A DNA stretch of 64,000 bases, taken from NCBI GenBank assembly GCA_902562645.1, contig CACETY010000001.1:1-64000 (forward strand), written 5' to 3'. The stretch's first letter is position 1, and each line of letters starts with the position of its first letter. Shown piece after piece: positions 1 through 64,000 of the stretch. Position numbers and translations under genes: made by a program. Under the pieces are notes generated by a model, which saw only the letters and a list, made by a program, of their open reading frames with translations, was not told where the DNA came from and ran no database searches. The DNA comes from an uncultured Pelagibacteraceae bacterium. GTDB taxonomy: Bacteria; Pseudomonadota; Alphaproteobacteria; Pelagibacterales; Pelagibacteraceae.

Positions 1-1478
1 GCGACTAAATATGGTTTGTTATCTCCATAAACAATTGATTGATCAATAAATTTCGAATTTGATAGTTCATTTTCTATTTTGACTGGAGAAATATTATCTC
101 CACCAGGAGTAATCAAAATATCTTTTTTTCTGTCAGTAATTTTTAAATAACCATTCTCAAAAATTCCAATGTCTCCCGTATGTAACCAACCATCTTTTAA
201 AACTTTGTTAGTTTCTTGCTCATTATTCCAATAACCCAACATTACATTCTCACCCTTAACTAAAATTTCTCCATCTGAGGCTATTTTTACCTCATTGCCT
301 TTAAACGGTGGTCCCACAGTCTCAACCCTAATGTCGTCAATTGGATTACAACTTACAACTGGAGAGGTCTCGGTTAATCCATAACCCTGCAAGGTAGGTA
401 AGCCTATAGCATTTAAAAAAATACCAACTTCTTTATCAAGTGCTCCACCGCCTGAAACGAATGTTTTAAGCTCACCTCCAAATTGACTTTTAATTTTTTT
501 TCTCACAATCTTTTCTAAAATAATATCAATGAATTTTTCTAAAACTGTTAAAGATTGCTTATTTATTTTTTTGGTTCCCAATTCTAACATTTTTAATATT
601 AAACTTTTTTTTAAACCTGTTGCTTTATTGAAACTTGCATTGATTTTTTGAAAAAGATTTTGGTAAAACCTAGGTACCGCAGTCATTAGTTGAGGTTTAC
701 AATCGTTCATATTTTTAATTAATTTCTCAATACTTTCTGCATAAAATATTTTTGCTCCAACACTTATTTGAACAAATTGAACTGTGTGCTCGTAAGAATG
801 TGACAGAGGTAACCAAGTTAAAAACCTAGTCTGGTCTGATAACAAAGGTTTTAATATATCGAGCGCTCCATCACAATTGTTTAAAATACCACCATGACTT
901 AAGATTACACCTTTTGGGTTACCCTGAGTTCCTGAAGTATAAATAATACAAGCAGGATCATTTCTTTTAATTGATAAGTCTGGAACGTTTGAATCTTGAT
1001 AATCTAAATTAGAAAATAATTTATTTACATTAATATAAGTGTCAATGTCTGCATCTAATTCTTCAAAAGAAAATATTTTATTAATAAAACTCTTTTTTTT
1101 TATAATTTCTTTAACTTTATTAAATTGTTCTTGATTAGAAACAAAGATTAATTTTGGATTACAATTTTCAATAATATATTCATAATCTTTCTCAGCATAA
1201 GTTGTATAAGCTGGTACAGTAATAGCTTCAGATAACATTACTGAAAGGTCAGTTATAAACCATTCAGGTCTATTTTCAGATATTAATAAACATCTATCAC
1301 CTTTATTAGTATATTTTTTAATTTCTGAAGAAAGTTTTTTAATTGAATGGAATGTTTTTTCCCAAGTAAAATAATTACTTTTATCTTTTAAGGATGTTAA
1401 AAGAATATCGTCTTTTTTTTGTTTTTTATAATTAATAAAAAAAAGATCAACTAAATTATCTATATTTTGTGTACTCAT
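1..1478 (-). CDS. Long-chain acyl-CoA synthetase (AMP-binding), 3' end outside window
   Basis: Reading the minus strand from ATG at 1478 gives an open frame to base 1 (about 492 codons) with no stop, so the ORF track omits it. It begins MSTQNIDNLVDLFF. It carries the adenylate-forming signature YTSGTQGNPKGV near residue 185, GYGLTETSPV near 367 and DGWLHTGDIG near 431, in the order expected for long-chain fatty-acid CoA ligases (FadD/FAA type, usually about 600 residues). The enzyme would activate free fatty acids to acyl-CoA with ATP, probably at the inner membrane. The C-terminal lid domain with its catalytic lysine lies outside the window. The family is clear; chain-length preference cannot be read. 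Confidence 0.9.
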   Translation of the reverse strand, partial: MSTQNIDNLVDLFFINYKKQKKDDILLTSLKDKSNYFTWEKTFHSIKKLSSEIKKYTNKGDRCLLISENRPEWFITDLSVMLSEAITVPAYTTYAEKDYEYIIENCNPKLIFVSNQEQFNKVKEIIKKKSFINKIFSFEELDADIDTYINVNKLFSNLDYQDSNVPDLSIKRNDPACIIYTSGTQGNPKGVILSHGGILNNCDGALDILKPLLSDQTRFLTWLPLSHSYEHTVQFVQISVGAKIFYAESIEKLIKNMNDCKPQLMTAVPRFYQNLFQKINASFNKATGLKKSLILKMLELGTKKINKQSLTVLEKFIDIILEKIVRKKIKSQFGGELKTFVSGGGALDKEVGIFLNAIGLPTLQGYGLTETSPVVSCNPIDDIRVETVGPPFKGNEVKIASDGEILVKGENVMLGYWNNEQETNKVLKDGWLHTGDIGIFENGYLKITDRKKDILITPGGDNISPVKIENELSNSKFIDQSIVYGDNKPYLV

Positions 1479-1485
1479 AAATTTA

Positions 1486-1572
1486 TGGTGGGCAAAGAGA
1501 GAATCGAACTCTCACAGTATTGCTACTATTGGATTTTGAGTCCAACGCGTCTACCAGTTCCGCCATTCGCCC
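1486..1572 (-). tRNA. tRNA-Leu (anticodon CAA)
   Basis: The reverse complement folds as a class II tRNA. The acceptor GGGCGAA pairs with TTTGCCC, followed by discriminator A and an encoded CCA. The anticodon stem TTGGA/TCCAA encloses loop CTCAAAA, giving anticodon CAA, which reads UUG. There is a long variable arm, and the T arm is GAGAG-TTCGATT-CTCTC. The D region GGCGGAACTGGTAGACGC is typical of bacterial leucine tRNAs. It lies 7 nt from the acyl-CoA synthetase start, on the same strand. Confidence 0.96.
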
Positions 1573-1629
1573 AAAACTTTGCATATTTTAACCAATAGTA
1601 TTAAATCATTTATTGTAATAAAAGAAAAT

Positions 1630-2238
1630 ATGTTTAAAGAGCTCTACAATAAAACTATTAATCTAGCAGGTCATAAAAGATCTAAATCTATTTTGGGATT
1701 TATATCTTTCATTGAAAGTTTCATATTCCCAATACCTCCTGATGTTTTGATAATTCCTATGACAATAGCTCGAAAACATGAATGGATTAAAATTGCAATG
1801 ATTGCAACCTTAGGATCTGTTTTGGGAGCTTGCCTAGGATATTTTATAGGATATGTGTTCTTTAATGAAATTGGCCTAAAAATTTTTGAGATCTATGGTG
1901 TAGACAACGCTTCATTTTTAAAAGATAAAGTTTCCTCAGAGGGTGGTGTTATAGCCTGGATAACTCTCTTAGCCATTGCTGGGTTTTCACCAGTGCCTTT
2001 TAAGTTACTTACAATCACAAGCGGTTTCATAAACTTTAATATTTTGTATTTTATAATCATTTCTATTTTAACAAGAGGTTCACGTTTTTTTTTAATAGCA
2101 TTTTTAATTGGAAACTTCGGATCTACAATGAAAAAGATTATTGAAAAAAAACTTCTAAAATTTTCTATTTTATTATCAATTATTTTAATTATTTTTGCAT
2201 ATGCTATTTATAAATTTTTAAATAATTTTATTTATTAA
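1630..2238 (+). CDS. DedA/YqaA-type VTT-domain membrane protein
   Basis: This is a 202-residue integral membrane protein. Hydrophobic segments include FIFPIPPDVLIIPMTIA near the N-terminus, a glycine-rich LGACLGYFIGYVFF, a third segment around ITLLAIAGFSPVPFKLL and a C-terminal anchor. This matches the SNARE-associated/VTT fold of DedA and YqaA proteins, which are linked to lipid scrambling or transport; the substrate is not visible. The ORF track starts at 1579, only 7 nt from the tRNA end. I prefer ATG 1630 (MFKELYNKT), which is followed directly by the conserved region. dsbB follows after 2 nt, so the two are probably cotranscribed. Confidence 0.8.
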   Translation: MFKELYNKTINLAGHKRSKSILGFISFIESFIFPIPPDVLIIPMTIARKHEWIKIAMIATLGSVLGACLGYFIGYVFFNEIGLKIFEIYGVDNASFLKDKVSSEGGVIAWITLLAIAGFSPVPFKLLTITSGFINFNILYFIIISILTRGSRFFLIAFLIGNFGSTMKKIIEKKLLKFSILLSIILIIFAYAIYKFLNNFIY

Positions 2239-2240
2239 AT

Positions 2241-2720
2241 ATGATCCTATTTCCAAATAGAAAAAATTTTTATGTGATTATTTTTTTTATCTCGTTAATT
2301 TCAATAATTTCCGCGTTATACATTGAGTATGTATTGAAGTATCAACCATGTAAATTATGTATTTATCAAAGGTTACCTTACCTGACTGCAATATTTGTAA
2401 GCTTTATCGGTTTTAATTATTCGAATAATGATAAAATTTTAATAGTTATAATTATGATATTTACTTTGAGCACCGTACTATCTGGGTATCATTTTGGAAT
2501 TGAAAATAATATATTTGATGAGCTTTCAGCCTGCACAAGTGGATCATCAGATATTTTAAATAAATCGAAATTACTAGAATCTCTTAACAAAAATATGCCT
2601 GTTAACTGTAAAGATGCTACTTTTAAAATTCTTGGAATCTCACTAGCGGCAATTAATACAATTTTATCAATTTTAATTGTTATTTTTTCTATTAGAACAT
2701 TAACTTATGAAAAAAACTAA
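2241..2720 (+). CDS. dsbB: Disulfide bond formation protein DsbB family
   Basis: A four-helix inner-membrane protein of 159 residues. The first periplasmic loop carries CKLC (Cys37/Cys40) directly followed by YQR. The second loop has Cys98 (SACTSG) and Cys123 (VNCKD). This is the DsbB layout of two cysteine pairs plus the quinone-proximal arginine. DsbB reoxidises DsbA and passes the electrons to ubiquinone. Its gene overlaps coq7, a ubiquinone biosynthesis gene, by 14 nt. The short length is typical of the alphaproteobacterial branch. Confidence 0.88.
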   Translation: MILFPNRKNFYVIIFFISLISIISALYIEYVLKYQPCKLCIYQRLPYLTAIFVSFIGFNYSNNDKILIVIIMIFTLSTVLSGYHFGIENNIFDELSACTSGSSDILNKSKLLESLNKNMPVNCKDATFKILGISLAAINTILSILIVIFSIRTLTYEKN

Positions 2721-3240
2721 TAAAAAAAAATTAGAAGAATTTATAAGAGTAGATCATGCTGGAGAAAGAGGTGCAATTAAGATTTATGAAGGTCAACTGC
2801 TCGCTCTAAATACTATTGTGAGAAATGACGAATTGAAAAAAAAAATTGGTGAAATGAAAAAGCATGAGCAGGAACACTCAAATTTTTTTGAGAATGAAAT
2901 AGTAAAAAGAAATATAAAGCCAACAAAATTTTTACCATTATGGGATTTGCTTGGACTGGGTCTTGGATTTGGCTCAACAATACTTGGAAAAAAGGCAGCA
3001 ATGTTATGTACTGCATCTGTAGAAGAGGTAATTGATGAACATTACAAAAATCAAATTAATCAAATTGAAGTAGACGAAAAAAACTTAAAAGAAAAAATAA
3101 TAAAATTTAGACAAGATGAATTAGACCATAAAGATATAGCTTATGAGGAAGGGGCCACAAAAAAAGGTCTTTATTCCATTATGGACAAAGTAATTAAAAC
3201 AGGCTCTAAGGTTGCAATAAAAATTTCTGAAAAAATTTAA
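2707..3240 (+). CDS. coq7: Demethoxyubiquinone hydroxylase Coq7
   Basis: The 177-residue protein has the carboxylate and histidine motifs of the COQ7/CAT5 di-iron family: VDHAGERGAIKIYEGQ, KKHEQEHSNFF, SVEEVIDEHY and RQDELDHKDIAYEEGA. The family hydroxylates demethoxyubiquinol at the C6 position late in ubiquinone synthesis, as a peripheral membrane enzyme. The start overlaps the end of dsbB by 14 nt, suggesting coupled translation. ubiE and ubiB lie about 10 kb downstream, so three ubiquinone steps are in this window. Confidence 0.93.
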   Translation: MKKTNKKKLEEFIRVDHAGERGAIKIYEGQLLALNTIVRNDELKKKIGEMKKHEQEHSNFFENEIVKRNIKPTKFLPLWDLLGLGLGFGSTILGKKAAMLCTASVEEVIDEHYKNQINQIEVDEKNLKEKIIKFRQDELDHKDIAYEEGATKKGLYSIMDKVIKTGSKVAIKISEKI

Positions 3241-3810
3241 TTACGGTTCAAGTTCAACATCCCAGTATAAATAATCCATCCAACTTTTATGTAAAAAGTT
3301 TGGTGGAAAATTTTTACCATTTTTATGGAGGTCCTCTGTAGTAGGTTGAAAGGGCCATTGGTTTAGTGTCATACCTGAATTCTTTATTAGTCTTCCTCCT
3401 TTTTTAACATTACAGGACGAACAAGCTGTTACAACATTATCCCAATTGGTTTTGCCTCCTTTTGATCTTGGCAGTAAGTGATCAAAAGTTAATTCATCTT
3501 TGCTACCACAATATTGGCATCTAAATTTATCTCTCAAAAAAACATTGAACCGTGTAAAGTTAGGATTTGATTGAGGTCTTATGTATGATTTAAGAGCAAT
3601 TACACTTGGAAGTTTCATACTAAACGAAGGACTTCTAATTTGTCTATCATAATAACTAACAATAGAAACTCTATCCAAGAAAACAGATTTAATTGAGTCC
3701 TGCCAACTCCACAATGAAAGTGGATAATAACTTAAAGGCCTATAATCTGCATTCAAAACTAGTGCGGGACATTTTTCTAAAGAGATACTTTGATCAGAAA
3801 GTTCAATCAT
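3241..3810 (-). CDS. HNH endonuclease family protein
   Basis: A 189-residue protein. The N-terminal half (VLNADYRPLSYYPLSLWSW) is the conserved lead region of a bacterial HNH family. The C-terminal part holds a zinc-coordinated HNH core: CQYCG, then FDHLLPRSKGG, then NWDNVVTACSSCNVKKGGR. The four cysteines of two CxxC pairs and the DH/N residues are intact, so nuclease chemistry is plausible. The family is widespread in Alphaproteobacteria as a housekeeping-type gene without a cognate methylase, and none is seen here. The substrate is unknown. It is convergent with coq7, with stops abutting at 3240/3241. Confidence 0.85.
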   Translation of the reverse strand: MIELSDQSISLEKCPALVLNADYRPLSYYPLSLWSWQDSIKSVFLDRVSIVSYYDRQIRSPSFSMKLPSVIALKSYIRPQSNPNFTRFNVFLRDKFRCQYCGSKDELTFDHLLPRSKGGKTNWDNVVTACSSCNVKKGGRLIKNSGMTLNQWPFQPTTEDLHKNGKNFPPNFLHKSWMDYLYWDVELEP

Positions 3811-3871
3811 ACCTAAAACATATATTAAATATATTTTTTATCAACAAAACTAATATTATATTAAATATTTA

Positions 3872-4528
3872 TTAACTGATTATTTTTTTTTTTATAAAGT
3901 TTAATGCCGCACTCGAAGCTTCCATAGGTATATGGTGATCACAGTTTTTAATCATTAAAGTTTCAATTTTAATTTTATTTCTAATAAAAAAATCCTTAGC
4001 TTCTAGTAAATTATTTGGTGGGACAATTGGGTCATTTTCACCGTGTATCATTAAAATATCAGTTTTAGTTTTTATTCTTGGGGATAGATCCTTCATGTTT
4101 ATAATTCTTCCAGAAAATCCTACGATACAACTAAATTCTTTTTCGGATGTCAGGCCAACATTTATTGACATCATACATCCTTGACTGAAACCAGAAACAC
4201 AAATTTGTGAATATTCTAAATTAAAATAATTACTTATTTCTGAAATATAACTGTTGAGAACATTTTCTGCCTTTTTTGACTCTTGAAGAGTATATTCTGG
4301 ATCTTCATTATTTAAATCAAACCATTGAAACCCTAATGGATTAATACTGCATACTTCATGTGCATCGGGACATAAAAAAACTGTATTTTTTAAAAATCTT
4401 TTCCAGTTTAAAGTTAACATGCTGATGTCTTTACCATCACCTCCATATCCATGAAGTAAAATTACAGCACTTTTAATTTCCTCATTATTCTCTGGTTTTA
4501 TTATTGATGTATTCAATGAAAATTTCAT
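3872..4528 (-). CDS. Phospholipase/carboxylesterase (alpha/beta hydrolase)
   Basis: An alpha/beta hydrolase of the phospholipase/carboxylesterase (YpfH/EstB) family, 218 residues from the preferred start. The oxyanion region LLHGYGGDGKD is near the N-terminus, the nucleophile elbow is GFSQGC, the acid is in HGENDPIVP and the catalytic histidine is in NCDHHIP. The triad is complete. The ORF track starts at 4546, but ATG 4528 forms an ATGA overlap with the stop of the upstream tlpA-like gene and gives the natural MKFSLNTS start. It is probably cytoplasmic, since no signal peptide is seen. Confidence 0.85.
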   Translation of the reverse strand: MKFSLNTSIIKPENNEEIKSAVILLHGYGGDGKDISMLTLNWKRFLKNTVFLCPDAHEVCSINPLGFQWFDLNNEDPEYTLQESKKAENVLNSYISEISNYFNLEYSQICVSGFSQGCMMSINVGLTSEKEFSCIVGFSGRIINMKDLSPRIKTKTDILMIHGENDPIVPPNNLLEAKDFFIRNKIKIETLMIKNCDHHIPMEASSAALNFIKKKIIS

Positions 4529-5055
4529 AATATTTTTGGTAACCAATCAAGTAAAGACTGATCATTAAAGTCAATGTAACCAACAATTCTTCCAACCTCA
4601 AAACCATTTTGGTCTATTAGAATTGTTGTGGGTAATCCTCGTAGTTTAAATATCTGGGAAAACTCTGGTCCAGATCCTGTGAATATATCTAAATTCTTAA
4701 TTTTGATTTCGTCAAAAAACTCTTTAGATTTTTTATAACTTTCACCACCAATATTAATTGGGATTATGTTTATGTTTTTAAATTCATTTAAGTTTTTAAG
4801 TTTATCTAAAGATGGCATTTCTTTTTTGCAAGGAGCGCACCAAGTAGCCCAGAAATTTATTATTAATGGGTTTGATTTATAATTATTTAAACTTACTTTT
4901 TGACCTTCAGATTTAATAAATTCTATATTTTTAATTTTTTTCTTGTCTTTATGTACTATAAGATTCTTAATTTCTGGACGTTCTATTGAATATGAGACGC
5001 TAGATGATATTAAGTAAATTATTATTATAAGATAATTAAAAAAAATGATTTTCAT
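4525..5055 (-). CDS. TlpA/ResA-type periplasmic thiol-disulfide oxidoreductase
   Basis: A 176-residue thioredoxin-fold protein with an N-terminal hydrophobic signal or anchor (FFNYLIIIIYLISSSVSYS) and the active site WATWCAPCKKE near residue 70. The cis-proline segment LRGLPTTILID and the terminal GYID are as in TlpA/ResA proteins. Such proteins reduce disulfides outside the membrane, often for cytochrome c or oxidase assembly. It is divergent from argH with a 23-nt gap. Alphaproteobacteria commonly keep tlpA beside argH, which supports the call. Confidence 0.88.
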   Translation of the reverse strand: MKIIFFNYLIIIIYLISSSVSYSIERPEIKNLIVHKDKKKIKNIEFIKSEGQKVSLNNYKSNPLIINFWATWCAPCKKEMPSLDKLKNLNEFKNINIIPINIGGESYKKSKEFFDEIKIKNLDIFTGSGPEFSQIFKLRGLPTTILIDQNGFEVGRIVGYIDFNDQSLLDWLPKIL

Positions 5056-5078
5056 ACAATTATTAATAATTAAATATC

Positions 5079-6467
5079 ATGGGTAAAAATAAAAACAATC
5101 AGCCAATTTGGAATACAAGAATAAAAAAGGTCTCAAAAAACCTTTTTAAAAAGGTTGGTGGATCAATTTCAGTCGATAAAAGATTATTTAGGGAGGATAT
5201 TGAAGCTTCAATTGTACATGTTGAGATGTTGTTTAAACAAAAAATTATAAATTTTAAAATTAAAAATAAAATAGTATGGGGTTTAAAGAGAATTAATAAC
5301 GAAATTATAAAAAAAAAATTTGTATTTGACGATAAGCTTGAGGATATTCATATGAATATAGAACACAGACTCTTTGAACTAATCGGAGAGGATGCTGGAT
5401 ATATTCACACAGCAAGATCAAGAAATGATCAAGTAGTCACAGATTTTAAAATTTGGTTAAGAAAAGCTAATAAAGAAATTGTTAAGAATATAGATGTAAC
5501 AATTAAAAATATTTTAAAAAAAGCAGAAAAAAATGTTGAAACAATTATGCCTGGTTTCACACATCTTAAAAATGCACAACCAGTTTCATTTGCTCATTAT
5601 CTAATGGCGTACTTAGAAATGTTTAATAGAGATAAAAATAGATTTAAAAATAATTTAGAGAGTCTTAATGAAAATCCACTTGGCGTGGCTGCTTTAACAG
5701 GCACTTCTTTTAAAATTGATAGATTTTATACGTCAAAAAAATTAGGTTTTGACAGGCCAACTAAAAACTCAATTGATACTGTTTCTGATAGAGATTTTGT
5801 AATTGATTTTCTGTATTCTTGCTCTGCATGTGCTGTTCATATCTCTAGAATTGCTGAGGAATTTATAATCTGGAATTCAGATGCTTTTAAACTAATTAAT
5901 TTGAATGATAAAATTGTAACTGGATCATCCATTATGCCTCAAAAAAAAAATCCTGATTCTTTAGAATACCTGAGAGGCAAAACAGGTTTTATATTTGGAA
6001 ATCTATTTTCTATGCTTACAACGTTAAAAGGATTGCCCCTTTCTTATTTTAAAGATTTACAAGATGATAAAGAAATTGTTTTTAAATCGTTTGATCAGTT
6101 AAAAAATTCCTTAATTATATTAAATGATGTACTTAAAAATTTTTCGCCAGATAAGAAAAAGATGATCGAACTTGCAGAAAGTGGCTACATTACAGCAACT
6201 GATTTAGCAGATTACATGGTTAGAGAATTAAATTATCCATTTAGAAAAGCTTATTTACAAACAGCTAAAATCATAAATTTTGCCGAAAAAAATAAAAAAA
6301 AATTGGCAGAACTCACTATAAAAGAGATAAATAAAATTGAAAAAGGTTTAACCGCTGATGTTCTTAAAATATTTGAACTAAAAAAATCTGTTAATTCTAA
6401 AGTTTCTTATGGTGGAACTTCTTTCGACAACATTAAGAAAATGATATTAAGTTACAAGAAAAAATAA
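5079..6467 (+). CDS. argH: Argininosuccinate lyase
   Basis: A 462-residue protein with the fumarase/aspartase superfamily signature GSSIMPQKKNPD near residue 283 and the argininosuccinate lyase segments HTARSRNDQV and TGTSFKIDR. It cleaves argininosuccinate to arginine and fumarate, the last step of arginine synthesis. Length is normal. It is followed after 2 nt by a tiny lipoprotein gene and then lysA, forming an amino-acid and envelope gene string. Confidence 0.97.
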   Translation: MGKNKNNQPIWNTRIKKVSKNLFKKVGGSISVDKRLFREDIEASIVHVEMLFKQKIINFKIKNKIVWGLKRINNEIIKKKFVFDDKLEDIHMNIEHRLFELIGEDAGYIHTARSRNDQVVTDFKIWLRKANKEIVKNIDVTIKNILKKAEKNVETIMPGFTHLKNAQPVSFAHYLMAYLEMFNRDKNRFKNNLESLNENPLGVAALTGTSFKIDRFYTSKKLGFDRPTKNSIDTVSDRDFVIDFLYSCSACAVHISRIAEEFIIWNSDAFKLINLNDKIVTGSSIMPQKKNPDSLEYLRGKTGFIFGNLFSMLTTLKGLPLSYFKDLQDDKEIVFKSFDQLKNSLIILNDVLKNFSPDKKKMIELAESGYITATDLADYMVRELNYPFRKAYLQTAKIINFAEKNKKKLAELTIKEINKIEKGLTADVLKIFELKKSVNSKVSYGGTSFDNIKKMILSYKKK

Positions 6468-6469
6468 TT

Positions 6470-6634
6470 ATGATTAAAAAAATAACTTTAATTACCATGT
6501 GCCTAATTTTATTAACTTCATGTGGAAGAAAAAATGAGCCAAAATATGAGGCATCATTAAATAATAATGTTATGAAATTTAATAATTTTAACAACGTATT
6601 TAAAATGCCAAAAAAAGATGAAATATATCAATAA
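6470..6634 (+). CDS. LptM-like small lipoprotein (54 aa, not in ORF track)
   Basis: ATG at 6470 opens 54 codons ending TAA at 6632-6634. The product has a positively charged start (MIKK), a hydrophobic stretch and the lipobox LLTSC, followed by GRKNEPKYE. The Cys-Gly-x-Lys start of the mature part resembles LptM (YifL), the outer-membrane lipoprotein that helps LptD form correct disulfides; YifL-like genes commonly sit by argH/lysA or dapF. Its end overlaps lysA by 17 nt. The small lipoprotein is well supported. The LptM identity rests on context and a short motif. lptE lies elsewhere in the window, so LPS export is present. Confidence 0.72.
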   Translation: MIKKITLITMCLILLTSCGRKNEPKYEASLNNNVMKFNNFNNVFKMPKKDEIYQ

Positions 6635-7832
6635 TATTTTTACAGTTGAAAAATCAAAACTCACTAAAGTAATTAAAAAATTTGAAACACCAATTTTTTG
6701 CTATTCGGAGAAAAAAATAAAGCAAAATATAAGTAACTTTAAAAGTAGTTTTAAATCGTTTTCTCCAATCATATGTTTTTCAACAAAGTCAAACTGTAAT
6801 CTAGAGATACTTAAACTAATTAATCGAAGTGGATTGGGAGCTGATGTTGTCTCAAAAGGTGAATTAATGATTGCACTAAAAGCAGGAATAAATTCCAAAA
6901 AGATTGTTTTTTCTGGAGTGGGTAAAACTAGGTCAGAATTGATTTATGCGATAGATAAAAATATTTTATTGATTAATTGTGAGTCAAAAAGTGAAATATT
7001 AGAAATAGAAAGTATAGCAAAATCTAAGAATAAAAAGATTGATATTGGAATTAGATTAAATCCAAATACAGATGCAAAAACAATTAAACAAATTTCAACT
7101 GGCAAAAAAGAAAATAAATTTGGTGTTAACGAAAAGACATTTATTGAAGTTTCGAAATATATAAAAAATTCAAAACTTTTAAATCTAAAATGTTTAAGTG
7201 TGCACATTGGGAGTCAAATTCTAGATCATAAACCATACCAAAAAATGCTTAACGTTATAGATAAACTAATAAAAAAAATTAACTTTAATTTTGAGTATAT
7301 AGATCTTGGTGGTGGTATGGGAATTGATTATAACAAAGACAATAAAAAATTTAATTATAAAAAGTATAATCAAATTATTAAAAAATTTTTAAAAAAGCAT
7401 AAATCAAAAATTGTTTTTGAACCTGGTAGATCAATCATAGGTGATACTGCAATATTAATTTCGAAAATTATTTATATAAAAGAAAATTCTAAAAAAGATT
7501 TTATTATTATGGATGCAGCTATGAATGATTTTATGAGACCTGCGTTGTACGGGGCTAAGCATAAAATAATTCCATTAAAGAAAACCAATAAAATAACCAC
7601 GAAAAGTTATGATTTTGTAGGTCCGATTTGCGAAACGACAGATAAATTCCTAACTACAAATAAATTTCAAAAATTAAATGAGAAAGATTATATTATTATT
7701 TGCGACGTAGGAGCATATGGCTCATCATTATCTTCAAATTATAACATTAGGCCTAAACCTGCTGAAATATTAATAAGAGGTTCAAAAATAAATGTAATTA
7801 AAAAAAGACAAAAACTAAGAGATATAATTTAG
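6618..7832 (+). CDS. lysA: Diaminopimelate decarboxylase
   Basis: A 404-residue fold-type III PLP enzyme. The PLP lysine is Lys57 in STKSN, where the family more often has VKAN. Further motifs are SKGEL, HIGSQI, DLGGGMGIDY, the phosphate-binding EPGRSIIG and the C-terminal GAYGSSLSSNYN. It decarboxylates meso-diaminopimelate to lysine. dapB, an earlier enzyme of the same pathway, is at 54 kb. The start overlaps the small lipoprotein gene. Confidence 0.95.
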   Translation: MKYINNIFTVEKSKLTKVIKKFETPIFCYSEKKIKQNISNFKSSFKSFSPIICFSTKSNCNLEILKLINRSGLGADVVSKGELMIALKAGINSKKIVFSGVGKTRSELIYAIDKNILLINCESKSEILEIESIAKSKNKKIDIGIRLNPNTDAKTIKQISTGKKENKFGVNEKTFIEVSKYIKNSKLLNLKCLSVHIGSQILDHKPYQKMLNVIDKLIKKINFNFEYIDLGGGMGIDYNKDNKKFNYKKYNQIIKKFLKKHKSKIVFEPGRSIIGDTAILISKIIYIKENSKKDFIIMDAAMNDFMRPALYGAKHKIIPLKKTNKITTKSYDFVGPICETTDKFLTTNKFQKLNEKDYIIICDVGAYGSSLSSNYNIRPKPAEILIRGSKINVIKKRQKLRDII

Positions 7833-7844
7833 TTTTTGACAAAA

Positions 7845-8546
7845 ATGATAAGAAAACTTCTATTTTTACTTTTTTTCTTCATAGGCATATCTACAATTTC
7901 AATAATATTCCTACCGTCATTAATGATGCCAACTAAAATAGTTTTATTTGGTGGAAAAATGATGGGAAGGTGGGCTGCCGTTTGTCTTCAGATTTTTTTA
8001 CAAACAAAAATTATTGTTAAGGGTAGGGAAAATATTATTAAAAATGAAAAGTTTTTTATTGCTTGCTCTCATCAATCGATGTTTGAGACTTTTTACCTAC
8101 AAACAATTTTTAATTCACCAATATTTATTTTAAAATATGAATTAATCAAAATGCCTATATTTGGCTGGTATTTAAAAAAGATAGGATCAATTTCAATAAA
8201 TAGAAATAAAATTAGTAAAGATAATTTAGGTTTAATAGATAAAATAAAAAATTCTATTAAAAATTCAGAAAGACCATTAATTATATTTCCTCAAGGAACA
8301 AGAGTTTTGCCGAATGAAATAATTCCTTTTAAAAAAGGTGTTGGTAGAATTTATGAAGAATTAAAAATCAATTGCCAACCTGTAGCAATAAATTCTGGAA
8401 ATGTTTGGCCAAAAAATGGAAAATTATCCTCAAAAAAAACAATAACAATATCAATTCTTCCCTTAGTTAAACCTGGAATGAACTCAGAAGACTTTAGGAA
8501 TTATATAGAGGATAAAATATATACTGAGTTAAAATTAATGAATTAG
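7845..8546 (+). CDS. plsC: 1-acyl-sn-glycerol-3-phosphate acyltransferase
   Basis: A 233-residue membrane-associated PlsC-family acyltransferase. It has an N-terminal hydrophobic segment, the catalytic block CSHQSMFET (an H-x4-E form of the usual H-x4-D) and the substrate motif FPQGTR. It acylates lysophosphatidic acid to phosphatidic acid in phospholipid synthesis. The ORF track used a TTG at 7836; ATG 7845 is the more natural start, 12 nt after lysA. It is convergent with dnaN and overlaps its end by 4 nt. Confidence 0.88.
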   Translation: MIRKLLFLLFFFIGISTISIIFLPSLMMPTKIVLFGGKMMGRWAAVCLQIFLQTKIIVKGRENIIKNEKFFIACSHQSMFETFYLQTIFNSPIFILKYELIKMPIFGWYLKKIGSISINRNKISKDNLGLIDKIKNSIKNSERPLIIFPQGTRVLPNEIIPFKKGVGRIYEELKINCQPVAINSGNVWPKNGKLSSKKTITISILPLVKPGMNSEDFRNYIEDKIYTELKLMN

Positions 8547-9655
8547 CCCTTCATTGGCATTACAACATATATGCTATCATAATCAGCTGGGTCTCTAATT
8601 AAAGCTGGTGAACCAGTATCTTTTAAATAAATTTCAATGTTATCTCCATCAAGTTGAGATGCAACATCAATTAAATACCTAGAATTAAAACTTATATCTA
8701 ACTCATGATCAAATTTAACACTTAAACTTTCTTTACCATCACCACTATTTGTATTGTTAACTGAAAGATCAAGATTATCTTTTGAAAGATTAAATTTTAC
8801 ACCATCCTTTTTATCTAATGAAACTGATGCAACTCTATCTACTGAATTCAAAAATGATTTTAGATCAACTTCCAACTTTTTTTGGTTTTCTTTAGGTATT
8901 ACTTGTACGTAATTTGGAAATTTTCCATCAATAAGTTTTGATATCAATATACTATTGTTAATTTCAAATTTAATTTTTGATTTAATATTTGAAATTTTTA
9001 CCTCACCTTCATAGTCCTCTAATAATGAACAAAGCTGAAAAATAGTTTTTTTTGGTAAAATTATCTGATCAAATTGAACTTTATTATGGAGTCTTATCTT
9101 TGATATAGACATTCTATGACTATCGGTAGCTGCTGCTGTTAAAAAATTTTTATCCTCAACTTCTGTCTGATGTAAAAAAATTCCACTTAAATAATGTCTT
9201 GTTTCATCATTAGATACTGAAAATTTGCATTTATTTAGGAGTTTTAATAACTCTTTTGATTTAATTGAAAACTCATTTTCATTAAAATTTTCATCTGTTA
9301 ATGGAAACTCAGAAGCACTAATGCAATTCAAGTTGAAAACAGATTTATCAGACTCTAAGTGCAATTTATTTTCGCTAGGATTAGAAAAGTTAATTTTACT
9401 TCCAGAGGAAAACTTTCTAACAATATCATACATTATTGATGAGGAAGAAGTAGTTTTACCCTCCTCAAATATTTCAACGTTTGGAATTTGATGAATAAAA
9501 ATTAAATCAAGATCAGTCGCTGTTATTGTTAACTTTCCATTACTTACATCTAATAATACGTTAGAAAGGATTGGTAAAGTACTTCTTTTTTCAATTACAC
9601 CTTGACAATAATTTAAAGATTTTTGAAGGTCTTGTTGATTTAAACTAAACTTCAT
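8543..9655 (-). CDS. dnaN: DNA polymerase III beta subunit (sliding clamp)
   Basis: A 370-residue protein with the three-domain clamp layout. It starts MKFSLNQQDLQKSL and contains LPILSNVLLDV and TAAATDSHRMS. It ends in the canonical clamp tail DSIYVVMPMKG. It dimerises around DNA to tether polymerase III. The start overlaps the end of dnaA by 11 nt, giving a dnaA-dnaN operon. No recF follows; the next gene is the convergent plsC. Confidence 0.97.
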   Translation of the reverse strand: MKFSLNQQDLQKSLNYCQGVIEKRSTLPILSNVLLDVSNGKLTITATDLDLIFIHQIPNVEIFEEGKTTSSSSIMYDIVRKFSSGSKINFSNPSENKLHLESDKSVFNLNCISASEFPLTDENFNENEFSIKSKELLKLLNKCKFSVSNDETRHYLSGIFLHQTEVEDKNFLTAAATDSHRMSISKIRLHNKVQFDQIILPKKTIFQLCSLLEDYEGEVKISNIKSKIKFEINNSILISKLIDGKFPNYVQVIPKENQKKLEVDLKSFLNSVDRVASVSLDKKDGVKFNLSKDNLDLSVNNTNSGDGKESLSVKFDHELDISFNSRYLIDVASQLDGDNIEIYLKDTGSPALIRDPADYDSIYVVMPMKG

Positions 9656-11060
9656 TTTCTTTGTTATACAAAATCTTACTTTTTAAACTATCTATATTAA
9701 TATTTAACTCACTATCCTCTTTTCTTAATCTCTCGATAGTTTTAACTGAATGAATTACAGTTGTATGATCTCTGTTTGAAAAAGATCTCCCTATTTCTGG
9801 TAGGGATTTAGATGTTAACATTTTTGCCAGATAAATTGCAGTCTGTCTTGGTCTTACAAGATATCTTGATCTTCTGGGAGAAAGCATTTCATTTTTACTA
9901 ATCTTATAAAATTTACAAACTATTGTTTGAATTGTGTCAATATCAACTTTATTTTCAGTAAGATTAAGTAAATCTTTTAAAACTATTTTTACCTCAGATA
10001 GGCTTGGAACTTTGTTGTAAATCCTGGTAAAAGAAATAATTCTATTTAATGCTCCCACTAACTCTCTAATGCTAGTTTTTATTTCAGTGCTTAAAAATTT
10101 TTGAATCTCCTCAGAAATAATAACTTGACTTGAGTAGGATAATTTTAACTCTTCAGTTTTAGATTTTATAATCTTATATCTAAGTTCATAATCAGGGTTT
10201 TGAATATCCACAACTAAACCACCTGAAAATCTCGATTTTATTCTTTCCTGTATCCTAGTCAGTTTATTCGGTGGCCGATCTGCTGAGATTATTATTTGTG
10301 AATTTTTGTCTAATAAAGCATTGAATGTATGAAAGAATTCTTCTTGCATTGCTTCTTTGCCATTCATGAACTGAATATCATCGATTAATAAAATATCAGT
10401 ATTTCTAAAATACTCTTTAAACTTTACCATTTCATTTGATTTAATAGACTTTACAAATTGATACATAAATCTTTCTGCTGATATGAACATAACTTTATTC
10501 TTTTCTTTCAATTCAAGACCGATAGCGTTTAGCAAGTGTGTTTTACCCATTCCTACACCACCATATACATATAAAGGATTAAAATGAGCTATATCTTTTG
10601 AAACTTTTTTTGATGCTTCAAAAGCTAATTTGTTACTGTCCCCAGTTATGAAATTTTCAAAGTTTTTATTTGGATCTATCCTATTATATTGAAGATAAGA
10701 GTCTTTTATAAACGACACATTATCATCATTGGTTTCAAAAGAGTTTTTGGATGAAGTATTTGTCTGGCTAATTTCAGTTTCTTGATTATTTTGTATTGTG
10801 AATTCAATCCTCACCAGATCTTTTTTATATTCTTTGATTGTCTGCAATATTTGGTCTAAATATCTTGATACTATCCAATCTCTTATAAATCTTGTTGAGA
10901 CAGAAAATAATATATAATTATGAAATTCTTCAACTAATTCAATTTTTTTTATCCAACTTTCAAAAATATCGTTTCCAAGTTTTTCACGTAATTCTTTTTT
11001 AATAATGTGCCAATCAATTTTTTTTTCTAATTGTTTATTGTTCTGTAAATTATTTTTCAT
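9645..11060 (-). CDS. dnaA: Chromosomal replication initiator DnaA
   Basis: A 471-residue protein with all four DnaA domains. The N-terminal DnaB/self-interaction domain contains ELREKLGNDIFESWI, followed by a variable linker. The AAA+ core has Walker A GGVGMGKTH and Walker B LLIDDIQFM. The C-terminal DNA-binding domain has RPRQTAIYLAK and SNRDHTTVIHS. It binds DnaA boxes and melts the origin. The 266-nt upstream gap contains a perfect palindrome (listed separately), but I see no clear TTATCCACA box there. Confidence 0.98.
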   Translation of the reverse strand: MKNNLQNNKQLEKKIDWHIIKKELREKLGNDIFESWIKKIELVEEFHNYILFSVSTRFIRDWIVSRYLDQILQTIKEYKKDLVRIEFTIQNNQETEISQTNTSSKNSFETNDDNVSFIKDSYLQYNRIDPNKNFENFITGDSNKLAFEASKKVSKDIAHFNPLYVYGGVGMGKTHLLNAIGLELKEKNKVMFISAERFMYQFVKSIKSNEMVKFKEYFRNTDILLIDDIQFMNGKEAMQEEFFHTFNALLDKNSQIIISADRPPNKLTRIQERIKSRFSGGLVVDIQNPDYELRYKIIKSKTEELKLSYSSQVIISEEIQKFLSTEIKTSIRELVGALNRIISFTRIYNKVPSLSEVKIVLKDLLNLTENKVDIDTIQTIVCKFYKISKNEMLSPRRSRYLVRPRQTAIYLAKMLTSKSLPEIGRSFSNRDHTTVIHSVKTIERLRKEDSELNINIDSLKSKILYNKENEV

Positions 11061-11326
11061 GAGGGAATTCCACTTAAGACTTATAAAAATTTATTGCAAT
11101 AAATTTATTTGTAAAAACAAAAATAAATAAAATTTATGATTGAATAAATTTCTGATTGAATTTTTTAAAATTATTTTTTCAACCTAGCGGGGTAACAAAT
11201 TAAAACTCTAAATTTTAATAAATCTATATCTGGTAATTTTAAAAATAAAACTTTTAGATGTAGTAATTTATAAACTAATTGTACGTTTAAGTTGTATAAT
11301 GTAAATTTTTTACTTATTGCAGGTTG
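11061..11326. other. Intergenic region between rpsT and dnaA, with 20-bp palindrome
   Basis: This is the longest gene-free stretch in the window (266 nt) and very AT-rich. At 11087-11106 there is a perfect palindrome, AAATTTATTGCAATAAATTT, ending 27 nt before the dnaA start. Two direct copies of TGATTGAAT start 16 bp apart at 11137 and 11153. No consensus DnaA box (TTATCCACA) and no GC-rich terminator are visible. It must hold the dnaA promoter and could be an operator or origin-associated region. No ORF or structured RNA was recognised. Confidence 0.5.
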
Positions 11327-11587
11327 TTAGAGAGAATTAATTTTTTTTGTAATTCTGGATACGTTTCTTGAGGCGTTTTGTCTTTTAATAACTCCTGTTT
11401 TTGCAATTGACATCAATTCCGAATTTAGCTTCGGTAGAAAGGCCAAAGCTTCTTTTTTATCCTTTTTTTCAATTATAGAGTTCATTTTTTTCAACGCAGT
11501 TCTATAACGACTCTTTCTTGATCTGTTAACAGCCGTTTGCCTTTTAATTTTTCTAGTTCGTTTAATTGCTGATTTCGTATTTGCCAT
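11327..11587 (-). CDS. rpsT: 30S ribosomal protein S20
   Basis: An 86-residue basic protein with the S20 start MANTKSAIKRTRKIKRQ and the segment NRSRKSRYRTALKKM; the C-terminus is NASRNVSRITKKINSL. It binds 16S rRNA in the small subunit early in assembly. Position upstream of dnaA and next to mutM is the classic alphaproteobacterial arrangement. The start methionine is secure, which makes the very close promoter at 11597-11625 noteworthy. Confidence 0.97.
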   Translation of the reverse strand: MANTKSAIKRTRKIKRQTAVNRSRKSRYRTALKKMNSIIEKKDKKEALAFLPKLNSELMSIAKTGVIKRQNASRNVSRITKKINSL

Positions 11588-11596
11588 AAGCGTGAG

Positions 11597-11625
11597 TGTA
11601 TATCTTCAGTTATTGATCCGGTCAA
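11597..11625 (-). promoter_or_regulatory. Predicted sigma70 promoter of rpsT, almost leaderless
   Basis: On the minus strand TTGACC (-35, 11620-11625) is followed by exactly 17 nt and then TATACA (-10, 11597-11602). Only 9 nt separate the -10 from the rpsT ATG, so the expected transcription start lies about 3 nt before the start codon. No ribosome binding site would fit in such a leader. Confidence 0.6.
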
Positions 11626-11637
11626 TACAATTATTAT

Positions 11638-12504
11638 TTATTTTTGACATAAATTACAAAAAAAACTAGACCTATTTGAAATAAATTTTTTATGTATTGT
11701 TCCTTTGCAACTATATTTTAAACATTTTTTATTTTCTCTTTGATAAACATTAAAATTTTTTTGAAAAGAACCTTGATCTCCACTTGTATTCATAAAATCT
11801 CTGATACTCGATCCCCCTTTCTCAATAGCTTTTCTTAAAACTACTTTCGAAAAATAAGAAATTTTTTGGCAATCATTTAAACTAAGTGAACTTACCTCCT
11901 TAAATGGTAAAATCTTACACAAAAACAATATTTCACTCGCATAAATATTACCAATTCCAGAAACAAAATTTTGATCAATTAAAAAATTTTTAATATTTTT
12001 TTTTTTATTTTTAAAATAATTGAAAATATAATTTTTATCAAACAAGGGATCAAAAGGTTCTGGTCCATATTTTCTAAAGTTATTATTCATTTCTTCATTA
12101 TTTCTAAAATAAGAAAAATAACCAAATCTTCTTGGATCATTATAAATTAATTTAAAATTAGCAATTTTAATTTCTATATGATTATGTTTTTTTGGTAAAA
12201 ATGGAGAATGATAAAAACTAGTATTTGTCATGGAATTTTTTTTTCTAGATTTCCTAATTAAATGAATAGTTCCTGACATTCCAAGATGTATCATTAAATT
12301 AGAGTTATCCTCAAATTTGAGTATTAAATGTTTTGAAAACCTATCTACTTTAATAATTTTTTTTTTTACTATATTTTTTTCAAAATTTTTTGGGATCTTA
12401 AACCTTAAATTTCTATTTTTTATTAATATGTCTTTAATAATCTTTCCTGTAATACTCTTATTCAAAGATTGTTTGACGATTTCTACTTCTGGTAATTCGG
12501 GCAT
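11638..12504 (-). CDS. mutM: Formamidopyrimidine-DNA glycosylase
   Basis: A 288-residue protein beginning MPELPEVEIVKQSL, with the catalytic Pro-Glu right after Met. The H2TH region includes QNFVSGIGNIYASEILF. The C-terminal zinc finger has KKCLKYSC and FFCNLCQK, giving four cysteines. It excises 8-oxoguanine and formamidopyrimidines. It is divergent from ubiE with a 32-nt gap. Confidence 0.96.
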   Translation of the reverse strand: MPELPEVEIVKQSLNKSITGKIIKDILIKNRNLRFKIPKNFEKNIVKKKIIKVDRFSKHLILKFEDNSNLMIHLGMSGTIHLIRKSRKKNSMTNTSFYHSPFLPKKHNHIEIKIANFKLIYNDPRRFGYFSYFRNNEEMNNNFRKYGPEPFDPLFDKNYIFNYFKNKKKNIKNFLIDQNFVSGIGNIYASEILFLCKILPFKEVSSLSLNDCQKISYFSKVVLRKAIEKGGSSIRDFMNTSGDQGSFQKNFNVYQRENKKCLKYSCKGTIHKKFISNRSSFFCNLCQK

Positions 12505-12536
12505 TTCATACTATATTAGTGTTTAATATAATTTAT

Positions 12537-13241
12537 ATGCAACAAAATCTTCAAAATAAAGCAGGACTCGTCGAAGGAGTATTTAATAAAGTCTACGATA
12601 AATATGATTTGATGAATGATTTTATGTCATTTGGAATTCATAGACTTTGGAAAAAAAACCTCATGAATTGGATGAATCCAACGAAAGACAAAAAGTATTT
12701 AGATGTTGCTTGTGGCACTGGCGATTTAGGCAAATTATTTTTAGATTATACAGACAAGAATGGAGAAATTACATCTTCAGATGCAAATGGCAAAATGATT
12801 GAAAAAGGTAAAAAAAGACTAAGAAAATATAAAAATATAAAATGGGTTGTTGCAGAAGCAGAAGAATTACCATTCAAAGATGACACTTTTGATTTTTATA
12901 CAATAAGTTTTGGTTTACGAAATACAAAAAATTTAGATAGATCTTTATCAGAGGCCTATAGAGTTCTTAAGCCTGGTGGGAGATATATGTGTTTAGAATT
13001 TTCAAAAATTCAGAATTCTAATTTAGATTTTTTATACAAAAATTATTCGAAATTAATTCCTCACATAGGAAAAGCAGTTGTTGGTGATAAAGAACCTTAT
13101 GAATATTTAACCAAAAGCATAGAAGAATTTGTTAATCAGGAAGAATTGATAGATTTAATGAAACAAAATAATTTTAAAAACTGTTCATATAGAAATTTAT
13201 CTGGCGGATTAGTAGCTATTCATTCTGGTTGGAAAATATAA
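12537..13241 (+). CDS. ubiE: Ubiquinone/menaquinone methyltransferase UbiE
   Basis: A 234-residue SAM methyltransferase. The family lead is VFNKVYDKYDLMNDFMSFGIHRLWK, motif I is YLDVACGTGDLG, and the later motifs are FDFYTISFGLRNT and VLKPGGRYMCLEFSK. It performs the C-methylation step of ubiquinone synthesis. The ORF track begins at GTG 12519; ATG 12537 (MQQNLQNKAG) fits the family. A TATAAT sits only 4 nt before this ATG. The stop overlaps the ubiB start as TAATG. Confidence 0.95.
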   Translation: MQQNLQNKAGLVEGVFNKVYDKYDLMNDFMSFGIHRLWKKNLMNWMNPTKDKKYLDVACGTGDLGKLFLDYTDKNGEITSSDANGKMIEKGKKRLRKYKNIKWVVAEAEELPFKDDTFDFYTISFGLRNTKNLDRSLSEAYRVLKPGGRYMCLEFSKIQNSNLDFLYKNYSKLIPHIGKAVVGDKEPYEYLTKSIEEFVNQEELIDLMKQNNFKNCSYRNLSGGLVAIHSGWKI

Positions 13242-14809
13242 TGTTCAAAAGATTAGTTACATTATTTAAACTCGGTAGAAAACTTGCTAAATCCGATGTT
13301 TTAACTATTTTGTCAAAATTTAATAAACCACCTTTAATAATAAATGTAATATTTAAATTACTTTCCTTTTCTTTTACAAAAAAAGATGTGTCATTTAATA
13401 ATTTAAGTGAAGGCGAAAAATTATCTAATTCATTAGCATCTATGGGTACAACTTTTATTAAACTCGGCCAGTTTCTAGCAACAAGGCCAGATATCATAGG
13501 AGATAAATTATCAAAAGAGTTAGAAAATTTACAAGATAAACTTCCACCTTTTTCACAATCAAAAGCAAAAGAAATGATTAAAAAAGATTTAGGTGATGAA
13601 CTATATAATTCAATAATTAATATAAGTGAACCAGTTGCAGCTGCCTCAATTGCTCAAGTACATAAAGCTCAAATTAACGATAATGGAGTTATTAAAAACG
13701 TAGCAATAAAAATACTAAGACCAGATATTAAAAAAATTTTTAACGAAGAAGTAGATGCTTTGATGCTTTTTGCCTATATCATTGAGTCATTTATCAAAAA
13801 AACTAAACGATTAAAGCTAGTTGAGGTGGTATTTTTATTAAAAGAAATTACCAGTCTTGAGATGGATTTAAGATTTGAAGCCGCCGCAGCTAACGAATAT
13901 GCAGAAAATACCAAAAATGATGCAGGTTTTGAAGTTCCCAAGATCTATTGGGATTATACAAGTGAAAACATAATGACACTTGATTGGATTGATGGTGTAT
14001 CAATTAGAGAGACAGAAGAGCTTGAGAAAAGATCAATTGATACAAAAAAAATTGCCACTGATATAATTCAACATTTCTTAAGGCATGCAGTAAGGGATGG
14101 TTTTTTTCATGCCGATATGCATCAAGGAAATATTTTTGTAAACGAAAGTGGTCAGATTGTTCCTATAGACTTTGGAATTATGGGAAGACTAGATAATGTC
14201 AGTAAAAGATTTTTAGCTGAAATTTTATTTGGTTTTATACAAAGAGACTATAAAAAAGTTGCAGAGGTGCATCTTGCAGCAGGACTAGTCCCGAATAATG
14301 TACCTGTCAATGACCTTGCTCAAGCATTAAGATCAATTGGTGAGCCAATTTTTGGCCACTCTATAAAAAATATTTCAGGTGGAAAACTTTTAAAACAACT
14401 TTTTGACGTAACCGAAAAATTTAATATGCAAACCCAACCTCAGTTACTTATGTTACAAAAAACAATGGTAGTAGTTGAGGGAGTTGCAAGAAGATTAAAC
14501 CCTGAAACAAACATTTGGGAAACATCTAAACCTGTTCTAGAAAAATGGCTAAAAGAAACTAAAGATCCTATAAATTCAATTAATGAAACATTAAAAGACT
14601 CTGTGGAAGTATTAAAACGTCTTCCAAATTTACCTGAGGTAATGGATAAAGCAAACCAAGCTCTCAATTACCTTGCAAGTGGTCAAATACCCCAAAATTC
14701 AAACTCGTATAATGAATTAAACACTAAAAAAGAGGAAATGAAGTCATTTAGAAACCAGTCTATTATTGGCTTATTATCTCTTGTAATTTTAACCCTATTG
14801 GTATTTTAA
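13241..14809 (+). CDS. ubiB: Ubiquinone biosynthesis kinase-like protein UbiB
   Basis: A 522-residue ABC1/AarF/UbiB protein. It contains the KxGQ motif FIKLGQFLATRPDIIG, AAASIAQVHKA (the alanine-rich loop), VAIKILRP, the ADMHQGNIFV catalytic-loop equivalent and PIDFGIMGRL. A C-terminal hydrophobic anchor (IIGLLSLVILTLLVF) matches UbiB membrane attachment. These atypical kinase-fold ATPases are needed for ubiquinone biosynthesis or lipid extraction. The TTG start in the ORF track (13229) is rejected in favour of ATG 13241, in a TAATG overlap with ubiE. Confidence 0.96.
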   Translation: MFKRLVTLFKLGRKLAKSDVLTILSKFNKPPLIINVIFKLLSFSFTKKDVSFNNLSEGEKLSNSLASMGTTFIKLGQFLATRPDIIGDKLSKELENLQDKLPPFSQSKAKEMIKKDLGDELYNSIINISEPVAAASIAQVHKAQINDNGVIKNVAIKILRPDIKKIFNEEVDALMLFAYIIESFIKKTKRLKLVEVVFLLKEITSLEMDLRFEAAAANEYAENTKNDAGFEVPKIYWDYTSENIMTLDWIDGVSIRETEELEKRSIDTKKIATDIIQHFLRHAVRDGFFHADMHQGNIFVNESGQIVPIDFGIMGRLDNVSKRFLAEILFGFIQRDYKKVAEVHLAAGLVPNNVPVNDLAQALRSIGEPIFGHSIKNISGGKLLKQLFDVTEKFNMQTQPQLLMLQKTMVVVEGVARRLNPETNIWETSKPVLEKWLKETKDPINSINETLKDSVEVLKRLPNLPEVMDKANQALNYLASGQIPQNSNSYNELNTKKEEMKSFRNQSIIGLLSLVILTLLVF

Positions 14810-14817
14810 TTCTCCTC

Positions 14818-16008
14818 ATGAAAAATAAAAAAATACTTCTAATCATATGTGGCGGAATATCTGCTTACAAAAGCTTAGAAGTGATAAGAGGTTTAAAAAA
14901 AAGAGATGTGAGTATTAAAACAATACTTACAAAAAGTGGTAAAAACTTTGTAACACCTCTGTCTATTTCATCACTTTCGAAAGAAAAAGTATATGAAGAC
15001 ATATTCAGTGCAGAAAATGAAGCTGAAATGGATCATATTTCACTTTCTAGATGGGCAGATTTAATTTTAATTGTGCCTGCAACAGCAAATACAATCTCAA
15101 AATTAAGTTATGGTTTAACCGACGACCTAGCTAGCACTGTCGTTTTAGCATCAGACAAACAAGTATTTTTAGTGCCTGCTATGAATGTAAGAATGTGGGA
15201 ACACAAATCAACTAAAGATAATTTATCAAAATTAAAAAGTTACGGTTATAAGATAATTGGACCTGAAATTGGGGATATGGCTTGTGGAGAGTATGGAAAA
15301 GGCAAAATGTCAGAACCATCATATATATTAGAGACAATAGAAAATTATTTTAAGAATATTGAAAAAAATAAAAAATATAAGGCATTAGTTACAGCTGGAC
15401 CTACTAAAGAGTTTATAGATCCAGTAAGATTTATAACAAATAAATCAAGTGGAAAACAAGGTTATGAAATTGCTAAATCATTAAGAGACAATGGTTTTGA
15501 AACAACACTTATTTCTGGAGAAACAAATTTAGATCCAGTAGAAGGAGTTAAATTTATTTCAGTTAAAACTGCAGAAGAAATGTTTAGAGAAACTCTTAAA
15601 AATCTACCAACTGACGTTGCTATTTTTAATGCAGCGGTAGCAGATTTTAAAGTTAAAGAGATCAATAGTGAAAAAATTAAAAAAAGCGAAAATTTGGATC
15701 TTAAATTAGAAAAAAATATTGACATTTTATCAAACATATCGAATCATAATTCACTTAGACCAAAGATTACAATTGGATTTGCAGCAGAATCACAAAATCT
15801 TGAGATAAATTCAAAGAGAAAATTAGACCAAAAAAATTGTGATTGGATTATTGCAAATGATATTTCTGATAAAACAATAGGTTTTGACTCTGATGATAAT
15901 GAAGTTTCTATATTTTATAAAAATAAAGAAAGTGAAAAGTTATTAAAGAAAAACAAATCTTTGATAGCATCTGAGATAGTGGATAGAGTTATCTCCGAGC
16001 TTAATTAA
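14818..16008 (+). CDS. coaBC: Bifunctional CoaBC (Dfp)
   Basis: A 396-residue two-domain protein. The flavoprotein decarboxylase half (CoaC) has GGISAYKSLEVIRGL, PATANTISKLSYG, AMNVRMWEH and the catalytic-cysteine segment GDMACGEYGKGKM. The synthetase half (CoaB) begins near residue 185 with ALVTAGPTKEFIDPVRFITNKSSGK and includes FNAAVADF and GFAAES. It couples cysteine to phosphopantothenate and decarboxylates the product on the way to coenzyme A. It lies between ubiB and dut, a common alphaproteobacterial order. Confidence 0.96.
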   Translation: MKNKKILLIICGGISAYKSLEVIRGLKKRDVSIKTILTKSGKNFVTPLSISSLSKEKVYEDIFSAENEAEMDHISLSRWADLILIVPATANTISKLSYGLTDDLASTVVLASDKQVFLVPAMNVRMWEHKSTKDNLSKLKSYGYKIIGPEIGDMACGEYGKGKMSEPSYILETIENYFKNIEKNKKYKALVTAGPTKEFIDPVRFITNKSSGKQGYEIAKSLRDNGFETTLISGETNLDPVEGVKFISVKTAEEMFRETLKNLPTDVAIFNAAVADFKVKEINSEKIKKSENLDLKLEKNIDILSNISNHNSLRPKITIGFAAESQNLEINSKRKLDQKNCDWIIANDISDKTIGFDSDDNEVSIFYKNKESEKLLKKNKSLIASEIVDRVISELN

Positions 16009-16011
16009 GTA

Positions 16012-16449
16012 ATGGTAAAGGTTTTATTTAAGAGACTTAACCAAAAAGCAAAACTTCCAAGTTATAAAACTAGTGGATCTTCGGGTATGGATCTGATGGC
16101 ATGTGTAGATGAACCTATAACAATCAAACCAAATGAGTCGATGTTGATACCCACAGGTATTGCAATTGCAATTCCTGAAGATACAGAGGTTCAAATTAGA
16201 CCAAGATCTGGTCTTGCCGCAAAATCAAGAATTACCGTGTTAAATACACCAGGCACAATTGATAGTGATTATAGAGGAGAGCTAAAAATTATTTTATTTA
16301 ACCATGGTAAAGATGAATTTACTGTCAATGATGAAGATAGAGTTGCTCAAATGGTTTTAATGCCTATTTTAAAAGTAGAAATTGAAGAAACAAATGAATT
16401 ACCAGAGACAATCAGAGGGTCTGGAGGATTTGGATCTACTGGTAAATAG
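16012..16449 (+). CDS. dut: dUTP diphosphatase
   Basis: A 145-residue trimeric dUTPase with the five conserved motifs: SSGMDLMA, RPRSGLAAKS, GTIDSDYRGEL, RVAQMVL and the C-terminal arm RGSGGFGSTGK. It hydrolyses dUTP to dUMP, preventing uracil misincorporation and supplying dTMP synthesis. It is tightly spaced after coaBC (3 nt) and before moeB (3 nt), suggesting one operon. Confidence 0.97.
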   Translation: MVKVLFKRLNQKAKLPSYKTSGSSGMDLMACVDEPITIKPNESMLIPTGIAIAIPEDTEVQIRPRSGLAAKSRITVLNTPGTIDSDYRGELKIILFNHGKDEFTVNDEDRVAQMVLMPILKVEIEETNELPETIRGSGGFGSTGK

Positions 16450-16452
16450 TAA

Positions 16453-17202
16453 ATGTATAGTAATAAAGACCTCGAGCGATATTCAAGACAGATTATTTTA
16501 AAAAAAGTTGGGATTTTAGGTCAAAAAAAAATTCAAAATTCCAAAGTTCTAGTTGTTGGATGTGGTGGTTTAGGGTCACCAGTGATTGACTTACTTTCAC
16601 GAGCAGGTACTGGCAAAATTGGGATAATGGACCATGATAAAGTAAATATATCAAATTTACATCGACAAGTTATGTTCACTTCTGATGATATTGGAAAATA
16701 TAAAGTTAATATCTTAAAAAAAAAAATTAAAAAAATTAATAAAGAAGTAAAAGTAAAAACATATAGAGTTAAAGCAGAAGATAAAAATTTAGGAAAAATT
16801 CTTAAACAATATGATGTTATTGTTGATGGTACAGACAATTTTAAAGCAAAATTTCTTTTAAATAAATTTTCGTTAAAATATAAAAAAAAACTCATTATTG
16901 GAGCTATAAGTAAATTCGAAGGACATATTTTTACATTTGATTTTAATTTAAAGAAAAGTCCCTGTTTGAAATGTTTCTACCAAGGAGAACCAGCAGAAGG
17001 AGTTTTGGATTGTGAAACAGATGGTATATTGGGATCAACGGCAGTTATTACGGGTAGCCTACAAGCAAATGAAGTTTTGAAATCAATTTTAAATATCGGT
17101 AAAAATTTAAATTCCCATATTTTAATAATAGATTTATTAAATCTTAAATTTAGAAAAGTATTATTTAGAAAAAGAAAAGGATGTATATGCGAAAATATTT
17201 AA
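16453..17202 (+). CDS. moeB: ThiF/MoeB-family adenylyltransferase
   Basis: A 249-residue E1-like enzyme. The lead is RYSRQIILKKVGILGQKKIQ, the nucleotide-binding loop is VVGCGGLGSP, and it has DHDKVNISNLHRQ and DGTDNFKAKF. Zinc cysteines are in CLKCFY and the terminal CIC. Enzymes of this family adenylate the C-terminal Gly-Gly of MoaD, ThiS or related sulfur carriers. The partner cannot be decided from the window because no moaD or thiS is adjacent, so moeB and thiF are both possible. Confidence 0.88.
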   Translation: MYSNKDLERYSRQIILKKVGILGQKKIQNSKVLVVGCGGLGSPVIDLLSRAGTGKIGIMDHDKVNISNLHRQVMFTSDDIGKYKVNILKKKIKKINKEVKVKTYRVKAEDKNLGKILKQYDVIVDGTDNFKAKFLLNKFSLKYKKKLIIGAISKFEGHIFTFDFNLKKSPCLKCFYQGEPAEGVLDCETDGILGSTAVITGSLQANEVLKSILNIGKNLNSHILIIDLLNLKFRKVLFRKRKGCICENI

Positions 17203-17636
17203 TACTTTCATTTTTTTTTCTTTTACCATTTTCATCGTTCGCTCAAGAAAATAATTATTTTCTGATGTTAAAAAATAAAAAAGTAAATGTTAGATACGGT
17301 CCAAGCTTTGATTATCCAATTAAATATGTTTATAGAAAGATAGAATTACCTCTAAAAGTAATCGATAAAAAAGAAAATTTCAGAAGAGTTATTGATCATA
17401 AAAAAAATAGTGGTTGGATCCATATTTCACAATTGAGGAATTCACGTTCTATAATCACCAAATCTCAAAAAATTCTATTTAGAAAACCTACGAAATATTC
17501 AAAACCTTTAGCAAAGTTGGATAAGGGTCGTCTTTTAAAAGTTATTAAATGTGAAAAAAAATGGTGTAATATTAAGACTGGTGATTACTCAGGTTGGATT
17601 TTGAAAGATGACAAAATTTGGGGTATAGTTAATTAA
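17181..17636 (+). CDS. Secreted bacterial SH3-domain protein
   Basis: A 151-residue protein with a signal peptide (MRKYLILSFFFLLPFSSFAQE, cleavage after FAQ or FA). It has two SH3-like repeats: KKVNVRYGPSFDYPIKYVY with GWIHISQL, then RKPTKYSKPLAKLDKGRLLKVIKC with GWILKDD. Such SH3b proteins bind or remodel the periplasmic cell wall; no catalytic domain is present. It overlaps the 3' end of moeB by 22 nt (or 16 nt if ATG 17187 is used). Its end overlaps the convergent DUF3501 gene by 8 nt. Confidence 0.8.
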   Translation: MYMRKYLILSFFFLLPFSSFAQENNYFLMLKNKKVNVRYGPSFDYPIKYVYRKIELPLKVIDKKENFRRVIDHKKNSGWIHISQLRNSRSIITKSQKILFRKPTKYSKPLAKLDKGRLLKVIKCEKKWCNIKTGDYSGWILKDDKIWGIVN

Positions 17637-18222
17637 AGTCTGCAGAAAGAGCTTTAATATTATCTTCCGAAAATTTAGTTGTGTGTGAATATTCTTTATG
17701 ATCAATACCTACTTCAATTGAATTATTTTGGTCTTTGAACTTATTTACTTGATCATCTGAAAATTTAAAATGTATAAATTGAACTGAAGATGCTTTTCCA
17801 TCCTCTGAAGTTCTATCAACATCCATTTCTGGAACTGCATAAATTTTTTCATCTCCAACTTTAATAAATATGTTATTTTCAACACCACCTAACCTTCCAA
17901 GAAATTCTGCTCTTATTACTGGATTGTCAATCTCAAACATTAAAGTTGCAACTAATTCTTTACCATTAGGTATTAAAGGATTATAAGCCGCAAGTTCGTC
18001 TGCAACTTGTTCGTCTCCACCCTTTTCAATGTAAAGCATTTCTTGAACTTGGGCTATCATTGTTTCATAACATTCAAAATAAAATGTTGCATAAGGCCCT
18101 AAAAGAACTCTTCTATTTTTTTTAAACTGTACTAATTCTTTTCTCATTTGTCTTCTAACCTTTTTGTATGCATCTAAAGGAAGAAGATCATCTTTTGTAA
18201 TAATTTTTTGTTCTTTTGACAT
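17629..18222 (-). CDS. DUF3501 family protein
   Basis: A 197-residue soluble protein of the DUF3501 family: ITKDDLLPLDAYKKVRRQMRKE, VLLGPYATFYFECYETM and RAEFLGRLGG. Its function is not established. It is the third gene of a rubrerythrin / Fe-S oxidoreductase / DUF3501 string, an association found in many aerobic proteobacteria that suggests a role in the same redox process. The ORF track starts at 18234. ATG 18222 (MSKEQK), 1 nt after the upstream stop, is an equally good or better start. Confidence 0.85.
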   Translation of the reverse strand: MSKEQKIITKDDLLPLDAYKKVRRQMRKELVQFKKNRRVLLGPYATFYFECYETMIAQVQEMLYIEKGGDEQVADELAAYNPLIPNGKELVATLMFEIDNPVIRAEFLGRLGGVENNIFIKVGDEKIYAVPEMDVDRTSEDGKASSVQFIHFKFSDDQVNKFKDQNNSIEVGIDHKEYSHTTKFSEDNIKALSADFN

Positions 18223-18223
18223 T

Positions 18224-19549
18224 CTATAATCCATAACTTTTTGAAACTATCTCAATTGGGTGCACAGCTTCATCATTAATAATATTTGTATCATCAGCTA
18301 ACTGTTTAATATGTTTGCCAGCTAATGGACAGTCAGAAGCCATATATTTATTATTTTTTCTTTTAACAGTACTTGCGGTAGTTTTGCCCACTTTATTTGC
18401 TATATCATGGGTTTCTTTCATAATACCAAAGGTTCCTCCATGACCAGCACATCTCTCAACAACATCTAATTTAATGTTTGGAATTAATTTAAGCATATCT
18501 CTTGCCTTATTACCCATATTTTGTGCTCTAGCATGACAAGCATTATGAACTGTTACTCCTCCATCAATTTCTTTCAAACCATCAACTAAACCCTCTTTAT
18601 TTGCAATATCCATAACATATTCATCAATATCGAGAGTATTTTGAGAAAGTTTTTTAATTATTCCATCATTTGGCATCAATAAAGGCCATTCAAACTTCAA
18701 CATTAACCCACAACTTGCTGTTAGGGTTACTACTTTATAACCTTTTTCGATATATTTAATTAGTTCTCTAGAAACCAACTCTGCTTGCTTTGTAACTTGA
18801 TCTAGATCTGCTTGTTCCAGATAAGGCATTCCACAACAACCTGCATAAGAGTGCTCTACCTCAACATTATTATGATGAAGTACTTTCAAAGCAGCTTCTC
18901 CAGTTTTTTTCTTATTAAAGTTAACAAAACAAGTGGAATAAATTACAACTTTTCTTTCTTTATGTTTTGGTAATATATTTTTTTTGTATTTTTGAAAATA
19001 ATTTGCAAAAGTTTCTTTATTATATTTTGGTAAAATAACTCTTTTATCTATTCCAGTAAAAAATTCTAAAACTTTTCTAGCAAATTTATTTTTTACATCA
19101 GTAATCCAATTTATTAAAAAGTTAAAAAATATTCCTATTTTTGAATTTCTATCGATTTTAGTTAATTGATTTGCAGTTTTTGATATATCACCATTTTTTC
19201 TTTGAGCAGTTCTATATCTCAACATTAAATGAGGAAAATCTAAATCAAATTCATGCGGTGGTACATAAGGACATTTAGTCATGAAACACATGTCACATAG
19301 AGTACAAGCATCAACAACTGGTTTAAACTTATCACTTGAAAGATCTGATACTTCACCACCTTCTGTTTCGTCTATAAAATCAAACAGCTTTGGAAAACTA
19401 TCACACAAGTTAAAACATCTTCTGCATCCATGGCATATATCAAAGACTCTTCTCATCTCCTGATCAATTTTCTCAGGGTTTATAAAATCTGGGTCTCTAA
19501 ATTTTAATGGATGTCTTGTAGGTGCTTGTGTACTACCTTCTCTGCTCAT
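18224..19549 (-). CDS. GlpC-like 4Fe-4S oxidoreductase with CCG-type domain
   Basis: A 441-residue protein from ATG 19549. Two ferredoxin-type clusters are encoded near residues 39-49 (CHGCRRCFNLC) and 82-92 (CTLCDMCFMTKC). The C-terminal half resembles the cysteine-rich CCG domain of GlpC and heterodisulfide reductase HdrB, with YAGCCGMPYLEQ and ERCAGHGGTFG; the second CCG-like site reads CAGHGG rather than CCG. It probably moves electrons between a donor and rubrerythrin or a quinone. The 19594 TTG start of the ORF track would translate a hairpin and is unlikely. Confidence 0.85.
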   Translation of the reverse strand: MSREGSTQAPTRHPLKFRDPDFINPEKIDQEMRRVFDICHGCRRCFNLCDSFPKLFDFIDETEGGEVSDLSSDKFKPVVDACTLCDMCFMTKCPYVPPHEFDLDFPHLMLRYRTAQRKNGDISKTANQLTKIDRNSKIGIFFNFLINWITDVKNKFARKVLEFFTGIDKRVILPKYNKETFANYFQKYKKNILPKHKERKVVIYSTCFVNFNKKKTGEAALKVLHHNNVEVEHSYAGCCGMPYLEQADLDQVTKQAELVSRELIKYIEKGYKVVTLTASCGLMLKFEWPLLMPNDGIIKKLSQNTLDIDEYVMDIANKEGLVDGLKEIDGGVTVHNACHARAQNMGNKARDMLKLIPNIKLDVVERCAGHGGTFGIMKETHDIANKVGKTTASTVKRKNNKYMASDCPLAGKHIKQLADDTNIINDEAVHPIEIVSKSYGL

Positions 19550-19566
19550 ATTAATTAATTGTAGTG

Positions 19567-19595
19567 TTTGTGGACGAGAGGGGTTCGTCCACAAA
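19567..19595 (-). other. Perfect 11-bp hairpin between rubrerythrin and Fe-S oxidoreductase genes
   Basis: TTTGTGGACGA and TCGTCCACAAA form a perfect 11-bp stem around a 7-nt loop. This is strikingly GC-rich for this genome. It lies 7 nt after the rubrerythrin stop and 18 nt before the next start codon. On the transcribed (minus) strand no T-run follows the stem, so it is not a standard intrinsic terminator. A partial terminator, an mRNA-processing or stability element, or an operator are possible. Confidence 0.75.
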
Positions 19596-19601
19596 TTTTG
19601 T

Positions 19602-20018
19602 TTAAGAAATACTTTCTAAAGTTTTTTGAAACTTTCCGGCATGAGATTTTTCAGCTTTTGCCAAAGTCTCAAACCAGTCAGCTATTTCATCAAATCCTTC
19701 ATCTCTGGCTGTTTTAGCCATTCCTGGGTACATATCTGTGTACTCATGTGTTTCACCTTGAATCGCAGACTCAAGATTTGCTTTTGTTTCACCGATTGGC
19801 TTACCAGTTGCTGGATCACCAACTTCTTCAAGATATTCTAAGTGACCATGTGCGTGTCCGGTTTCACCTTCTGCAGTTGATCTGAATACTGCTGCTACAT
19901 CGTTAAAACCTTCAACATCAGCTTTTTGAGCAAAATAAAGATATCTTCGATTTGCCTGGCTTTCACCAGCAAATGCTTCTTTTAAATTTTCCTCTGTTTT
20001 ACTACCTTTTAATGACAT
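19602..20018 (-). CDS. Rubrerythrin (di-iron domain only)
   Basis: A 138-residue ferritin-like protein. Iron-ligand segments include [49 protein letters not shown] and [10 protein letters not shown]. The usual C-terminal rubredoxin domain (two CxxC pairs) is absent, so electrons must come from a separate protein. The downstream Fe-S oxidoreductase is the natural candidate. Rubrerythrins reduce hydrogen peroxide. A good promoter precedes it, bracketed by TTTAGAAT half-sites, and the Irr-like regulator gene is next upstream on the same strand. Confidence 0.9.
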
Positions 20019-20041
20019 ATTTACTCCTACTTATAATAATG

Positions 20042-20096
20042 ATTCTAAAGTAGAGTTTATATAGTCGTTAAAAAATATATGTCAACAGTTTAGAAT
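20042..20096 (-). promoter_or_regulatory. Rubrerythrin promoter bracketed by inverted TTTAGAAT half-sites
   Basis: On the minus strand TTGACA (-35, 20080-20085) and TATATA (-10, 20058-20063) are 16 nt apart; TATAAA at 18 nt is an alternative -10. An inverted pair of the same 8-mer flanks it: ATTCTAAA at 20042-20049 and TTTAGAAT at 20089-20096. TTTAGAA/TTCTAAA is the half-site of the rhizobial iron control element bound by Irr. An irr-like gene is adjacent. Confidence 0.6.
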
Positions 20097-20134
20097 AAAT
20101 ATAATGTATTATTTAAACTATTGATATTATTAAT

Positions 20135-20563
20135 TTATTTTTGAGATTGATTATCACTCACAATTTTAGCAATAACTTCTACTGATTTTATTTTTTTTCC
20201 TGGAATTGTTTTTTTAATATTAACTTCATCGACATCATCTTGATGAATATCAATTAATCTATTTTCTTCTTCGTCAAAGAAATGGTGGTGATGAGTTACA
20301 TTTGTATCGTAATAACTTTGTGAAGCATTTAGTGGAATCTCTTTTAAGTAGCCTTTCTTGATAAATGCATGAACAGTATTGTAAACTGTTGCCAAAGATA
20401 CCTTGATATTTGCTTGATTTTCAATGATTTTAACCAATTCTTTAATTGTAAAATGAAAGGTTTTATCAGTATCAAATAATACCTCACAAATTTTTATTCT
20501 TTGTTTTGTAGGTCGAAGTCCTGATTTTCTCAGTTTATCTATATATTGCTCAGCGTAAGCCAT
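20135..20563 (-). CDS. irr: Irr-like Fur-family regulator
   Basis: A 142-residue Fur-superfamily protein. The winged helix includes GLRPTKQRIKICEVLF and VSLATVYNTVHAF, followed by a His-rich segment THHHHFFDEE (His91-94) and a short dimerisation end. The histidine run and the lack of C-terminal CxxC zinc sites resemble Irr, the haem-responsive alphaproteobacterial iron regulator, more than Fur or PerR. irr next to fabA-fabB-fabI is a known arrangement in rhizobia. An iron-control-like site lies just upstream of its start. Confidence 0.82.
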   Translation of the reverse strand: MAYAEQYIDKLRKSGLRPTKQRIKICEVLFDTDKTFHFTIKELVKIIENQANIKVSLATVYNTVHAFIKKGYLKEIPLNASQSYYDTNVTHHHHFFDEEENRLIDIHQDDVDEVNIKKTIPGKKIKSVEVIAKIVSDNQSQK

Positions 20564-20568
20564 TACTA

Positions 20569-20589
20569 ATTATAATTATTCTAAAGAAT
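20569..20589. promoter_or_regulatory. Iron-control-element-like operator in the irr/fabA divergent region
   Basis: ATTATAA-TTA-TTCTAAA (20569-20585) matches 12 of 14 fixed positions of TTTAGAA-N3-TTCTAAA. It overlaps a short perfect inverted repeat ATTCT-AA-AGAAT (20578-20589). It lies 5 nt upstream of the irr start and just upstream of a TATAAT (20598-20603) suited to fabA. This placement fits autoregulation of irr and possible control of fabA. Confidence 0.5.
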
Positions 20590-20635
20590 ATCTATATTAT
20601 AATGTTGGTAAATCAAGTAATAAGATTACAAATTT

Positions 20636-21136
20636 ATGAAAAAAAATTCCTTCAATTATGACGAATTAATAGGTTGTGCAAATGGTGAGCTTTTTGGCCC
20701 TGGTAATGCAAAATTACCATCTCCTCCAATGCTTATGTTTGACAGAATTACTGAAATTGATGAAAATAAGGGTGCTTTTGGCAAAGGATTAATGAAGGCT
20801 GAACTTGATATTAAAGATGATTTATGGTTTTTTAATTGTCACTTTAAAGAAGATCCAGTAATGCCAGGATGTTTAGGTCTAGATGCAATGTGGCAGTTGG
20901 TTGGATTTTACTTAGGTTGGCTTGGAAACCCAGGAAGAGGAAGAGCTTTAGGGGTAAGCACAGTAAAATTTACTGGAGAAGTTTTAAAAAATGTCAAAAT
21001 GGCAACATACATAATTGATATGAAAAGAATATTAATTAAAGGTGAAACAACTGTGGGCTTAGCAAATGGAATTCTTATGGCAGATGATAAAAAAATTTAC
21101 TCTGCTGATGGTCTAAAAGTAGGATTATTTAAATAA
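20636..21136 (+). CDS. fabA: 3-hydroxydecanoyl-ACP dehydratase/isomerase
   Basis: A 166-residue hotdog-fold enzyme. The catalytic histidine is in [23 protein letters not shown], and the aspartate-containing helix follows in the same block. FabA dehydrates 3-hydroxydecanoyl-ACP and isomerises the double bond, the branch point to unsaturated fatty acids. It precedes fabB in a TAATG overlap, as in the classical FabA/FabB anaerobic pathway. Confidence 0.95.
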
Positions 21137-22347
21137 TGAGAAGAGTAGTAATTACAGGTTTAGGAGTTGTTTCTTGTTTAGGTAATAATCAGGAAGAAGT
21201 TCATCAATCATTATTAAATTCTAAGTCAGGTATTTCTTTTTCCGAAGAATACAAAGAACACAATTTAAAAAGTCATATCCATGGAAAGCCAAATATAAAA
21301 CTTGAAGATCACATAGATAGAAAAACAATTAGATTTATGGGCTCAGGATCAGCTTATAATTACATTGCAATGAAAGAAGCAATTGAAGATTCTGGACTAG
21401 AAGAAAGTGAAGTAAGTAATTTTAAAACTGGAATTGTTATGGGTTCAGGTGGACCTTCAATAGAAAATGTTATTTTAGCAGCTGATAAAACAAGAGCTAA
21501 AACTCCAAAATTGATGGGACCTTTTATAGTTCCAAGAACAATGGCAAGTACTGCGTCCGCAACACTTGCTGTTCCTTTTAAAATTAAAGGTACTAATTAT
21601 ACGATGAGTTCTGCTTGTGCAACAAGTGGTCACTGTATTGGAAATTCAATGGAATTAATTCAAATGGGCAAACAAGATATTGTATTTGCAGGTGGTAGTG
21701 AGGAAATACATTGGGCAATGACAGCTATGTTTGATGCGATGACTGCACTTTCCTCAAAATATAATGATACTCCTGAGAAAGCCTCAAGAGCTTACGATAA
21801 AACTAGAGATGGTTTTGTAATTGCAGGAGGTGCAGGGGTGCTTGTTCTCGAAGAGTATGAACATGCAAAAGCGAGAGGAGCTAAAATATACGCAGAATTA
21901 ACTGGTTATGGAGCAACTTCAGATGGATACGATATGGTAGCTCCATCTGGTGAAGGAGCAGTAAGATGTATGCAAATGGCGATGGCAACGTCAAAAAATA
22001 AAATAGATTATATTAATACTCATGGAACATCTACTCCAGTTGGAGATATTACAGAATTGAATGCAGTAAAAGATACTTTTGGAAATGAAATTCCTAAAAT
22101 AAGTTCAACCAAATCTTTGTCAGGTCATCCATTAGGAGCGGCTTCCGTTCACGAAGCTATATATTGTTTAATTATGATGAAAAACAATTTTATTGCTGGA
22201 TCAGCCAACATCAGTGAAATGGATGAAGAGGCTAAAATATTTCCAATCGTTGCTAAAACAGAAACAGAGGTAACTTTAAATACAGTTATGTCTAATAGTT
22301 TTGGTTTTGGTGGAACAAATGCAACTCTAATTTTTGAGAAAGTTTAA
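21136..22347 (+). CDS. fabB: Beta-ketoacyl-ACP synthase I
   Basis: A 403-residue thiolase-fold condensing enzyme with the nucleophile in [12 protein letters not shown], catalytic histidines in [11 protein letters not shown] and [14 protein letters not shown], and a C-terminal [14 protein letters not shown]. It elongates the cis-3-decenoyl-ACP made by FabA. It starts inside the fabA stop (TAATG) and is followed 3 nt later by fabI, so the three genes are an operon. Confidence 0.95.
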
Positions 22348-22350
22348 TCA

Positions 22351-23136
22351 ATGTCTTTAATGAAGGGAAAAAAAGGACTGATAATGGGTGTTGCAAATGA
22401 AAGGTCTATTGCTTGGGGTATTTCTCAAAAACTTTCAGAAGCAGGTGCTGAATTAGCTTTCACATATTTAGGTGATGCTCTTAAAAAAAGAGTAGTTCCT
22501 CTTGCAGAAAAACTAAATTCTAATATTTCTTTTAGCTGTGATGTTGAAAAAAAAGAAGATGTAATAAAATTATTTGAGGATGTTAAATCCCAATGGGGAG
22601 AAATTGATTTTGTTGTTCACGCAATTGCTTTTTCTGATAAATCCGAACTTTCAGGAGAATATCTAAATACGACAAGAGAAAATTTTTTAAGAAGCATGCT
22701 AATTTCGTGTTTTTCATTTACTGAAGTTGCTAAAGAAGCTTCAAAAGTTATGAAAGAGGGTGGTAGCATGATTACACTTAGCTATGAGGCTAATAAAGCT
22801 ATTCCAAATTATAATGTTATGGGAGTCTGTAAGGCAGCATTAGAGTCTAGTGTAAAGTATTTAGCAAGAGATTTAGGGACTAAAGGAATAAGAGTTAATG
22901 CAATAAGTGCAGGACCAATTAAGACATTGGCTGCGTCAGCAATTGGAGATGCAAAATTTTTATATAAATGGAACGCTGACCACTCTTTTTTAAAAAGAAA
23001 TGTAGATAACATCGATGTTGGAAACTCAGCATTATATCTTCTAAGTGATATGGCAGGTGGTGTTACAGGTGAAATTCACTATGTTGATGCTGGTTATAAT
23101 AAAGTAGGTATGCCAGATCCAAAAAATATATCTTAA
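22351..23136 (+). CDS. fabI: Enoyl-ACP reductase (NADH)
   Basis: A 261-residue short-chain-dehydrogenase-fold enzyme of the FabI type. The cofactor loop is GVANERSIAWGISQKL, the active-site pair Y-x6-K is in YNVMGVCKAALES, and SAGPIKTLAAS follows. It reduces enoyl-ACP in the last step of each elongation cycle. It is the third gene of the fabA-fabB-fabI set. Confidence 0.95.
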   Translation: MSLMKGKKGLIMGVANERSIAWGISQKLSEAGAELAFTYLGDALKKRVVPLAEKLNSNISFSCDVEKKEDVIKLFEDVKSQWGEIDFVVHAIAFSDKSELSGEYLNTTRENFLRSMLISCFSFTEVAKEASKVMKEGGSMITLSYEANKAIPNYNVMGVCKAALESSVKYLARDLGTKGIRVNAISAGPIKTLAASAIGDAKFLYKWNADHSFLKRNVDNIDVGNSALYLLSDMAGGVTGEIHYVDAGYNKVGMPDPKNIS

Positions 23137-23148
23137 AATTTTATCATT

Positions 23149-23301
23149 ATGTTAATTTTAGTTTGGTTTGTGGTTTGTATAATATTTATTTTTGTTCAAT
23201 TAATTCTAGAGGGTTCTGGTCATGCACTAGAAGTTTTTGCCCTATTGACTGCAATAGCTTTATTCTTGATAAATAAGCTTGGTAAAAAAAAAACTAAATA
23301 A
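23149..23301 (+). CDS. Small membrane protein, unknown (50 aa, not in ORF track)
   Basis: ATG 23149 opens a 50-codon frame ending TAA at 23299-23301. The product has two hydrophobic stretches, LVWFVVCIIFIFVQLIL and ALEVFALLTAIALFLI, joined by EGSGH, with a lysine-rich end (NKLGKKKTK). This is a two-helix hairpin with a cytoplasmic positive tail. It starts 12 nt after fabI and ends 9 nt before msrB, so it fits the operon. I do not recognise a family. The regular topology supports a real gene, but the frame is short. Confidence 0.55.
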   Translation: MLILVWFVVCIIFIFVQLILEGSGHALEVFALLTAIALFLINKLGKKKTK

Positions 23302-23310
23302 TTAAATATT

Positions 23311-23802
23311 GTGAGAAGAAATTTTTTAAAAATTGCTGGAGCTTCTATATTTGGATTAATATTTTATCCGTTAACATCACTAGCGAGTAATTTAGTAGGA
23401 TTTAAAAAAAAATTAAAAAAAGATGAGAGTGAATACAATATAATAAATCCGGATCTCACAAATGAACAAAAGATAATAATGTTTGAAGAGGGTACTGAGC
23501 GTGCAGGTACTAGTGAATTAAATTATGAGAAAAGAAAAGGATCTTATCACTGTGCTAATTGTGGTGTGAAACTATTTGAATCCACTGCAAAATTTGATAG
23601 TGGAACTGGGTGGCCATCATTCACTGAGGCAATACCAGGCGCGTTTGTAACAAAAACTGATTATTCTTTTGGCATGAAGAGGACTGAATATAGCTGTGCA
23701 AATTGTGGCGCTCATCATGGCCATGTATTCAATGATGGTCCAGATGGTGGAAAAAGATATTGTAGCAATGGTCTTTGCTTGCTTTTCGTCCCAGAGAGTT
23801 AG
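23311..23802 (+). CDS. msrB: Exported peptide-methionine (R)-S-oxide reductase MsrB
   Basis: A 163-residue protein starting at GTG. The N-terminus is a twin-arginine-like signal (MRRNFLKIAGASIFGLI). The MsrB domain has two zinc CxxC pairs (CANCGVKLF and CANCGAHHGH), TGWPSFTEAI and the catalytic cysteine in RYCSNG. It reduces methionine-R-sulfoxide in proteins, here probably in the periplasm. Convergent with the ABM-domain gene, 3 nt apart. Confidence 0.92.
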   Translation: MRRNFLKIAGASIFGLIFYPLTSLASNLVGFKKKLKKDESEYNIINPDLTNEQKIIMFEEGTERAGTSELNYEKRKGSYHCANCGVKLFESTAKFDSGTGWPSFTEAIPGAFVTKTDYSFGMKRTEYSCANCGAHHGHVFNDGPDGGKRYCSNGLCLLFVPES

Positions 23803-23805
23803 TAA

Positions 23806-24186
23806 TTATATTTTTCTTATATAACCAACATTAGTAGTTTTAAAATGCTTGAAAGGGATATTTGTATCTTTTATTGCCTTTATAGTCTCTTCCGTAATAT
23901 TTCCATAGACCTCAATTTCGAATCTATCCGCAATTTTGTTGTGCTTTTCAACATAAACTTGGACTGGGGCATTACTTAGATGATGCAGCATGGCTTCACT
24001 ATTTCGGTAAACTTCACTCCAAGTAAATTCTAAAGGATCAGTTGGATCTTGATCGAAAGTATGAATAAGCATGTCTGGCTCTGATGCATTAACAGCCTCA
24101 TCAGCTTCTTTTGCTATCCTGAGATACTCTTCAACCTTACCCTCTTTAACGCGTATTCTTGCAATTAAAATAAATGGGTTAGACAT
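23806..24186 (-). CDS. Antibiotic biosynthesis monooxygenase (ABM) domain protein
   Basis: A 126-residue dimeric alpha/beta-barrel type protein. It starts NPFILIARIRVKEGKVEEYLRIAKEAD, with TFDQDPTDPLEFTWSEVY and the histidine-rich HHLSNAPVQVYVEKH. ABM-fold proteins range from quinone monooxygenases to haem-degrading enzymes, so the reaction cannot be named. It follows pnp by 4 nt and appears to be the last gene of the nusA-pnp operon. Confidence 0.75.
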   Translation of the reverse strand: MSNPFILIARIRVKEGKVEEYLRIAKEADEAVNASEPDMLIHTFDQDPTDPLEFTWSEVYRNSEAMLHHLSNAPVQVYVEKHNKIADRFEIEVYGNITEETIKAIKDTNIPFKHFKTTNVGYIRKI

Positions 24187-24190
24187 TTAT

Positions 24191-26263
24191 CTATATAGCA
24201 GCCTGCTTTATAGATAATTTAACTTTTCCTCTATCAAATCCAATAACTTTTACTTTAACTTCGTCACCTTCTTTGACAACATCCGTTACTTTGGCAACTC
24301 TTTTATCTGCAAGCTCAGAAATATGAACCAGTCCATCTTGTTTACCTAAGAAATTGACAAAAGCACCAAATTCCATAATTTTCATAACTTTTCCATTATA
24401 AATTTTATTTAATTCAGCTTTAGCTGTTATATCTTTGATCATTTGCATTGCTATATTTCTAGACTCTTCATCAGGAGCTGCAACTGTAACTACACCTTCA
24501 TCATTTACATCTACTTTAGCACCAGATTTTTCAACAATTTCTCTAATTGTTGCTCCACCTTTTCCAATCACAGCAGCTATATCTTTTTTATCAACCGTAA
24601 TTTTTTCCATTTTTGGAGTATGTTTGCCAACACTATCTCTAGATTTATCTAACGCTTTATTCATTTCACCCAAAATATGAATTCTACCATCTTTTGCTTG
24701 ATTTAAAGCCTGCTCCATTATTTCAAATGTAATTCCTGTAATCTTAATATCCATTTGCAATGATGTGATCCCGTCTTTAGTGCCTGCAACTTTAAAATCC
24801 ATATCTCCAAGGTGGTCTTCATCACCAAGAATATCTGATAATACAGAGAAATCATCACCTTCTTTTATTAAACCCATTGCAATTCCAGCAACTGGCTTTT
24901 TGATCGGAACACCTGCATCCATAAGAGCAAGTGAAGTTCCACAAACAGTTGCCATCGAAGATGATCCATTAGACTCCGTTATTTCTGACACAATTCTAAA
25001 TGTGTAAGGAAAACTTTCTTTTGATGGAAGTGATGAGTTAATTGCTCGCCATGCTAATTTACCATGTCCTATCTCTCTTCTACCTGTTCCAATTCTTCCA
25101 GTTTCACCGACTGAAAATGGAGGAAAATTATAATGCAACATAAATCTTTCTTTCTGAAGACCGTCTAAACTCTCTATTCTTTGTTCATCATCTGATGTAC
25201 CTAAAGTTGTTGTTACAATCGCTTGTGTTTCACCTCTTGTAAACAATGCTGAACCATGAACTCTAGGTAATATACCTACTTCACACATGATTGGTCTTAC
25301 ATCTGCTAGACCTCTTCCATCTATACGATTTTTATTTTTAAGAATATCAGTTCTTACAATGGATTTTTCCAAATTTTTAAGTTGAGAATTTACATCTAAA
25401 TCAGTGTAAGCCTCATTTTCCTCATATAATTTTTTAGCTTTTTCAGTAATTTCAGAAATTTGATTTGATCTATCTTGCTTGTCTCTTGTAGAGAAAGCTT
25501 TTTTCAAATCTTCAGTAAATTCATCTTCTAATTTCTTTTTTACTTCAGATAAATCTTTTTTCTCAACTGTCCACTCTGGTTTTCTACATTCTTTCGCAAG
25601 GTCTTCGATCATTTCTATTATTGGAACAAAACCTTCGTGACCAAATTTTACAGCATTCAACATTTCTTCTTCAGTTAAACCATTTGCCTCGGACTCTACC
25701 ATTAAAACTGCATCTTTAGTTCCTGCTACAACTAAATCTAATCTGGATTTCTCCAATTCAGTCTTAGATGGGTTCAGGACGTACTTTCCTTCAATAAAGC
25801 CAACTCTAGAAGCTCCCACAGGACCCATAAAGGGCATTCCTGAGATTGCTAAAGCTGCTGAAGATGCAATGATAGATAAAATATCTGCTTCATTTTCTTT
25901 ATCGTAAGATATTACTGTTGGTAATAGTTGTACTTCGTTTTTAAATTCATCTGGAAACAACGGTCTGATAGGTCTATCAATTAATCTTGAAATTAATGTT
26001 TCGCTTTCAGTAGGTCTTGCCTCTCTTTTAAAGTAACCACCTGGTATCTTACCAGCTGCATAATATTTTTCTTGGTAGTTTACAGATAATGGAAAGTAAT
26101 CCATATCTGGATTTACTTTTTTTGCTCCAACTACTGTTGCCAACACTACTGTCTCACCACACTGAGCTATAATTGCTCCATCAGCTTGTCTTGCTATTTT
26201 TCCTGTTTCTAAACTTATTTTTTTTCCAGCTACTTCTATTTCTTTTTTTATTACTTTAAACAT
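24191..26263 (-). CDS. pnp: Polyribonucleotide nucleotidyltransferase
   Basis: A 690-residue protein with two RNase PH-like domains ([12 protein letters not shown], and the second core with [15 protein letters not shown] and [11 protein letters not shown]). A KH domain ([14 protein letters not shown]) follows and then an S1 domain ([20 protein letters not shown]). PNPase degrades RNA 3' to 5' by phosphorolysis and is a degradosome component. It abuts rpsO (stop and start adjacent), the universal proteobacterial rpsO-pnp pair. Confidence 0.98.
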
Positions 26264-26512
26264 TTATTTCCTTAAATTAAGTTTTGTTAATACTGTCTTA
26301 TAAGACTCCATATTATTTTTCTTTAAATAGTCTAATAATTTTTTTCTTCTATTTACTGCTCTCAAAAGGCCAACAGATGAATGTTTATCTTTTTTGAATT
26401 GTTTTACGTGTTTCGATAAACTCTCAATTTTACCAGTTAACTGAGCAATCTGAACTTCAGAAGATCCCGTATCTTTATCATGAGTTTTAAGTTCTTTTAT
26501 TTTTTCTTTCAT
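26264..26512 (-). CDS. rpsO: 30S ribosomal protein S15
   Basis: An 82-residue protein with the S15 core DTGSSEVQIAQLTGKIESLSKHVK, HSSVGLLRAVNRRKKLLDYL and a basic end. It is a few residues shorter at the N-terminus than the common 89-residue form, consistent with trimming. It binds 16S rRNA helix h22 and usually autoregulates with pnp. It is 8 nt from rbfA; the usual truB between them is absent. Confidence 0.96.
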   Translation of the reverse strand: MKEKIKELKTHDKDTGSSEVQIAQLTGKIESLSKHVKQFKKDKHSSVGLLRAVNRRKKLLDYLKKNNMESYKTVLTKLNLRK

Positions 26513-26520
26513 TTTTATCC

Positions 26521-26886
26521 TTATTTATTTGTTTGTTTGATTAAATTTTCAATTTTTTCAGCATAATCAAAAGAATTATCTTTTACGAAGAAAAGTTTAG
26601 GTAAATACTTCATAATTATTTTCTTAGATAATACTTTTCGGATCATGAACGATGCTATTTTTAATTTTTCTACAATTTCATCTGAGTTTTTTCCTCCTAA
26701 AGGCATCACAAATATTTTTGCTGTTTTTAAATCTGAGGACATTCTAACCTCGGTGACTGTAATTTCTTTTGTTGAAAAATTGCCTATTTTGGCCTCATCT
26801 CTTATAAAGAGAGTTCCTAAAGCTTGCTTGATCATCTCTCCAACTCTTAATTGACGTTGTGTAATTGGTCTTCCTAAATGTTTCAT
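26521..26886 (-). CDS. rbfA: Ribosome-binding factor A
   Basis: A 121-residue KH-like protein. It starts RQLRVGEMIKQALGTLFIRDE and contains ITVTEVRMSSDLKTAKIFVMPLG, the conserved RbfA core. The end LPKLFFVKDNSFDYAEKIENLI is also typical. RbfA assists 16S 5'-end maturation during 30S assembly. Its start adjoins the infB stop. Confidence 0.95.
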   Translation of the reverse strand: MKHLGRPITQRQLRVGEMIKQALGTLFIRDEAKIGNFSTKEITVTEVRMSSDLKTAKIFVMPLGGKNSDEIVEKLKIASFMIRKVLSKKIIMKYLPKLFFVKDNSFDYAEKIENLIKQTNK

Positions 26887-29103
26887 TTAAATTGTTCTTT
26901 CAGTAATTGTAGAATTATAAACTTCTATAATATCTTTTTTTTGATAGTCGGCGAAATCTTTCAGAGTGATCCCACATTCTAAACCTGCTGAAACTTGTTT
27001 TGTTTGATCTTTTTCTCTAAATATAGAACCTATTTTACCATTAAATATTATAGTTCCATCCCTTATTACCCTTGCACTTGAATTTTGAGTAATTTCTCCC
27101 TCAACAACTTTTGAACCAGCTACTTTCCCAACTTTTGAAACCTTGAATATTTCTAATATTTCAGCACTTCCAATAATTTTCTCTTCAACATCTGGGGTCA
27201 ATAACCCTGCCATCTTATTCTTAATGAAATCTAAAACTTCATAAATTATATTAAATGATGATATCGAAATTTTTTCATTCTCAGCCCTTTTTTTTGCCTC
27301 TTTACTAGGTTTTACATTGAATGCAATTATTACTGCTCGTGATGCTTTTGCTAAAGTTACATCTGTTTCTGTTACCATCCCTATATCTGAAAGAAGTATT
27401 TTTGGTTTTACCTCATCATGTTTAATTTGATCGATAGCATTTCTAATTGCCTCTGACGAGCCATGTACATCAGATTTAATAATTATATTTAGCTCTTCTG
27501 AAATTGAATTTTGAAATGCTGAGTCTTGTGTAACAAAATTTAGTGGTATTTTTTCATCTTTTGACTCTTGAACCCTAGCTTCACATAGTGATTTAGCCTC
27601 TTTTTCAGTTGGCAAAACTATAAAATCATCTCCAGATTTTGCTGCACCATTAATACCAATTATCTCTATTGGAGTAGCAGGCTCTGCAATTTCAATGTTT
27701 TTTCCATGATCATTTATAATTGCTCTTATTTTTCCCCATTTCAATCCACTAACAAAGTAATCTCCTTTTTTTAGAGTTCCAGCAGTAACAATTATATTTG
27801 CAACTGGTCCCCTTCCGATGTCAATTTTTGATTCTAAAACTATACCTTTTGCATTTGTTTCAAAATCAGTTTTCAAGTCTAATAGCTCAGCCTGTAACAA
27901 AATAGACTCGACTAACTTCTCTAAATTATTTTTAGTCTTAGTAGATATTTCTACCATCAAAGTATCGCCAGATAATTCTTCGGCTATTAATTCATATTCT
28001 AGCAATTGATTTTTTATTTTTTTTGGATCTGCCTCTGGTAGATCACACTTATTTATAGCTACAACTATTGGTACTTTTGCAGCCTTTGCATGTTTAATTG
28101 ACTCAACAGTTTGTGGTTTAACTCCATCATCTGCAGCTACAACCAATACAACAATATCTGTAAGCTTAGAACCTCTTGCTCTCATCTCAGTAAAAGCAGC
28201 ATGCCCTGGGGTATCAATGAATGTAATTTTATTATTTTTGTGATTGATTTGATACGCTCCTATATGCTGAGTAATACCACCGAATTCACCTGAAACTACA
28301 TTTGCCTCTCTTAGAACGTCAAGCACAGAGGTTTTTCCATGATCAACATGACCCATAACAGTTACAATTGGGGGTCTATTTTTTAAATTTTCTGATTTTA
28401 CTTCTTTTATTTTTTCTATTATTTCCTCAGCTTTTTTCTCTCGAATTGGATTATGGCCAAATTCTTTAACTAAATATTCAGCCGTATCTGCATCTATTGT
28501 ATGATTTATTGTTACTGTTACACCCATTCCGAGTAAGTGCTTAATAATGTTACTTGATTGCTCGGCCATCCTATTCGCTAGCTCTCTTATCGTTATTACC
28601 TCAGGAAGGTTAACTTCTCTTTTTACTTGTTGAAAATTATCTTTACTATCTGTTTGGTTTAAATTTCGGTTTTCTTTTTGCTTAGCTCTTTTTAAAGATG
28701 CTAAACTCCTTGATTTTGCCTCTACATGATCTTCACTTAAAGCTCTTGAGATAGTTAATTTTAACTCTCTCCTTTTATTAACAATTTTATTAGATTTATT
28801 ATCTTTTTGTGGAGCTTCTCCTTTCAGTCTTCTTGTAGCTCTTTGCTCTGCTAATTTCCTTTTCTCAAAATCTGAGGAAGGTTGTGTTGATTGCCGGGAG
28901 AAATTGTTTGGTTTAGAAGAAATATTATTATTTGATCTAAAATTATTATTACTTTGTCTTGAAAATTGAGATTTTCCCGCAAACTTTGAGTTTTTTTTCT
29001 CAATAACAACAGTATTTTTAGACTTTGATTTGGCTTCCTCTATACTACTAAAAGTTTTTTTTGAACTTCCCGATATTGACAATTTTAATTTTTTTTTTTC
29101 CAT
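26887..29103 (-). CDS. infB: Translation initiation factor IF-2
   Basis: A 738-residue protein. A basic, Asn/Ser-rich N-terminal extension (about 150 residues) precedes the IF2_N segment VITIRELANRMAEQSSNIIKHL. The GTPase domain has GHVDHGKTSVLD, DTPGHAAFTEMRARG and NKCDLPEADP, followed by domains II to IV. It delivers fMet-tRNA to the 30S subunit. It lies between nusA (10-nt gap) and rbfA. The ylxR gene often found between nusA and infB is missing. Confidence 0.98.
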   Translation of the reverse strand: MEKKKLKLSISGSSKKTFSSIEEAKSKSKNTVVIEKKNSKFAGKSQFSRQSNNNFRSNNNISSKPNNFSRQSTQPSSDFEKRKLAEQRATRRLKGEAPQKDNKSNKIVNKRRELKLTISRALSEDHVEAKSRSLASLKRAKQKENRNLNQTDSKDNFQQVKREVNLPEVITIRELANRMAEQSSNIIKHLLGMGVTVTINHTIDADTAEYLVKEFGHNPIREKKAEEIIEKIKEVKSENLKNRPPIVTVMGHVDHGKTSVLDVLREANVVSGEFGGITQHIGAYQINHKNNKITFIDTPGHAAFTEMRARGSKLTDIVVLVVAADDGVKPQTVESIKHAKAAKVPIVVAINKCDLPEADPKKIKNQLLEYELIAEELSGDTLMVEISTKTKNNLEKLVESILLQAELLDLKTDFETNAKGIVLESKIDIGRGPVANIIVTAGTLKKGDYFVSGLKWGKIRAIINDHGKNIEIAEPATPIEIIGINGAAKSGDDFIVLPTEKEAKSLCEARVQESKDEKIPLNFVTQDSAFQNSISEELNIIIKSDVHGSSEAIRNAIDQIKHDEVKPKILLSDIGMVTETDVTLAKASRAVIIAFNVKPSKEAKKRAENEKISISSFNIIYEVLDFIKNKMAGLLTPDVEEKIIGSAEILEIFKVSKVGKVAGSKVVEGEITQNSSARVIRDGTIIFNGKIGSIFREKDQTKQVSAGLECGITLKDFADYQKKDIIEVYNSTITERTI

Positions 29104-29113
29104 TACCCATCTT

Positions 29114-30667
29114 TCAATCTTTATAAACTTTGTCTCTTGCTGACATTATTAAATTATCAGCCTCTTGTTTAGATAGCGCAAAGTCTTCCAGATATCCTTT
29201 AATTTTAACTCTCTCTCCTTTAATTATATCAAAAGTTCCTGTTAATTCATCAGATGCAAGATCTGCCAAATCTATTAAAGTCAAAACTTTTTGTTCTCCT
29301 AAAGTTACAAGCATTCCTGGTGTTAGTCCTTCGTGGTTAATCAAATCATTCTCTAGTCCAAGATCTTTGATTCTTTTTGAAATTTCTTCTTGATCTTTTT
29401 CATGAAATTCTTTTGCTCTTTCAACAAGTTCTTTAGCCGTATCTTCTTCAATACCCTCGATTTTCATTAGTGATTCTAGTGAGCTATCTTTGATTTCATC
29501 AATTGAGGAAAAGCCTTCGGCAACTAAAAGTTGGCCTAAAGTTTCGTCAAGTTCAAGATTTTTTACTATAGAGTCAGTTTTTTCTTTGAATTCTAATTGT
29601 CTTCTTTCAGAGTCCTCTTGCTCTGTCATAATATTAATTTCATAGTTTAATAATTTTGTTGCTAATCTAACATTTTGCCCTCGTCTACCAATAGCTTTAC
29701 TTAGATTCTCTTCAGTCAAAATAACATCTAGTTTTCTTGCTTCATTATCAACATTAACTCTTTGAACTTCTGCTGGTGATAATGCATTAGCTGCTACAAC
29801 AGCTGGATCCTCAGACCAATTAACTATGTCTATTTTTTCACCTTGTAGCTCGTTTACTACAGCCTGAACTCTACTACCTCTCATACCTACACATGCTCCT
29901 ACTGGATCTAATGATGTATCAATAGCTTTTACACATATCTTTGCTCTACTACCTGGGTCTCTTGATGATGATTTAATTTCAATTAATCCATCATAAATTT
30001 CTGGGACCTCCTGTATAAAAAGTTTATCCATAAATTTTGGATGCGCTCTTGAGAGAAAGATTTGTTGACCTCTAGGTTCCCTTCTTACATCAAGACAATA
30101 AGCTTTAACCCTATCACCAGCTTTAATATTTTCCCTTGGTATCATTTCATTTTTTTGAATAATTGCCTCTGTTCTCCCTAAATCAACAATTACATTTCCA
30201 AACTCAAGTCTTTTTACAATTCCACTTAAAATAGTATCTTTTTTATCAATAAAATCATTGTATTGTCTTTCTCTTTCAGCTTCTCTTACATTAAAGCTTA
30301 TTACTTGCTTTGCAGTTTGTGCTGCAATTCTTCCAAAATCAAAAGATGGCAGTGGCTGAAGAACCTCATCGCCGATTTTCTTATCTTTATTAACTTGATT
30401 TAACTTTATTGCATCTTCTAAAGTAATTTCTAGGTTTGAATTTTCTGGTTTTTCAACTATTAATAATTTCCTAAATATTCCTATGTCCCCGTTGTCTCTG
30501 TCAATTTCTACCTTTATTTCATTATCTGATCCAAATTTCGACTTCGCAGCTTTAGCAATACCTGTTTCCATTGAACCTATGATAAGTTCTTTATCAATAG
30601 ATTTTTCTAATGCTACAGCTTCTGCGATTCTCAATAATTCTAGTTTATCAGCTCTTCTATTTAACAT
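29114..30667 (-). CDS. nusA: Transcription termination/antitermination protein NusA
   Basis: A 517-residue protein with an N-terminal RNA-polymerase-binding domain, an S1 domain (DTILSGIVKRLEFGNVIVDLG), two KH domains (GACVGMRGSRVQAVVNELQGEKIDIV and LSKAIGRRGQNVRLATKL) and two C-terminal acidic repeats with helix-hairpin-helix character. It modulates pausing, intrinsic termination and rRNA antitermination. It is the first gene of the nusA-infB-rbfA-rpsO-pnp string. The usual upstream rimP is absent. A promoter and a terminator-like hairpin lie in its 100-nt upstream region. Confidence 0.97.
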   Translation of the reverse strand: MLNRRADKLELLRIAEAVALEKSIDKELIIGSMETGIAKAAKSKFGSDNEIKVEIDRDNGDIGIFRKLLIVEKPENSNLEITLEDAIKLNQVNKDKKIGDEVLQPLPSFDFGRIAAQTAKQVISFNVREAERERQYNDFIDKKDTILSGIVKRLEFGNVIVDLGRTEAIIQKNEMIPRENIKAGDRVKAYCLDVRREPRGQQIFLSRAHPKFMDKLFIQEVPEIYDGLIEIKSSSRDPGSRAKICVKAIDTSLDPVGACVGMRGSRVQAVVNELQGEKIDIVNWSEDPAVVAANALSPAEVQRVNVDNEARKLDVILTEENLSKAIGRRGQNVRLATKLLNYEINIMTEQEDSERRQLEFKEKTDSIVKNLELDETLGQLLVAEGFSSIDEIKDSSLESLMKIEGIEEDTAKELVERAKEFHEKDQEEISKRIKDLGLENDLINHEGLTPGMLVTLGEQKVLTLIDLADLASDELTGTFDIIKGERVKIKGYLEDFALSKQEADNLIMSARDKVYKD

Positions 30668-30682
30668 ATTTTATCTTTAGCC

Positions 30683-30709
30683 AAAAAAAAATGGGCCTCA
30701 GCCCATTTT
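30683..30709 (-). terminator. Intrinsic terminator-like hairpin between metK and nusA
   Basis: On the minus strand AAAATGGGC-TGAG-GCCCATTTT forms a perfect 9-bp stem with a 4-nt loop, extended by five more T. This is a textbook rho-independent terminator. It can end metK transcripts. Because a promoter lies between metK and the hairpin, it also sits inside the leader of nusA and could work as an attenuator. Confidence 0.85.
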
Positions 30710-30733
30710 GAAATTTCAACAATGTTCCTGAAA

Positions 30734-30761
30734 TATATAGTTATTTTTTATTGGTTTTCAA
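30734..30761 (-). promoter_or_regulatory. Predicted nusA operon promoter upstream of the hairpin
   Basis: On the minus strand TTGAAA (30756-30761) and TATATA (30734-30739) are 16 nt apart. The implied start near 30727 lies upstream of the terminator hairpin at 30709-30683. The 10-mer ATTGTTGAAA covering the -35 recurs 42 bp downstream (plus-strand TTTCAACAAT at 30714-30723 and 30756-30765), which may be an operator pair. Confidence 0.5.
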
Positions 30762-30767
30762 CAATAT

Positions 30768-31931
30768 TTACTTGCTAAAAACCTCAGATTTATCAGTTTT
30801 TTCCCATGAAAATGATCCATCACTCTCAGGCACTCTTCCAAAGTGTCCATAAGCTGCTGTTTTTTCATATATAGCTTTATTCAATCCAAGCATTTCTCTA
30901 ATACCTCTTGGGCTTAAATCAAAATTCTCTTTGATAAGTTTTTCTACATGCATATTTTTTTCTTCATCATTATCAAACAAGTCTACGTATATTGATAGGG
31001 GCTTTGATACTCCAATTGCGTAAGCTAGTTGAATTAAACATTTATCTGAAATTTTTGATGCAACAATATTTTTTGCTAAATATCTTGATGCATAAGCAGC
31101 TGATCTATCGACTTTTGTTGGATCTTTACCGGAAAATGCACCTCCTCCATGTGGTGCGGCTCCACCATAAGTATCAACAATAATTTTTCTACCTGTTAAA
31201 CCACTATCCCCGTCAGGTCCACCTATTACAAAATTTCCAGTAGGATTTATGTAAATTTCCTTTTCATTAAGACTTCCTAATAAATTTTGAGGAATAGATC
31301 TTTCTATGTAAGGCATGCAAAGCTCTTTGACTTGTGCTAAGCTAACATCTTTGGAATGTTGGGTAGATATAACTACTGATGTTACAGCTGCAGGCATACC
31401 CTCTTTATATTCAATAGTAATTTGACTTTTTGAATCTGGTTCTATTCCATTTAGCTTCCCTGATTTTCTATCTTCAGCCATCAATCTTAAAATTTTATGT
31501 GAGTAATGAATTGGGGCTGGCATTAAAACATCTGTTTCATTACAAGCGTAACCAAACATAATTCCTTGGTCTCCAGCGCCTTCATCTTTATTTCCTGCAG
31601 AATCTACTCCCATAGCGATATCAGCTGACTGTGAGTGTAAATGAGTTTCAATTTTTGTCTGTTCTTTCCAAGAAAAACCATCTTGATCGTAGCCTATATC
31701 TTTAATACAATCTCTTACTTTTGAAATTAGTTCATCTTCTTTAAGTTCAGGTCCTCTTACTTCTCCAGCTAATACAACTTTGTTTGTTGTTGTTAAAGTT
31801 TCACAAGCAACTCTTGCTTCGGGCTCTGATGCTAAAAAAGTATCCACAACCATATCTGAAATTCTGTCACAAACTTTATCTGGGTGTCCTTCTGACACTG
31901 ACTCACTCGTAAATAAGAAATTTTTCTTCAT
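30768..31931 (-). CDS. metK: S-adenosylmethionine synthetase
   Basis: A 387-residue protein with the MetK signatures [32 protein letters not shown] and [19 protein letters not shown]. It makes SAM from methionine and ATP. The start overlaps the lnt stop (ATGA). In many Alphaproteobacteria an HTH gene lies upstream and trmB downstream; neither is here. Confidence 0.98.
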
Positions 31932-33454
31932 TTATTCTCCCGTAGTTTTAAAAAAAAAATTAAACTAATATAAATAAACAGAAAATAAAAGAAGATCTTA
32001 TTACCTTGTGAACTAAAGATAGTTTTATTGGACTTTTTAAAAGATCTAAATTCAATAAAACCCTTATCAGTGGGTAAAATCTTATCAATTACCTGGCCCT
32101 TTGGACTTATATATGCTGAAATACCATTATTTGCAGAACGTATAACAGCTTTACCCTCTTCTATTGATCTAAAAATTAAATGAGAATAATGCTGATGAGG
32201 GCCAATAGAATTTCCAAACCAACCATCCTCAGATATATTTAAAATAAAATCGTAATTTTTTTCACTTTTGTTAATTTTACCAGAGAAAATTACCTCATAA
32301 CAAATGAGCGGTACAAAGTTATAATTATTCAGCCTAATTAAATCTCTACGATCATCTGCAGAAAATGACTGATAACCTTGTGTAATTTTTTTAAATCCAA
32401 AATTTTGCAATATTTTTTCAAATGGTAAAAATTCTCCGAATGGCACCAATTTATTTTTATAATATTTATCTAAAACTTTTAGCTCATTATTGAGTACTAA
32501 AAGAGAATTATAAATTTTTTCGTTCTCATAAATGTTCATGCCTAAAATGATCTTGTGATTTTTTGAAAAACTATTTGAAAAAAGATCCTTATATTTCTTA
32601 AGATCCTCAAAATAAAGACTAGAAAGAATACCTTCTGGTAGAATAAATATTGTTTTTTTTGATAGATTTGGTTCTGATATATAAATTAATTCTGAGATAA
32701 ATTCAATAGGATCTTCATTTTGAAAAAATCTTTTAATATTTATTTTTGGAGAAATTATTTTAACAGTAAAACCTAAATCTCTTTTCTCATTTAAATCGTA
32801 TTGTCTCAGATTTGATTTACCCCAAAAATGATTGACAGAAAAAAGTATAATTGAAAGAAAAAATACACTTAGCTTTATATTTTTTTTTAAATTAAAAAAT
32901 AAGATAGTTGGCATTAAAAATATTAAAATTATAATTGAGTTAAATGCATAAGTTCCTGTTATAGAAAGAAGTTGGATAAATTCTAAGTAATTAACAAAAC
33001 TAAAAGAGATTAAGTTCCAAGGAAAACCTCCAAACATAAAACTTCTTATATATTCAAATAAAGATAAAGTAGTAGTCAATATTAAAATTGATAAAATATT
33101 TTTTTTTGGATTTGAAAAGGAAAAGACTAAAGTTGAAATTCCATAAAATAATCCTAAAAATAACGGTATTAAAATTAGTGCAAATGGTACCAAAGTTTTA
33201 AAAGTATCTTCGAATGAAAGAGAATTTGTTAACCAATATAAATTAGAAATAAAAAAACCAAACCCAAATGTCCAACCAAGATTAAATGAAATAATTTTAT
33301 TTTTTGAATTTAACAACAATACCCACAAGAGTGCTGGATATGAAAAAAAATTAAGATAAAATAAATTGTAAGGAGGAAGGCTAAAAGAAGATAAAAAACC
33401 TAGTGATAATACAAATAAGTATAATAAAATTTTATATTTATATAAAAAAGTCAA
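31928..33454 (-). CDS. lnt: Apolipoprotein N-acyltransferase
   Basis: A 508-residue protein. Six or more hydrophobic segments fill the first about 200 residues, then a nitrilase-fold domain contains the triad: Glu in ILPEGILSS, Lys in [16 protein letters not shown] and Cys in [12 protein letters not shown] last hydrophobic segment follows. It adds the third acyl chain to lipoproteins in the inner membrane. Several lipoproteins in the window (LptE, DUF3576, the BON protein, the LptM-like protein) would be substrates. Confidence 0.95.
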
Positions 33455-33459
33455 TTTTC

Positions 33460-33897
33460 TTAGTGAAAATATTTCAATATTAATTTTTCTTTTTTAAACA
33501 TTTTTTTAAAATCTTTATATTTCCTGTGATCATAGCCAATTAAGTGAAGATAGCCATGTATCCACAATTTATCAAACTCCATGAAAAAATTAGTTTTTTT
33601 TGATCTCTCTTTAATAATTTCAAAACTAATTGCTATGTCACCCACATATATTTTTTTTTTGTTTTTTATTTTGGTTGGAAATGACAGAACATCTGTGGTT
33701 TTGTTCTTTTTTCTAAATTGAAGATTCATTTTTTTCATTTCTTTATTACTCGACAAAAGTATAGAGAATTCATGGTTTTTTCTCTTAAATGAAGGTGCTT
33801 TAGATAACTTATTAAGTCTTTTTTTTAAATAGTCATTTGGTTTAATTAAAAATCTTTTCCAATTTGAATGACCAGATATTACATTGGCCTTTATCAT
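33460..33897 (-). CDS. ybeY: Endoribonuclease YbeY
   Basis: A 145-residue UPF0054 metalloprotein. The zinc motif HGYLHLIGYDH is intact and preceded by RKKNKTTDVLSFP. YbeY takes part in 16S rRNA 3'-end maturation and ribosome quality control. It overlaps phoH by 4 nt (ATGA). corC, often found between ybeY and lnt, is absent; the gap is only 5 nt. Confidence 0.94.
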   Translation of the reverse strand: MIKANVISGHSNWKRFLIKPNDYLKKRLNKLSKAPSFKRKNHEFSILLSSNKEMKKMNLQFRKKNKTTDVLSFPTKIKNKKKIYVGDIAISFEIIKERSKKTNFFMEFDKLWIHGYLHLIGYDHRKYKDFKKMFKKEKLILKYFH

Positions 33898-34901
33898 CTA
33901 TCAGAAATTTGATCAGAATATGCCTTTACTATTTTAGATACAAGAGGATGCCTGACCACATCTTTGTGATCAAAATCAACTACAGAAATTTCTTTCAAAT
34001 GTCCGAGTAATTTTTTTGATCTATTTAAACCTGATTGCGATTTATTTGGTAGGTCAATTTGTGAGGGATCTCCATTAATTACAATCTTTGAATTTTCTCC
34101 TATTCTAGTTAAGAACATTTTTATTTGAGTATCAGTTGCGTTTTGTGCTTCATCAAGAATTGCAAATGAATTTTTTAAAGTCCTACCTCTCATGAATGCT
34201 AGAGGAGCTATTTCTATATCACCCACTTCAATTTTTTTTTGTATCTTTTCAAAATCTAATAAATCGTACAAAGAATCATATAATGGTCTTAGGTATGGAT
34301 CTACTTTCTCTCTCATATCTCCAGGTAAAAATCCAAGTCTTTCTCCAGCCTCAACAGCAGGTCTAGATAAAATAATTCTTTCTATTTTTTTATCCAATAA
34401 CATTGTTAGTGCTACAGCAACTGCTAAAAAAGTTTTACCGGTTCCAGCTGGACCAGCTGAAATAATTATGTCGGACTCCCTTAGCGCCCTAACATAATCT
34501 TTCTGTCTCTCAGACCTCGGTATTACAGATTTTTTTGGAGTTTTAATTATATATTCTACTTTTTTTTCAGAATTATTTTTTTCATTTATCATAAATTCAT
34601 TTATAGAAGAAATTATATCTTTTTTTTCAATTGTTCCATTATTTAAAAACTGATCAGACAAAAATTGTATAGCATTTTTGATTAAATTATTTTTTTCTGG
34701 GTCACTTTTTACTAAGATAGAATTCCCTCTTGAATACAAGCTAGTTTTTGTGATTTTCTCTAATTCTTTTAAATTAGTATTAAACTCACCTGCTACACCA
34801 AGTAATAAATCATTATTCTGAAATATTATACTTAAAGTATTATTTTCAGAATATACATATTTTAATTCTGATATAATATTTTTCTTAGTTATATTTTTCA
34901 A
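33894..34901 (-). CDS. PhoH-like ATPase
   Basis: A 335-residue PhoH/YbeZ protein. The N-terminal third is a KH-like region (LLLGVAGEFNTNLKELEKIT). The ATPase has the P-loop SAGPAGTGKTFLAVAVAL, RPAVEAGERLGFLPGD and the Walker B ILDEAQNAT. YbeZ works with YbeY in RNA metabolism. Adjacent, partly overlapping genes support this pairing. Confidence 0.93.
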   Translation of the reverse strand: MKNITKKNIISELKYVYSENNTLSIIFQNNDLLLGVAGEFNTNLKELEKITKTSLYSRGNSILVKSDPEKNNLIKNAIQFLSDQFLNNGTIEKKDIISSINEFMINEKNNSEKKVEYIIKTPKKSVIPRSERQKDYVRALRESDIIISAGPAGTGKTFLAVAVALTMLLDKKIERIILSRPAVEAGERLGFLPGDMREKVDPYLRPLYDSLYDLLDFEKIQKKIEVGDIEIAPLAFMRGRTLKNSFAILDEAQNATDTQIKMFLTRIGENSKIVINGDPSQIDLPNKSQSGLNRSKKLLGHLKEISVVDFDHKDVVRHPLVSKIVKAYSDQISDR

Positions 34902-34902
34902 T

Positions 34903-36237
34903 TTAGGCAGCTTTCATTTTTTTATCTAATTCACCAAATAATGTGTTCTGGTTACTATTTTGAATTTTTACTTTTACAATTTTTCCAATATGACACTCAT
35001 CTCCATTAAAAATTACAGGTGAAATATATTTATTTCTTCCAAATAATTTATTTTTTTTTTCCATTTTGTTTTCAACCAATACTTCAATTGCATTATTTTC
35101 CAATGATTTATTAAGTTCAATTTGATTATTAAATAATTCCTCTTGAATTAACGTCAATCTTTCTTTAGCAACATTTTTATTAATCAATTCTAATTTTGAA
35201 GCTTTTGTTCCAGGTCTAGGACTAAAAATGAAAGAAAATGAATTAATAAATTTTATTTTCTTTATCAGATTAAATGTTTCCTCAAAATCCTTTTGGGTTT
35301 CACCAGGATAACCAATTATAAAATCACTAGAAAATTCTATCTCCAAATTGATTTTCTTTAATCTTTCGTAAACTTTTAAATAATCATCCACCGTATGTTT
35401 TCTGTTCATTAACTCCAATATCTTATTAGAACCACTTTGAATAGGTAAGTGAACAAAAGGCATTAATTTTTTACTATACGAATAACAATCAATTAAATCA
35501 TCTGTCATATCTCTTGGGTGCGATGTCGTATATCTTATTCTCTCCAATTCTGAAAACTGCTCTAGATATTTTATAAGATGAGAGATTCTAAATTCTTTAG
35601 AATTTTTTTTATATGAATAAGCATTAACATTTTGACCAAGTAATGTAATTTCTTTAGCACCATTTTCTATTAATTGCTCTGCCTCAGATATAATTTTATC
35701 AAATGGTCTGGAATATTCAGGTCCTCTTGTGTAGGGCACAACACAAAAATGGCAAAACTTATCGCATCCCTCTTGAATAGTTAAGAAAGATGATATTTTA
35801 CTATTATTATTTTTTATTTGATCAAAATATCCAAACTTTGAAATAGTATCAAACTCTGTTTCTTCTTGCTTTAAACTTACAATGTGATTTTTTAATAGGT
35901 CATTAACTTTATGATAAGACTGAGGTCCTAATACAATATCTATGTATGGCTCTCTCTTCACCATTTCTTCATTTTCAGCTTGTGCAACACATCCTGCAAC
36001 GATCATTATTGGTTTTTTTTTATCTCTATATAATTTTTTGACTCTACCTATTTCATGATAAACTTTTTCTTTAGCTTTATCACGTATATGACATGTGTTT
36101 AAAATATAACAGTCTGCATTAGATTGGTTTGTAGTCTTTACAAAGCCTAACTTGCTGACAGAATCAAAGATTCTATTTGAATCATATTCATTCATTTGAC
36201 ATCCAAAAGTTTTTATGAAGATTTTTCCATTCAGCAT
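34903..36237 (-). CDS. miaB: tRNA-2-methylthio-N6-dimethylallyladenosine synthase
   Basis: A 444-residue radical-SAM methylthiotransferase. The N-terminal UPF0004 domain has three cluster cysteines (FGCQMN, NTCHIR and AGCVAQ). The radical-SAM motif is GCDKFCHFCVVPYTRGPE, and a TRAM-like end follows. It thiomethylates i6A37 of tRNAs that read U-starting codons, a group that includes the tRNA-Leu(CAA) at the start of the window. It lies 1 nt from phoH. Confidence 0.96.
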   Translation of the reverse strand: MLNGKIFIKTFGCQMNEYDSNRIFDSVSKLGFVKTTNQSNADCYILNTCHIRDKAKEKVYHEIGRVKKLYRDKKKPIMIVAGCVAQAENEEMVKREPYIDIVLGPQSYHKVNDLLKNHIVSLKQEETEFDTISKFGYFDQIKNNNSKISSFLTIQEGCDKFCHFCVVPYTRGPEYSRPFDKIISEAEQLIENGAKEITLLGQNVNAYSYKKNSKEFRISHLIKYLEQFSELERIRYTTSHPRDMTDDLIDCYSYSKKLMPFVHLPIQSGSNKILELMNRKHTVDDYLKVYERLKKINLEIEFSSDFIIGYPGETQKDFEETFNLIKKIKFINSFSFIFSPRPGTKASKLELINKNVAKERLTLIQEELFNNQIELNKSLENNAIEVLVENKMEKKNKLFGRNKYISPVIFNGDECHIGKIVKVKIQNSNQNTLFGELDKKMKAA

Positions 36238-36270
36238 ATTTTAACTTTTAAAAAAAATCTGAAATTATTA

Positions 36271-36699
36271 TCATTTTTTTTTTTTAATTCCGTAAAGCTC
36301 TAATTTGTGATCTACCAAGTTATATCCATACTTTTCTGCAACTTTTTTTTGTAATATTTCTATTTCTTCGTCAACAAACTCAATAATTTCTCCAGATTTA
36401 ATGTCAATAAGATGATCGTGATGACTTTCAACTAATGTCTCGTATCTTGCTTTTCCACCTTTGAAATCGTGCTTTGTAAGTATTCCTGACTCTTCAAAAA
36501 GCTTGACTGTTCTATAAACTGTAGCAATACTTATTTTTGAGTCTAGCTTAGATACTCTTTGGTATAATTCATCAACATCTGGATGATCAGATTCGCCGTA
36601 AACCTCTTTTGATTCAAATAAAACTTTAGCAATTATTTTTCTCTGATCAGTAAGTTTAACACCTTTCTTTTGGCAAATTTGCTCTATAGTTTCAGACAT
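36271..36699 (-). CDS. fur: Fur/Mur-family metal-responsive regulator
   Basis: A 142-residue Fur-family protein. It has VKLTDQRKIIAKVLFES, the recognition helix region ISIATVYRTVKLFEESG, the metal-site segments ARYETLVESHHDHLI and EEIEILQKKVAEKYGY, and ends DHKLELYGI. C-terminal CxxC pairs are absent, as is usual in the alphaproteobacterial Fur/Mur branch, so it may respond to manganese as well as iron. Its place between tsaB and miaB is the conserved alphaproteobacterial fur/mur position. It is distinct from the Irr-like protein at 20 kb. Confidence 0.9.
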   Translation of the reverse strand: MSETIEQICQKKGVKLTDQRKIIAKVLFESKEVYGESDHPDVDELYQRVSKLDSKISIATVYRTVKLFEESGILTKHDFKGGKARYETLVESHHDHLIDIKSGEIIEFVDEEIEILQKKVAEKYGYNLVDHKLELYGIKKKK

Positions 36700-36707
36700 A
36701 TTTTATT

Positions 36708-37076
36708 CTAACTCGAATATATCGGTTTTATCAAACTTTTATTTTTACCTAATTTAATCAAATTTTTGTAATTCTTATTTATTAAATCCTGAGATTTAAA
36801 GCCAATTAAAACAGCACTATTCACTAATGATATAGCTTTAGCTACCGATAAGGAAATCCTAAGACTGGTAAATTTTCCAGGCCCTAAATTAATGAAAATT
36901 CTCTCAATATCACTTACATTTAATTTTTTTTTGTTTAAAAATTTTAAAAGTAATTCCATAAATTTATCAAAGTTTTCTCTACTGTTTATATGTCTGCTGG
37001 TATATGATTGTTTATCAGCTATGATCACAAAAACAATTTTATCATTAGCCGCATCGATTATTAAATTTATCTTCAT
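36708..37076 (-). CDS. tsaB: Half-length TsaB-like protein
   Basis: A 122-residue protein. It begins MKINLIIDAANDK and carries INLGPGKFTSLRISLSVAKAISL, matching the TsaB core GPGSFTGLRIG. Normal TsaB proteins are about 210-230 residues with two lobes. Here the sequence jumps after the first lobe to a short end, SLIKPIYSS, which resembles the terminal PxYxR segment of TsaB. The second lobe appears deleted. TsaB partners TsaD in tRNA t6A37 synthesis, chiefly through its first lobe. The adjacent rimI is absent. Identity is supported by motif and by position beside fur and miaB. Confidence 0.78.
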   Translation of the reverse strand: MKINLIIDAANDKIVFVIIADKQSYTSRHINSRENFDKFMELLLKFLNKKKLNVSDIERIFINLGPGKFTSLRISLSVAKAISLVNSAVLIGFKSQDLINKNYKNLIKLGKNKSLIKPIYSS

Positions 37077-38073
37077 TTATTTATTTTTTTTAAATGCTTA
37101 TGCAGAAACTGTAAACAAAAAATATGAACCTGATGAAAAGGGAATTTTAGCTTTAATGTATCATAGATTTGAAGAAAATAAGTATCCCTCAACTAATATA
37201 AGAATTGCTATATTCCAAAAGCATCTAAATATTATTAGGGAAAATAGTTTTTCTTTTTTAAACCCAAAAAACTTTGAATTAGAATTTAATAAAGTAAGCA
37301 AAGAGAAAAAAATTTTAATAACTATCGATGATGCATTTTCTTCTTTTTATATACATGCATGGCCAATTCTTAAAAAAGATAAAATTCCATTCATTTTATT
37401 TGTCTCAACTGAGTCTGTTGGTAAAAAAGGTTATATGAGTTGGGATGAAATTTTAGAGATATCAAAGGAAGATTTTGTATTTATTGGAAACCACTCACAT
37501 TCACATGAATACTTAGTGAAATATAAATTTAAAAAATTTAAAGAAGATATTATAAAATCTATAAAAATTTTTGAAAATAAACTTGGCTATAATTCTAAGT
37601 TTTTTTCATATCCTTTTGGGGAATATACATTGGAGCAAAAAAAGTATATCACTAAAAATTTTGATTACGCTTTTGGCCAGCACTCGGGTGTTATAGATTT
37701 AAATAAAGATAAATATGAATTACCTAGATTTCCAATAAATGAAAAATATGGAGATTTAGAAAGATTTAAATTTTTGATAAATCTTCTTCCAATTCAATAT
37801 AAAGATATTATTCCAGAAGAAAAATTTTTATTAGATGCTAATAATCCACCAAAGCTGGTAATAGAATTTTTTAATGACCAACAAAAAATTGATAAAATAA
37901 ATTGTTTTTCAAATGAAGGTGGGGAATGGAAAAATTCTCAACTTAAATATAAAGAAAATAAAATTGAAGTTATTTTTACAGAAAAATTTTTACCAAGGAG
38001 GGGAAGAATTAATTGTTCAATGCAAGATAAAGAGGGATGGAGATGGTTTGGAAGCCAGTTTACTTTAAATTAA
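37021..38073 (+). CDS. Secreted polysaccharide deacetylase family protein
   Basis: A 350-residue NodB-type protein from ATG 37021. The signal peptide ends FLNAYA before ET. Then come MYHRFEE, the metal-binding TIDDAFSSF, NHSHSHEYL (the HxxxH pair) and SYPFGEYT, the typical deacetylase motif order; a beta-rich C-terminal region of about 90 residues follows. It should remove acetyl groups from a cell-wall or exported polysaccharide. The ORF track starts at 36892 inside the antisense of tsaB. Even the preferred start overlaps tsaB head-to-head by 56 nt. Confidence 0.85.
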   Translation: MITKTILSLAASIIKFIFIYLFFLNAYAETVNKKYEPDEKGILALMYHRFEENKYPSTNIRIAIFQKHLNIIRENSFSFLNPKNFELEFNKVSKEKKILITIDDAFSSFYIHAWPILKKDKIPFILFVSTESVGKKGYMSWDEILEISKEDFVFIGNHSHSHEYLVKYKFKKFKEDIIKSIKIFENKLGYNSKFFSYPFGEYTLEQKKYITKNFDYAFGQHSGVIDLNKDKYELPRFPINEKYGDLERFKFLINLLPIQYKDIIPEEKFLLDANNPPKLVIEFFNDQQKIDKINCFSNEGGEWKNSQLKYKENKIEVIFTEKFLPRRGRINCSMQDKEGWRWFGSQFTLN

Positions 38074-39147
38074 ATTCTTCATTTTCAAACTAGTTGGCAA
38101 AATATCTACATCATCAAAATCAGTTAAAGAATTCTGATTAATAATTTTTTTAAGAACTTCAGTATATTCTTTTCCTGTCTCAGCATATTTTTCTAAAAAT
38201 TCCACTAGTTTCAAACTATTTAATTTTTGATCATTATCTCTTTGAATTGCTCTTTCAATTCTGAACTCTTTATAACTAGAATGCGTATTTAAATTTCTTT
38301 GATAAGCTCTTACGGAAGCTTTCAAAATTTTAAACTTTGCGACTTTATGTTTTTGACCCTTTTCGACTTCTAAAGGCTTAATACCTTCACCTGACCATGT
38401 CCATTGACCAAATAATGCATTGCCTTCTTGCGCAAACCTCGAGCTTCCCCAACCAGTTTCTTTTGCAGCTTGTGCTATTGCTAGTGAAACTGGAATTTCA
38501 TCCATTCTTATTTTAAGTTTTGCTAAATCATTATTATATATACCATACTGTTTAAATTTTAGTTCAAGCCACGCTTTATCACGTGTTGATGTATTATTTT
38601 TATTTAAAATTTCAAAAAGTTTTTTTCGATCAAATCTTATTTTGAGGTTTTCCTCAATAATCAATGGTAGTACAATTTTAATAAACAGTTTTTTTCTTTT
38701 TTTTGGACTTTCTATATTTTGAAGCTCTTTAGGAAGTTTTGTTAATTGATTTCCTGCATTAACTAATTTAGTTTTTTTAACAGTATCAAGATCATATCCA
38801 TTATCTTTAAATAATTCCTCAATTGTTGAGGCACTTAACCTTTGAGGGTCCTCATCTTCTTCATTCTTTCCAAAAACATCAATATCCTCAAAAATATTCC
38901 ATGAATATCTGTCTTTAATTGATTCTTTAATTATTTTATTTTTTTTATTCTGTTTGTCTAATATTTCATCAAAATTTTGTTTTGAAGAATTAAAAACAAC
39001 TTCGTTTGATTTTAAATTAATTTTCATGAAACTGAGTAAGTTAGGCAAAACTGAAAATATAAGGATTACAACAAGACTTGTTAATAAAGTTTTTAAAAAA
39101 TTTAGATTACTATTATTTTGTTTTTTTTTTAAATTTTTTTTTTTCAT
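38065..39147 (-). CDS. Bax-like glucosaminidase-domain protein
   Basis: A 360-residue protein with an N-terminal membrane anchor (TLLTSLVVILIFSVLPNLLSF). The C-terminal glucosaminidase domain is of the Bax type: VSLAIAQAAKETGWGSSRFAQEGNALFGQWTW, with the likely catalytic glutamate in KETGWG. It would cleave peptidoglycan glycan strands from the periplasmic face. The middle region is charged and unassigned. It is convergent with the deacetylase, overlapping by 9 nt. Confidence 0.85.
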   Translation of the reverse strand: MKKKNLKKKQNNSNLNFLKTLLTSLVVILIFSVLPNLLSFMKINLKSNEVVFNSSKQNFDEILDKQNKKNKIIKESIKDRYSWNIFEDIDVFGKNEEDEDPQRLSASTIEELFKDNGYDLDTVKKTKLVNAGNQLTKLPKELQNIESPKKRKKLFIKIVLPLIIEENLKIRFDRKKLFEILNKNNTSTRDKAWLELKFKQYGIYNNDLAKLKIRMDEIPVSLAIAQAAKETGWGSSRFAQEGNALFGQWTWSGEGIKPLEVEKGQKHKVAKFKILKASVRAYQRNLNTHSSYKEFRIERAIQRDNDQKLNSLKLVEFLEKYAETGKEYTEVLKKIINQNSLTDFDDVDILPTSLKMKNLI

Positions 39148-39183
39148 GTCTTGTTTAAATTCTTATAATTGATAGAGAAGATA

Positions 39184-39726
39184 TTATACAGCTAAAACTT
39201 CTTTAACTTCTGGGATATAATGACAAAGAAGATTTTGGACACCTTGTTTTAAAGTTAAAGTTGAAGAAGGGCATCCTGAACAGCTACCTTTTAACATAAC
39301 TGTAACTTTTCCATCTTTAAATTCCTTAAATGTAATATCGCCTCCATCTCTTGCAACAGCTGGCCTAATTTTAGTCTCTAAAATTTTTATTATTTTTTTC
39401 TCAATTTCACTGTAATCGTTATTTTGCTGTAATTCTGTCTTTTTATTAATGATAAATTCATGACCTTCATCATAGTATTCATTAAGATGTGAAATTACTA
39501 TATGCTTAATATTTTCCCAATTCTCATCTTGGGTTTTGTTAATCGATATAAAATCTTCACTTAAAAATATACCTGTAACACCATTTATCGATAGAATATT
39601 TTTTAATATTGGAATTTTCGTTTGGTTCTCATTTAAGAATTCATAAGGCCCATCATTTGACACTCTTTTACCTGGTAAAAATTTTAGAGAATTTGGGTTT
39701 GGTGTTTCTTGTGTTTGTATAAACAT
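39184..39726 (-). CDS. NifU-family Fe-S cluster protein (Nfu type)
   Basis: A 180-residue two-domain Nfu protein. The N-terminal Nfu_N domain starts MFIQTQETPNPNSLKFLPG. The C-terminal NifU domain has VARDGGDITFKEFKDGKVTV and the cluster motif GSCSGCPSSTLTLKQGV. It carries and delivers [4Fe-4S] clusters; MiaB, Nth and the Fe-S oxidoreductase in this window are plausible clients. Location between trpS and the Bax-like gene gives no further hint. Confidence 0.93.
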   Translation of the reverse strand: MFIQTQETPNPNSLKFLPGKRVSNDGPYEFLNENQTKIPILKNILSINGVTGIFLSEDFISINKTQDENWENIKHIVISHLNEYYDEGHEFIINKKTELQQNNDYSEIEKKIIKILETKIRPAVARDGGDITFKEFKDGKVTVMLKGSCSGCPSSTLTLKQGVQNLLCHYIPEVKEVLAV

Positions 39727-39765
39727 AATGCTTATATATCTATTAATTCTGAAATTTAAAGAATT

Positions 39766-40767
39766 TTAAAAACCTATTATATTCTTCATTTCTTCGATCT
39801 TTTTTCCTGCAATTTCTTCTGCTTTACTTGCTCCTTGCAAGAGAACTTTATCTAGATATCCTTGATCATTAATCAATTTTTTTATCTCATTAGAGATTGG
39901 AGAAATTTTATTTGATAAAATTTCAGCTAAATCTCTTTTTAGATCTGAAAAATTTTTACCCCCAAATTCATTCAAAGTTTTATCTAAAGTTTGATTTGAG
40001 ATACTAGAATAAATTCCAAGTAAATTTTCAGCTTCAGGTCTATCTATTAATTTTTTCTCCTCATTAGGAATTGGAAAAGAATCAGTTTTTGCTTTTTTAA
40101 TTTTATTTATAATTTCGTCTTTGGTGTCAGTTAAATTAATTCTACTAAGATCAGATGGATCTGATTTACTCATTTTTTTTAAACCATCTTTTAAACTCAT
40201 AATCCTTGCAAAACTTTTTTTTATTAATGGCTCTGGAACTTTTAAAAAATCATCGCAATTAAAATCTTTGTTAAATTTTTGTGCAATATCTCTTGTTAGT
40301 TCTAAATGTTGTTTTTGATCTTCTCCAACAGGAACATGTGTAGCATCATAAAGTAATATGTCGCTAGCCATTAATATTGGATATATATATAGACCCACAG
40401 AAGCTTTTTCCTTGTCTTTGCCAGCTTTCTCTTTAAATTGTGTCATTCTATTTAACCAGCCCATCGGTGCTAAACAACTCAAAATCCAAGAGCCTTCTGC
40501 ATGTGCATGAACTTTTGATTGGTTGAAAATAATACTTTTAGTAGGATCAATACCACTAGCTATAAAAGTTGCAGTAGTTTCTCGAATATTATTAGTTAAT
40601 TGATCTCTATCTTGTTTAATAGTTATTGCATGTAAATCTACAACACAAAAAATACACTCATTTTGAATATCATTATTTAAATCTACAAAATTTTTGATAG
40701 CTCCAAGGTAGTTTCCTAAGTGAAGATTACCTGTGGGCTGAACGCCAGAAAATATTTTTTTGGACAT
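39766..40767 (-). CDS. trpS: Tryptophanyl-tRNA synthetase
   Basis: A 333-residue class I synthetase. It starts [21 protein letters not shown], including the HIGH-like NLHLGN, has [20 protein letters not shown] and the KMSKS loop [11 protein letters not shown]. Length is normal. The start is 3 nt from the end of murJ, and the murJ-trpS-nfu order is common in Alphaproteobacteria. Confidence 0.97.
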
Positions 40768-40770
40768 TTG

Positions 40771-42300
40771 TTAATACTTTAAATTAATATCTGAGATTTT
40801 AAAGGCTTTTATAATAATTGACACTCCAACATATGAAACAAAAGTTAATAAAACAATCAAAACAATAAAAATAAATTTTAAATTATTTTCATAATCTAAT
40901 GAGCTGTTAAAGTAATTTATTAAAAAGTAAAATATTAAAATCGCAATAAAATTTGAGATTATTATTTTTGAAACCTGAATAATAAAATTTGATCTAAATT
41001 TAAAGAAATTTTTGTTAATTACAAAAACTAATAAAATAATCCCGTTAAACCACGAGGAGATTGTGGTTGCAATTGGTATTATAATGAAACCAACCTTTGA
41101 AAAAAAAATCAGACTAATTGTAATATTTAAAATTACAGAAACTAAAGAATACTTAAATGGTGTTTTAGTATCATTTCTTGCAAATAAAAAGGTCGAAAAT
41201 ATTTTGATCAAAGAAAATGCTGGAAGCCCAATGGAAAAATAGAATAACGCTTTTGCAGAATTGCTTACACTTACCTTATCGAAAGAGCCATATCCAAACA
41301 ACGCAGATGTTATTTGTTCTGAGCCAATCATGAGAGCAAGAGATGCTGGTAGACTTAAAAATAAACTTAGCTCTAAAGCTTTGTTTTGTAGTTCTATAAT
41401 TTTTATTGAGTTATTACTTTTAATATGTCGACTTAAGTTTGGGAGTATTACAGTACCTATTGCAATACCAGCAATTGCTAAATTTATCTGATAAATTCTA
41501 TCAGCATAATACAAATATGAAACAGCGCTTGCTTGAAATGATGCAATAATTGTTCCAATCAATATATTTATTTGAGTTACGCCAGATGAAAATATGCTTG
41601 GTAAAAGTTTACTAAAAAAATTTTTGACTTTCCCATTTATTTTAAAATTAAAATTTATGTTTATTACAAAATATTTTTTTACAAATATTAACAAAAAAAT
41701 AAATTGAAGTAGCCCAGCAAGAGTAACTGCATAGGATAAGTAATAAACTAAATTATCATTTAAGTTTTCAACATAGACCAGACAAATTATTAACATTATA
41801 TTAAGAATAATTGGCGCTGCAGCTGCTGCAGCGAATTTATTATGAGAGTTTAAAATTGCTGAAAAAAATGATCCAAGACTAATAAAAAATAAGAAGGGGA
41901 ACGTAATTCTAGTTAAATCAATTGCAATATTTAATTTTTGTGAGTCATTTGAAAAACCTGGTGCAATTATTTTAATAAATGCTGGCATGAATATTTCAAT
42001 TATTAGGATTGTAAAGAACAACCCCAACAACAATAAATTAAAAATGGTATTTGCAAACGTGTTTGCTTTTTTTTTTCCTTTAAGAAGTTCTGAAGAATAA
42101 GATGGAACAAATGCAGCATTAAAAGTTCCCTCTGAAAATAATCTTCTGAAAGTATTTGGAATTCTAAAAGCTACAAAAAAGGCATCTGCTAAAAATCCTG
42201 AACCAAGATATATTGCTATAAAAAAGTCTCTTACGTAACCTAGAACCCTACTAAGCAAAACAAATAGACTAAATGTGCTTGTTGACTTAATGAGGTTCAT
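40771..42300 (-). CDS. murJ: Lipid II flippase MurJ
   Basis: A 509-residue polytopic membrane protein of the MurJ/MviN family. It has SLFVLLSRVLGYVRDFFIAIYLG at the start, FRRLFSEGTFNAAFVPSYS and repeated hydrophobic segments, consistent with the family's 14 helices. It flips lipid II to the periplasm for peptidoglycan synthesis. It is divergent from maeB, with 49 nt between the preferred starts. Confidence 0.95.
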   Translation of the reverse strand: MNLIKSTSTFSLFVLLSRVLGYVRDFFIAIYLGSGFLADAFFVAFRIPNTFRRLFSEGTFNAAFVPSYSSELLKGKKKANTFANTIFNLLLLGLFFTILIIEIFMPAFIKIIAPGFSNDSQKLNIAIDLTRITFPFLFFISLGSFFSAILNSHNKFAAAAAAPIILNIMLIICLVYVENLNDNLVYYLSYAVTLAGLLQFIFLLIFVKKYFVININFNFKINGKVKNFFSKLLPSIFSSGVTQINILIGTIIASFQASAVSYLYYADRIYQINLAIAGIAIGTVILPNLSRHIKSNNSIKIIELQNKALELSLFLSLPASLALMIGSEQITSALFGYGSFDKVSVSNSAKALFYFSIGLPAFSLIKIFSTFLFARNDTKTPFKYSLVSVILNITISLIFFSKVGFIIIPIATTISSWFNGIILLVFVINKNFFKFRSNFIIQVSKIIISNFIAILIFYFLINYFNSSLDYENNLKFIFIVLIVLLTFVSYVGVSIIIKAFKISDINLKY

Positions 42301-42349
42301 AAATCATATTAGTCTTAAATTTACCTTAATAGTATATTTAATTTGGCTA

Positions 42350-44638
42350 ATGAAAAAAAACAAAATTGAACATTATTCAGATAAAGAGGCTCTAGAATTT
42401 CACAATTTAAATAAATCTGGCAAGATTGAGATAAATTCATCAAAACCGATGACATCAAAGAGAGACTTAGCTTTAGCATACTCTCCGGGTGTTGCAGTAC
42501 CAGTTAAAGAAATTTATAGGGACCCTGAAAAAGCATACGATTATACAACTAAGGGCAACTTAGTTGCTGTAATTAGTAATGGATCAGCAATTTTGGGATT
42601 AGGAAACTTAGGAGCAATTGCATCAAAACCTGTAATGGAAGGTAAAGCAGTATTATTTAAAAGATTTGCAGATATAGACGCTATTGATTTAGAAATTGAT
42701 AACAAAGATCCTAAGGAAATAGTTAATAGTATAAAAAATTTTGCTGTCAGTTTTGGAGGTATTAATCTTGAAGATATTGCTGCACCAGAATGTTTTATAA
42801 TTGAGGAAAATTTAAAAAAAATACTTGATATACCTGTATTTCATGATGACCAACACGGAACAGCAATAATAACCTCAGCAGCACTCATTAATTCAATACA
42901 TATTACAAAAAAAAAAATTTCTAAAATTAAGGTTGTTGTAAATGGTGCTGGAGCATCTGCAATGGCTTGCTCGGATTTATTTTTAAAATTGGGAGTAAAA
43001 AAAAATAATTTAACGATGATAGACAGTAAAGGAGTAATTAGTTTTGATAGAAAAGGATTAAATAAGTGGAAATTAAAGTATGCAAAAAAAACAAAAAACA
43101 AAACTTTGAGTGATGCGTTAAAAAATGCAGATGTTTTTTTAGGATTGTCGTCAGCTGGAATTCTAAAAAAAGAAATGATTAAACAAATGGCAAAAAACCC
43201 AATTATATTTGCATGCGCTAACCCTGATCCAGAAATTTTACCAGAGGAGGCTTATAAGATCAGAAAAGATGCAATAATAGCAACTGGTAGATCAGATTAT
43301 GCAAATCAAGTTAATAATTTAATTGGTTTTCCTTATATATTTAGAGGGGCACTAGATGTAAGGGCAAAAACAATAAATGAAGAAATGAAGATTTCAGCAG
43401 CTAACGCAATTGCTAAATTAGCTAGAGAAAGAGTTCCTGATGAAGTTGCAGCAGCAATGGGAGGAGACAGACCTAAATATGGAAAAGACTATATTATTCC
43501 ATCTACATTTGATCCAAGACTAATAAGTGTAATCCCAGTAGCAGTTGCAAAAGCTGCAATTAAAACTGGAGTTGCTAGAAAAAAAATAGAAAATTTTAAT
43601 TTATACTCGGAACAATTAAAACAAAGATTGGATCCCTCAGTAACTATTTTGCAAGGGATAAATTCTAAGGTTAAAAAAAGTCCAAAAACAGTTGTATTTG
43701 CTGATGGTGAAGATGAAAATACACTTAAGGCTGCAATAGCATTTAAAAATGGTGGCCTAGGAACTCCAATAATTGTTGCAAAAGAAAATGTTGTCAAACA
43801 AAGGCTTAAAGAAATTGGGTATGTAGAAAATCTAGATATAAAAATTGTTAATTCTACAAATAAAAAATTGAGAGAAAAATATGCAAAATTTCTTTTTAAG
43901 AAGATGCAAAGAGATCAGGGTTTGCTTGAGAGAGATTGCGATAGAATGATACGAAATGACAGAGTTATTTGGTCATCATGTATGGTCGAATGTGGGGATG
44001 CAGATGCAATGGTAACAGGGAATACTAGAAGATATTCTCAATCATTAGAAAAAATTAAAAAGGTAGTTCCTCCGAGAAAGGGAGAAATTATGTTTGGATT
44101 AAATATGGTAGTTAGCAAGGGTAAAACAGTTTTTATTGGAGATACGTCAGTAAATGAATATCCTTCCTCTGAGGAATTAGCTAACATAGCAATATCGTCA
44201 GCAAGAGTTGTGAGATTATTTGGATTTGATCCTAAAGTTGCTTTTTTATCTCATTCAACATTTGGTCAACCAATAACTAGCAGAACAAAGCATATAAGAG
44301 ATGCTGTAGAAATATTAAAAGATCGAAAAGTAGATTTTAAATTTGATGGTGACATGCAGCCTGATGTAGCTCTTAATGATGAATATTCTGATTTATACCC
44401 ATTTTCAGAAATAGTAGGAAATGCAAATATTTTAATAATGCCTGGTCAACATAGTGCAGCAATTTCATATAAAATTATGAAATCATTAGGAGGTGCTAAA
44501 GTTGTTGGTCCACTATTAATAGGTCTTGCTCAACCAATAGAAATTGCACCATTAAGATCCTCTACTTCTGAAATATTAAATTTGGCATCTGTAGCAGCTT
44601 ATTCTGCTGGAATAATAGATTATAAAAAGACAAATTAA
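42350..44638 (+). CDS. maeB: NADP-type malic enzyme with phosphotransacetylase domain
   Basis: A 762-residue two-part protein from ATG 42350. The malic enzyme half has LAYSPGVAVPVKEI, ISNGSAILGLGNLG, PVFHDDQHGTAII and VVNGAGASAMAC. The C-terminal half (from about residue 430) is a phosphotransacetylase-like domain, including GLNMVVSKGKTVFIGDTSVNEYP and PGQHSAAISYKI. Such fusions decarboxylate malate to pyruvate and are inhibited by acetyl-CoA through the second domain. The 42275 start of the ORF track would overlap murJ antisense and is not needed. Confidence 0.96.
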   Translation: MKKNKIEHYSDKEALEFHNLNKSGKIEINSSKPMTSKRDLALAYSPGVAVPVKEIYRDPEKAYDYTTKGNLVAVISNGSAILGLGNLGAIASKPVMEGKAVLFKRFADIDAIDLEIDNKDPKEIVNSIKNFAVSFGGINLEDIAAPECFIIEENLKKILDIPVFHDDQHGTAIITSAALINSIHITKKKISKIKVVVNGAGASAMACSDLFLKLGVKKNNLTMIDSKGVISFDRKGLNKWKLKYAKKTKNKTLSDALKNADVFLGLSSAGILKKEMIKQMAKNPIIFACANPDPEILPEEAYKIRKDAIIATGRSDYANQVNNLIGFPYIFRGALDVRAKTINEEMKISAANAIAKLARERVPDEVAAAMGGDRPKYGKDYIIPSTFDPRLISVIPVAVAKAAIKTGVARKKIENFNLYSEQLKQRLDPSVTILQGINSKVKKSPKTVVFADGEDENTLKAAIAFKNGGLGTPIIVAKENVVKQRLKEIGYVENLDIKIVNSTNKKLREKYAKFLFKKMQRDQGLLERDCDRMIRNDRVIWSSCMVECGDADAMVTGNTRRYSQSLEKIKKVVPPRKGEIMFGLNMVVSKGKTVFIGDTSVNEYPSSEELANIAISSARVVRLFGFDPKVAFLSHSTFGQPITSRTKHIRDAVEILKDRKVDFKFDGDMQPDVALNDEYSDLYPFSEIVGNANILIMPGQHSAAISYKIMKSLGGAKVVGPLLIGLAQPIEIAPLRSSTSEILNLASVAAYSAGIIDYKKTN

Positions 44639-44646
44639 TATTATAT

Positions 44647-45240
44647 TTATTTTTTAACAACCCTAAGATCATCAACTAAAAATATACTAGTAATTACATC
44701 TTCAACATCTAGAATCTGCTTGGCTTCTTTAGTAACCTCATCTCTTTCTATTTTGTTTTGAGCTATGCCATAAACATAAATAATTTTCTTATAAGTATCT
44801 ATATTATAGTTAACTGATTTAATTTTTTTGTTACCTATTATAGCTGCTCTGAGTTGTGAGGTTATAAGAAGATCTTTTGCTGATCTTTTAAAATCAAATT
44901 TTTCTTTAATTTGTAAATCATTGTTTACTGATCTTGCTCCTTTTATTTCCCAAGCCAACTTTGTGATTTTAAGTTTGTCTTCAACAGAATTTACTTTGCC
45001 TGTAAGAAATATCCTTCCATCAAGAATTTTAGTTTTGACCGAAATTATATAGCTTTTATCTGCTGATATTAATTTCGCTCTAAGATTTTGTTGCATTATA
45101 GAATCATCTATTTGCGTTCCAAGACTTCTAGGGTCTAATGCAATTGAAACTCCAGTTCCCAAAACCCCTGTAGAAGAGTATCCAACACAACCGGTAATGA
45201 ACACCAAACTAATTAAAATTATGATTTTTTTAATTTTCAT
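44647..45240 (-). CDS. BON-domain outer-membrane lipoprotein
   Basis: A 197-residue lipoprotein. The lipobox VFITGC places the lipidated cysteine at residue 18. Two BON domains follow: DSIMQQNLRAKLISADKSYII with ILDGRIFLTGKVNS, then LITSQLRAAIIGNKKIKSVNY with IIYVYGIAQNK. BON domains bind phospholipid, as in OsmY and DolP. Like DolP (YraP), this gene lies beside rsmI, which supports a role in outer-membrane integrity. It overlaps the end of rsmI by 11 nt. Confidence 0.87.
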   Translation of the reverse strand: MKIKKIIILISLVFITGCVGYSSTGVLGTGVSIALDPRSLGTQIDDSIMQQNLRAKLISADKSYIISVKTKILDGRIFLTGKVNSVEDKLKITKLAWEIKGARSVNNDLQIKEKFDFKRSAKDLLITSQLRAAIIGNKKIKSVNYNIDTYKKIIYVYGIAQNKIERDEVTKEAKQILDVEDVITSIFLVDDLRVVKK

Positions 45241-46081
45241 TCTTTAAACTAAGACAATAATTATAGATAAGTTTTTTTGGAATTTCTCTATCCTGTGAAA
45301 CTTTTTTTACAATATCTTTAATTGACATCTTATTTATTAATTTATTAATTTTTTTTTTATCTGATTCTTGAAGTTCTTTAAAACTTAATCTTGATTTATT
45401 TACTTCAGAAATAACAACTGTTATCTCACCTTTTCTTGAAAAATTAACATTTGATAATTCTTTTACTGAGCTTCTAATATATTCCTCATGATATTTTGTA
45501 ATTTCTCTACAAATAACAATATTTCTATCTAAAAAAAATTCCTTTATATCAATTATTCTTTTATCAAGTTTATTTGGTGAGACAAAAAAAATAATTGAGC
45601 TATCAAGTAAAGATAAATTTTTAAATAATTTTTTAACCTGAGTTTGTTTTTCTGGAAGAAATCCACAAAAATAAAAATTATCAGAAAATCCACTTATTGA
45701 TATCGCTGAACTTACCGCTGATGCACCTGGAATAGGAAAAATATTTATTTTATTTTTAATACACTCTTTGATTAATATTTTTCCAGGATCCGAAACAGCA
45801 GGTGTTCCTGCATCAGAAACCAATGATACTATTTTATTATTTTTCAGTACTTCTATAACCTTCTCTAAATTTTTATTTTCATTAAATTTATGATTTGAAA
45901 TAAGTCTTTTATTTATTTCGAACTTTTGAAGTATTTTTTTCGAAACTCTTGTATCTTCACATAAGATTAAATCAGACTCTTGAAGGATTTTAATAGCTCT
46001 AAATGAAATATCACCCATATTTCCAATCGGTGTAGCAACACAATATAGCCCAGGTTTAAATTTATTGTTATTTAGATTCAT
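45230..46081 (-). CDS. rsmI: 16S rRNA 2'-O-ribose C1402 methyltransferase
   Basis: A 283-residue tetrapyrrole-methylase-fold enzyme. It has GLYCVATPIGNMGDISFRAIKIL, LCEDTRVSKKIL, VSLVSDAGTPAVSDPG and FPIPGASAVSSAIS, the RsmI signatures. It methylates C1402 in the decoding centre. It is divergent from an LpoA-like gene (36-nt gap), a neighbour pair also seen in other proteobacteria; the usual yraN is missing. Confidence 0.96.
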   Translation of the reverse strand: MNLNNNKFKPGLYCVATPIGNMGDISFRAIKILQESDLILCEDTRVSKKILQKFEINKRLISNHKFNENKNLEKVIEVLKNNKIVSLVSDAGTPAVSDPGKILIKECIKNKINIFPIPGASAVSSAISISGFSDNFYFCGFLPEKQTQVKKLFKNLSLLDSSIIFFVSPNKLDKRIIDIKEFFLDRNIVICREITKYHEEYIRSSVKELSNVNFSRKGEITVVISEVNKSRLSFKELQESDKKKINKLINKMSIKDIVKKVSQDREIPKKLIYNYCLSLKNEN

Positions 46082-46117
46082 ATGACAACTTTATTTTAAT
46101 ATATTATTAAAACTTAA

Positions 46118-47266
46118 ATGAAAACTTTTATTAAATTGTTATTTTTTACATTGAGCATCTTCCTTTTATATCAAAATGTTTTTGCTTCAGAAAAAATTAA
46201 GATTGGATTAATAGTTCCATTGAGTGGTGAAAATTCTTTAATTGGTGAAAAAATTATTAAATCAGCAAGATTAGCTATAAACAAAATAAATGATAATAGA
46301 ATTGAAATAATTCCAAAAGACACAAAATCAAATCCTATTGATACTTTAAGAGTATCTAAAGAGTTATATAAAAATGGTGTAAGAATAATTATTGGGCCAG
46401 TATTTAATGAGAGTATTAAATATCTTGATGACTTAAGAAATGTTACTTTTATATCTTTCACAAACAAATTAATTGGAAATCCAAAAAATGTAATTAGTGC
46501 GGGCGTTAATGCCATATCGCAATTACAAACAATAAAAAAATTTAGTGATATAAATAATTTATCTAATAGTGTTTTTTTAATACCTAGATCACAATTTAAA
46601 AATGAAATAGAAAAGGCAATTAATAAAACTAAAATCAAACATAAAAAAGTATTTTATTATGATAGAGAACCAACTAAACTTACTAAACAAATTGAAACTT
46701 TAACAAATTATCAAGTAAGAAAAAATAATCTTAAAAATGAAATAAAAAGAATAGAAGGTTTATCATTTAAAGACAAAGATAAAAAAATTCAAAGCTTAAA
46801 AAAAAAAGATACACTTGGAAGAATAAATTTTGACTCAGTTGTTATTGCAGATTTCGATGAAAATTTAAAAAGTGTTGCTACATCACTTCTATACACGGAT
46901 GTCTCATCTAAGAGAATTTCTTATATAACTTTAAATCAGTGGTTTGATGAAAGTCTTTTAAAGGAAAATTCTCTTCATCCAATTTATTTTCCCTCTGTAA
47001 ATAAAATTAATTATGAAATATTTATGAATGAATTCAAGAATACTTATGGATTGGATGGTGATCAACTCTCATTTTTAAGCTATGATTTGATAGGTTTAGT
47101 TTATTTTTTAATTTATGAAAATGATTTTAATATTTCAAAAAAAATATTTTATAAAAAAAATAAATTTATGGGTAAAATAGGAATTTTTGAAATAAGTAAA
47201 AATACGATCACTCATCAACTAAACTTTTACAGTATTGAAGATAATAAATTTAAAAAAATTTTTTAA
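46118..47266 (+). CDS. LpoA-like periplasmic protein (penicillin-binding-protein activator family)
   Basis: A 382-residue protein with a signal peptide (cleavage near VFA-SEK) and a type 1 periplasmic-binding fold: KIGLIVPLSGENSLIGEKIIKSARLAINKI, VRIIIGPVFNES and VVIADFDENLKSVATSL. Its position beside rsmI and a BON lipoprotein matches the LpoA/YraM family, which activates class A penicillin-binding proteins. No lipobox is seen, so it is probably soluble periplasmic. An amino-acid ABC-transporter binding protein is the alternative, but no transporter genes are adjacent. Its 3' end overlaps rdgB by 17 nt. Confidence 0.75.
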   Translation: MKTFIKLLFFTLSIFLLYQNVFASEKIKIGLIVPLSGENSLIGEKIIKSARLAINKINDNRIEIIPKDTKSNPIDTLRVSKELYKNGVRIIIGPVFNESIKYLDDLRNVTFISFTNKLIGNPKNVISAGVNAISQLQTIKKFSDINNLSNSVFLIPRSQFKNEIEKAINKTKIKHKKVFYYDREPTKLTKQIETLTNYQVRKNNLKNEIKRIEGLSFKDKDKKIQSLKKKDTLGRINFDSVVIADFDENLKSVATSLLYTDVSSKRISYITLNQWFDESLLKENSLHPIYFPSVNKINYEIFMNEFKNTYGLDGDQLSFLSYDLIGLVYFLIYENDFNISKKIFYKKNKFMGKIGIFEISKNTITHQLNFYSIEDNKFKKIF

Positions 47267-47852
47267 TTTTTTTAAATGCATTAGATCGATGATCTAATTT
47301 ATATTTTTCTCGAGGTTCCATCTCGCCAAAAGTTAATCTTTTTCCTTTAGGAATAAAAATTGGATCATATCCAAAACCGTTTTTTCCTTTTTTTAAATTA
47401 GATATTCTGCCCTCAATTTTGCCAATTTTACTAATATATTTTCCGTTTGGCCAAAAGATGGTAAGCACACATATAAATCTTGCGTTCAATTTCTTTTTTT
47501 TCCAATTTTTGTCTTTTTTAGAAATTTCTCTATAAACTTTTTTAATAGCTAAATTGAAATTTCTTTTTTTTCCTGACCAATCTGCTGAAAATACGCCAGG
47601 AGCTTTATCTAAAATATCTATCTCAATTCCTGAATCATCGGACATACAAATTTTATTAGTTTTTTTCGAAAAGTATTTTGCCTTTAAAAGAGAATTTTGT
47701 TTAAATGTAGTCCCTGTTTCTATTGGGCTAGGTATTTTAAAGTCTAAATTTGAGTAGATTTTTAAACTTTTAGGTAGAAGATCTGCTATTTCCTTAAGTT
47801 TTCCTTTATTATTTGAGCCAATGAATATCTCTTCAATTTTTTTTACGGACAT
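47250..47852 (-). CDS. rdgB: XTP/dITP diphosphatase
   Basis: A 200-residue Ham1/RdgB protein: IFIGSNNKGKLKEIADLLP, CMSDDSGIEIDILDKAPGVFSADWSG, GFGYDPIFIPKGK and the C-terminal DHRSNAFKKI. It hydrolyses non-canonical purine triphosphates. It is divergent from grpE with 35 nt between; rph and hrcA, commonly in this neighbourhood, are absent. Confidence 0.95.
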   Translation of the reverse strand: MSVKKIEEIFIGSNNKGKLKEIADLLPKSLKIYSNLDFKIPSPIETGTTFKQNSLLKAKYFSKKTNKICMSDDSGIEIDILDKAPGVFSADWSGKKRNFNLAIKKVYREISKKDKNWKKKKLNARFICVLTIFWPNGKYISKIGKIEGRISNLKKGKNGFGYDPIFIPKGKRLTFGEMEPREKYKLDHRSNAFKKIKKFF

Positions 47853-47887
47853 CTAGAAATTATACTTTTTCTTACCATATAAACAAT

Positions 47888-48556
47888 ATGGATAAGGAAG
47901 AATTAAAAAAAAATATAGATAAAAGTACGCCCGAAGGTGAAGAGTTAGATACTCTAGAAACAGAAAATGATAACGCAGATAAAGATAGTAAAGATAAAAA
48001 TTTAAACTCTGAAAAAGAAAATAAAGAAGATGCAAAACTTACACCTGAGGAAGAATTAGAAACACTCAAAGATAAGTTAGCTAGAACTTTTGCAGAGATG
48101 GAAAATCAAAGACGGAGATTTGAAAAAGAAAAAGAAGACGCTTACGAATACGGTGGATATTCTTTTGCAAAAGAGGCATTAAACTTGTTAGATAATCTTG
48201 AGAGATCAAAAGCTGTATTAGAGAATGATGAAAAATTAAAAGAGACAGATGCACTTAAAAAAATCGTGGAACATTTAAATATTATAAATAGTGATATGCT
48301 TTCGATATTCAAAAAAAATAATATTGAGCCTATTAAATCTATTAATGAAAAGCTTGATCCAAATCTTCATCAAGCAATGATGGAAGTGGAAGATGATACG
48401 AAAGAGCCTGGAACAATCGTACAAGAAATACAAAAAGGATTTATGATGAAAGATAGATTATTGAGACCATCTTTAGTTGGTGTTTCAAAGAAAATTGTAA
48501 AAGAAGAGCAAAGACAAGAGCCGAAAGAAGATCATAAAGATGAAAAAAATCAATAA
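47888..48556 (+). CDS. grpE: Nucleotide exchange factor GrpE
   Basis: A 222-residue protein. The N-terminal 60 residues are acidic and low in complexity. The long coiled coil follows (LARTFAEMENQRRRFEKEKEDAYEYG), then the beta domain ending in VQEIQKGFMMKDRLLRPSLVGVSKK. It exchanges nucleotide on DnaK. dnaK and dnaJ follow directly, giving a complete grpE-dnaK-dnaJ set. Confidence 0.95.
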   Translation: MDKEELKKNIDKSTPEGEELDTLETENDNADKDSKDKNLNSEKENKEDAKLTPEEELETLKDKLARTFAEMENQRRRFEKEKEDAYEYGGYSFAKEALNLLDNLERSKAVLENDEKLKETDALKKIVEHLNIINSDMLSIFKKNNIEPIKSINEKLDPNLHQAMMEVEDDTKEPGTIVQEIQKGFMMKDRLLRPSLVGVSKKIVKEEQRQEPKEDHKDEKNQ

Positions 48557-48585
48557 AATCAGCCAAAATTTAATTTTTTTTGACG

Positions 48586-48613
48586 GTTGTAGTCTAAAAA
48601 TTAGCACTTATAT
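48586..48613 (+). promoter_or_regulatory. Possible heat-shock promoter of dnaK
   Basis: GTTGTAG (48586-48592), 14 nt, then CTTATAT (48607-48613) resembles the alphaproteobacterial RpoH pattern (CTTG ... CYTATNT). TTAGCACT at 48601-48608 equals the left half of the HrcA operator CIRCE, but the right half GAGTGCTAA is not conserved downstream. The site is 20 nt before the dnaK ATG, with AGAGG as ribosome binding site. Confidence 0.4.
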
Positions 48614-48633
48614 GACGAAGAGGTAATAAAATT

Positions 48634-50553
48634 ATGAGCAAAGTAATAGGAATAGATTTAGGAACAACAAACTCTTGTGTAGCTGTAATGGAGGGTACAC
48701 AGGCTAAAGTATTAGAAAATGCTGAGGGTGCAAGAACAACTCCTTCTGTAGTTGCATTTTCTGACAATGATGAAAAATTAATTGGACAACCTGCAAAAAG
48801 ACAAGCTGTAACAAATCCCGAAAATACAATATTTGCTGTTAAAAGATTAATTGGAAGAAATTTTGATGATCCATCTGTTAAAAAAGATGTTGAAACTGCA
48901 CCTTTTAAAATTATTAATTCAGACAAAGGAGATGCTTGGATAGAGGCTAAAGGTAATAAATATTCTCCATCTCAAATCTCTGCATTTACGCTTCAAAAAA
49001 TGAAAGAGACTGCTGAAAAATATTTAGGTCAAGAAGTATCTCAGGCAGTGATTACAGTCCCGGCTTATTTTAATGATGCACAAAGACAAGCTACTAAAGA
49101 TGCTGGTAAAATTGCAGGGTTAGAAGTTTTAAGAATTATCAATGAACCAACAGCAGCTTCACTTGCTTATGGATTAGACAAAAAAACAAATAATAAAATT
49201 GCTGTTTATGATTTAGGTGGTGGAACATTTGATGTTTCAATACTTGAATTAGGGGATGGGGTATTCGAAGTTAAATCTACAAATGGTGACACCTTTTTAG
49301 GTGGAGAAGATTTTGATAATACAATTGTTGACTATTTGCTTACAGAATTCAAAAAAGAAAATGGAATAGATTTAAAATCTGACAAATTAGCATTACAAAG
49401 ACTTAAAGAGGCTGCAGAGAAAGCAAAAATTGAATTGTCATCTGCTGCACAGACTGAAATAAATTTACCATTTATTACAGCAGACAAAACTGGTCCAAAA
49501 CACATAAATATGAAAATGACTAGAGCAAAACTAGAAGCTCTTGTTGAAGATCTTATATCAAGAACGATACCACCGTGTGAAACTGCACTTAAAGATGCTG
49601 GTTTAAGCGCAAGCGAAATTGATGAGGTGATACTTGTTGGTGGAATGACTAGGATGCCAAAAGTTATTGAAGAGGTTAAAAATTTCTTTGGTAAGGAACC
49701 TAACAAATCTGTAAATCCTGATGAAGTTGTTGCAATGGGTGCAGCTATTCAAGCAGGAGTTTTACAAGGAGATGTAAAAGATGTTCTATTATTGGATGTA
49801 ACCCCACTTTCACTTGGAATTGAGACTTTAGGTGGAGTTTCAACTAAATTGATTGAAAAAAATACAACAATACCAACTAAAAAAAGCCAGGTTTTCTCAA
49901 CTGCAGAAGATAACCAACCCGCAGTATCAATTCGAGTTTTGCAGGGTGAAAGAGATATGGCTTCAGATAATAAGATTTTAGGAAATTTTGAATTGGTAGG
50001 TATAGCACCTGCTCCAAGAGGAGTTCCTCAAATTGAAGTTACATTCGATATTGATGCAAATGGAATTGTAAATGTCTCTGCAAAAGATAAGGGAACTGGT
50101 AAAGAACAAAAAATCCAAATTCAAGCATCAGGTGGTTTAAGTGATGAAGAAATAAATCAAATGGTTAAAGATGCTGAAACAAATAAAGAAGCTGATAAAA
50201 AGAAAAGAGAAGCAGTGGATGCAAGAAATCAAGCTGATACTCTTCTTCATTCCACAGAAAAGAATTTAAAAGAGCATGGTAGTAAAGTTTCTGATGCTGA
50301 TAAAAAAGCTATTGAAGATGCATCTGCCAATGTAAGAAATGCTCTAAAAGGAACTGATGTAGAAGAAATTAAAAAGAAAACTCAAGATTTGGTTCAAGCT
50401 TCAATGAAACTAGGAGAAGCTATTTACAAATCACAACAAAGTACAAAACCTGGTGATGCACCTAAAGATGCAAAAGATGAGGGGAAAAAAGACGATAATG
50501 TTGTTGATGCAGACTTTGAAGAAGTAAAAGACGATAAAGAAAAAAGCGCCTAA
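48634..50553 (+). CDS. dnaK: Chaperone DnaK (Hsp70)
   Basis: A 639-residue Hsp70. The ATPase starts [20 protein letters not shown], with [16 protein letters not shown] and [10 protein letters not shown]. The substrate domain begins near [14 protein letters not shown], and the acidic end is [15 protein letters not shown]. It refolds proteins with DnaJ and GrpE, encoded on either side. It is normal in length and highly conserved. Confidence 0.99.
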
Positions 50554-50581
50554 ACTATCAACCATTTGTCTATAACTAGTT

Positions 50582-51712
50582 ATGGCAAAAAGAGATTACT
50601 ACGATGTCTTAGGTGTTGAAAAAAGTGCAAGCCCAGACCAGATAAAAGCAGCTTACAGAAAACAAGCTGTAAAATACCACCCAGATAAAAATAAAGGCGA
50701 TAAAGGAGCAGAAGAAAAATTTAAAGAAGCTTCTGAAGCTTATCATGTTCTATCAAATTCAGAGAGAAAACAAAATTACGACAACTTTGGGCATGCTGCA
50801 TTTGAAAATGGTGGCGGAGGTGGCAGAGGAGGCTTTGGAAACTTTGACTTTTCAGGATCATTTTCAGATATTTTCGAGGATTTTTTTGGTGAAGGTTTTG
50901 GTGGTGGCAGAAGAAGATCGAGAAGATCTAACAACCGTGGTTCTGATTTAAGATATGATCTCTCTATCAGTTTAGAAGAAGCTTATGCTGGAAAAAAACA
51001 AGATATCAAATTCTCAACATCAGATAGATGCGATACTTGCAGTGGTTCAGGCTCAAAACCTGGACAAAGCGCAAGCACATGTTCTATGTGCGGTGGCCAC
51101 GGACAAGTTCGTTCTAGCCAAGGTTTCTTTACTGTTCAACAAACATGCCCTCAGTGTGCTGGTTCAGGTGAACAAATAACCGATCCTTGCACAAGTTGTG
51201 GTGGTCAAGGTAAAAAACAAACAAGTAAGCGCCTATCTGTTACTATTCCTAAAGGAGTAGACGATGGAACTAGGATTAGATTATCAGGCAAAGGAGAAGC
51301 AGGTTCCAGAGGTGCAAGTAATGGTGATTTATATTTATTTATAAATGTGAATTCTCATGAATTATTCAAAAGATCTGAAGAAAATCTATTTTTTGAATGT
51401 CCAATTTCGATAGCGGATGCAGCGCTTGGAACTGAATTAAAAATACCAACAATAGATGGTGGAAAAGCTAAAATAAAAATTCCAGCTGGAACACAAAGTG
51501 GAAAACAGTTTAGGTTGAGAGAAAAAGGAATGCCATTAATGAGAGGGAACGATTATGGAGACCTTTATGTACAAGTAAACACTGAGGTGCCAGTATCTTT
51601 AAATAAAGAACAAAAAGAATTACTTGAGAAATTTAGAGAAATTGAAAATGAAAAATCAAATCCAAGTATTAAAAAATTCTTTAAAAAAGCAAAAAGTTTT
51701 TGGAAAAATTAG
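50582..51712 (+). CDS. dnaJ: Chaperone DnaJ (Hsp40)
   Basis: A 376-residue type I J-protein. The J domain (DYYDVLGVEKSASPDQIKAAYRK, with HPD in KYHPDKN) is followed by a Gly/Phe-rich linker, then four zinc repeats (CDTCSGSG, CSMCGGHG, CPQCAGSG and CTSCGGQG) and the C-terminal substrate domains. It stimulates DnaK ATPase. It lies 28 nt after dnaK. Confidence 0.98.
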   Translation: MAKRDYYDVLGVEKSASPDQIKAAYRKQAVKYHPDKNKGDKGAEEKFKEASEAYHVLSNSERKQNYDNFGHAAFENGGGGGRGGFGNFDFSGSFSDIFEDFFGEGFGGGRRRSRRSNNRGSDLRYDLSISLEEAYAGKKQDIKFSTSDRCDTCSGSGSKPGQSASTCSMCGGHGQVRSSQGFFTVQQTCPQCAGSGEQITDPCTSCGGQGKKQTSKRLSVTIPKGVDDGTRIRLSGKGEAGSRGASNGDLYLFINVNSHELFKRSEENLFFECPISIADAALGTELKIPTIDGGKAKIKIPAGTQSGKQFRLREKGMPLMRGNDYGDLYVQVNTEVPVSLNKEQKELLEKFREIENEKSNPSIKKFFKKAKSFWKN

Positions 51713-51814
51713 ATGAAGAAAAAAATTAAATATACAATTTTTGGAATTATTTACGTTTTAGCAATTCTAATTCTAGGTGCCTATTTTTATAAAGAAGGTA
51801 TCGGCATAATCTAA
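51713..51814 (+). CDS. 33-residue membrane peptide, unknown (not in ORF track)
   Basis: ATG 51713 directly follows the dnaJ stop and opens 33 codons to TAA at 51812-51814. The product has a basic start (MKKKIKYT), one hydrophobic helix (IFGIIYVLAILILGAYFY) and a short tail (KEGIGII). The exact abutment to dnaJ suggests translation by re-initiation. No family is recognised. A chance frame is possible at this length, but the topology is that of a real small membrane protein. Confidence 0.45.
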   Translation: MKKKIKYTIFGIIYVLAILILGAYFYKEGIGII

Positions 51815-51857
51815 ATTAATAGTTCAAAGACACGCAAGTTTAAGTTAGATAAGATAA

Positions 51858-52589
51858 TTAATCTCTTGCCATTTTAATAAAAATATCACCCATTCCACCT
51901 TGAACCTGTTCTAATGGTGCATTATTTCTTAATTCACAATAAGCTCCGGTATACTCATCTTTATCAATAGCCGCAATACTCTGTTCATTACATTTTGATG
52001 AATTGTGTAATAGACCAATAACAAGTCTATTATCTATTGAAACGACTTGATTATTGTCAAGAACTTCACCATTGCAGAAATAATTTCTATTTACTTCTCG
52101 AGGAAAATCTTTTTTTCCACAAGGGTTTTTAATAGTTAAAACAGTAAATTCTTTTTCTCCATCTGAGAATTTATATTTCATATTTTTAACTTGAGAATAT
52201 TTCATTAAATCACATGAGCATGGAAAACAGCATTTATGATAAAAACCGCAAATTTTTTCTCCATTTTCTGCACTTTTTAAATAGACAAAATCTGGTCGAC
52301 TGTTTGGAGATATTAATGAACCAGAGACTGCACAGTATAGTTTATTATATTCTATAAAATCTTGATAAGTGATTTCTTTATCCAAAATATGTTTAAAAAA
52401 TTTAGGGCCCGCAGCATTCCTATTTTGATCAGGAAAGATTTTAATCCAATCTTTTACAAGGTCATCATAGTAATTAAAGTCTTTTGAGTACGAAGGTTTT
52501 ATAAAACAAAAAAAAGTTATTAATAAGAATATAAAAAAAGTTTTTAAAGCTTTAAATTTTTTACAAAATATGTTGAATATTTCTCTCAT
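51858..52589 (-). CDS. Secreted cysteine-rich protein, unknown function
   Basis: A 243-residue protein. The N-terminal hydrophobic segment (FFIFLLITFFCFIKPSYS) is a likely signal peptide. About ten cysteines follow, clustered in CGFYHKCCFPCSCDL near the middle, with others in NPCGKK, YFCNG, SKCNEQ and AYCELR. Late disulfides or a metal site are plausible; the CCxxCxC cluster is unusual for a small exported protein. It starts 1 nt after the stop of the FG-GAP/ASPIC protein, so the two are cotranscribed. I do not recognise the family. Confidence 0.75.
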   Translation of the reverse strand: MREIFNIFCKKFKALKTFFIFLLITFFCFIKPSYSKDFNYYDDLVKDWIKIFPDQNRNAAGPKFFKHILDKEITYQDFIEYNKLYCAVSGSLISPNSRPDFVYLKSAENGEKICGFYHKCCFPCSCDLMKYSQVKNMKYKFSDGEKEFTVLTIKNPCGKKDFPREVNRNYFCNGEVLDNNQVVSIDNRLVIGLLHNSSKCNEQSIAAIDKDEYTGAYCELRNNAPLEQVQGGMGDIFIKMARD

Positions 52590-52590
52590 A

Positions 52591-54027
52591 TTATTTTTGT
52601 CTTATTTTTATTGTTTTATTAAGTTCATTTACATTAAATGTTTCTAATAATCCATTTGTCCATATAACATCTATAGATATATTTTTTTCACCTTCTCTTA
52701 TACCGTAGTGAGCGACAGGCTCCATTTGACATAAATACCCTGAGCCAGCATCTATAGTTTTAGCATGTTTTCTCAAATTAGATCTCAAGATTACAGTTGC
52801 TCCTCTAGCAGGAGCCCCAAATTTATTTAATGGTTTTATCCTTAAATAATTAAAATCTTTTTTAATATCAGCTTTGTACATCGTTAATGGTTGCATTCCA
52901 GACTCACCGTGAGCAATCAACAATTCTAAAATTCCATCATCATCTATATCTGCAACTGCTGCACCTGTTCCAAGACCATTTGCTTCATAAGCATTTTTAA
53001 TATTAATTTCTTCAAAAAATCCATTTTCTTTTATTTTGAATAATTTATTTGGTTCACCAATATTGTTCATAAATATCTCATCGTAACCATCATTATCAAA
53101 GTCTGCTGATATCACTGTTCTTATTCTAGAAGGAATATTATAGGTTGGAGTAGCGATATCTTTAAATTTGTTATCTTCTAGTACAAAAGCTCTATGATAA
53201 CCGTTCCAATTGGATGTAATTATATCTAATCTACCTCTATAAAGTATGTCTGATAAAGTTGTACCTCTTCCATTTTCAAATGGATCATCAACTTTATAAT
53301 CCTTAGCTATATCCTGGAAGAAACCATCAGAATTATAATATAAAAAATTTTTTCCTCTTTCGTTAGCTGCAAATATGTCAGTTTTTCCTGATAAAATATT
53401 ACCTGCAACTACAGCTCTACCACCAGTTATTTTATTAATTTTCAGCTGCTCTGCTAAATCTTGTATTTGTCTGGAACTTTGTTCATAAAACCTAGTTGGA
53501 CCCCCATAATTTGCAACATATATGCCATATTTTCCATTACCATTTCTATCAACACAAACAACAGACCTACCAGCTGTTAAGTTTAAATTTTTTTTGTTAA
53601 TATCTTTTTCAAATAAATCAACAAAACCATTACTACTATTATCAATTAATCTATCTGAATATTTTTTTTCTCCACTGTATGTATCAGTATTTAAAAAATA
53701 AATTTCTTCAAATCCATCTTGATCTATATCGCAAGCAGCAACCCCAATAGTTTTTCTTTTAGCATCATCAAATATTTCATTTTTATTTATATTTATAAGT
53801 TTCCCATTTTGGTAAGACAACGCTAAGTTTGAAAACCCAAACCCAGTAACGACAAATTCATACTTATTATCTTGATTTATATCAGTGACAGACACACCAT
53901 AACTTAGTCTAAAATCATTATTATCAATTAAAGATGTTATATCTTTAAAAAAGTCAGCTTTAGATTGATTGATAGACACGAAAAAAATTAAAACCAAAAA
54001 TAATTTTAAAAGGTATTTAATAACCAT
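52591..54027 (-). CDS. Secreted FG-GAP/VCBS repeat protein with ASPIC/UnbV end (CRTAC1-like)
   Basis: A 478-residue protein with a signal peptide (LLKLFLVLIFFVSINQSKA). Repeated FG-GAP/VCBS-type blades carry calcium-binding loops such as DINQDNKYE, DIDQDGFEE, DFDNDGYDE and DIDDDGILE. The C-terminal ASPIC/UnbV domain includes GARGATVILRSNLRKHAKTIDAGSGYLCQ and IDVIWTNG. The fold should be a seven-bladed calcium-binding propeller in the periplasm or outside the cell, for binding proteins or glycans. The paired cysteine-rich gene suggests a joint function that I cannot name. Confidence 0.85.
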   Translation of the reverse strand: MVIKYLLKLFLVLIFFVSINQSKADFFKDITSLIDNNDFRLSYGVSVTDINQDNKYEFVVTGFGFSNLALSYQNGKLININKNEIFDDAKRKTIGVAACDIDQDGFEEIYFLNTDTYSGEKKYSDRLIDNSSNGFVDLFEKDINKKNLNLTAGRSVVCVDRNGNGKYGIYVANYGGPTRFYEQSSRQIQDLAEQLKINKITGGRAVVAGNILSGKTDIFAANERGKNFLYYNSDGFFQDIAKDYKVDDPFENGRGTTLSDILYRGRLDIITSNWNGYHRAFVLEDNKFKDIATPTYNIPSRIRTVISADFDNDGYDEIFMNNIGEPNKLFKIKENGFFEEINIKNAYEANGLGTGAAVADIDDDGILELLIAHGESGMQPLTMYKADIKKDFNYLRIKPLNKFGAPARGATVILRSNLRKHAKTIDAGSGYLCQMEPVAHYGIREGEKNISIDVIWTNGLLETFNVNELNKTIKIRQK

Positions 54028-54068
54028 AATTGTTGTATATTGTTAAAAAAATATATTAAAATAATTTA

Positions 54069-54845
54069 ATGAGCAAAGTAAATTTAGCGATATCTGGTTG
54101 CATGGGACGAATGGGCCAACAACTGATAAAATCTTCAAGAGTTGATAAAAATTTTAAACTAACAACGCTTACAGAAAATAGATTAATAAAAAAAAAAATT
54201 TCTGGAATTAAACCTAGTTTAAATAATCAAAATTCCTTCAAAAATGTTGATTTAATTATAGATTTTACTGTTCCTAATTGTACTTTTGAAATTCTTAAAA
54301 TTGCATCTAAGCTTAAAAAAAGAGTTGTTATTGGTACAACTGGATTTACCAAAAAAGAAGAAAGTCTTATTAAAAAATTTTCAAAAAAAATTCCAATACT
54401 AAAAGCAGGAAACATGAGCTTGGGCATCAATTTATTAATGTATTTGACCGAAATCGCATCAAAATCATTAGGAAATAATTTTTTAAGTAAAGTGTATGAA
54501 GTTCATCATAAACATAAAATAGACCATCCATCTGGAACGGCATTAATGTTGGGTAAAGGAATAGCTGTTGGCAAAAATAAAGATTTTTATAATTTACTTG
54601 GAAAAAAATATCTTAATAAAAAAAGTTTTCCTTATGGAAAAAAAATAAATTTTAACTCAATACGAAAAGGTAAAACAGTTGGTGAACACGAGGTTAAATT
54701 TTCAAGTGGAAAAGAAATCATTACATTAAATCACGAAGCATTTGATAGAGCTTTATATAGCGAAGGAGCTTTAACAGCAGGGAAATGGTTAATGAAAAAA
54801 AAACCTGGTTTATATTCTATGCGTGATGTTTTAAATTTTAAATGA
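54069..54845 (+). CDS. dapB: 4-hydroxy-tetrahydrodipicolinate reductase
   Basis: A 258-residue protein. The nucleotide loop is LAISGCMGRMGQ; the signature is EVHHKHKIDHPSGTAL, with catalytic His and Lys; FDRALYSEGALTAGKWL is at the end. It reduces the dapA product towards diaminopimelate for lysine and peptidoglycan; lysA at 6.6 kb ends this pathway. The stop overlaps the nth start (ATGA). Confidence 0.96.
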   Translation: MSKVNLAISGCMGRMGQQLIKSSRVDKNFKLTTLTENRLIKKKISGIKPSLNNQNSFKNVDLIIDFTVPNCTFEILKIASKLKKRVVIGTTGFTKKEESLIKKFSKKIPILKAGNMSLGINLLMYLTEIASKSLGNNFLSKVYEVHHKHKIDHPSGTALMLGKGIAVGKNKDFYNLLGKKYLNKKSFPYGKKINFNSIRKGKTVGEHEVKFSSGKEIITLNHEAFDRALYSEGALTAGKWLMKKKPGLYSMRDVLNFK

Positions 54846-55495
54846 ATGAGGAGCAAAGGGCAAAACTTGTTCTTCGAACTTTAAACAAAATATATCCAAA
54901 AACGCCGATTCCTCTTAAACACAGAAATATTTTTACTTTACTAGTTTCTGTTCTTTTATCTGCACAGTGTACAGACGTAAATGTTAACAATGTTACTAAA
55001 AATATATATCCAAAATATAATAAGCCTGAACACTTTGTAAAATTAGGAAGAAAAAAAATTGAAAAACTAATAAGAAGTATTGGTATTTTTAGAATTAAAG
55101 CAAAAAGTGTTTATAATTTATCAAAAACTTTAGTTGAAAAATACAATGGAAAAGTCCCGAAAACTTTTGAACAACTAGAGGAATTACCAGGAGTTGGACA
55201 CAAAACTGCTAGTGTGGTGATGTCCCAAGGGTTTGGACATGCTGCTTTTCCGGTGGACACTCATATACATAGACTGGCACAAAGATGGGGTTTAACCAAT
55301 GGTAAGAATGTAGTTCAAACAGAAAAAGATCTTAAAAGACTTTTTCCTAAGAAATATTGGAATAAGCTGCATCTTCAAATTATTTATTATGGAAGAGAAT
55401 ACTGTAAGGCAAGAGAATGTTATGGTTTATCTTGTAAAATCTGTACTACTTGTTATCCTAAGAGAAAGAAACCACTTATAACCAAGAAAGCATAA
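54842..55495 (+). CDS. nth: Endonuclease III with unusual Cys spacing in the Fe-S loop
   Basis: A 217-residue helix-hairpin-helix glycosylase/AP lyase. It has LLSAQCTDVNVNNVT, the HhH with catalytic Lys in LPGVGHKTASVVM and catalytic Asp in FPVDTHIHRLAQRWG. It removes oxidised pyrimidines. The C-terminal cluster reads CKARECYGLSCKICTTC, giving cysteines at relative positions 1, 6, 11, 14 and 17. The usual pattern C-x6-C-x2-C-x5-C would be 1, 8, 11 and 17. Four ligands are still possible. Confidence 0.93.
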   Translation: MNEEQRAKLVLRTLNKIYPKTPIPLKHRNIFTLLVSVLLSAQCTDVNVNNVTKNIYPKYNKPEHFVKLGRKKIEKLIRSIGIFRIKAKSVYNLSKTLVEKYNGKVPKTFEQLEELPGVGHKTASVVMSQGFGHAAFPVDTHIHRLAQRWGLTNGKNVVQTEKDLKRLFPKKYWNKLHLQIIYYGREYCKARECYGLSCKICTTCYPKRKKPLITKKA

Positions 55496-55498
55496 ATA

Positions 55499-56428
55499 AT
55501 GAAAATATTAGGAATTGGAAATGCAATTGTAGATGTAATTTGTAAGGTAGAAGACGACTTTATAACTAAAAATAATCTGACTAAAAGTACCATGAAATTA
55601 ATTTTTGATGACAAAGAATTTAAAGATTTACTATCTAATCTGAAAATAGAAAAAACTGTTTCAGGTGGTTCTGTTGCTAACTCAATTGTCGGATTATCTC
55701 AACTTGGGAATGAAGTTGGATTTATAGGTAAAGTAAATGATGATGATCTTGGTGGAAAATACGAAGATGGTTTGAAACAGGAGAATGTTAAATATATTTA
55801 TTCAAAAAAAAAAGAAGAGTTACCAACTGGAACTTGTTTAATATTAGTTACACCCGACTCTGAAAGAACAATGTGTACGTTTTTAGGAACCGCGGGCAAA
55901 ATAAATGAAAACGACGTTAGTTCAGATGCAATAAAACAAAGTGAAACAATACTTCTAGAAGGTTATCTTTGGGACGAAGGAGAACCAAAAAAAGCTTTTG
56001 AAAAGGCAATTCAAAGCGCTAACAAAGTTGCAATGTCATTATCAGATCAATTTTGTGTAGATCGACACAAACCTCATTTTTTAGAATTAGTTAAAAATAA
56101 ACTGGACATCACATTTGCGAATGAACAAGAAATAATGTCTCTGATAGATGCAAAATCTTTTGATGAAGTAATTAATTTTTCTAAATCACTTAACAAAATA
56201 ATTGTTTTAACTAGAGGTGAAAAAGGTGCAGTTGCAATTAATGGAGATGAAGTTGTTGAATGTGGAATAAAAGAAGGTCTTAAAATTGTTGATTTGACTG
56301 GTGCTGGTGATCTTTTTGCAGCAGGCTTTTTACATGGTCATGTAAATAATATGTCTCTTAAAGAGAGTTTAGACAAAGGCACAGAGATGTCTTCTAAAGT
56401 TATACAACAAATAGGGGCTAGACTTTAA
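55499..56428 (+). CDS. PfkB-family sugar/nucleoside kinase
   Basis: A 309-residue ribokinase-fold protein. The N-terminal signature is GGSVANSIVGLSQLGNEVGFIGKVNDD, and the C-terminal PfkB signature with the catalytic aspartate is DLTGAGDLFAAGFLHG. ITFANEQEIMSL and LTRGEKGAVAI also match. The adenosine-kinase-like branch is likely, but the substrate cannot be proven by sequence reading. It follows nth by 3 nt. Confidence 0.88.
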   Translation: MKILGIGNAIVDVICKVEDDFITKNNLTKSTMKLIFDDKEFKDLLSNLKIEKTVSGGSVANSIVGLSQLGNEVGFIGKVNDDDLGGKYEDGLKQENVKYIYSKKKEELPTGTCLILVTPDSERTMCTFLGTAGKINENDVSSDAIKQSETILLEGYLWDEGEPKKAFEKAIQSANKVAMSLSDQFCVDRHKPHFLELVKNKLDITFANEQEIMSLIDAKSFDEVINFSKSLNKIIVLTRGEKGAVAINGDEVVECGIKEGLKIVDLTGAGDLFAAGFLHGHVNNMSLKESLDKGTEMSSKVIQQIGARL

Positions 56429-56432
56429 AAGA

Positions 56433-56540
56433 TTATTTTTTCTTTCTTTTAAAACTACCTTTGCCCTTTTTAGGTTTAACTATTCTAGTTTTATATTTTG
56501 GTGTTAATAAATCTTTAGCTATCAAATTTTTCTTTTTCAT
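56433..56540 (-). CDS. arfA: ArfA-like ribosome-rescue mini-protein (35 aa, not in ORF track)
   Basis: On the minus strand ATG 56540 opens 35 codons to TAA at 56433-56435. The product is very basic. Its middle NLIAKDLLTPKYKTRIVK followed by KPKKGKGSFKRKKK parallels the core of ArfA ([21 protein letters not shown] in E. coli), including the KKGKGS(Y/F)xRK block that enters the empty mRNA channel of stalled ribosomes. ArfA recruits RF2 to non-stop complexes as backup to tmRNA. It overlaps the winged-helix gene stop by ATGA, so translation is coupled. The call rests on about 30 aligned residues. Confidence 0.58.
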   Translation of the reverse strand: MKKKNLIAKDLLTPKYKTRIVKPKKGKGSFKRKKK

Positions 56541-57094
56541 TTAATTATATAACCAAATTTAGAACTTTTGATAAAATTTTTATCTTCAAATACATCATTA
56601 ATTTTTTTTCTTAATCTATAAATATGTGTTTCCACTGTATGAGTTTCTAATTTTGAATTATGACCCCAGACTTCAGTTTGTAATTTACTAATTTTAACTG
56701 GCTTTTTTGAATTGTTGAGAAACACTATGATATTTGCCTCTCTTTCAGTTAAATCAAGGCTCTTTTCATTATTATAAATTTTTCTTGAGTTTAAATTTAA
56801 TTTATAAACTCCAAGATCTATCTCCGATTGTTGGCTGTATTTTTTTTTTAAGAATTTAATATTAATATTTTCAACTAACTTTACTATATCAATCGGGAAA
56901 TTGGTCACTTCGATTTGATTTTCAATACCTTCAATTTTTTTTTTCGAAATTACCAAATAATTATTTTGTGCTTTTAAATCAAGATCAGTAATTTTATTAA
57001 TATTAGTTAATTTAAAATTTATATGATCACTTATTTCATTTAATATTTCATATAAAATTTTAAAATCATAAATTACTAAATTTTCTTTATTCAT
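56537..57094 (-). CDS. Winged-helix (OmpR/PhoB-type) DNA-binding protein with atypical N-terminus
   Basis: A 185-residue protein from ATG 57094. The C-terminal about 80 residues are an OmpR/PhoB effector domain: SLDLTEREANIIVFLNN, ISKLQTEVWGHNSKLETHTVETHIYRLRKKI and FGYIIK. The first about 100 residues have the size of a receiver domain, but I see neither a clear acidic pocket nor the expected aspartate and lysine motifs, so phosphorylation is doubtful. Targets are unknown. The downstream ArfA-like gene overlaps its stop codon. It is divergent from the YkuD gene with a 14-nt gap. Confidence 0.8.
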   Translation of the reverse strand: MNKENLVIYDFKILYEILNEISDHINFKLTNINKITDLDLKAQNNYLVISKKKIEGIENQIEVTNFPIDIVKLVENINIKFLKKKYSQQSEIDLGVYKLNLNSRKIYNNEKSLDLTEREANIIVFLNNSKKPVKISKLQTEVWGHNSKLETHTVETHIYRLRKKINDVFEDKNFIKSSKFGYIIK

Positions 57095-57108
57095 ATATAA
57101 TAAAGAAT

Positions 57109-57603
57109 ATGACAATTGTTTTAAAAAATAAAGCATCACTTCAGTTTGATGATTTTGTATTTCATTGTGCGATAGGAAAGAAAGGACTAGCTAAAAATAA
57201 GTTCGAAGGTGATAAAAAAACACCAATTGGAACATATTCATTGGGCAATTTATATTACAGAAAAGATAGGAACCCAAAACCATTTACAAAATTGAAATGT
57301 ATTCCAATTCAAAAGGATATGGGGTGGTGTGATGATATAAAAAGTAAAAAAAATTATAACAAATTAATTAAAGTTAATAAAAAAATAAAGCATGAAAAAT
57401 TATTTAGGAGAGATTATAAATATGATTTTATGATACCAATTAATTACAATTCAAAAAGAACTAAGTTAGGAAGAGGTAGTGCTATCTTTTTGCACTTAAC
57501 AAAAAATTTTAGTTCAACATTGGGGTGTGTTGCAATTAAAAAGAAGGATTTTTTAATTCTTTTAAAATTAATAAATAAGAATACCAAAATAAGGTTAACT
57601 TAA
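57109..57603 (+). CDS. YkuD-type L,D-transpeptidase family protein
   Basis: A 164-residue protein with DKKTPIGTYSLGNLYYRKDR in the N-terminal half. The catalytic motif is FLHLTKNFSSTLGCVAIKK (H-x8-S-x-G-C), which defines L,D-transpeptidases of the YkuD/ErfK fold. There is no signal peptide, which fits the short COG3786-type subfamily more than exported YnhG-like enzymes. It may act on peptidoglycan fragments, but the location is unclear. Its stop overlaps the convergent yggS by 4 nt. Confidence 0.82.
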   Translation: MTIVLKNKASLQFDDFVFHCAIGKKGLAKNKFEGDKKTPIGTYSLGNLYYRKDRNPKPFTKLKCIPIQKDMGWCDDIKSKKNYNKLIKVNKKIKHEKLFRRDYKYDFMIPINYNSKRTKLGRGSAIFLHLTKNFSSTLGCVAIKKKDFLILLKLINKNTKIRLT

Positions 57604-58262
57604 CCTCTTTGACCAAAAATATTAGAGCCAATTCTTAAATAAGTAGAGTTATATTCTAGTGCATTTAAATAATCTGAAGACATTCCCATACTTAACTCAT
57701 TTAGATTTATAATCTTATTAAGTTCACTCATTTTTGAAAAGTACTGTGATGAGTCTTCCTCAAAGGGAGGAATACACATTAAACCTATAACATTCAGATT
57801 AAGATCTTTAGTTAATTTATAAAAATCTAATAGATTTTCTTTAACTATTCCTGATTTTTGAACTTCTTCACCAAGATTTATTTGTATAAAAATTTTAGGT
57901 TTTTTATTTTGTTTTTCTTGCTCCTCTGAAATTTTTTTAGCTAACTTTTCATTATCTAAGGAGTGAATATAATCAAATATTCTTACAGCAAATTTAACTT
58001 TATTAGTCTGCAATTTTCCAATTAAATGTAAATTTATTTTATCATTTTTAATTTTAATATCGGTCCATTTTTCAATTGCCTCTTGAACTTTATTTTCACC
58101 ATAGTCTAAATGTCCATATTCAACTAATGGCAAAATATGATTAAGCTTAAATGTTTTTGAAACTGCAATTATTTTAGGTATTTTCACTTTATTTTTAAGT
58201 TTCAATAACTTTGAATTGATTGAGCTTTGAATTGATATTAAGTTTTGTACTGTTTCATGCAT
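57600..58262 (-). CDS. YggS-family PLP homeostasis protein
   Basis: A 220-residue single-domain PLP-binding protein. The PLP lysine is in KIIAVSKTF; HLIGKLQTNKVKFAV, FIQINLGEEVQKSGI and the end YNSTYLRIGSNIFGQRG are typical. Members control vitamin B6 pools and have no known catalytic turnover. The start codon ATG at 58260-58262 overlaps the start of the divergent ThiE-like gene within CATGCAT. Confidence 0.92.
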   Translation of the reverse strand: MHETVQNLISIQSSINSKLLKLKNKVKIPKIIAVSKTFKLNHILPLVEYGHLDYGENKVQEAIEKWTDIKIKNDKINLHLIGKLQTNKVKFAVRIFDYIHSLDNEKLAKKISEEQEKQNKKPKIFIQINLGEEVQKSGIVKENLLDFYKLTKDLNLNVIGLMCIPPFEEDSSQYFSKMSELNKIINLNELSMGMSSDYLNALEYNSTYLRIGSNIFGQRG

Positions 58263-58820
58263 AAAAATTTATTATTAAAATATTACTTTATAGAAAGATT
58301 TGAAAAAAGTAATATTGAACTACAAACAAAAAATACAACAATTATATACAGGAATTACAAAAAAAAATATGATATAAGAGAATTAATTGACTTAAAGAAT
58401 TACTGTAGAAAAAAAAGCTTAAAATTGTTGTTATCCAACAACATAAAATTATCTATTAAATTAGACTTAGATGGTGCTTATATACCCGCTTTTAACAAAG
58501 ACTATCATCATCTTAGTTATTTTTTAAAAAAGAACTTTATTTTAATAGGCTCTGCACACAATTTAAAAGAATTTAGAATTAAGGAAAAACAGAATGTAAA
58601 TCAAATTTTTCTATCCTCACTTTTTAAAAAAAATAATAATTACTTAGGAATAAATAAATTCAAAATATTATCAAATTATACAAATAAAAAAATAATAGCT
58701 TTAGGTGGTATTTCAAAAAAAAACTTGAGATTAATTAAGCTCACTAAATCTATTGGAGTTGCAGGGATTTCTTATTTTGAAAACAAAAAAAAGGCCCCTA
58801 AAAAGAGGCCTTTTTATTAA
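58257..58820 (+). CDS. ThiE/TenI-like thiamine-phosphate-synthase family protein
   Basis: A 187-residue TIM-barrel protein. Weak but ordered matches to ThiE are IDLKNYCRKKSLKLLLSN, LDGAYIPAF (for DGVHLG), FILIGSAHNLKEF, NQIFLSSLFKK, and KIIALGGISKKNLRLIKLTKSIGVAGISYF. The standard pyrophosphate-binding arginine and lysine motifs are poorly kept, so it may be a diverged ThiE or a TenI-like relative. Its last about ten codons run through a bidirectional terminator. It is divergent from yggS, a pairing common in Alphaproteobacteria. Confidence 0.7.
   Translation: MHKNLLLKYYFIERFEKSNIELQTKNTTIIYRNYKKKYDIRELIDLKNYCRKKSLKLLLSNNIKLSIKLDLDGAYIPAFNKDYHHLSYFLKKNFILIGSAHNLKEFRIKEKQNVNQIFLSSLFKKNNNYLGINKFKILSNYTNKKIIALGGISKKNLRLIKLTKSIGVAGISYFENKKKAPKKRPFY
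58786..58815. terminator. Bidirectional intrinsic terminator inside the ThiE-like 3' coding end
   Basis: AAAAAGGCC (58788-58796), a 10-nt loop, and GGCCTTTTT (58807-58815) form a stem with a T-tract downstream on both strands. It serves the convergent porin gene (stop at 58837) and the ThiE-like gene. It lies before the ThiE-like stop codon at 58818-58820, so the hairpin is translated. Confidence 0.8.
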
Positions 58821-58836
58821 GTATTTAAACTTTTAA

Positions 58837-59772
58837 TTAAAATGCAAATTTAAAGTTTATTTCATAAGCACTGTTATCAGCAGTTGCTGTACCAGCTACG
58901 TTATCCATACTTCCGTACGAACCTGAGATAGTCATACCACCTGATGTATGTGAGAAACTAACTGAAGTTGCTTCTTGATCATCTTTTGAACTTGATTCAT
59001 AGTCAATGTTTGATGAGTTTACTGATACTGATAGATCATCACTTACTGCATAAGATACACCAAAAGCTGTGAAATCTTCATCTGCAGTTCCAGTACCGAA
59101 ATCAGTTTCGTTTACTTGGTAACCAACAGACAATGCACCAGCTGTATATATAGCAGCAGCCATTGATACGTCAGCTGAGTTTGCAGCATCATTATTTTCA
59201 CCCATAGCTGCATACACAGTTAGACCTTCTACTCCAGTATATTTTATACCATAGTCAACTGAACCTTCTACAGCACCAGTTGTGTGTGAAGGAACGTAAG
59301 AAGCTTTAAGTGCTAAACCATCCATTACAGTATAATCATAAGTGAATATGTTATGAGTTATAGCTGAACCGTTAGCCGGAGTATCTGGAGTACCAGCGTA
59401 TCCTACACCCCAAGATTCTTCGTTAGCTGATGGAGTTAAGTCATCCCAAACACCCATTACTGAAGTACTACTTCCTCCAATGAATGTTAATTTACCCATA
59501 TCTCCTGTGTCGATTGCTAATGCATTAAAACCAACACCTGCTCCACCATCAAGCTCTATGCTGTGAGTGACTGTGAAACCATTATCCATTTCTCCACTTG
59601 CAGAGAAACTGATTGAATCAGACATTGAAAAACCATTACCTTTGTTACCGTTATCGGCACCAGCTAATGTAATTTGACTAGTAGCTGACATTGAGAAGTC
59701 CGCAGCTTGAGCTGAAGATGCTACTAATGCAGTACCTAATGCTGTCAATCCTACTTTTTTTAGATTGTTCAT
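58837..59772 (-). CDS. Outer-membrane porin
   Basis: A 311-residue protein. The signal peptide MNNLKKVGLTALGTALVASSAQA is followed by ADFSMSATSQITLAG. Alternating beta-strands rich in Gly, Ser and Asp (FTVTHSIELDGG, LSVSVNSSNIDYES) fill the protein, and the last residues NFKFAF end in phenylalanine, as needed for BAM recognition. This is a general trimeric porin of alphaproteobacterial type. Base composition is less AT-rich than its neighbours, consistent with strong expression. A good ribosome site (AAAGGTAA) precedes the start. Confidence 0.92.
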   Translation of the reverse strand: MNNLKKVGLTALGTALVASSAQAADFSMSATSQITLAGADNGNKGNGFSMSDSISFSASGEMDNGFTVTHSIELDGGAGVGFNALAIDTGDMGKLTFIGGSSTSVMGVWDDLTPSANEESWGVGYAGTPDTPANGSAITHNIFTYDYTVMDGLALKASYVPSHTTGAVEGSVDYGIKYTGVEGLTVYAAMGENNDAANSADVSMAAAIYTAGALSVGYQVNETDFGTGTADEDFTAFGVSYAVSDDLSVSVNSSNIDYESSSKDDQEATSVSFSHTSGGMTISGSYGSMDNVAGTATADNSAYEINFKFAF

Positions 59773-59992
59773 ATTATTACCTTTCGTTATTTGTTTAATA
59801 TTAAACAGGCAATATTTATCAATAAATTCGGATTATTTTCTTTAATTATGAATATTATTTGTAGTTTTTAAAGAAGTGTTGCATATTTACATCACCTATA
59901 ATTGTTGTTTTATAAGTATTATTTGAGAAATATTGAAAATATCCTTTTAATTTTTGCATTTTTTAAAATAAAACAATTTATTAGATAAATTT
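59773..59992. other. Porin upstream region with 14-bp palindrome
   Basis: A 220-nt divergent gap between the porin and the DUF3576 gene. It contains the perfect palindrome GTTTAATATTAAAC (59793-59806) in the porin leader, 20 nt before its ATG. I could not assign convincing -35/-10 pairs. No ORF or RNA gene is seen. The length is unusual for this genome and suggests regulated expression of the porin. Confidence 0.5.
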
Positions 59993-60559
59993 ATGGCTTA
60001 TTTAAAAAAATTAGTATTTTTTTTCATTATTGGTCTTGCTCTAGTCTCATTAGTATCTTGTGAGAATATGCCAGGAGGAGATGCTCGAGAAAATCCACCT
60101 GATCCAGATTTAAGGGTAAAGAAAAATCTTGAAGAAGGAAGAGGCTTCAGACTGGATAATGCTTTCAAAAATAATAATAAAGGCGGAGACTTTATGTTTG
60201 CAAGTTCAAATGAACTTTGGAGAGCATCTTTGGATATCATAGATTTTATGCCTCTCTCATCTGTGAATTATAGTGGAGGTATTATAGTAACAGATTGGTA
60301 TTCAGATGGAAAAAATCTTAATGAGGCAGTAAAAATCTCAATACGGTTCTTATCAAATGAAGTAAGGGCAGATGCACTCGACATTAAGATTTTTTATAAA
60401 AAATGTAATCAAATGGCATCTTGTGAAGTCACACAAAAAGAAGGTTCACTTTTAGTTGAACTAAAAAAGGAAATTTTAAGTAAAGCTACAATTTATAAAA
60501 AAGAGAAAAAAGACAAGAATTTTAAAGAATACAAAGGTTCAAAGAAACTGTCTAATTAA
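59993..60559 (+). CDS. DUF3576 lipoprotein
   Basis: A 188-residue protein. The lipobox LVSLVSC puts the lipidated cysteine at residue 23, followed by ENMPGGDARENPPDP. The core FASSNELWRASLDIIDFMPLSSVNYSGGIIVTDWY and RFLSNEVRADALDIKIFYKKC is the DUF3576 signature. The function is unknown. The family is alphaproteobacterial and lies upstream of leuS-lptE-holA, as here, so a role in outer-membrane biogenesis is plausible. Confidence 0.88.
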   Translation: MAYLKKLVFFFIIGLALVSLVSCENMPGGDARENPPDPDLRVKKNLEEGRGFRLDNAFKNNNKGGDFMFASSNELWRASLDIIDFMPLSSVNYSGGIIVTDWYSDGKNLNEAVKISIRFLSNEVRADALDIKIFYKKCNQMASCEVTQKEGSLLVELKKEILSKATIYKKEKKDKNFKEYKGSKKLSN

Positions 60560-60579
60560 CCAAGTAAATAAAAATTTAA

Positions 60580-63132
60580 GTGAATTCCGAAAGATATAAT
60601 TTTAAAACAGTTGAACCTAAATGGCAAAAAAAATGGGCTGAAAATCGTATATTTTCCTCAAAAATAGATCATTCTAAAGAAAAATTTTATTGCCTTGAGA
60701 TGTTTCCATACCCCTCAGGAAAAATCCATATGGGACATGTAAGAAATTATACAATTGGTGACGTTTTATCAAGATATAAAACATTAAAGGGATTTAATGT
60801 TCTTCACCCCATGGGCTGGGATGCTTTTGGAATGCCAGCGGAAAATGCAGCTAGAGAAAACAATTTAGATCCAAAAGTATGGACAAATAAAAATATATCA
60901 ACAATGAAAGAACAACTAAAAAGACTTGGACTTTCTATTGATTGGGAAAGAGAAATATCAACTTGCTCTGAAGAATATTATAAACACCAACAATTATTTT
61001 TTTTGGAACTTTATGAAAAGGGGTTGGTTTATAGAAAAGAAAATTATGTTAATTGGGACCCAGTGGATCAAACTGTACTTGCAAATGAACAAGTCATTGA
61101 TGGTAAAGGTTGGAGATCAGGCGCAGTTGTTGAACGAAAAAAACTAAATCAGTGGTTTTTTAACATTTCTAAGTTTTCTCAGGAACTTCTTGATGGCTTA
61201 GATAAATTAAAACAGTGGCCAAACAAAGTAAAAGTAATGCAAAAAAACTGGATAGGAAAATCATTTGGTTGTGAGATTGCATTTAAAACTGAAGGTGATT
61301 TACCTATTAAAGAAATTAAATGTTTTACTACAAGACCTGACACATTGTTTGGTTTTTCTTTTTTGGCATTATCTGTAGATCATGAAATTTCAAAATTCTT
61401 TTCTGAAGATTTGAAATTTCAAGAATTTAAAAAAGAGTGTTCTAAAACAGGGACTACAGAGGAGGCAATTGCTATTGGTGAAAAAATAGGTTTTAAAACT
61501 AACTTAATGGCTATAAATCCTTTAAATCCATCACAAAAAGTACCAGTTTTCTTTGCTAATTTTGTATTAATGGATTATGGGTTTGGCGCTGTATTTGGAT
61601 GTCCAGCACATGATCAAAGAGACTATGACTTTGCGAAAAAATATGATCTCAATATAAAAACTGTAGTAAGACCTGAAGAACAAGATGACAAATTTATTGT
61701 TGGAAAAGAGGCATATTCTGGATCTGGAGTTATAATAAATTCAGAATTTTTGAATGGACTAAGAGTCCCTGAAGAGTCAATTATAAAAACAATCGAAATA
61801 TTAGAAGAAAAAAATATTGGTAAAAAAAAAATTAATTTTAGATTAAAAGATTGGGGTGTATCTAGACAAAGATACTGGGGATGTCCAATCCCTATTGCCT
61901 ATGATGAAAATGGAAACGTAACAGCTATACCAAAAAAAGATTTACCAGTTAAACTTCCAGAGAAAGTAGATCTAAACTCAAAAGGGAATCCTTTAGATTT
62001 TAAAGAAGATTGGAAGAATGTAATAATAAATGGAAAGAAATATACAAGAGAAACAGATACTTTAGACACATTTGTATGTTCCTCGTGGTATTATCTTAGA
62101 TTCTGTTCACCAAAAGAGAGTGAATATGGATTTAAAAAAGAAGATATTGATTATTGGATGCCAGTAGACCAATATATAGGTGGCGTAGAACATGCAATAT
62201 TACATTTACTTTACTCCCGTTTTTTCATGAAAGCTATAGGATATAAAAATCAAAGTTTTAAATTTGATGAACCATTTCAAGGTCTATTCACACAGGGAAT
62301 GGTATGTCATGAAACATATAAAGATAAAAATAATAATTGGCTAAGTCCTGATCAAATAGTATCAAACGGAGATAAATACTATAAAAAAGATGAGCCAGAT
62401 AATATTGTTAAAGTTGGACCATCAGAGTCAATGTCTAAATCGAAAAAAAATGTGATTGATCCAGAAAGTATAATGAATAATTATGGGGCTGACGCTGTAA
62501 GATTATTTATCTTATCTGATAGCCCACCAGAAAAAGATGTTCAATGGTCTGAGCAAGGTATGAACGCTTCTTACAAATTTTTACAAAAGTTATGGACCCT
62601 TCATAATAAAATAAAAGTCAAAATACAAAACAATTTAAACTTAACTGGATCTGAAAAGAACTTGGAAAATTTTACTAACCAAATGATTAGTAAGATAACA
62701 AATAACCTTGAAAATTTTAGTTATAATGTAATTATAGCAAATATTTATGAAACGTATAACTTTTTAAACAAAGAAATCGAAAAAGAAATTGATTCGATGA
62801 AGCTTAAAGAGAATTATATAAAAATATTAATTTTATTTTCACCTGCTATCCCACATTTTTCATCAGAGTGTTTTGAAAATTTAGGACATGGTGATAAAGT
62901 GGAATGGCCTATAGCCAATTTAAACTTCACGAATAGAGACAAAATAGATTATGTGATACAGATTAATGGAAAAAAAAGGGCTATTTTAAACGATAGTAGA
63001 GACATTGATCAAGAAAGTCTTTTACTGAAGATAAAATCAAATAAGATAGTGTCAAAATATATAAAAGATAAAGCAATAAACAAGATTATATTTGTTAAAA
63101 ACAGATTAATTAACTTATTAATACATGAGTAA
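60580..63132 (+). CDS. leuS: Leucyl-tRNA synthetase
   Basis: An 850-residue class I synthetase starting at GTG. It has the HIGH motif in [16 protein letters not shown], an editing domain with [16 protein letters not shown] and [13 protein letters not shown], and the KMSKS loop as [13 protein letters not shown]. It charges tRNA-Leu, including the CAA isoacceptor at the start of the window. The end overlaps lptE by 8 nt. Confidence 0.98.
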
Positions 63133-63601
63133 TTTTTTTTTGAGATTCCTAGCTGTTTTTTTTATAACAGTACTATCAGCTTGTTCATATAAACCTATCT
63201 TTTCTGAAAATAATTATAATTTTGAAATAAATGAAATTATATTTAGTGGCGAAAGATATGTTAATAGAATTATCAAAAATAAATTAGGTTTAATTAAAAA
63301 AGAAAAAGACCAAGATAAAAAAAAATATAATCTTTTAATAAATACAAATAAAAAAAAATTGATTGTTTCCAAAGATTCAAAAGGCGACCCTCTTAAATTT
63401 GATCTGATTATTACAACATATTATGAAATCAATTATGAAGAAAAACTATTATTTAAAAAAGAAGTTATAAAAAATAAAGTTTATAATAATGATATAGATA
63501 AATTTAAACTTGAACAAAACGAAAAAATTATTTTAGAAAATTTATCTGAAAAAATTAGTGAAACTATAATTTCATCAATAATAAATTTGGATGATAATTA
63601 A
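63125..63601 (+). CDS. lptE: LPS-assembly lipoprotein LptE
   Basis: A 158-residue lipoprotein. The lipobox FFITVLSAC places Cys20, followed by SYKPIF, the short start motif seen in alphaproteobacterial LptE proteins. The alpha/beta mature part ([23 protein letters not shown]) fits the family. LptE plugs LptD in the outer membrane. It lies between leuS and holA, the standard neighbours. Confidence 0.85.
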
Positions 63602-64000
63602 AAACTTTGAAATAGACAAATTTAACAAATCTAATTCTAATTTACATTTAATTTATGGTATCAATGAAGGTATTAAACAAGATTTAATAAATAATATTTA
63701 TTTAAAAGGTTTTGAAGGTGATATTTTTAACTATGAGGAGCATGAAATTTTAAATAATATTGATCAGTTTATTTCAAATTTATTAACAAAGTCATTGTTT
63801 AGTAATAAAAAAATAATCATTATTTCAAGAGCTACAGATAAACTATACTCTTTAATAAATGATTTGTTGGATAGGGAAATAGTTGAGACAAAAATTATCA
63901 TCAAATCATCAAGTCTAGAAAAGAAATCAAAACTCAGAAATTTATTTGAAAAAGAAGACCAATTAATTTGCACACCTGTTTATGAAGATGACACGAGAGC
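63591..64000 (+). CDS. holA: DNA polymerase III delta subunit, 5' part only
   Basis: ATG 63591 overlaps the lptE stop by 11 nt, and the frame stays open to the window edge (136 codons). It begins [11 protein letters not shown] and contains LHLIYGINEGIKQDLINNIYL, matching the early HolA region where the P-loop-like segment YGxDxG is degenerate. ISRATDKLYSLINDLLDRE follows. HolA is the clamp-loader subunit that opens DnaN. The rest lies outside the window. Confidence 0.85.
   Translation, partial: MIIKNFEIDKFNKSNSNLHLIYGINEGIKQDLINNIYLKGFEGDIFNYEEHEILNNIDQFISNLLTKSLFSNKKIIIISRATDKLYSLINDLLDREIVETKIIIKSSSLEKKSKLRNLFEKEDQLICTPVYEDDTR

What the first reader, a model, noticed from the sequence alone, without database searches (positions are those of the whole stretch)
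30668..30767. Possible NusA-responsive attenuator in the leader of the nusA-infB operon
The sequence shows, in order on the minus strand, a promoter-like TTGAAA-N16-TATATA, a perfect 9-bp hairpin followed by a T-tract, and the nusA start 16 nt later. The hairpin is therefore downstream of the promoter, not only a metK terminator. A 12-bp palindrome TTGAAATTTCAA adjoins the stem, and a 10-mer (ATTGTTGAAA) is repeated 42 bp apart. NusA is known to modulate intrinsic termination, so a terminator in its own leader suggests autoregulation. The regulatory part is inference.
Basis: partly seen in the sequence, partly recalled or inferred. Interest (0 to 1): 0.62.

Follow-up and report, generated by a model that had tools for sequence, protein, structure and literature searches.

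The report
SAR11 nusA leader with conserved terminator hairpin
In SAR11 ocean bacteria a short, strongly conserved stop signal for RNA polymerase lies between the promoter and the start of nusA, a gene that helps polymerase stop; it looks like the self-limiting switch known from other bacteria, kept here although rimP, the gene that switch normally precedes, has been lost.

Summary
On the minus strand, between metK and nusA, lie TTGAAA-N16-TATATA, a perfect 9-bp hairpin with T9, and nusA 15 nt later. The 12-bp palindrome and the 10-mer repeat exist but are not conserved. The window is from Pelagibacteraceae (SAR11). The hairpin was found at the head of nusA in all 118 order genomes examined, with exactly nine T in 117. 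In the genus a promoter-like TTGWWW-N16-TATAWD precedes it in 79 of 80. GGGC-N4-GCCC plus T occurs once per genome. The stem shows compensatory changes outside an invariant GGG/CCC core. It is not a metK terminator. In other alphaproteobacteria the same hairpin lies between trmB and rimP-nusA. SAR11 has lost rimP (0 of 58 order genomes) and the window's genus also trmB, yet the hairpin stays with nusA. It matches the published 'rimP-leader' attenuator (GGGc...gCCC) but without rimP, so RimP cannot be the regulator here and NusA becomes the best candidate. NusA-stimulated termination in its own leader is established in B. subtilis. An attenuator is about 85% likely; NusA feedback about 60%, untested. 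This is a new variant of a known kind.

The parts
30756..30761 (-). -35-like hexamer TTGAAA
   Evidence: TTGAAT/TTGAAA/TTGTAA/TTGATT at the same place in 80 of 80 genus leaders
30732..30739 (-). -10-like element TATATATT (TATATA with a 16-nt spacer; TATATT in relatives)
   Evidence: TATATT in 75 of 80, spacer 16 in 77 of 80, 26-28 nt from -10 to GGG
30714..30725 (-). Conserved block ACATTGTTGAAA at and just after the predicted transcription start (about 30725, inferred)
   Evidence: Column conservation; ATTRTTGA in 66 of 80; start site inferred from -10 spacing
30688..30709 (-). Terminator hairpin AAAATGGGC-TGAG-GCCCATTTT, 9 bp, GGGC/GCCC signature
   Evidence: -10.8 kcal/mol; pairing and compensatory changes; once per genome
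30683..30691 (-). T9 tract of the terminator (its first four T also form the stem)
   Evidence: Exactly nine T in 117 of 118 order genomes
29114..30667 (-). nusA: NusA_N, S1 and KH domains; first gene behind the leader
   Evidence: Pfam
26887..29103 (-). infB, second gene of the operon; rbfA, rpsO and pnp follow
   Evidence: Pfam for infB and rbfA; gene order
30768..31931 (-). metK, upstream neighbour; not what the hairpin follows in relatives
   Evidence: Pfam; trmB lies between metK and the hairpin in other SAR11 genera

Best explanation
A transcription attenuator of the nusA-infB operon. RNA polymerase starts about 7 nt after TATATT and makes a leader of about 40 nt. It then meets a GGGC/GCCC hairpin plus U9 just before the nusA ribosome-binding region, and a fraction terminates there (inferred). 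When NusA is plentiful it binds the polymerase and the nascent hairpin and raises termination, lowering its own synthesis and that of the operon genes behind it; when it is scarce, read-through rises (inferred from B. subtilis, not shown here). Shown here: position, promoter-like motif, conservation, stem covariation, uniqueness, and retention with nusA after loss of rimP and trmB.
For: Hairpin plus T9 between promoter and nusA in all order genomes examined and in 80 of 80 named Pelagibacteraceae genomes. One GGGC-N4-GCCC-N-T6 site per genome in 37 of 41 genus genomes, 0 for the reversed pattern; the sites listed for genomes with known nusA coordinates lie at nusA. Covariation: 15 cells with two-sided changes against 5.8 in shuffles, 94.4% of cells paired, falling to 26-62% when the partners are slid. 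In the class the same hairpin lies 62-218 nt upstream of the RimP_N match in 15 of 30 rimP loci, with one hit elsewhere, and in L193 the order is metK-trmB-hairpin-rimP. RimP 0 of 61 genus and 0 of 58 order genomes against 50 of 58 in the class, so RimP is not needed. Literature: rimP-leader with NusA proposed as regulator; B. subtilis NusA autoregulated by NusA-stimulated termination in its 5' leader.
Against: No transcript ends, read-through or NusA response could be measured. The motif is in only about half of the class rimP loci, and of seven RimP-negative class genomes outside the order only G175 has it at nusA. Nothing in the sequence identifies NusA as the ligand rather than another factor; no known NusA RNA-binding site was recognised. 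Conservation of a terminator alone would also fit an unregulated partial terminator.
Confidence: 0.6

Rival explanations
1. Unregulated partial terminator: a fixed fraction of transcripts stops, setting the basal nusA-infB level or insulating the operon from metK read-through, with no sensing.
For: No antiterminator conserved across the order; stem energy is nearly constant (-9.5 to -13.1 kcal/mol in the genus), and the T tract is fixed at nine, as expected for a set efficiency.
Against: Plain terminators do not need an invariant GGGC/GCCC core; here that sequence is kept across the class and is nearly unique to this operon. In B. subtilis the equivalent leader is regulated by NusA.
Confidence: 0.22
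2. Attenuator controlled by another factor (for example NusG, transcription-translation coupling, or a genus-specific weak upstream hairpin acting as antiterminator).
For: Genus leaders can form a weak upstream hairpin whose 3' arm overlaps the terminator stem (mean z -0.72).
Against: The upstream hairpin is absent in other genera, the other family and the class (mean z about 0); the only element kept throughout is the terminator itself.
Confidence: 0.1
3. The hairpin is simply the 3' terminator of metK.
For: In the window it lies 58 nt after the metK stop.
Against: In other SAR11 genera trmB lies between metK and the hairpin; in the class the hairpin stands before rimP-nusA; a conserved promoter lies between metK and the hairpin.
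Confidence: 0.04
4. Translational element: the hairpin and U9 shape ribosome (S1) access to the nusA start.
For: The T tract ends only 8-16 nt before ATG in the genus.
Against: In class rimP loci the hairpin lies at variable, larger distances, and the literature gives 4-130 nt; the architecture is that of an intrinsic terminator.
Confidence: 0.04

Closest known systems
rimP-leader attenuator (Naville and Gautheret 2010, PMC2965389)
   Same: Short terminator with the unusual conserved GGGc...gCCC stem and T-stretch in the 5' leader of the nusA-infB operon, specific to it, without a conserved antiterminator.
   Different: rimP is absent from the whole order, so the leader directly precedes nusA; T tract fixed at nine; the paper does not describe it for SAR11 (Pelagibacter is mentioned there only for rpsL).
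B. subtilis NusA autoregulatory attenuator (Mondal et al. 2016, as reported in PMC12288461)
   Same: Intrinsic terminator in the 5' leader of NusA's own transcription unit, limiting transcription into the gene.
   Different: NusA dependence is experimental there and untested here; the B. subtilis leader is 180 nt and precedes rimP (ylxS), here it is about 40 nt and precedes nusA.
E. coli metY-rimP-nusA-infB leader terminators t1/t2 and Rfam RF01770
   Same: Terminators before the nusA-infB operon, which NusA is reported to repress (references cited in PMC2965389; PMC6511841).
   Different: The gammaproteobacterial tandem form; the window scores 16.9 bits against a gathering cut-off of 47.

Membership tests
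rimP-leader (Naville and Gautheret 2010, general form) | Terminator stem with GGGc...gCCC followed by a T-stretch | tested here: met
   GGGC-TGAG-GCCC plus T9 in the window; GGG/CCC in 118 of 118 order genomes
rimP-leader (Naville and Gautheret 2010, general form) | Lies in the 5' leader of the operon carrying nusA and infB | tested here: met
   15 nt before nusA, followed by infB and rbfA
rimP-leader (Naville and Gautheret 2010, general form) | rimP is the first gene of the operon | tested here: not met
   RimP_N 0 of 61 genus and 0 of 58 order genomes; hence filed as a rimP-less variant, not as a plain member
rimP-leader (Naville and Gautheret 2010, general form) | Signature specific to this operon in the genome | tested here: met
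   One match per genome in 37 of 41 genus genomes; in the class 15 of 22 matches lie at rimP or nusA
Rfam RF01770 rimP (gammaproteobacterial) | Score at or above the gathering cut-off of 47 bits | tested here: not met
   16.9 bits, E = 2; no gathering-level match
NusA-autoregulated attenuator (B. subtilis type) | Intrinsic terminator downstream of the promoter and upstream of the nusA operon | tested here: met
   Conserved promoter motif and hairpin in fixed geometry; the promoter is inferred from sequence
NusA-autoregulated attenuator (B. subtilis type) | Termination in the leader rises with NusA | not testable with these tools
   Needs in vitro or in vivo read-through measurement
metK 3' terminator | Directly follows metK across relatives | tested here: not met
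   trmB intervenes in other genera and the other family; in the class the hairpin precedes rimP

The most novel reading that the evidence does not exclude
SAR11 carries a minimal NusA feedback attenuator: after rimP was lost, selection kept the GGGC/GCCC-U9 terminator with nusA. This natural gene-loss experiment separates the leader from RimP and makes NusA the sensed product, in a genome where strong intrinsic terminators look rare (two in the 64-kb window).
Probability: 0.55. Interest if true: 0.6.

Novelty: new variant of a known kind. Interest (0 to 1): 0.5.

Why it matters
The published rimP-leader left open whether RimP or NusA is the regulator. An entire order that lacks rimP but keeps the leader in front of nusA answers half of that without an experiment: RimP is dispensable, and the leader follows nusA. 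It would also be a rare regulatory RNA of core transcription in SAR11, among the most abundant bacteria in the ocean, and it gives a short leader template on which NusA-dependent termination can be tested directly.

Tried and rejected
(1) Palindrome TTGAAATTTCAA and the ATTGTTGAAA repeat as functional parts: rejected, kept in 22 of 80 and 4 of 80 genus leaders. (2) A conserved antiterminator: the weak upstream hairpin of the genus does not recur elsewhere. (3) metK terminator: rejected by synteny. (4) Rfam membership: no family reached its cut-off at the leader; weak hits are chance level. (5) Meyer et al. 2009, the survey of structured RNAs in Pelagibacter (PMC2704228), contains neither nusA nor metK. 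(6) A paper search for SAR11 with nusA and terminator found only one unrelated genome paper. (7) A first strand-blind count of stem pairs mixed orientations and was replaced. (8) A first MAFFT alignment (A1) misplaced loop gaps; the pair count uses A2, with arms anchored on GGG/CCC and loops masked. (9) My notebook entry says 16 of 30 class rimP loci; the recount is 15 of 30.

Full report
What is there. On the minus strand between metK (stop 30770-30768) and nusA (ATG 30667-30665) lie TTGAAA (30761-30756), 16 nt, TATATA/TATATT (30739-30732), a conserved ACATTGTTGAAA block, the hairpin AAAATGGGC-TGAG-GCCCATTTT (30709-30688) and nine T (30691-30683). Pfam confirms NusA, MetK, IF-2 and RbfA. The best database relatives are Pelagibacteraceae, at 87-99% NusA identity, so the genome is SAR11.

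Chance. A promoter match alone is worthless in this A+T-rich DNA (57 found, 54 expected). A perfect stem of at least 6 bp running into T6 or more is rare: two in 64 kb against 0.25 per simulated window. The other, at 58813-58790, follows a porin-like gene and looks like an ordinary 3' terminator.

Conservation. The metK-nusA gap was read in 80 genus genomes with both genes on the stretch. TTGWWW-N16-TATAWD occurs in 79 against 0.6 expected in shuffles; the spacer is 16 nt in 77 and the -10 to GGG distance 26-28 nt in all. The flanks between these blocks vary, which is an internal control. The hairpin was found in 87 of 87 genus, 7 of 7 other-genus and 24 of 24 other-family genomes, with exactly nine T in 117 of 118, and in 80 of 80 named Pelagibacteraceae records, which partly overlap the first set. 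The pattern GGGCNNNNGCCCNTTTTTT occurs exactly once per genome in 37 of 41 genus genomes and never in the reversed control.

Structure. Over 34 distinct stems, 94.4% of cells pair. GGG/CCC never varies. The pair two steps outside it is G-C in 19, A-U in 11 and G-U in 3; the next one in is U-A, U-G or C-G. Two-sided changes occur in 15 cells against 5.8 in shuffles (0 of 500 reach it), and sliding the partners destroys pairing. These counts use hairpins found by their GGG/CCC core, so the core's invariance is partly by selection of the set; in the order, however, every genome examined has it. Related sequences make the shuffle figures indicative only.

Ancestry. In the class, RimP is present in 50 of 58 genomes. 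Of 30 rimP loci, 15 have GGGC-N-GCCC plus T 62-218 nt upstream of the RimP_N match and only one such site lies elsewhere. A stricter genome-wide pattern gave 22 matches in 19 class genomes, 15 of them at rimP or nusA, and none for the reversed control (with coordinates). L193 shows metK-trmB-hairpin-rimP. In the window's order RimP is absent (0 of 58; 0 of 39 nearly complete genomes). Some genera and the second family read metK-trmB-hairpin-nusA, while the window's genus and genus g5 read metK-hairpin-nusA, without a TrmB match at that place. The simplest history is that the hairpin stayed at the head of the operon while rimP and then trmB were lost (inference from synteny; convergence of the stem is possible but less likely).

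Mechanism. An intrinsic terminator between promoter and first gene is an attenuator by architecture. The regulator is inferred. The 2010 description of this leader named NusA as best candidate and RimP as an alternative; B. subtilis NusA is reported to be autoregulated by NusA-stimulated termination in its 5' leader (primary paper not held). SAR11 lacks RimP, which removes that alternative here. No conserved antiterminator was found across the order, in line with direct protein control.

Limits. Nothing was measured. Half of the class rimP loci lack the strict motif. Of seven RimP-negative class genomes outside the order, one (G175, L206) has the hairpin at nusA and six were not found to have it. 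RimP absence is by Pfam PF02576 only; a very divergent RimP could be missed, though the same model finds it in most of the class.

Verdict. Observation confirmed; attenuator reading well supported by comparison; NusA response plausible, known elsewhere, untested here. New variant of a known kind.

Noticed in passing
order-wide: RimP, a 30S maturation factor present in most alphaproteobacteria, has no Pfam match in any of the SAR11 genomes sampled.
   Followed up: partly
metK-nusA interval, 30668-30767: trmB (tRNA m7G methyltransferase family PF02390) lies here in other SAR11 genera but has no strong match in the window's genus or g5; only weak cross-matches remain.
   Followed up: partly
58813-58790, minus strand: The only other strong terminator hairpin of the window (10 bp, T8), directly after a porin-like gene at 59772-58837; looks like an ordinary 3' terminator.
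   Followed up: no
30725-30707, minus strand: Genus leaders can form a weak hairpin (CAUU.UUGA...UCAAAAUG) whose 3' arm overlaps the terminator stem; not seen outside the genus.
   Followed up: partly
L206 (G175), 25 nt upstream of nusA: A genome of another family of the class, also without a RimP match, has metK-trmB-like-hairpin-nusA with GGGCCTAAAGCCCATTTTTTTTT: possibly a second case or a sister lineage.
   Followed up: no
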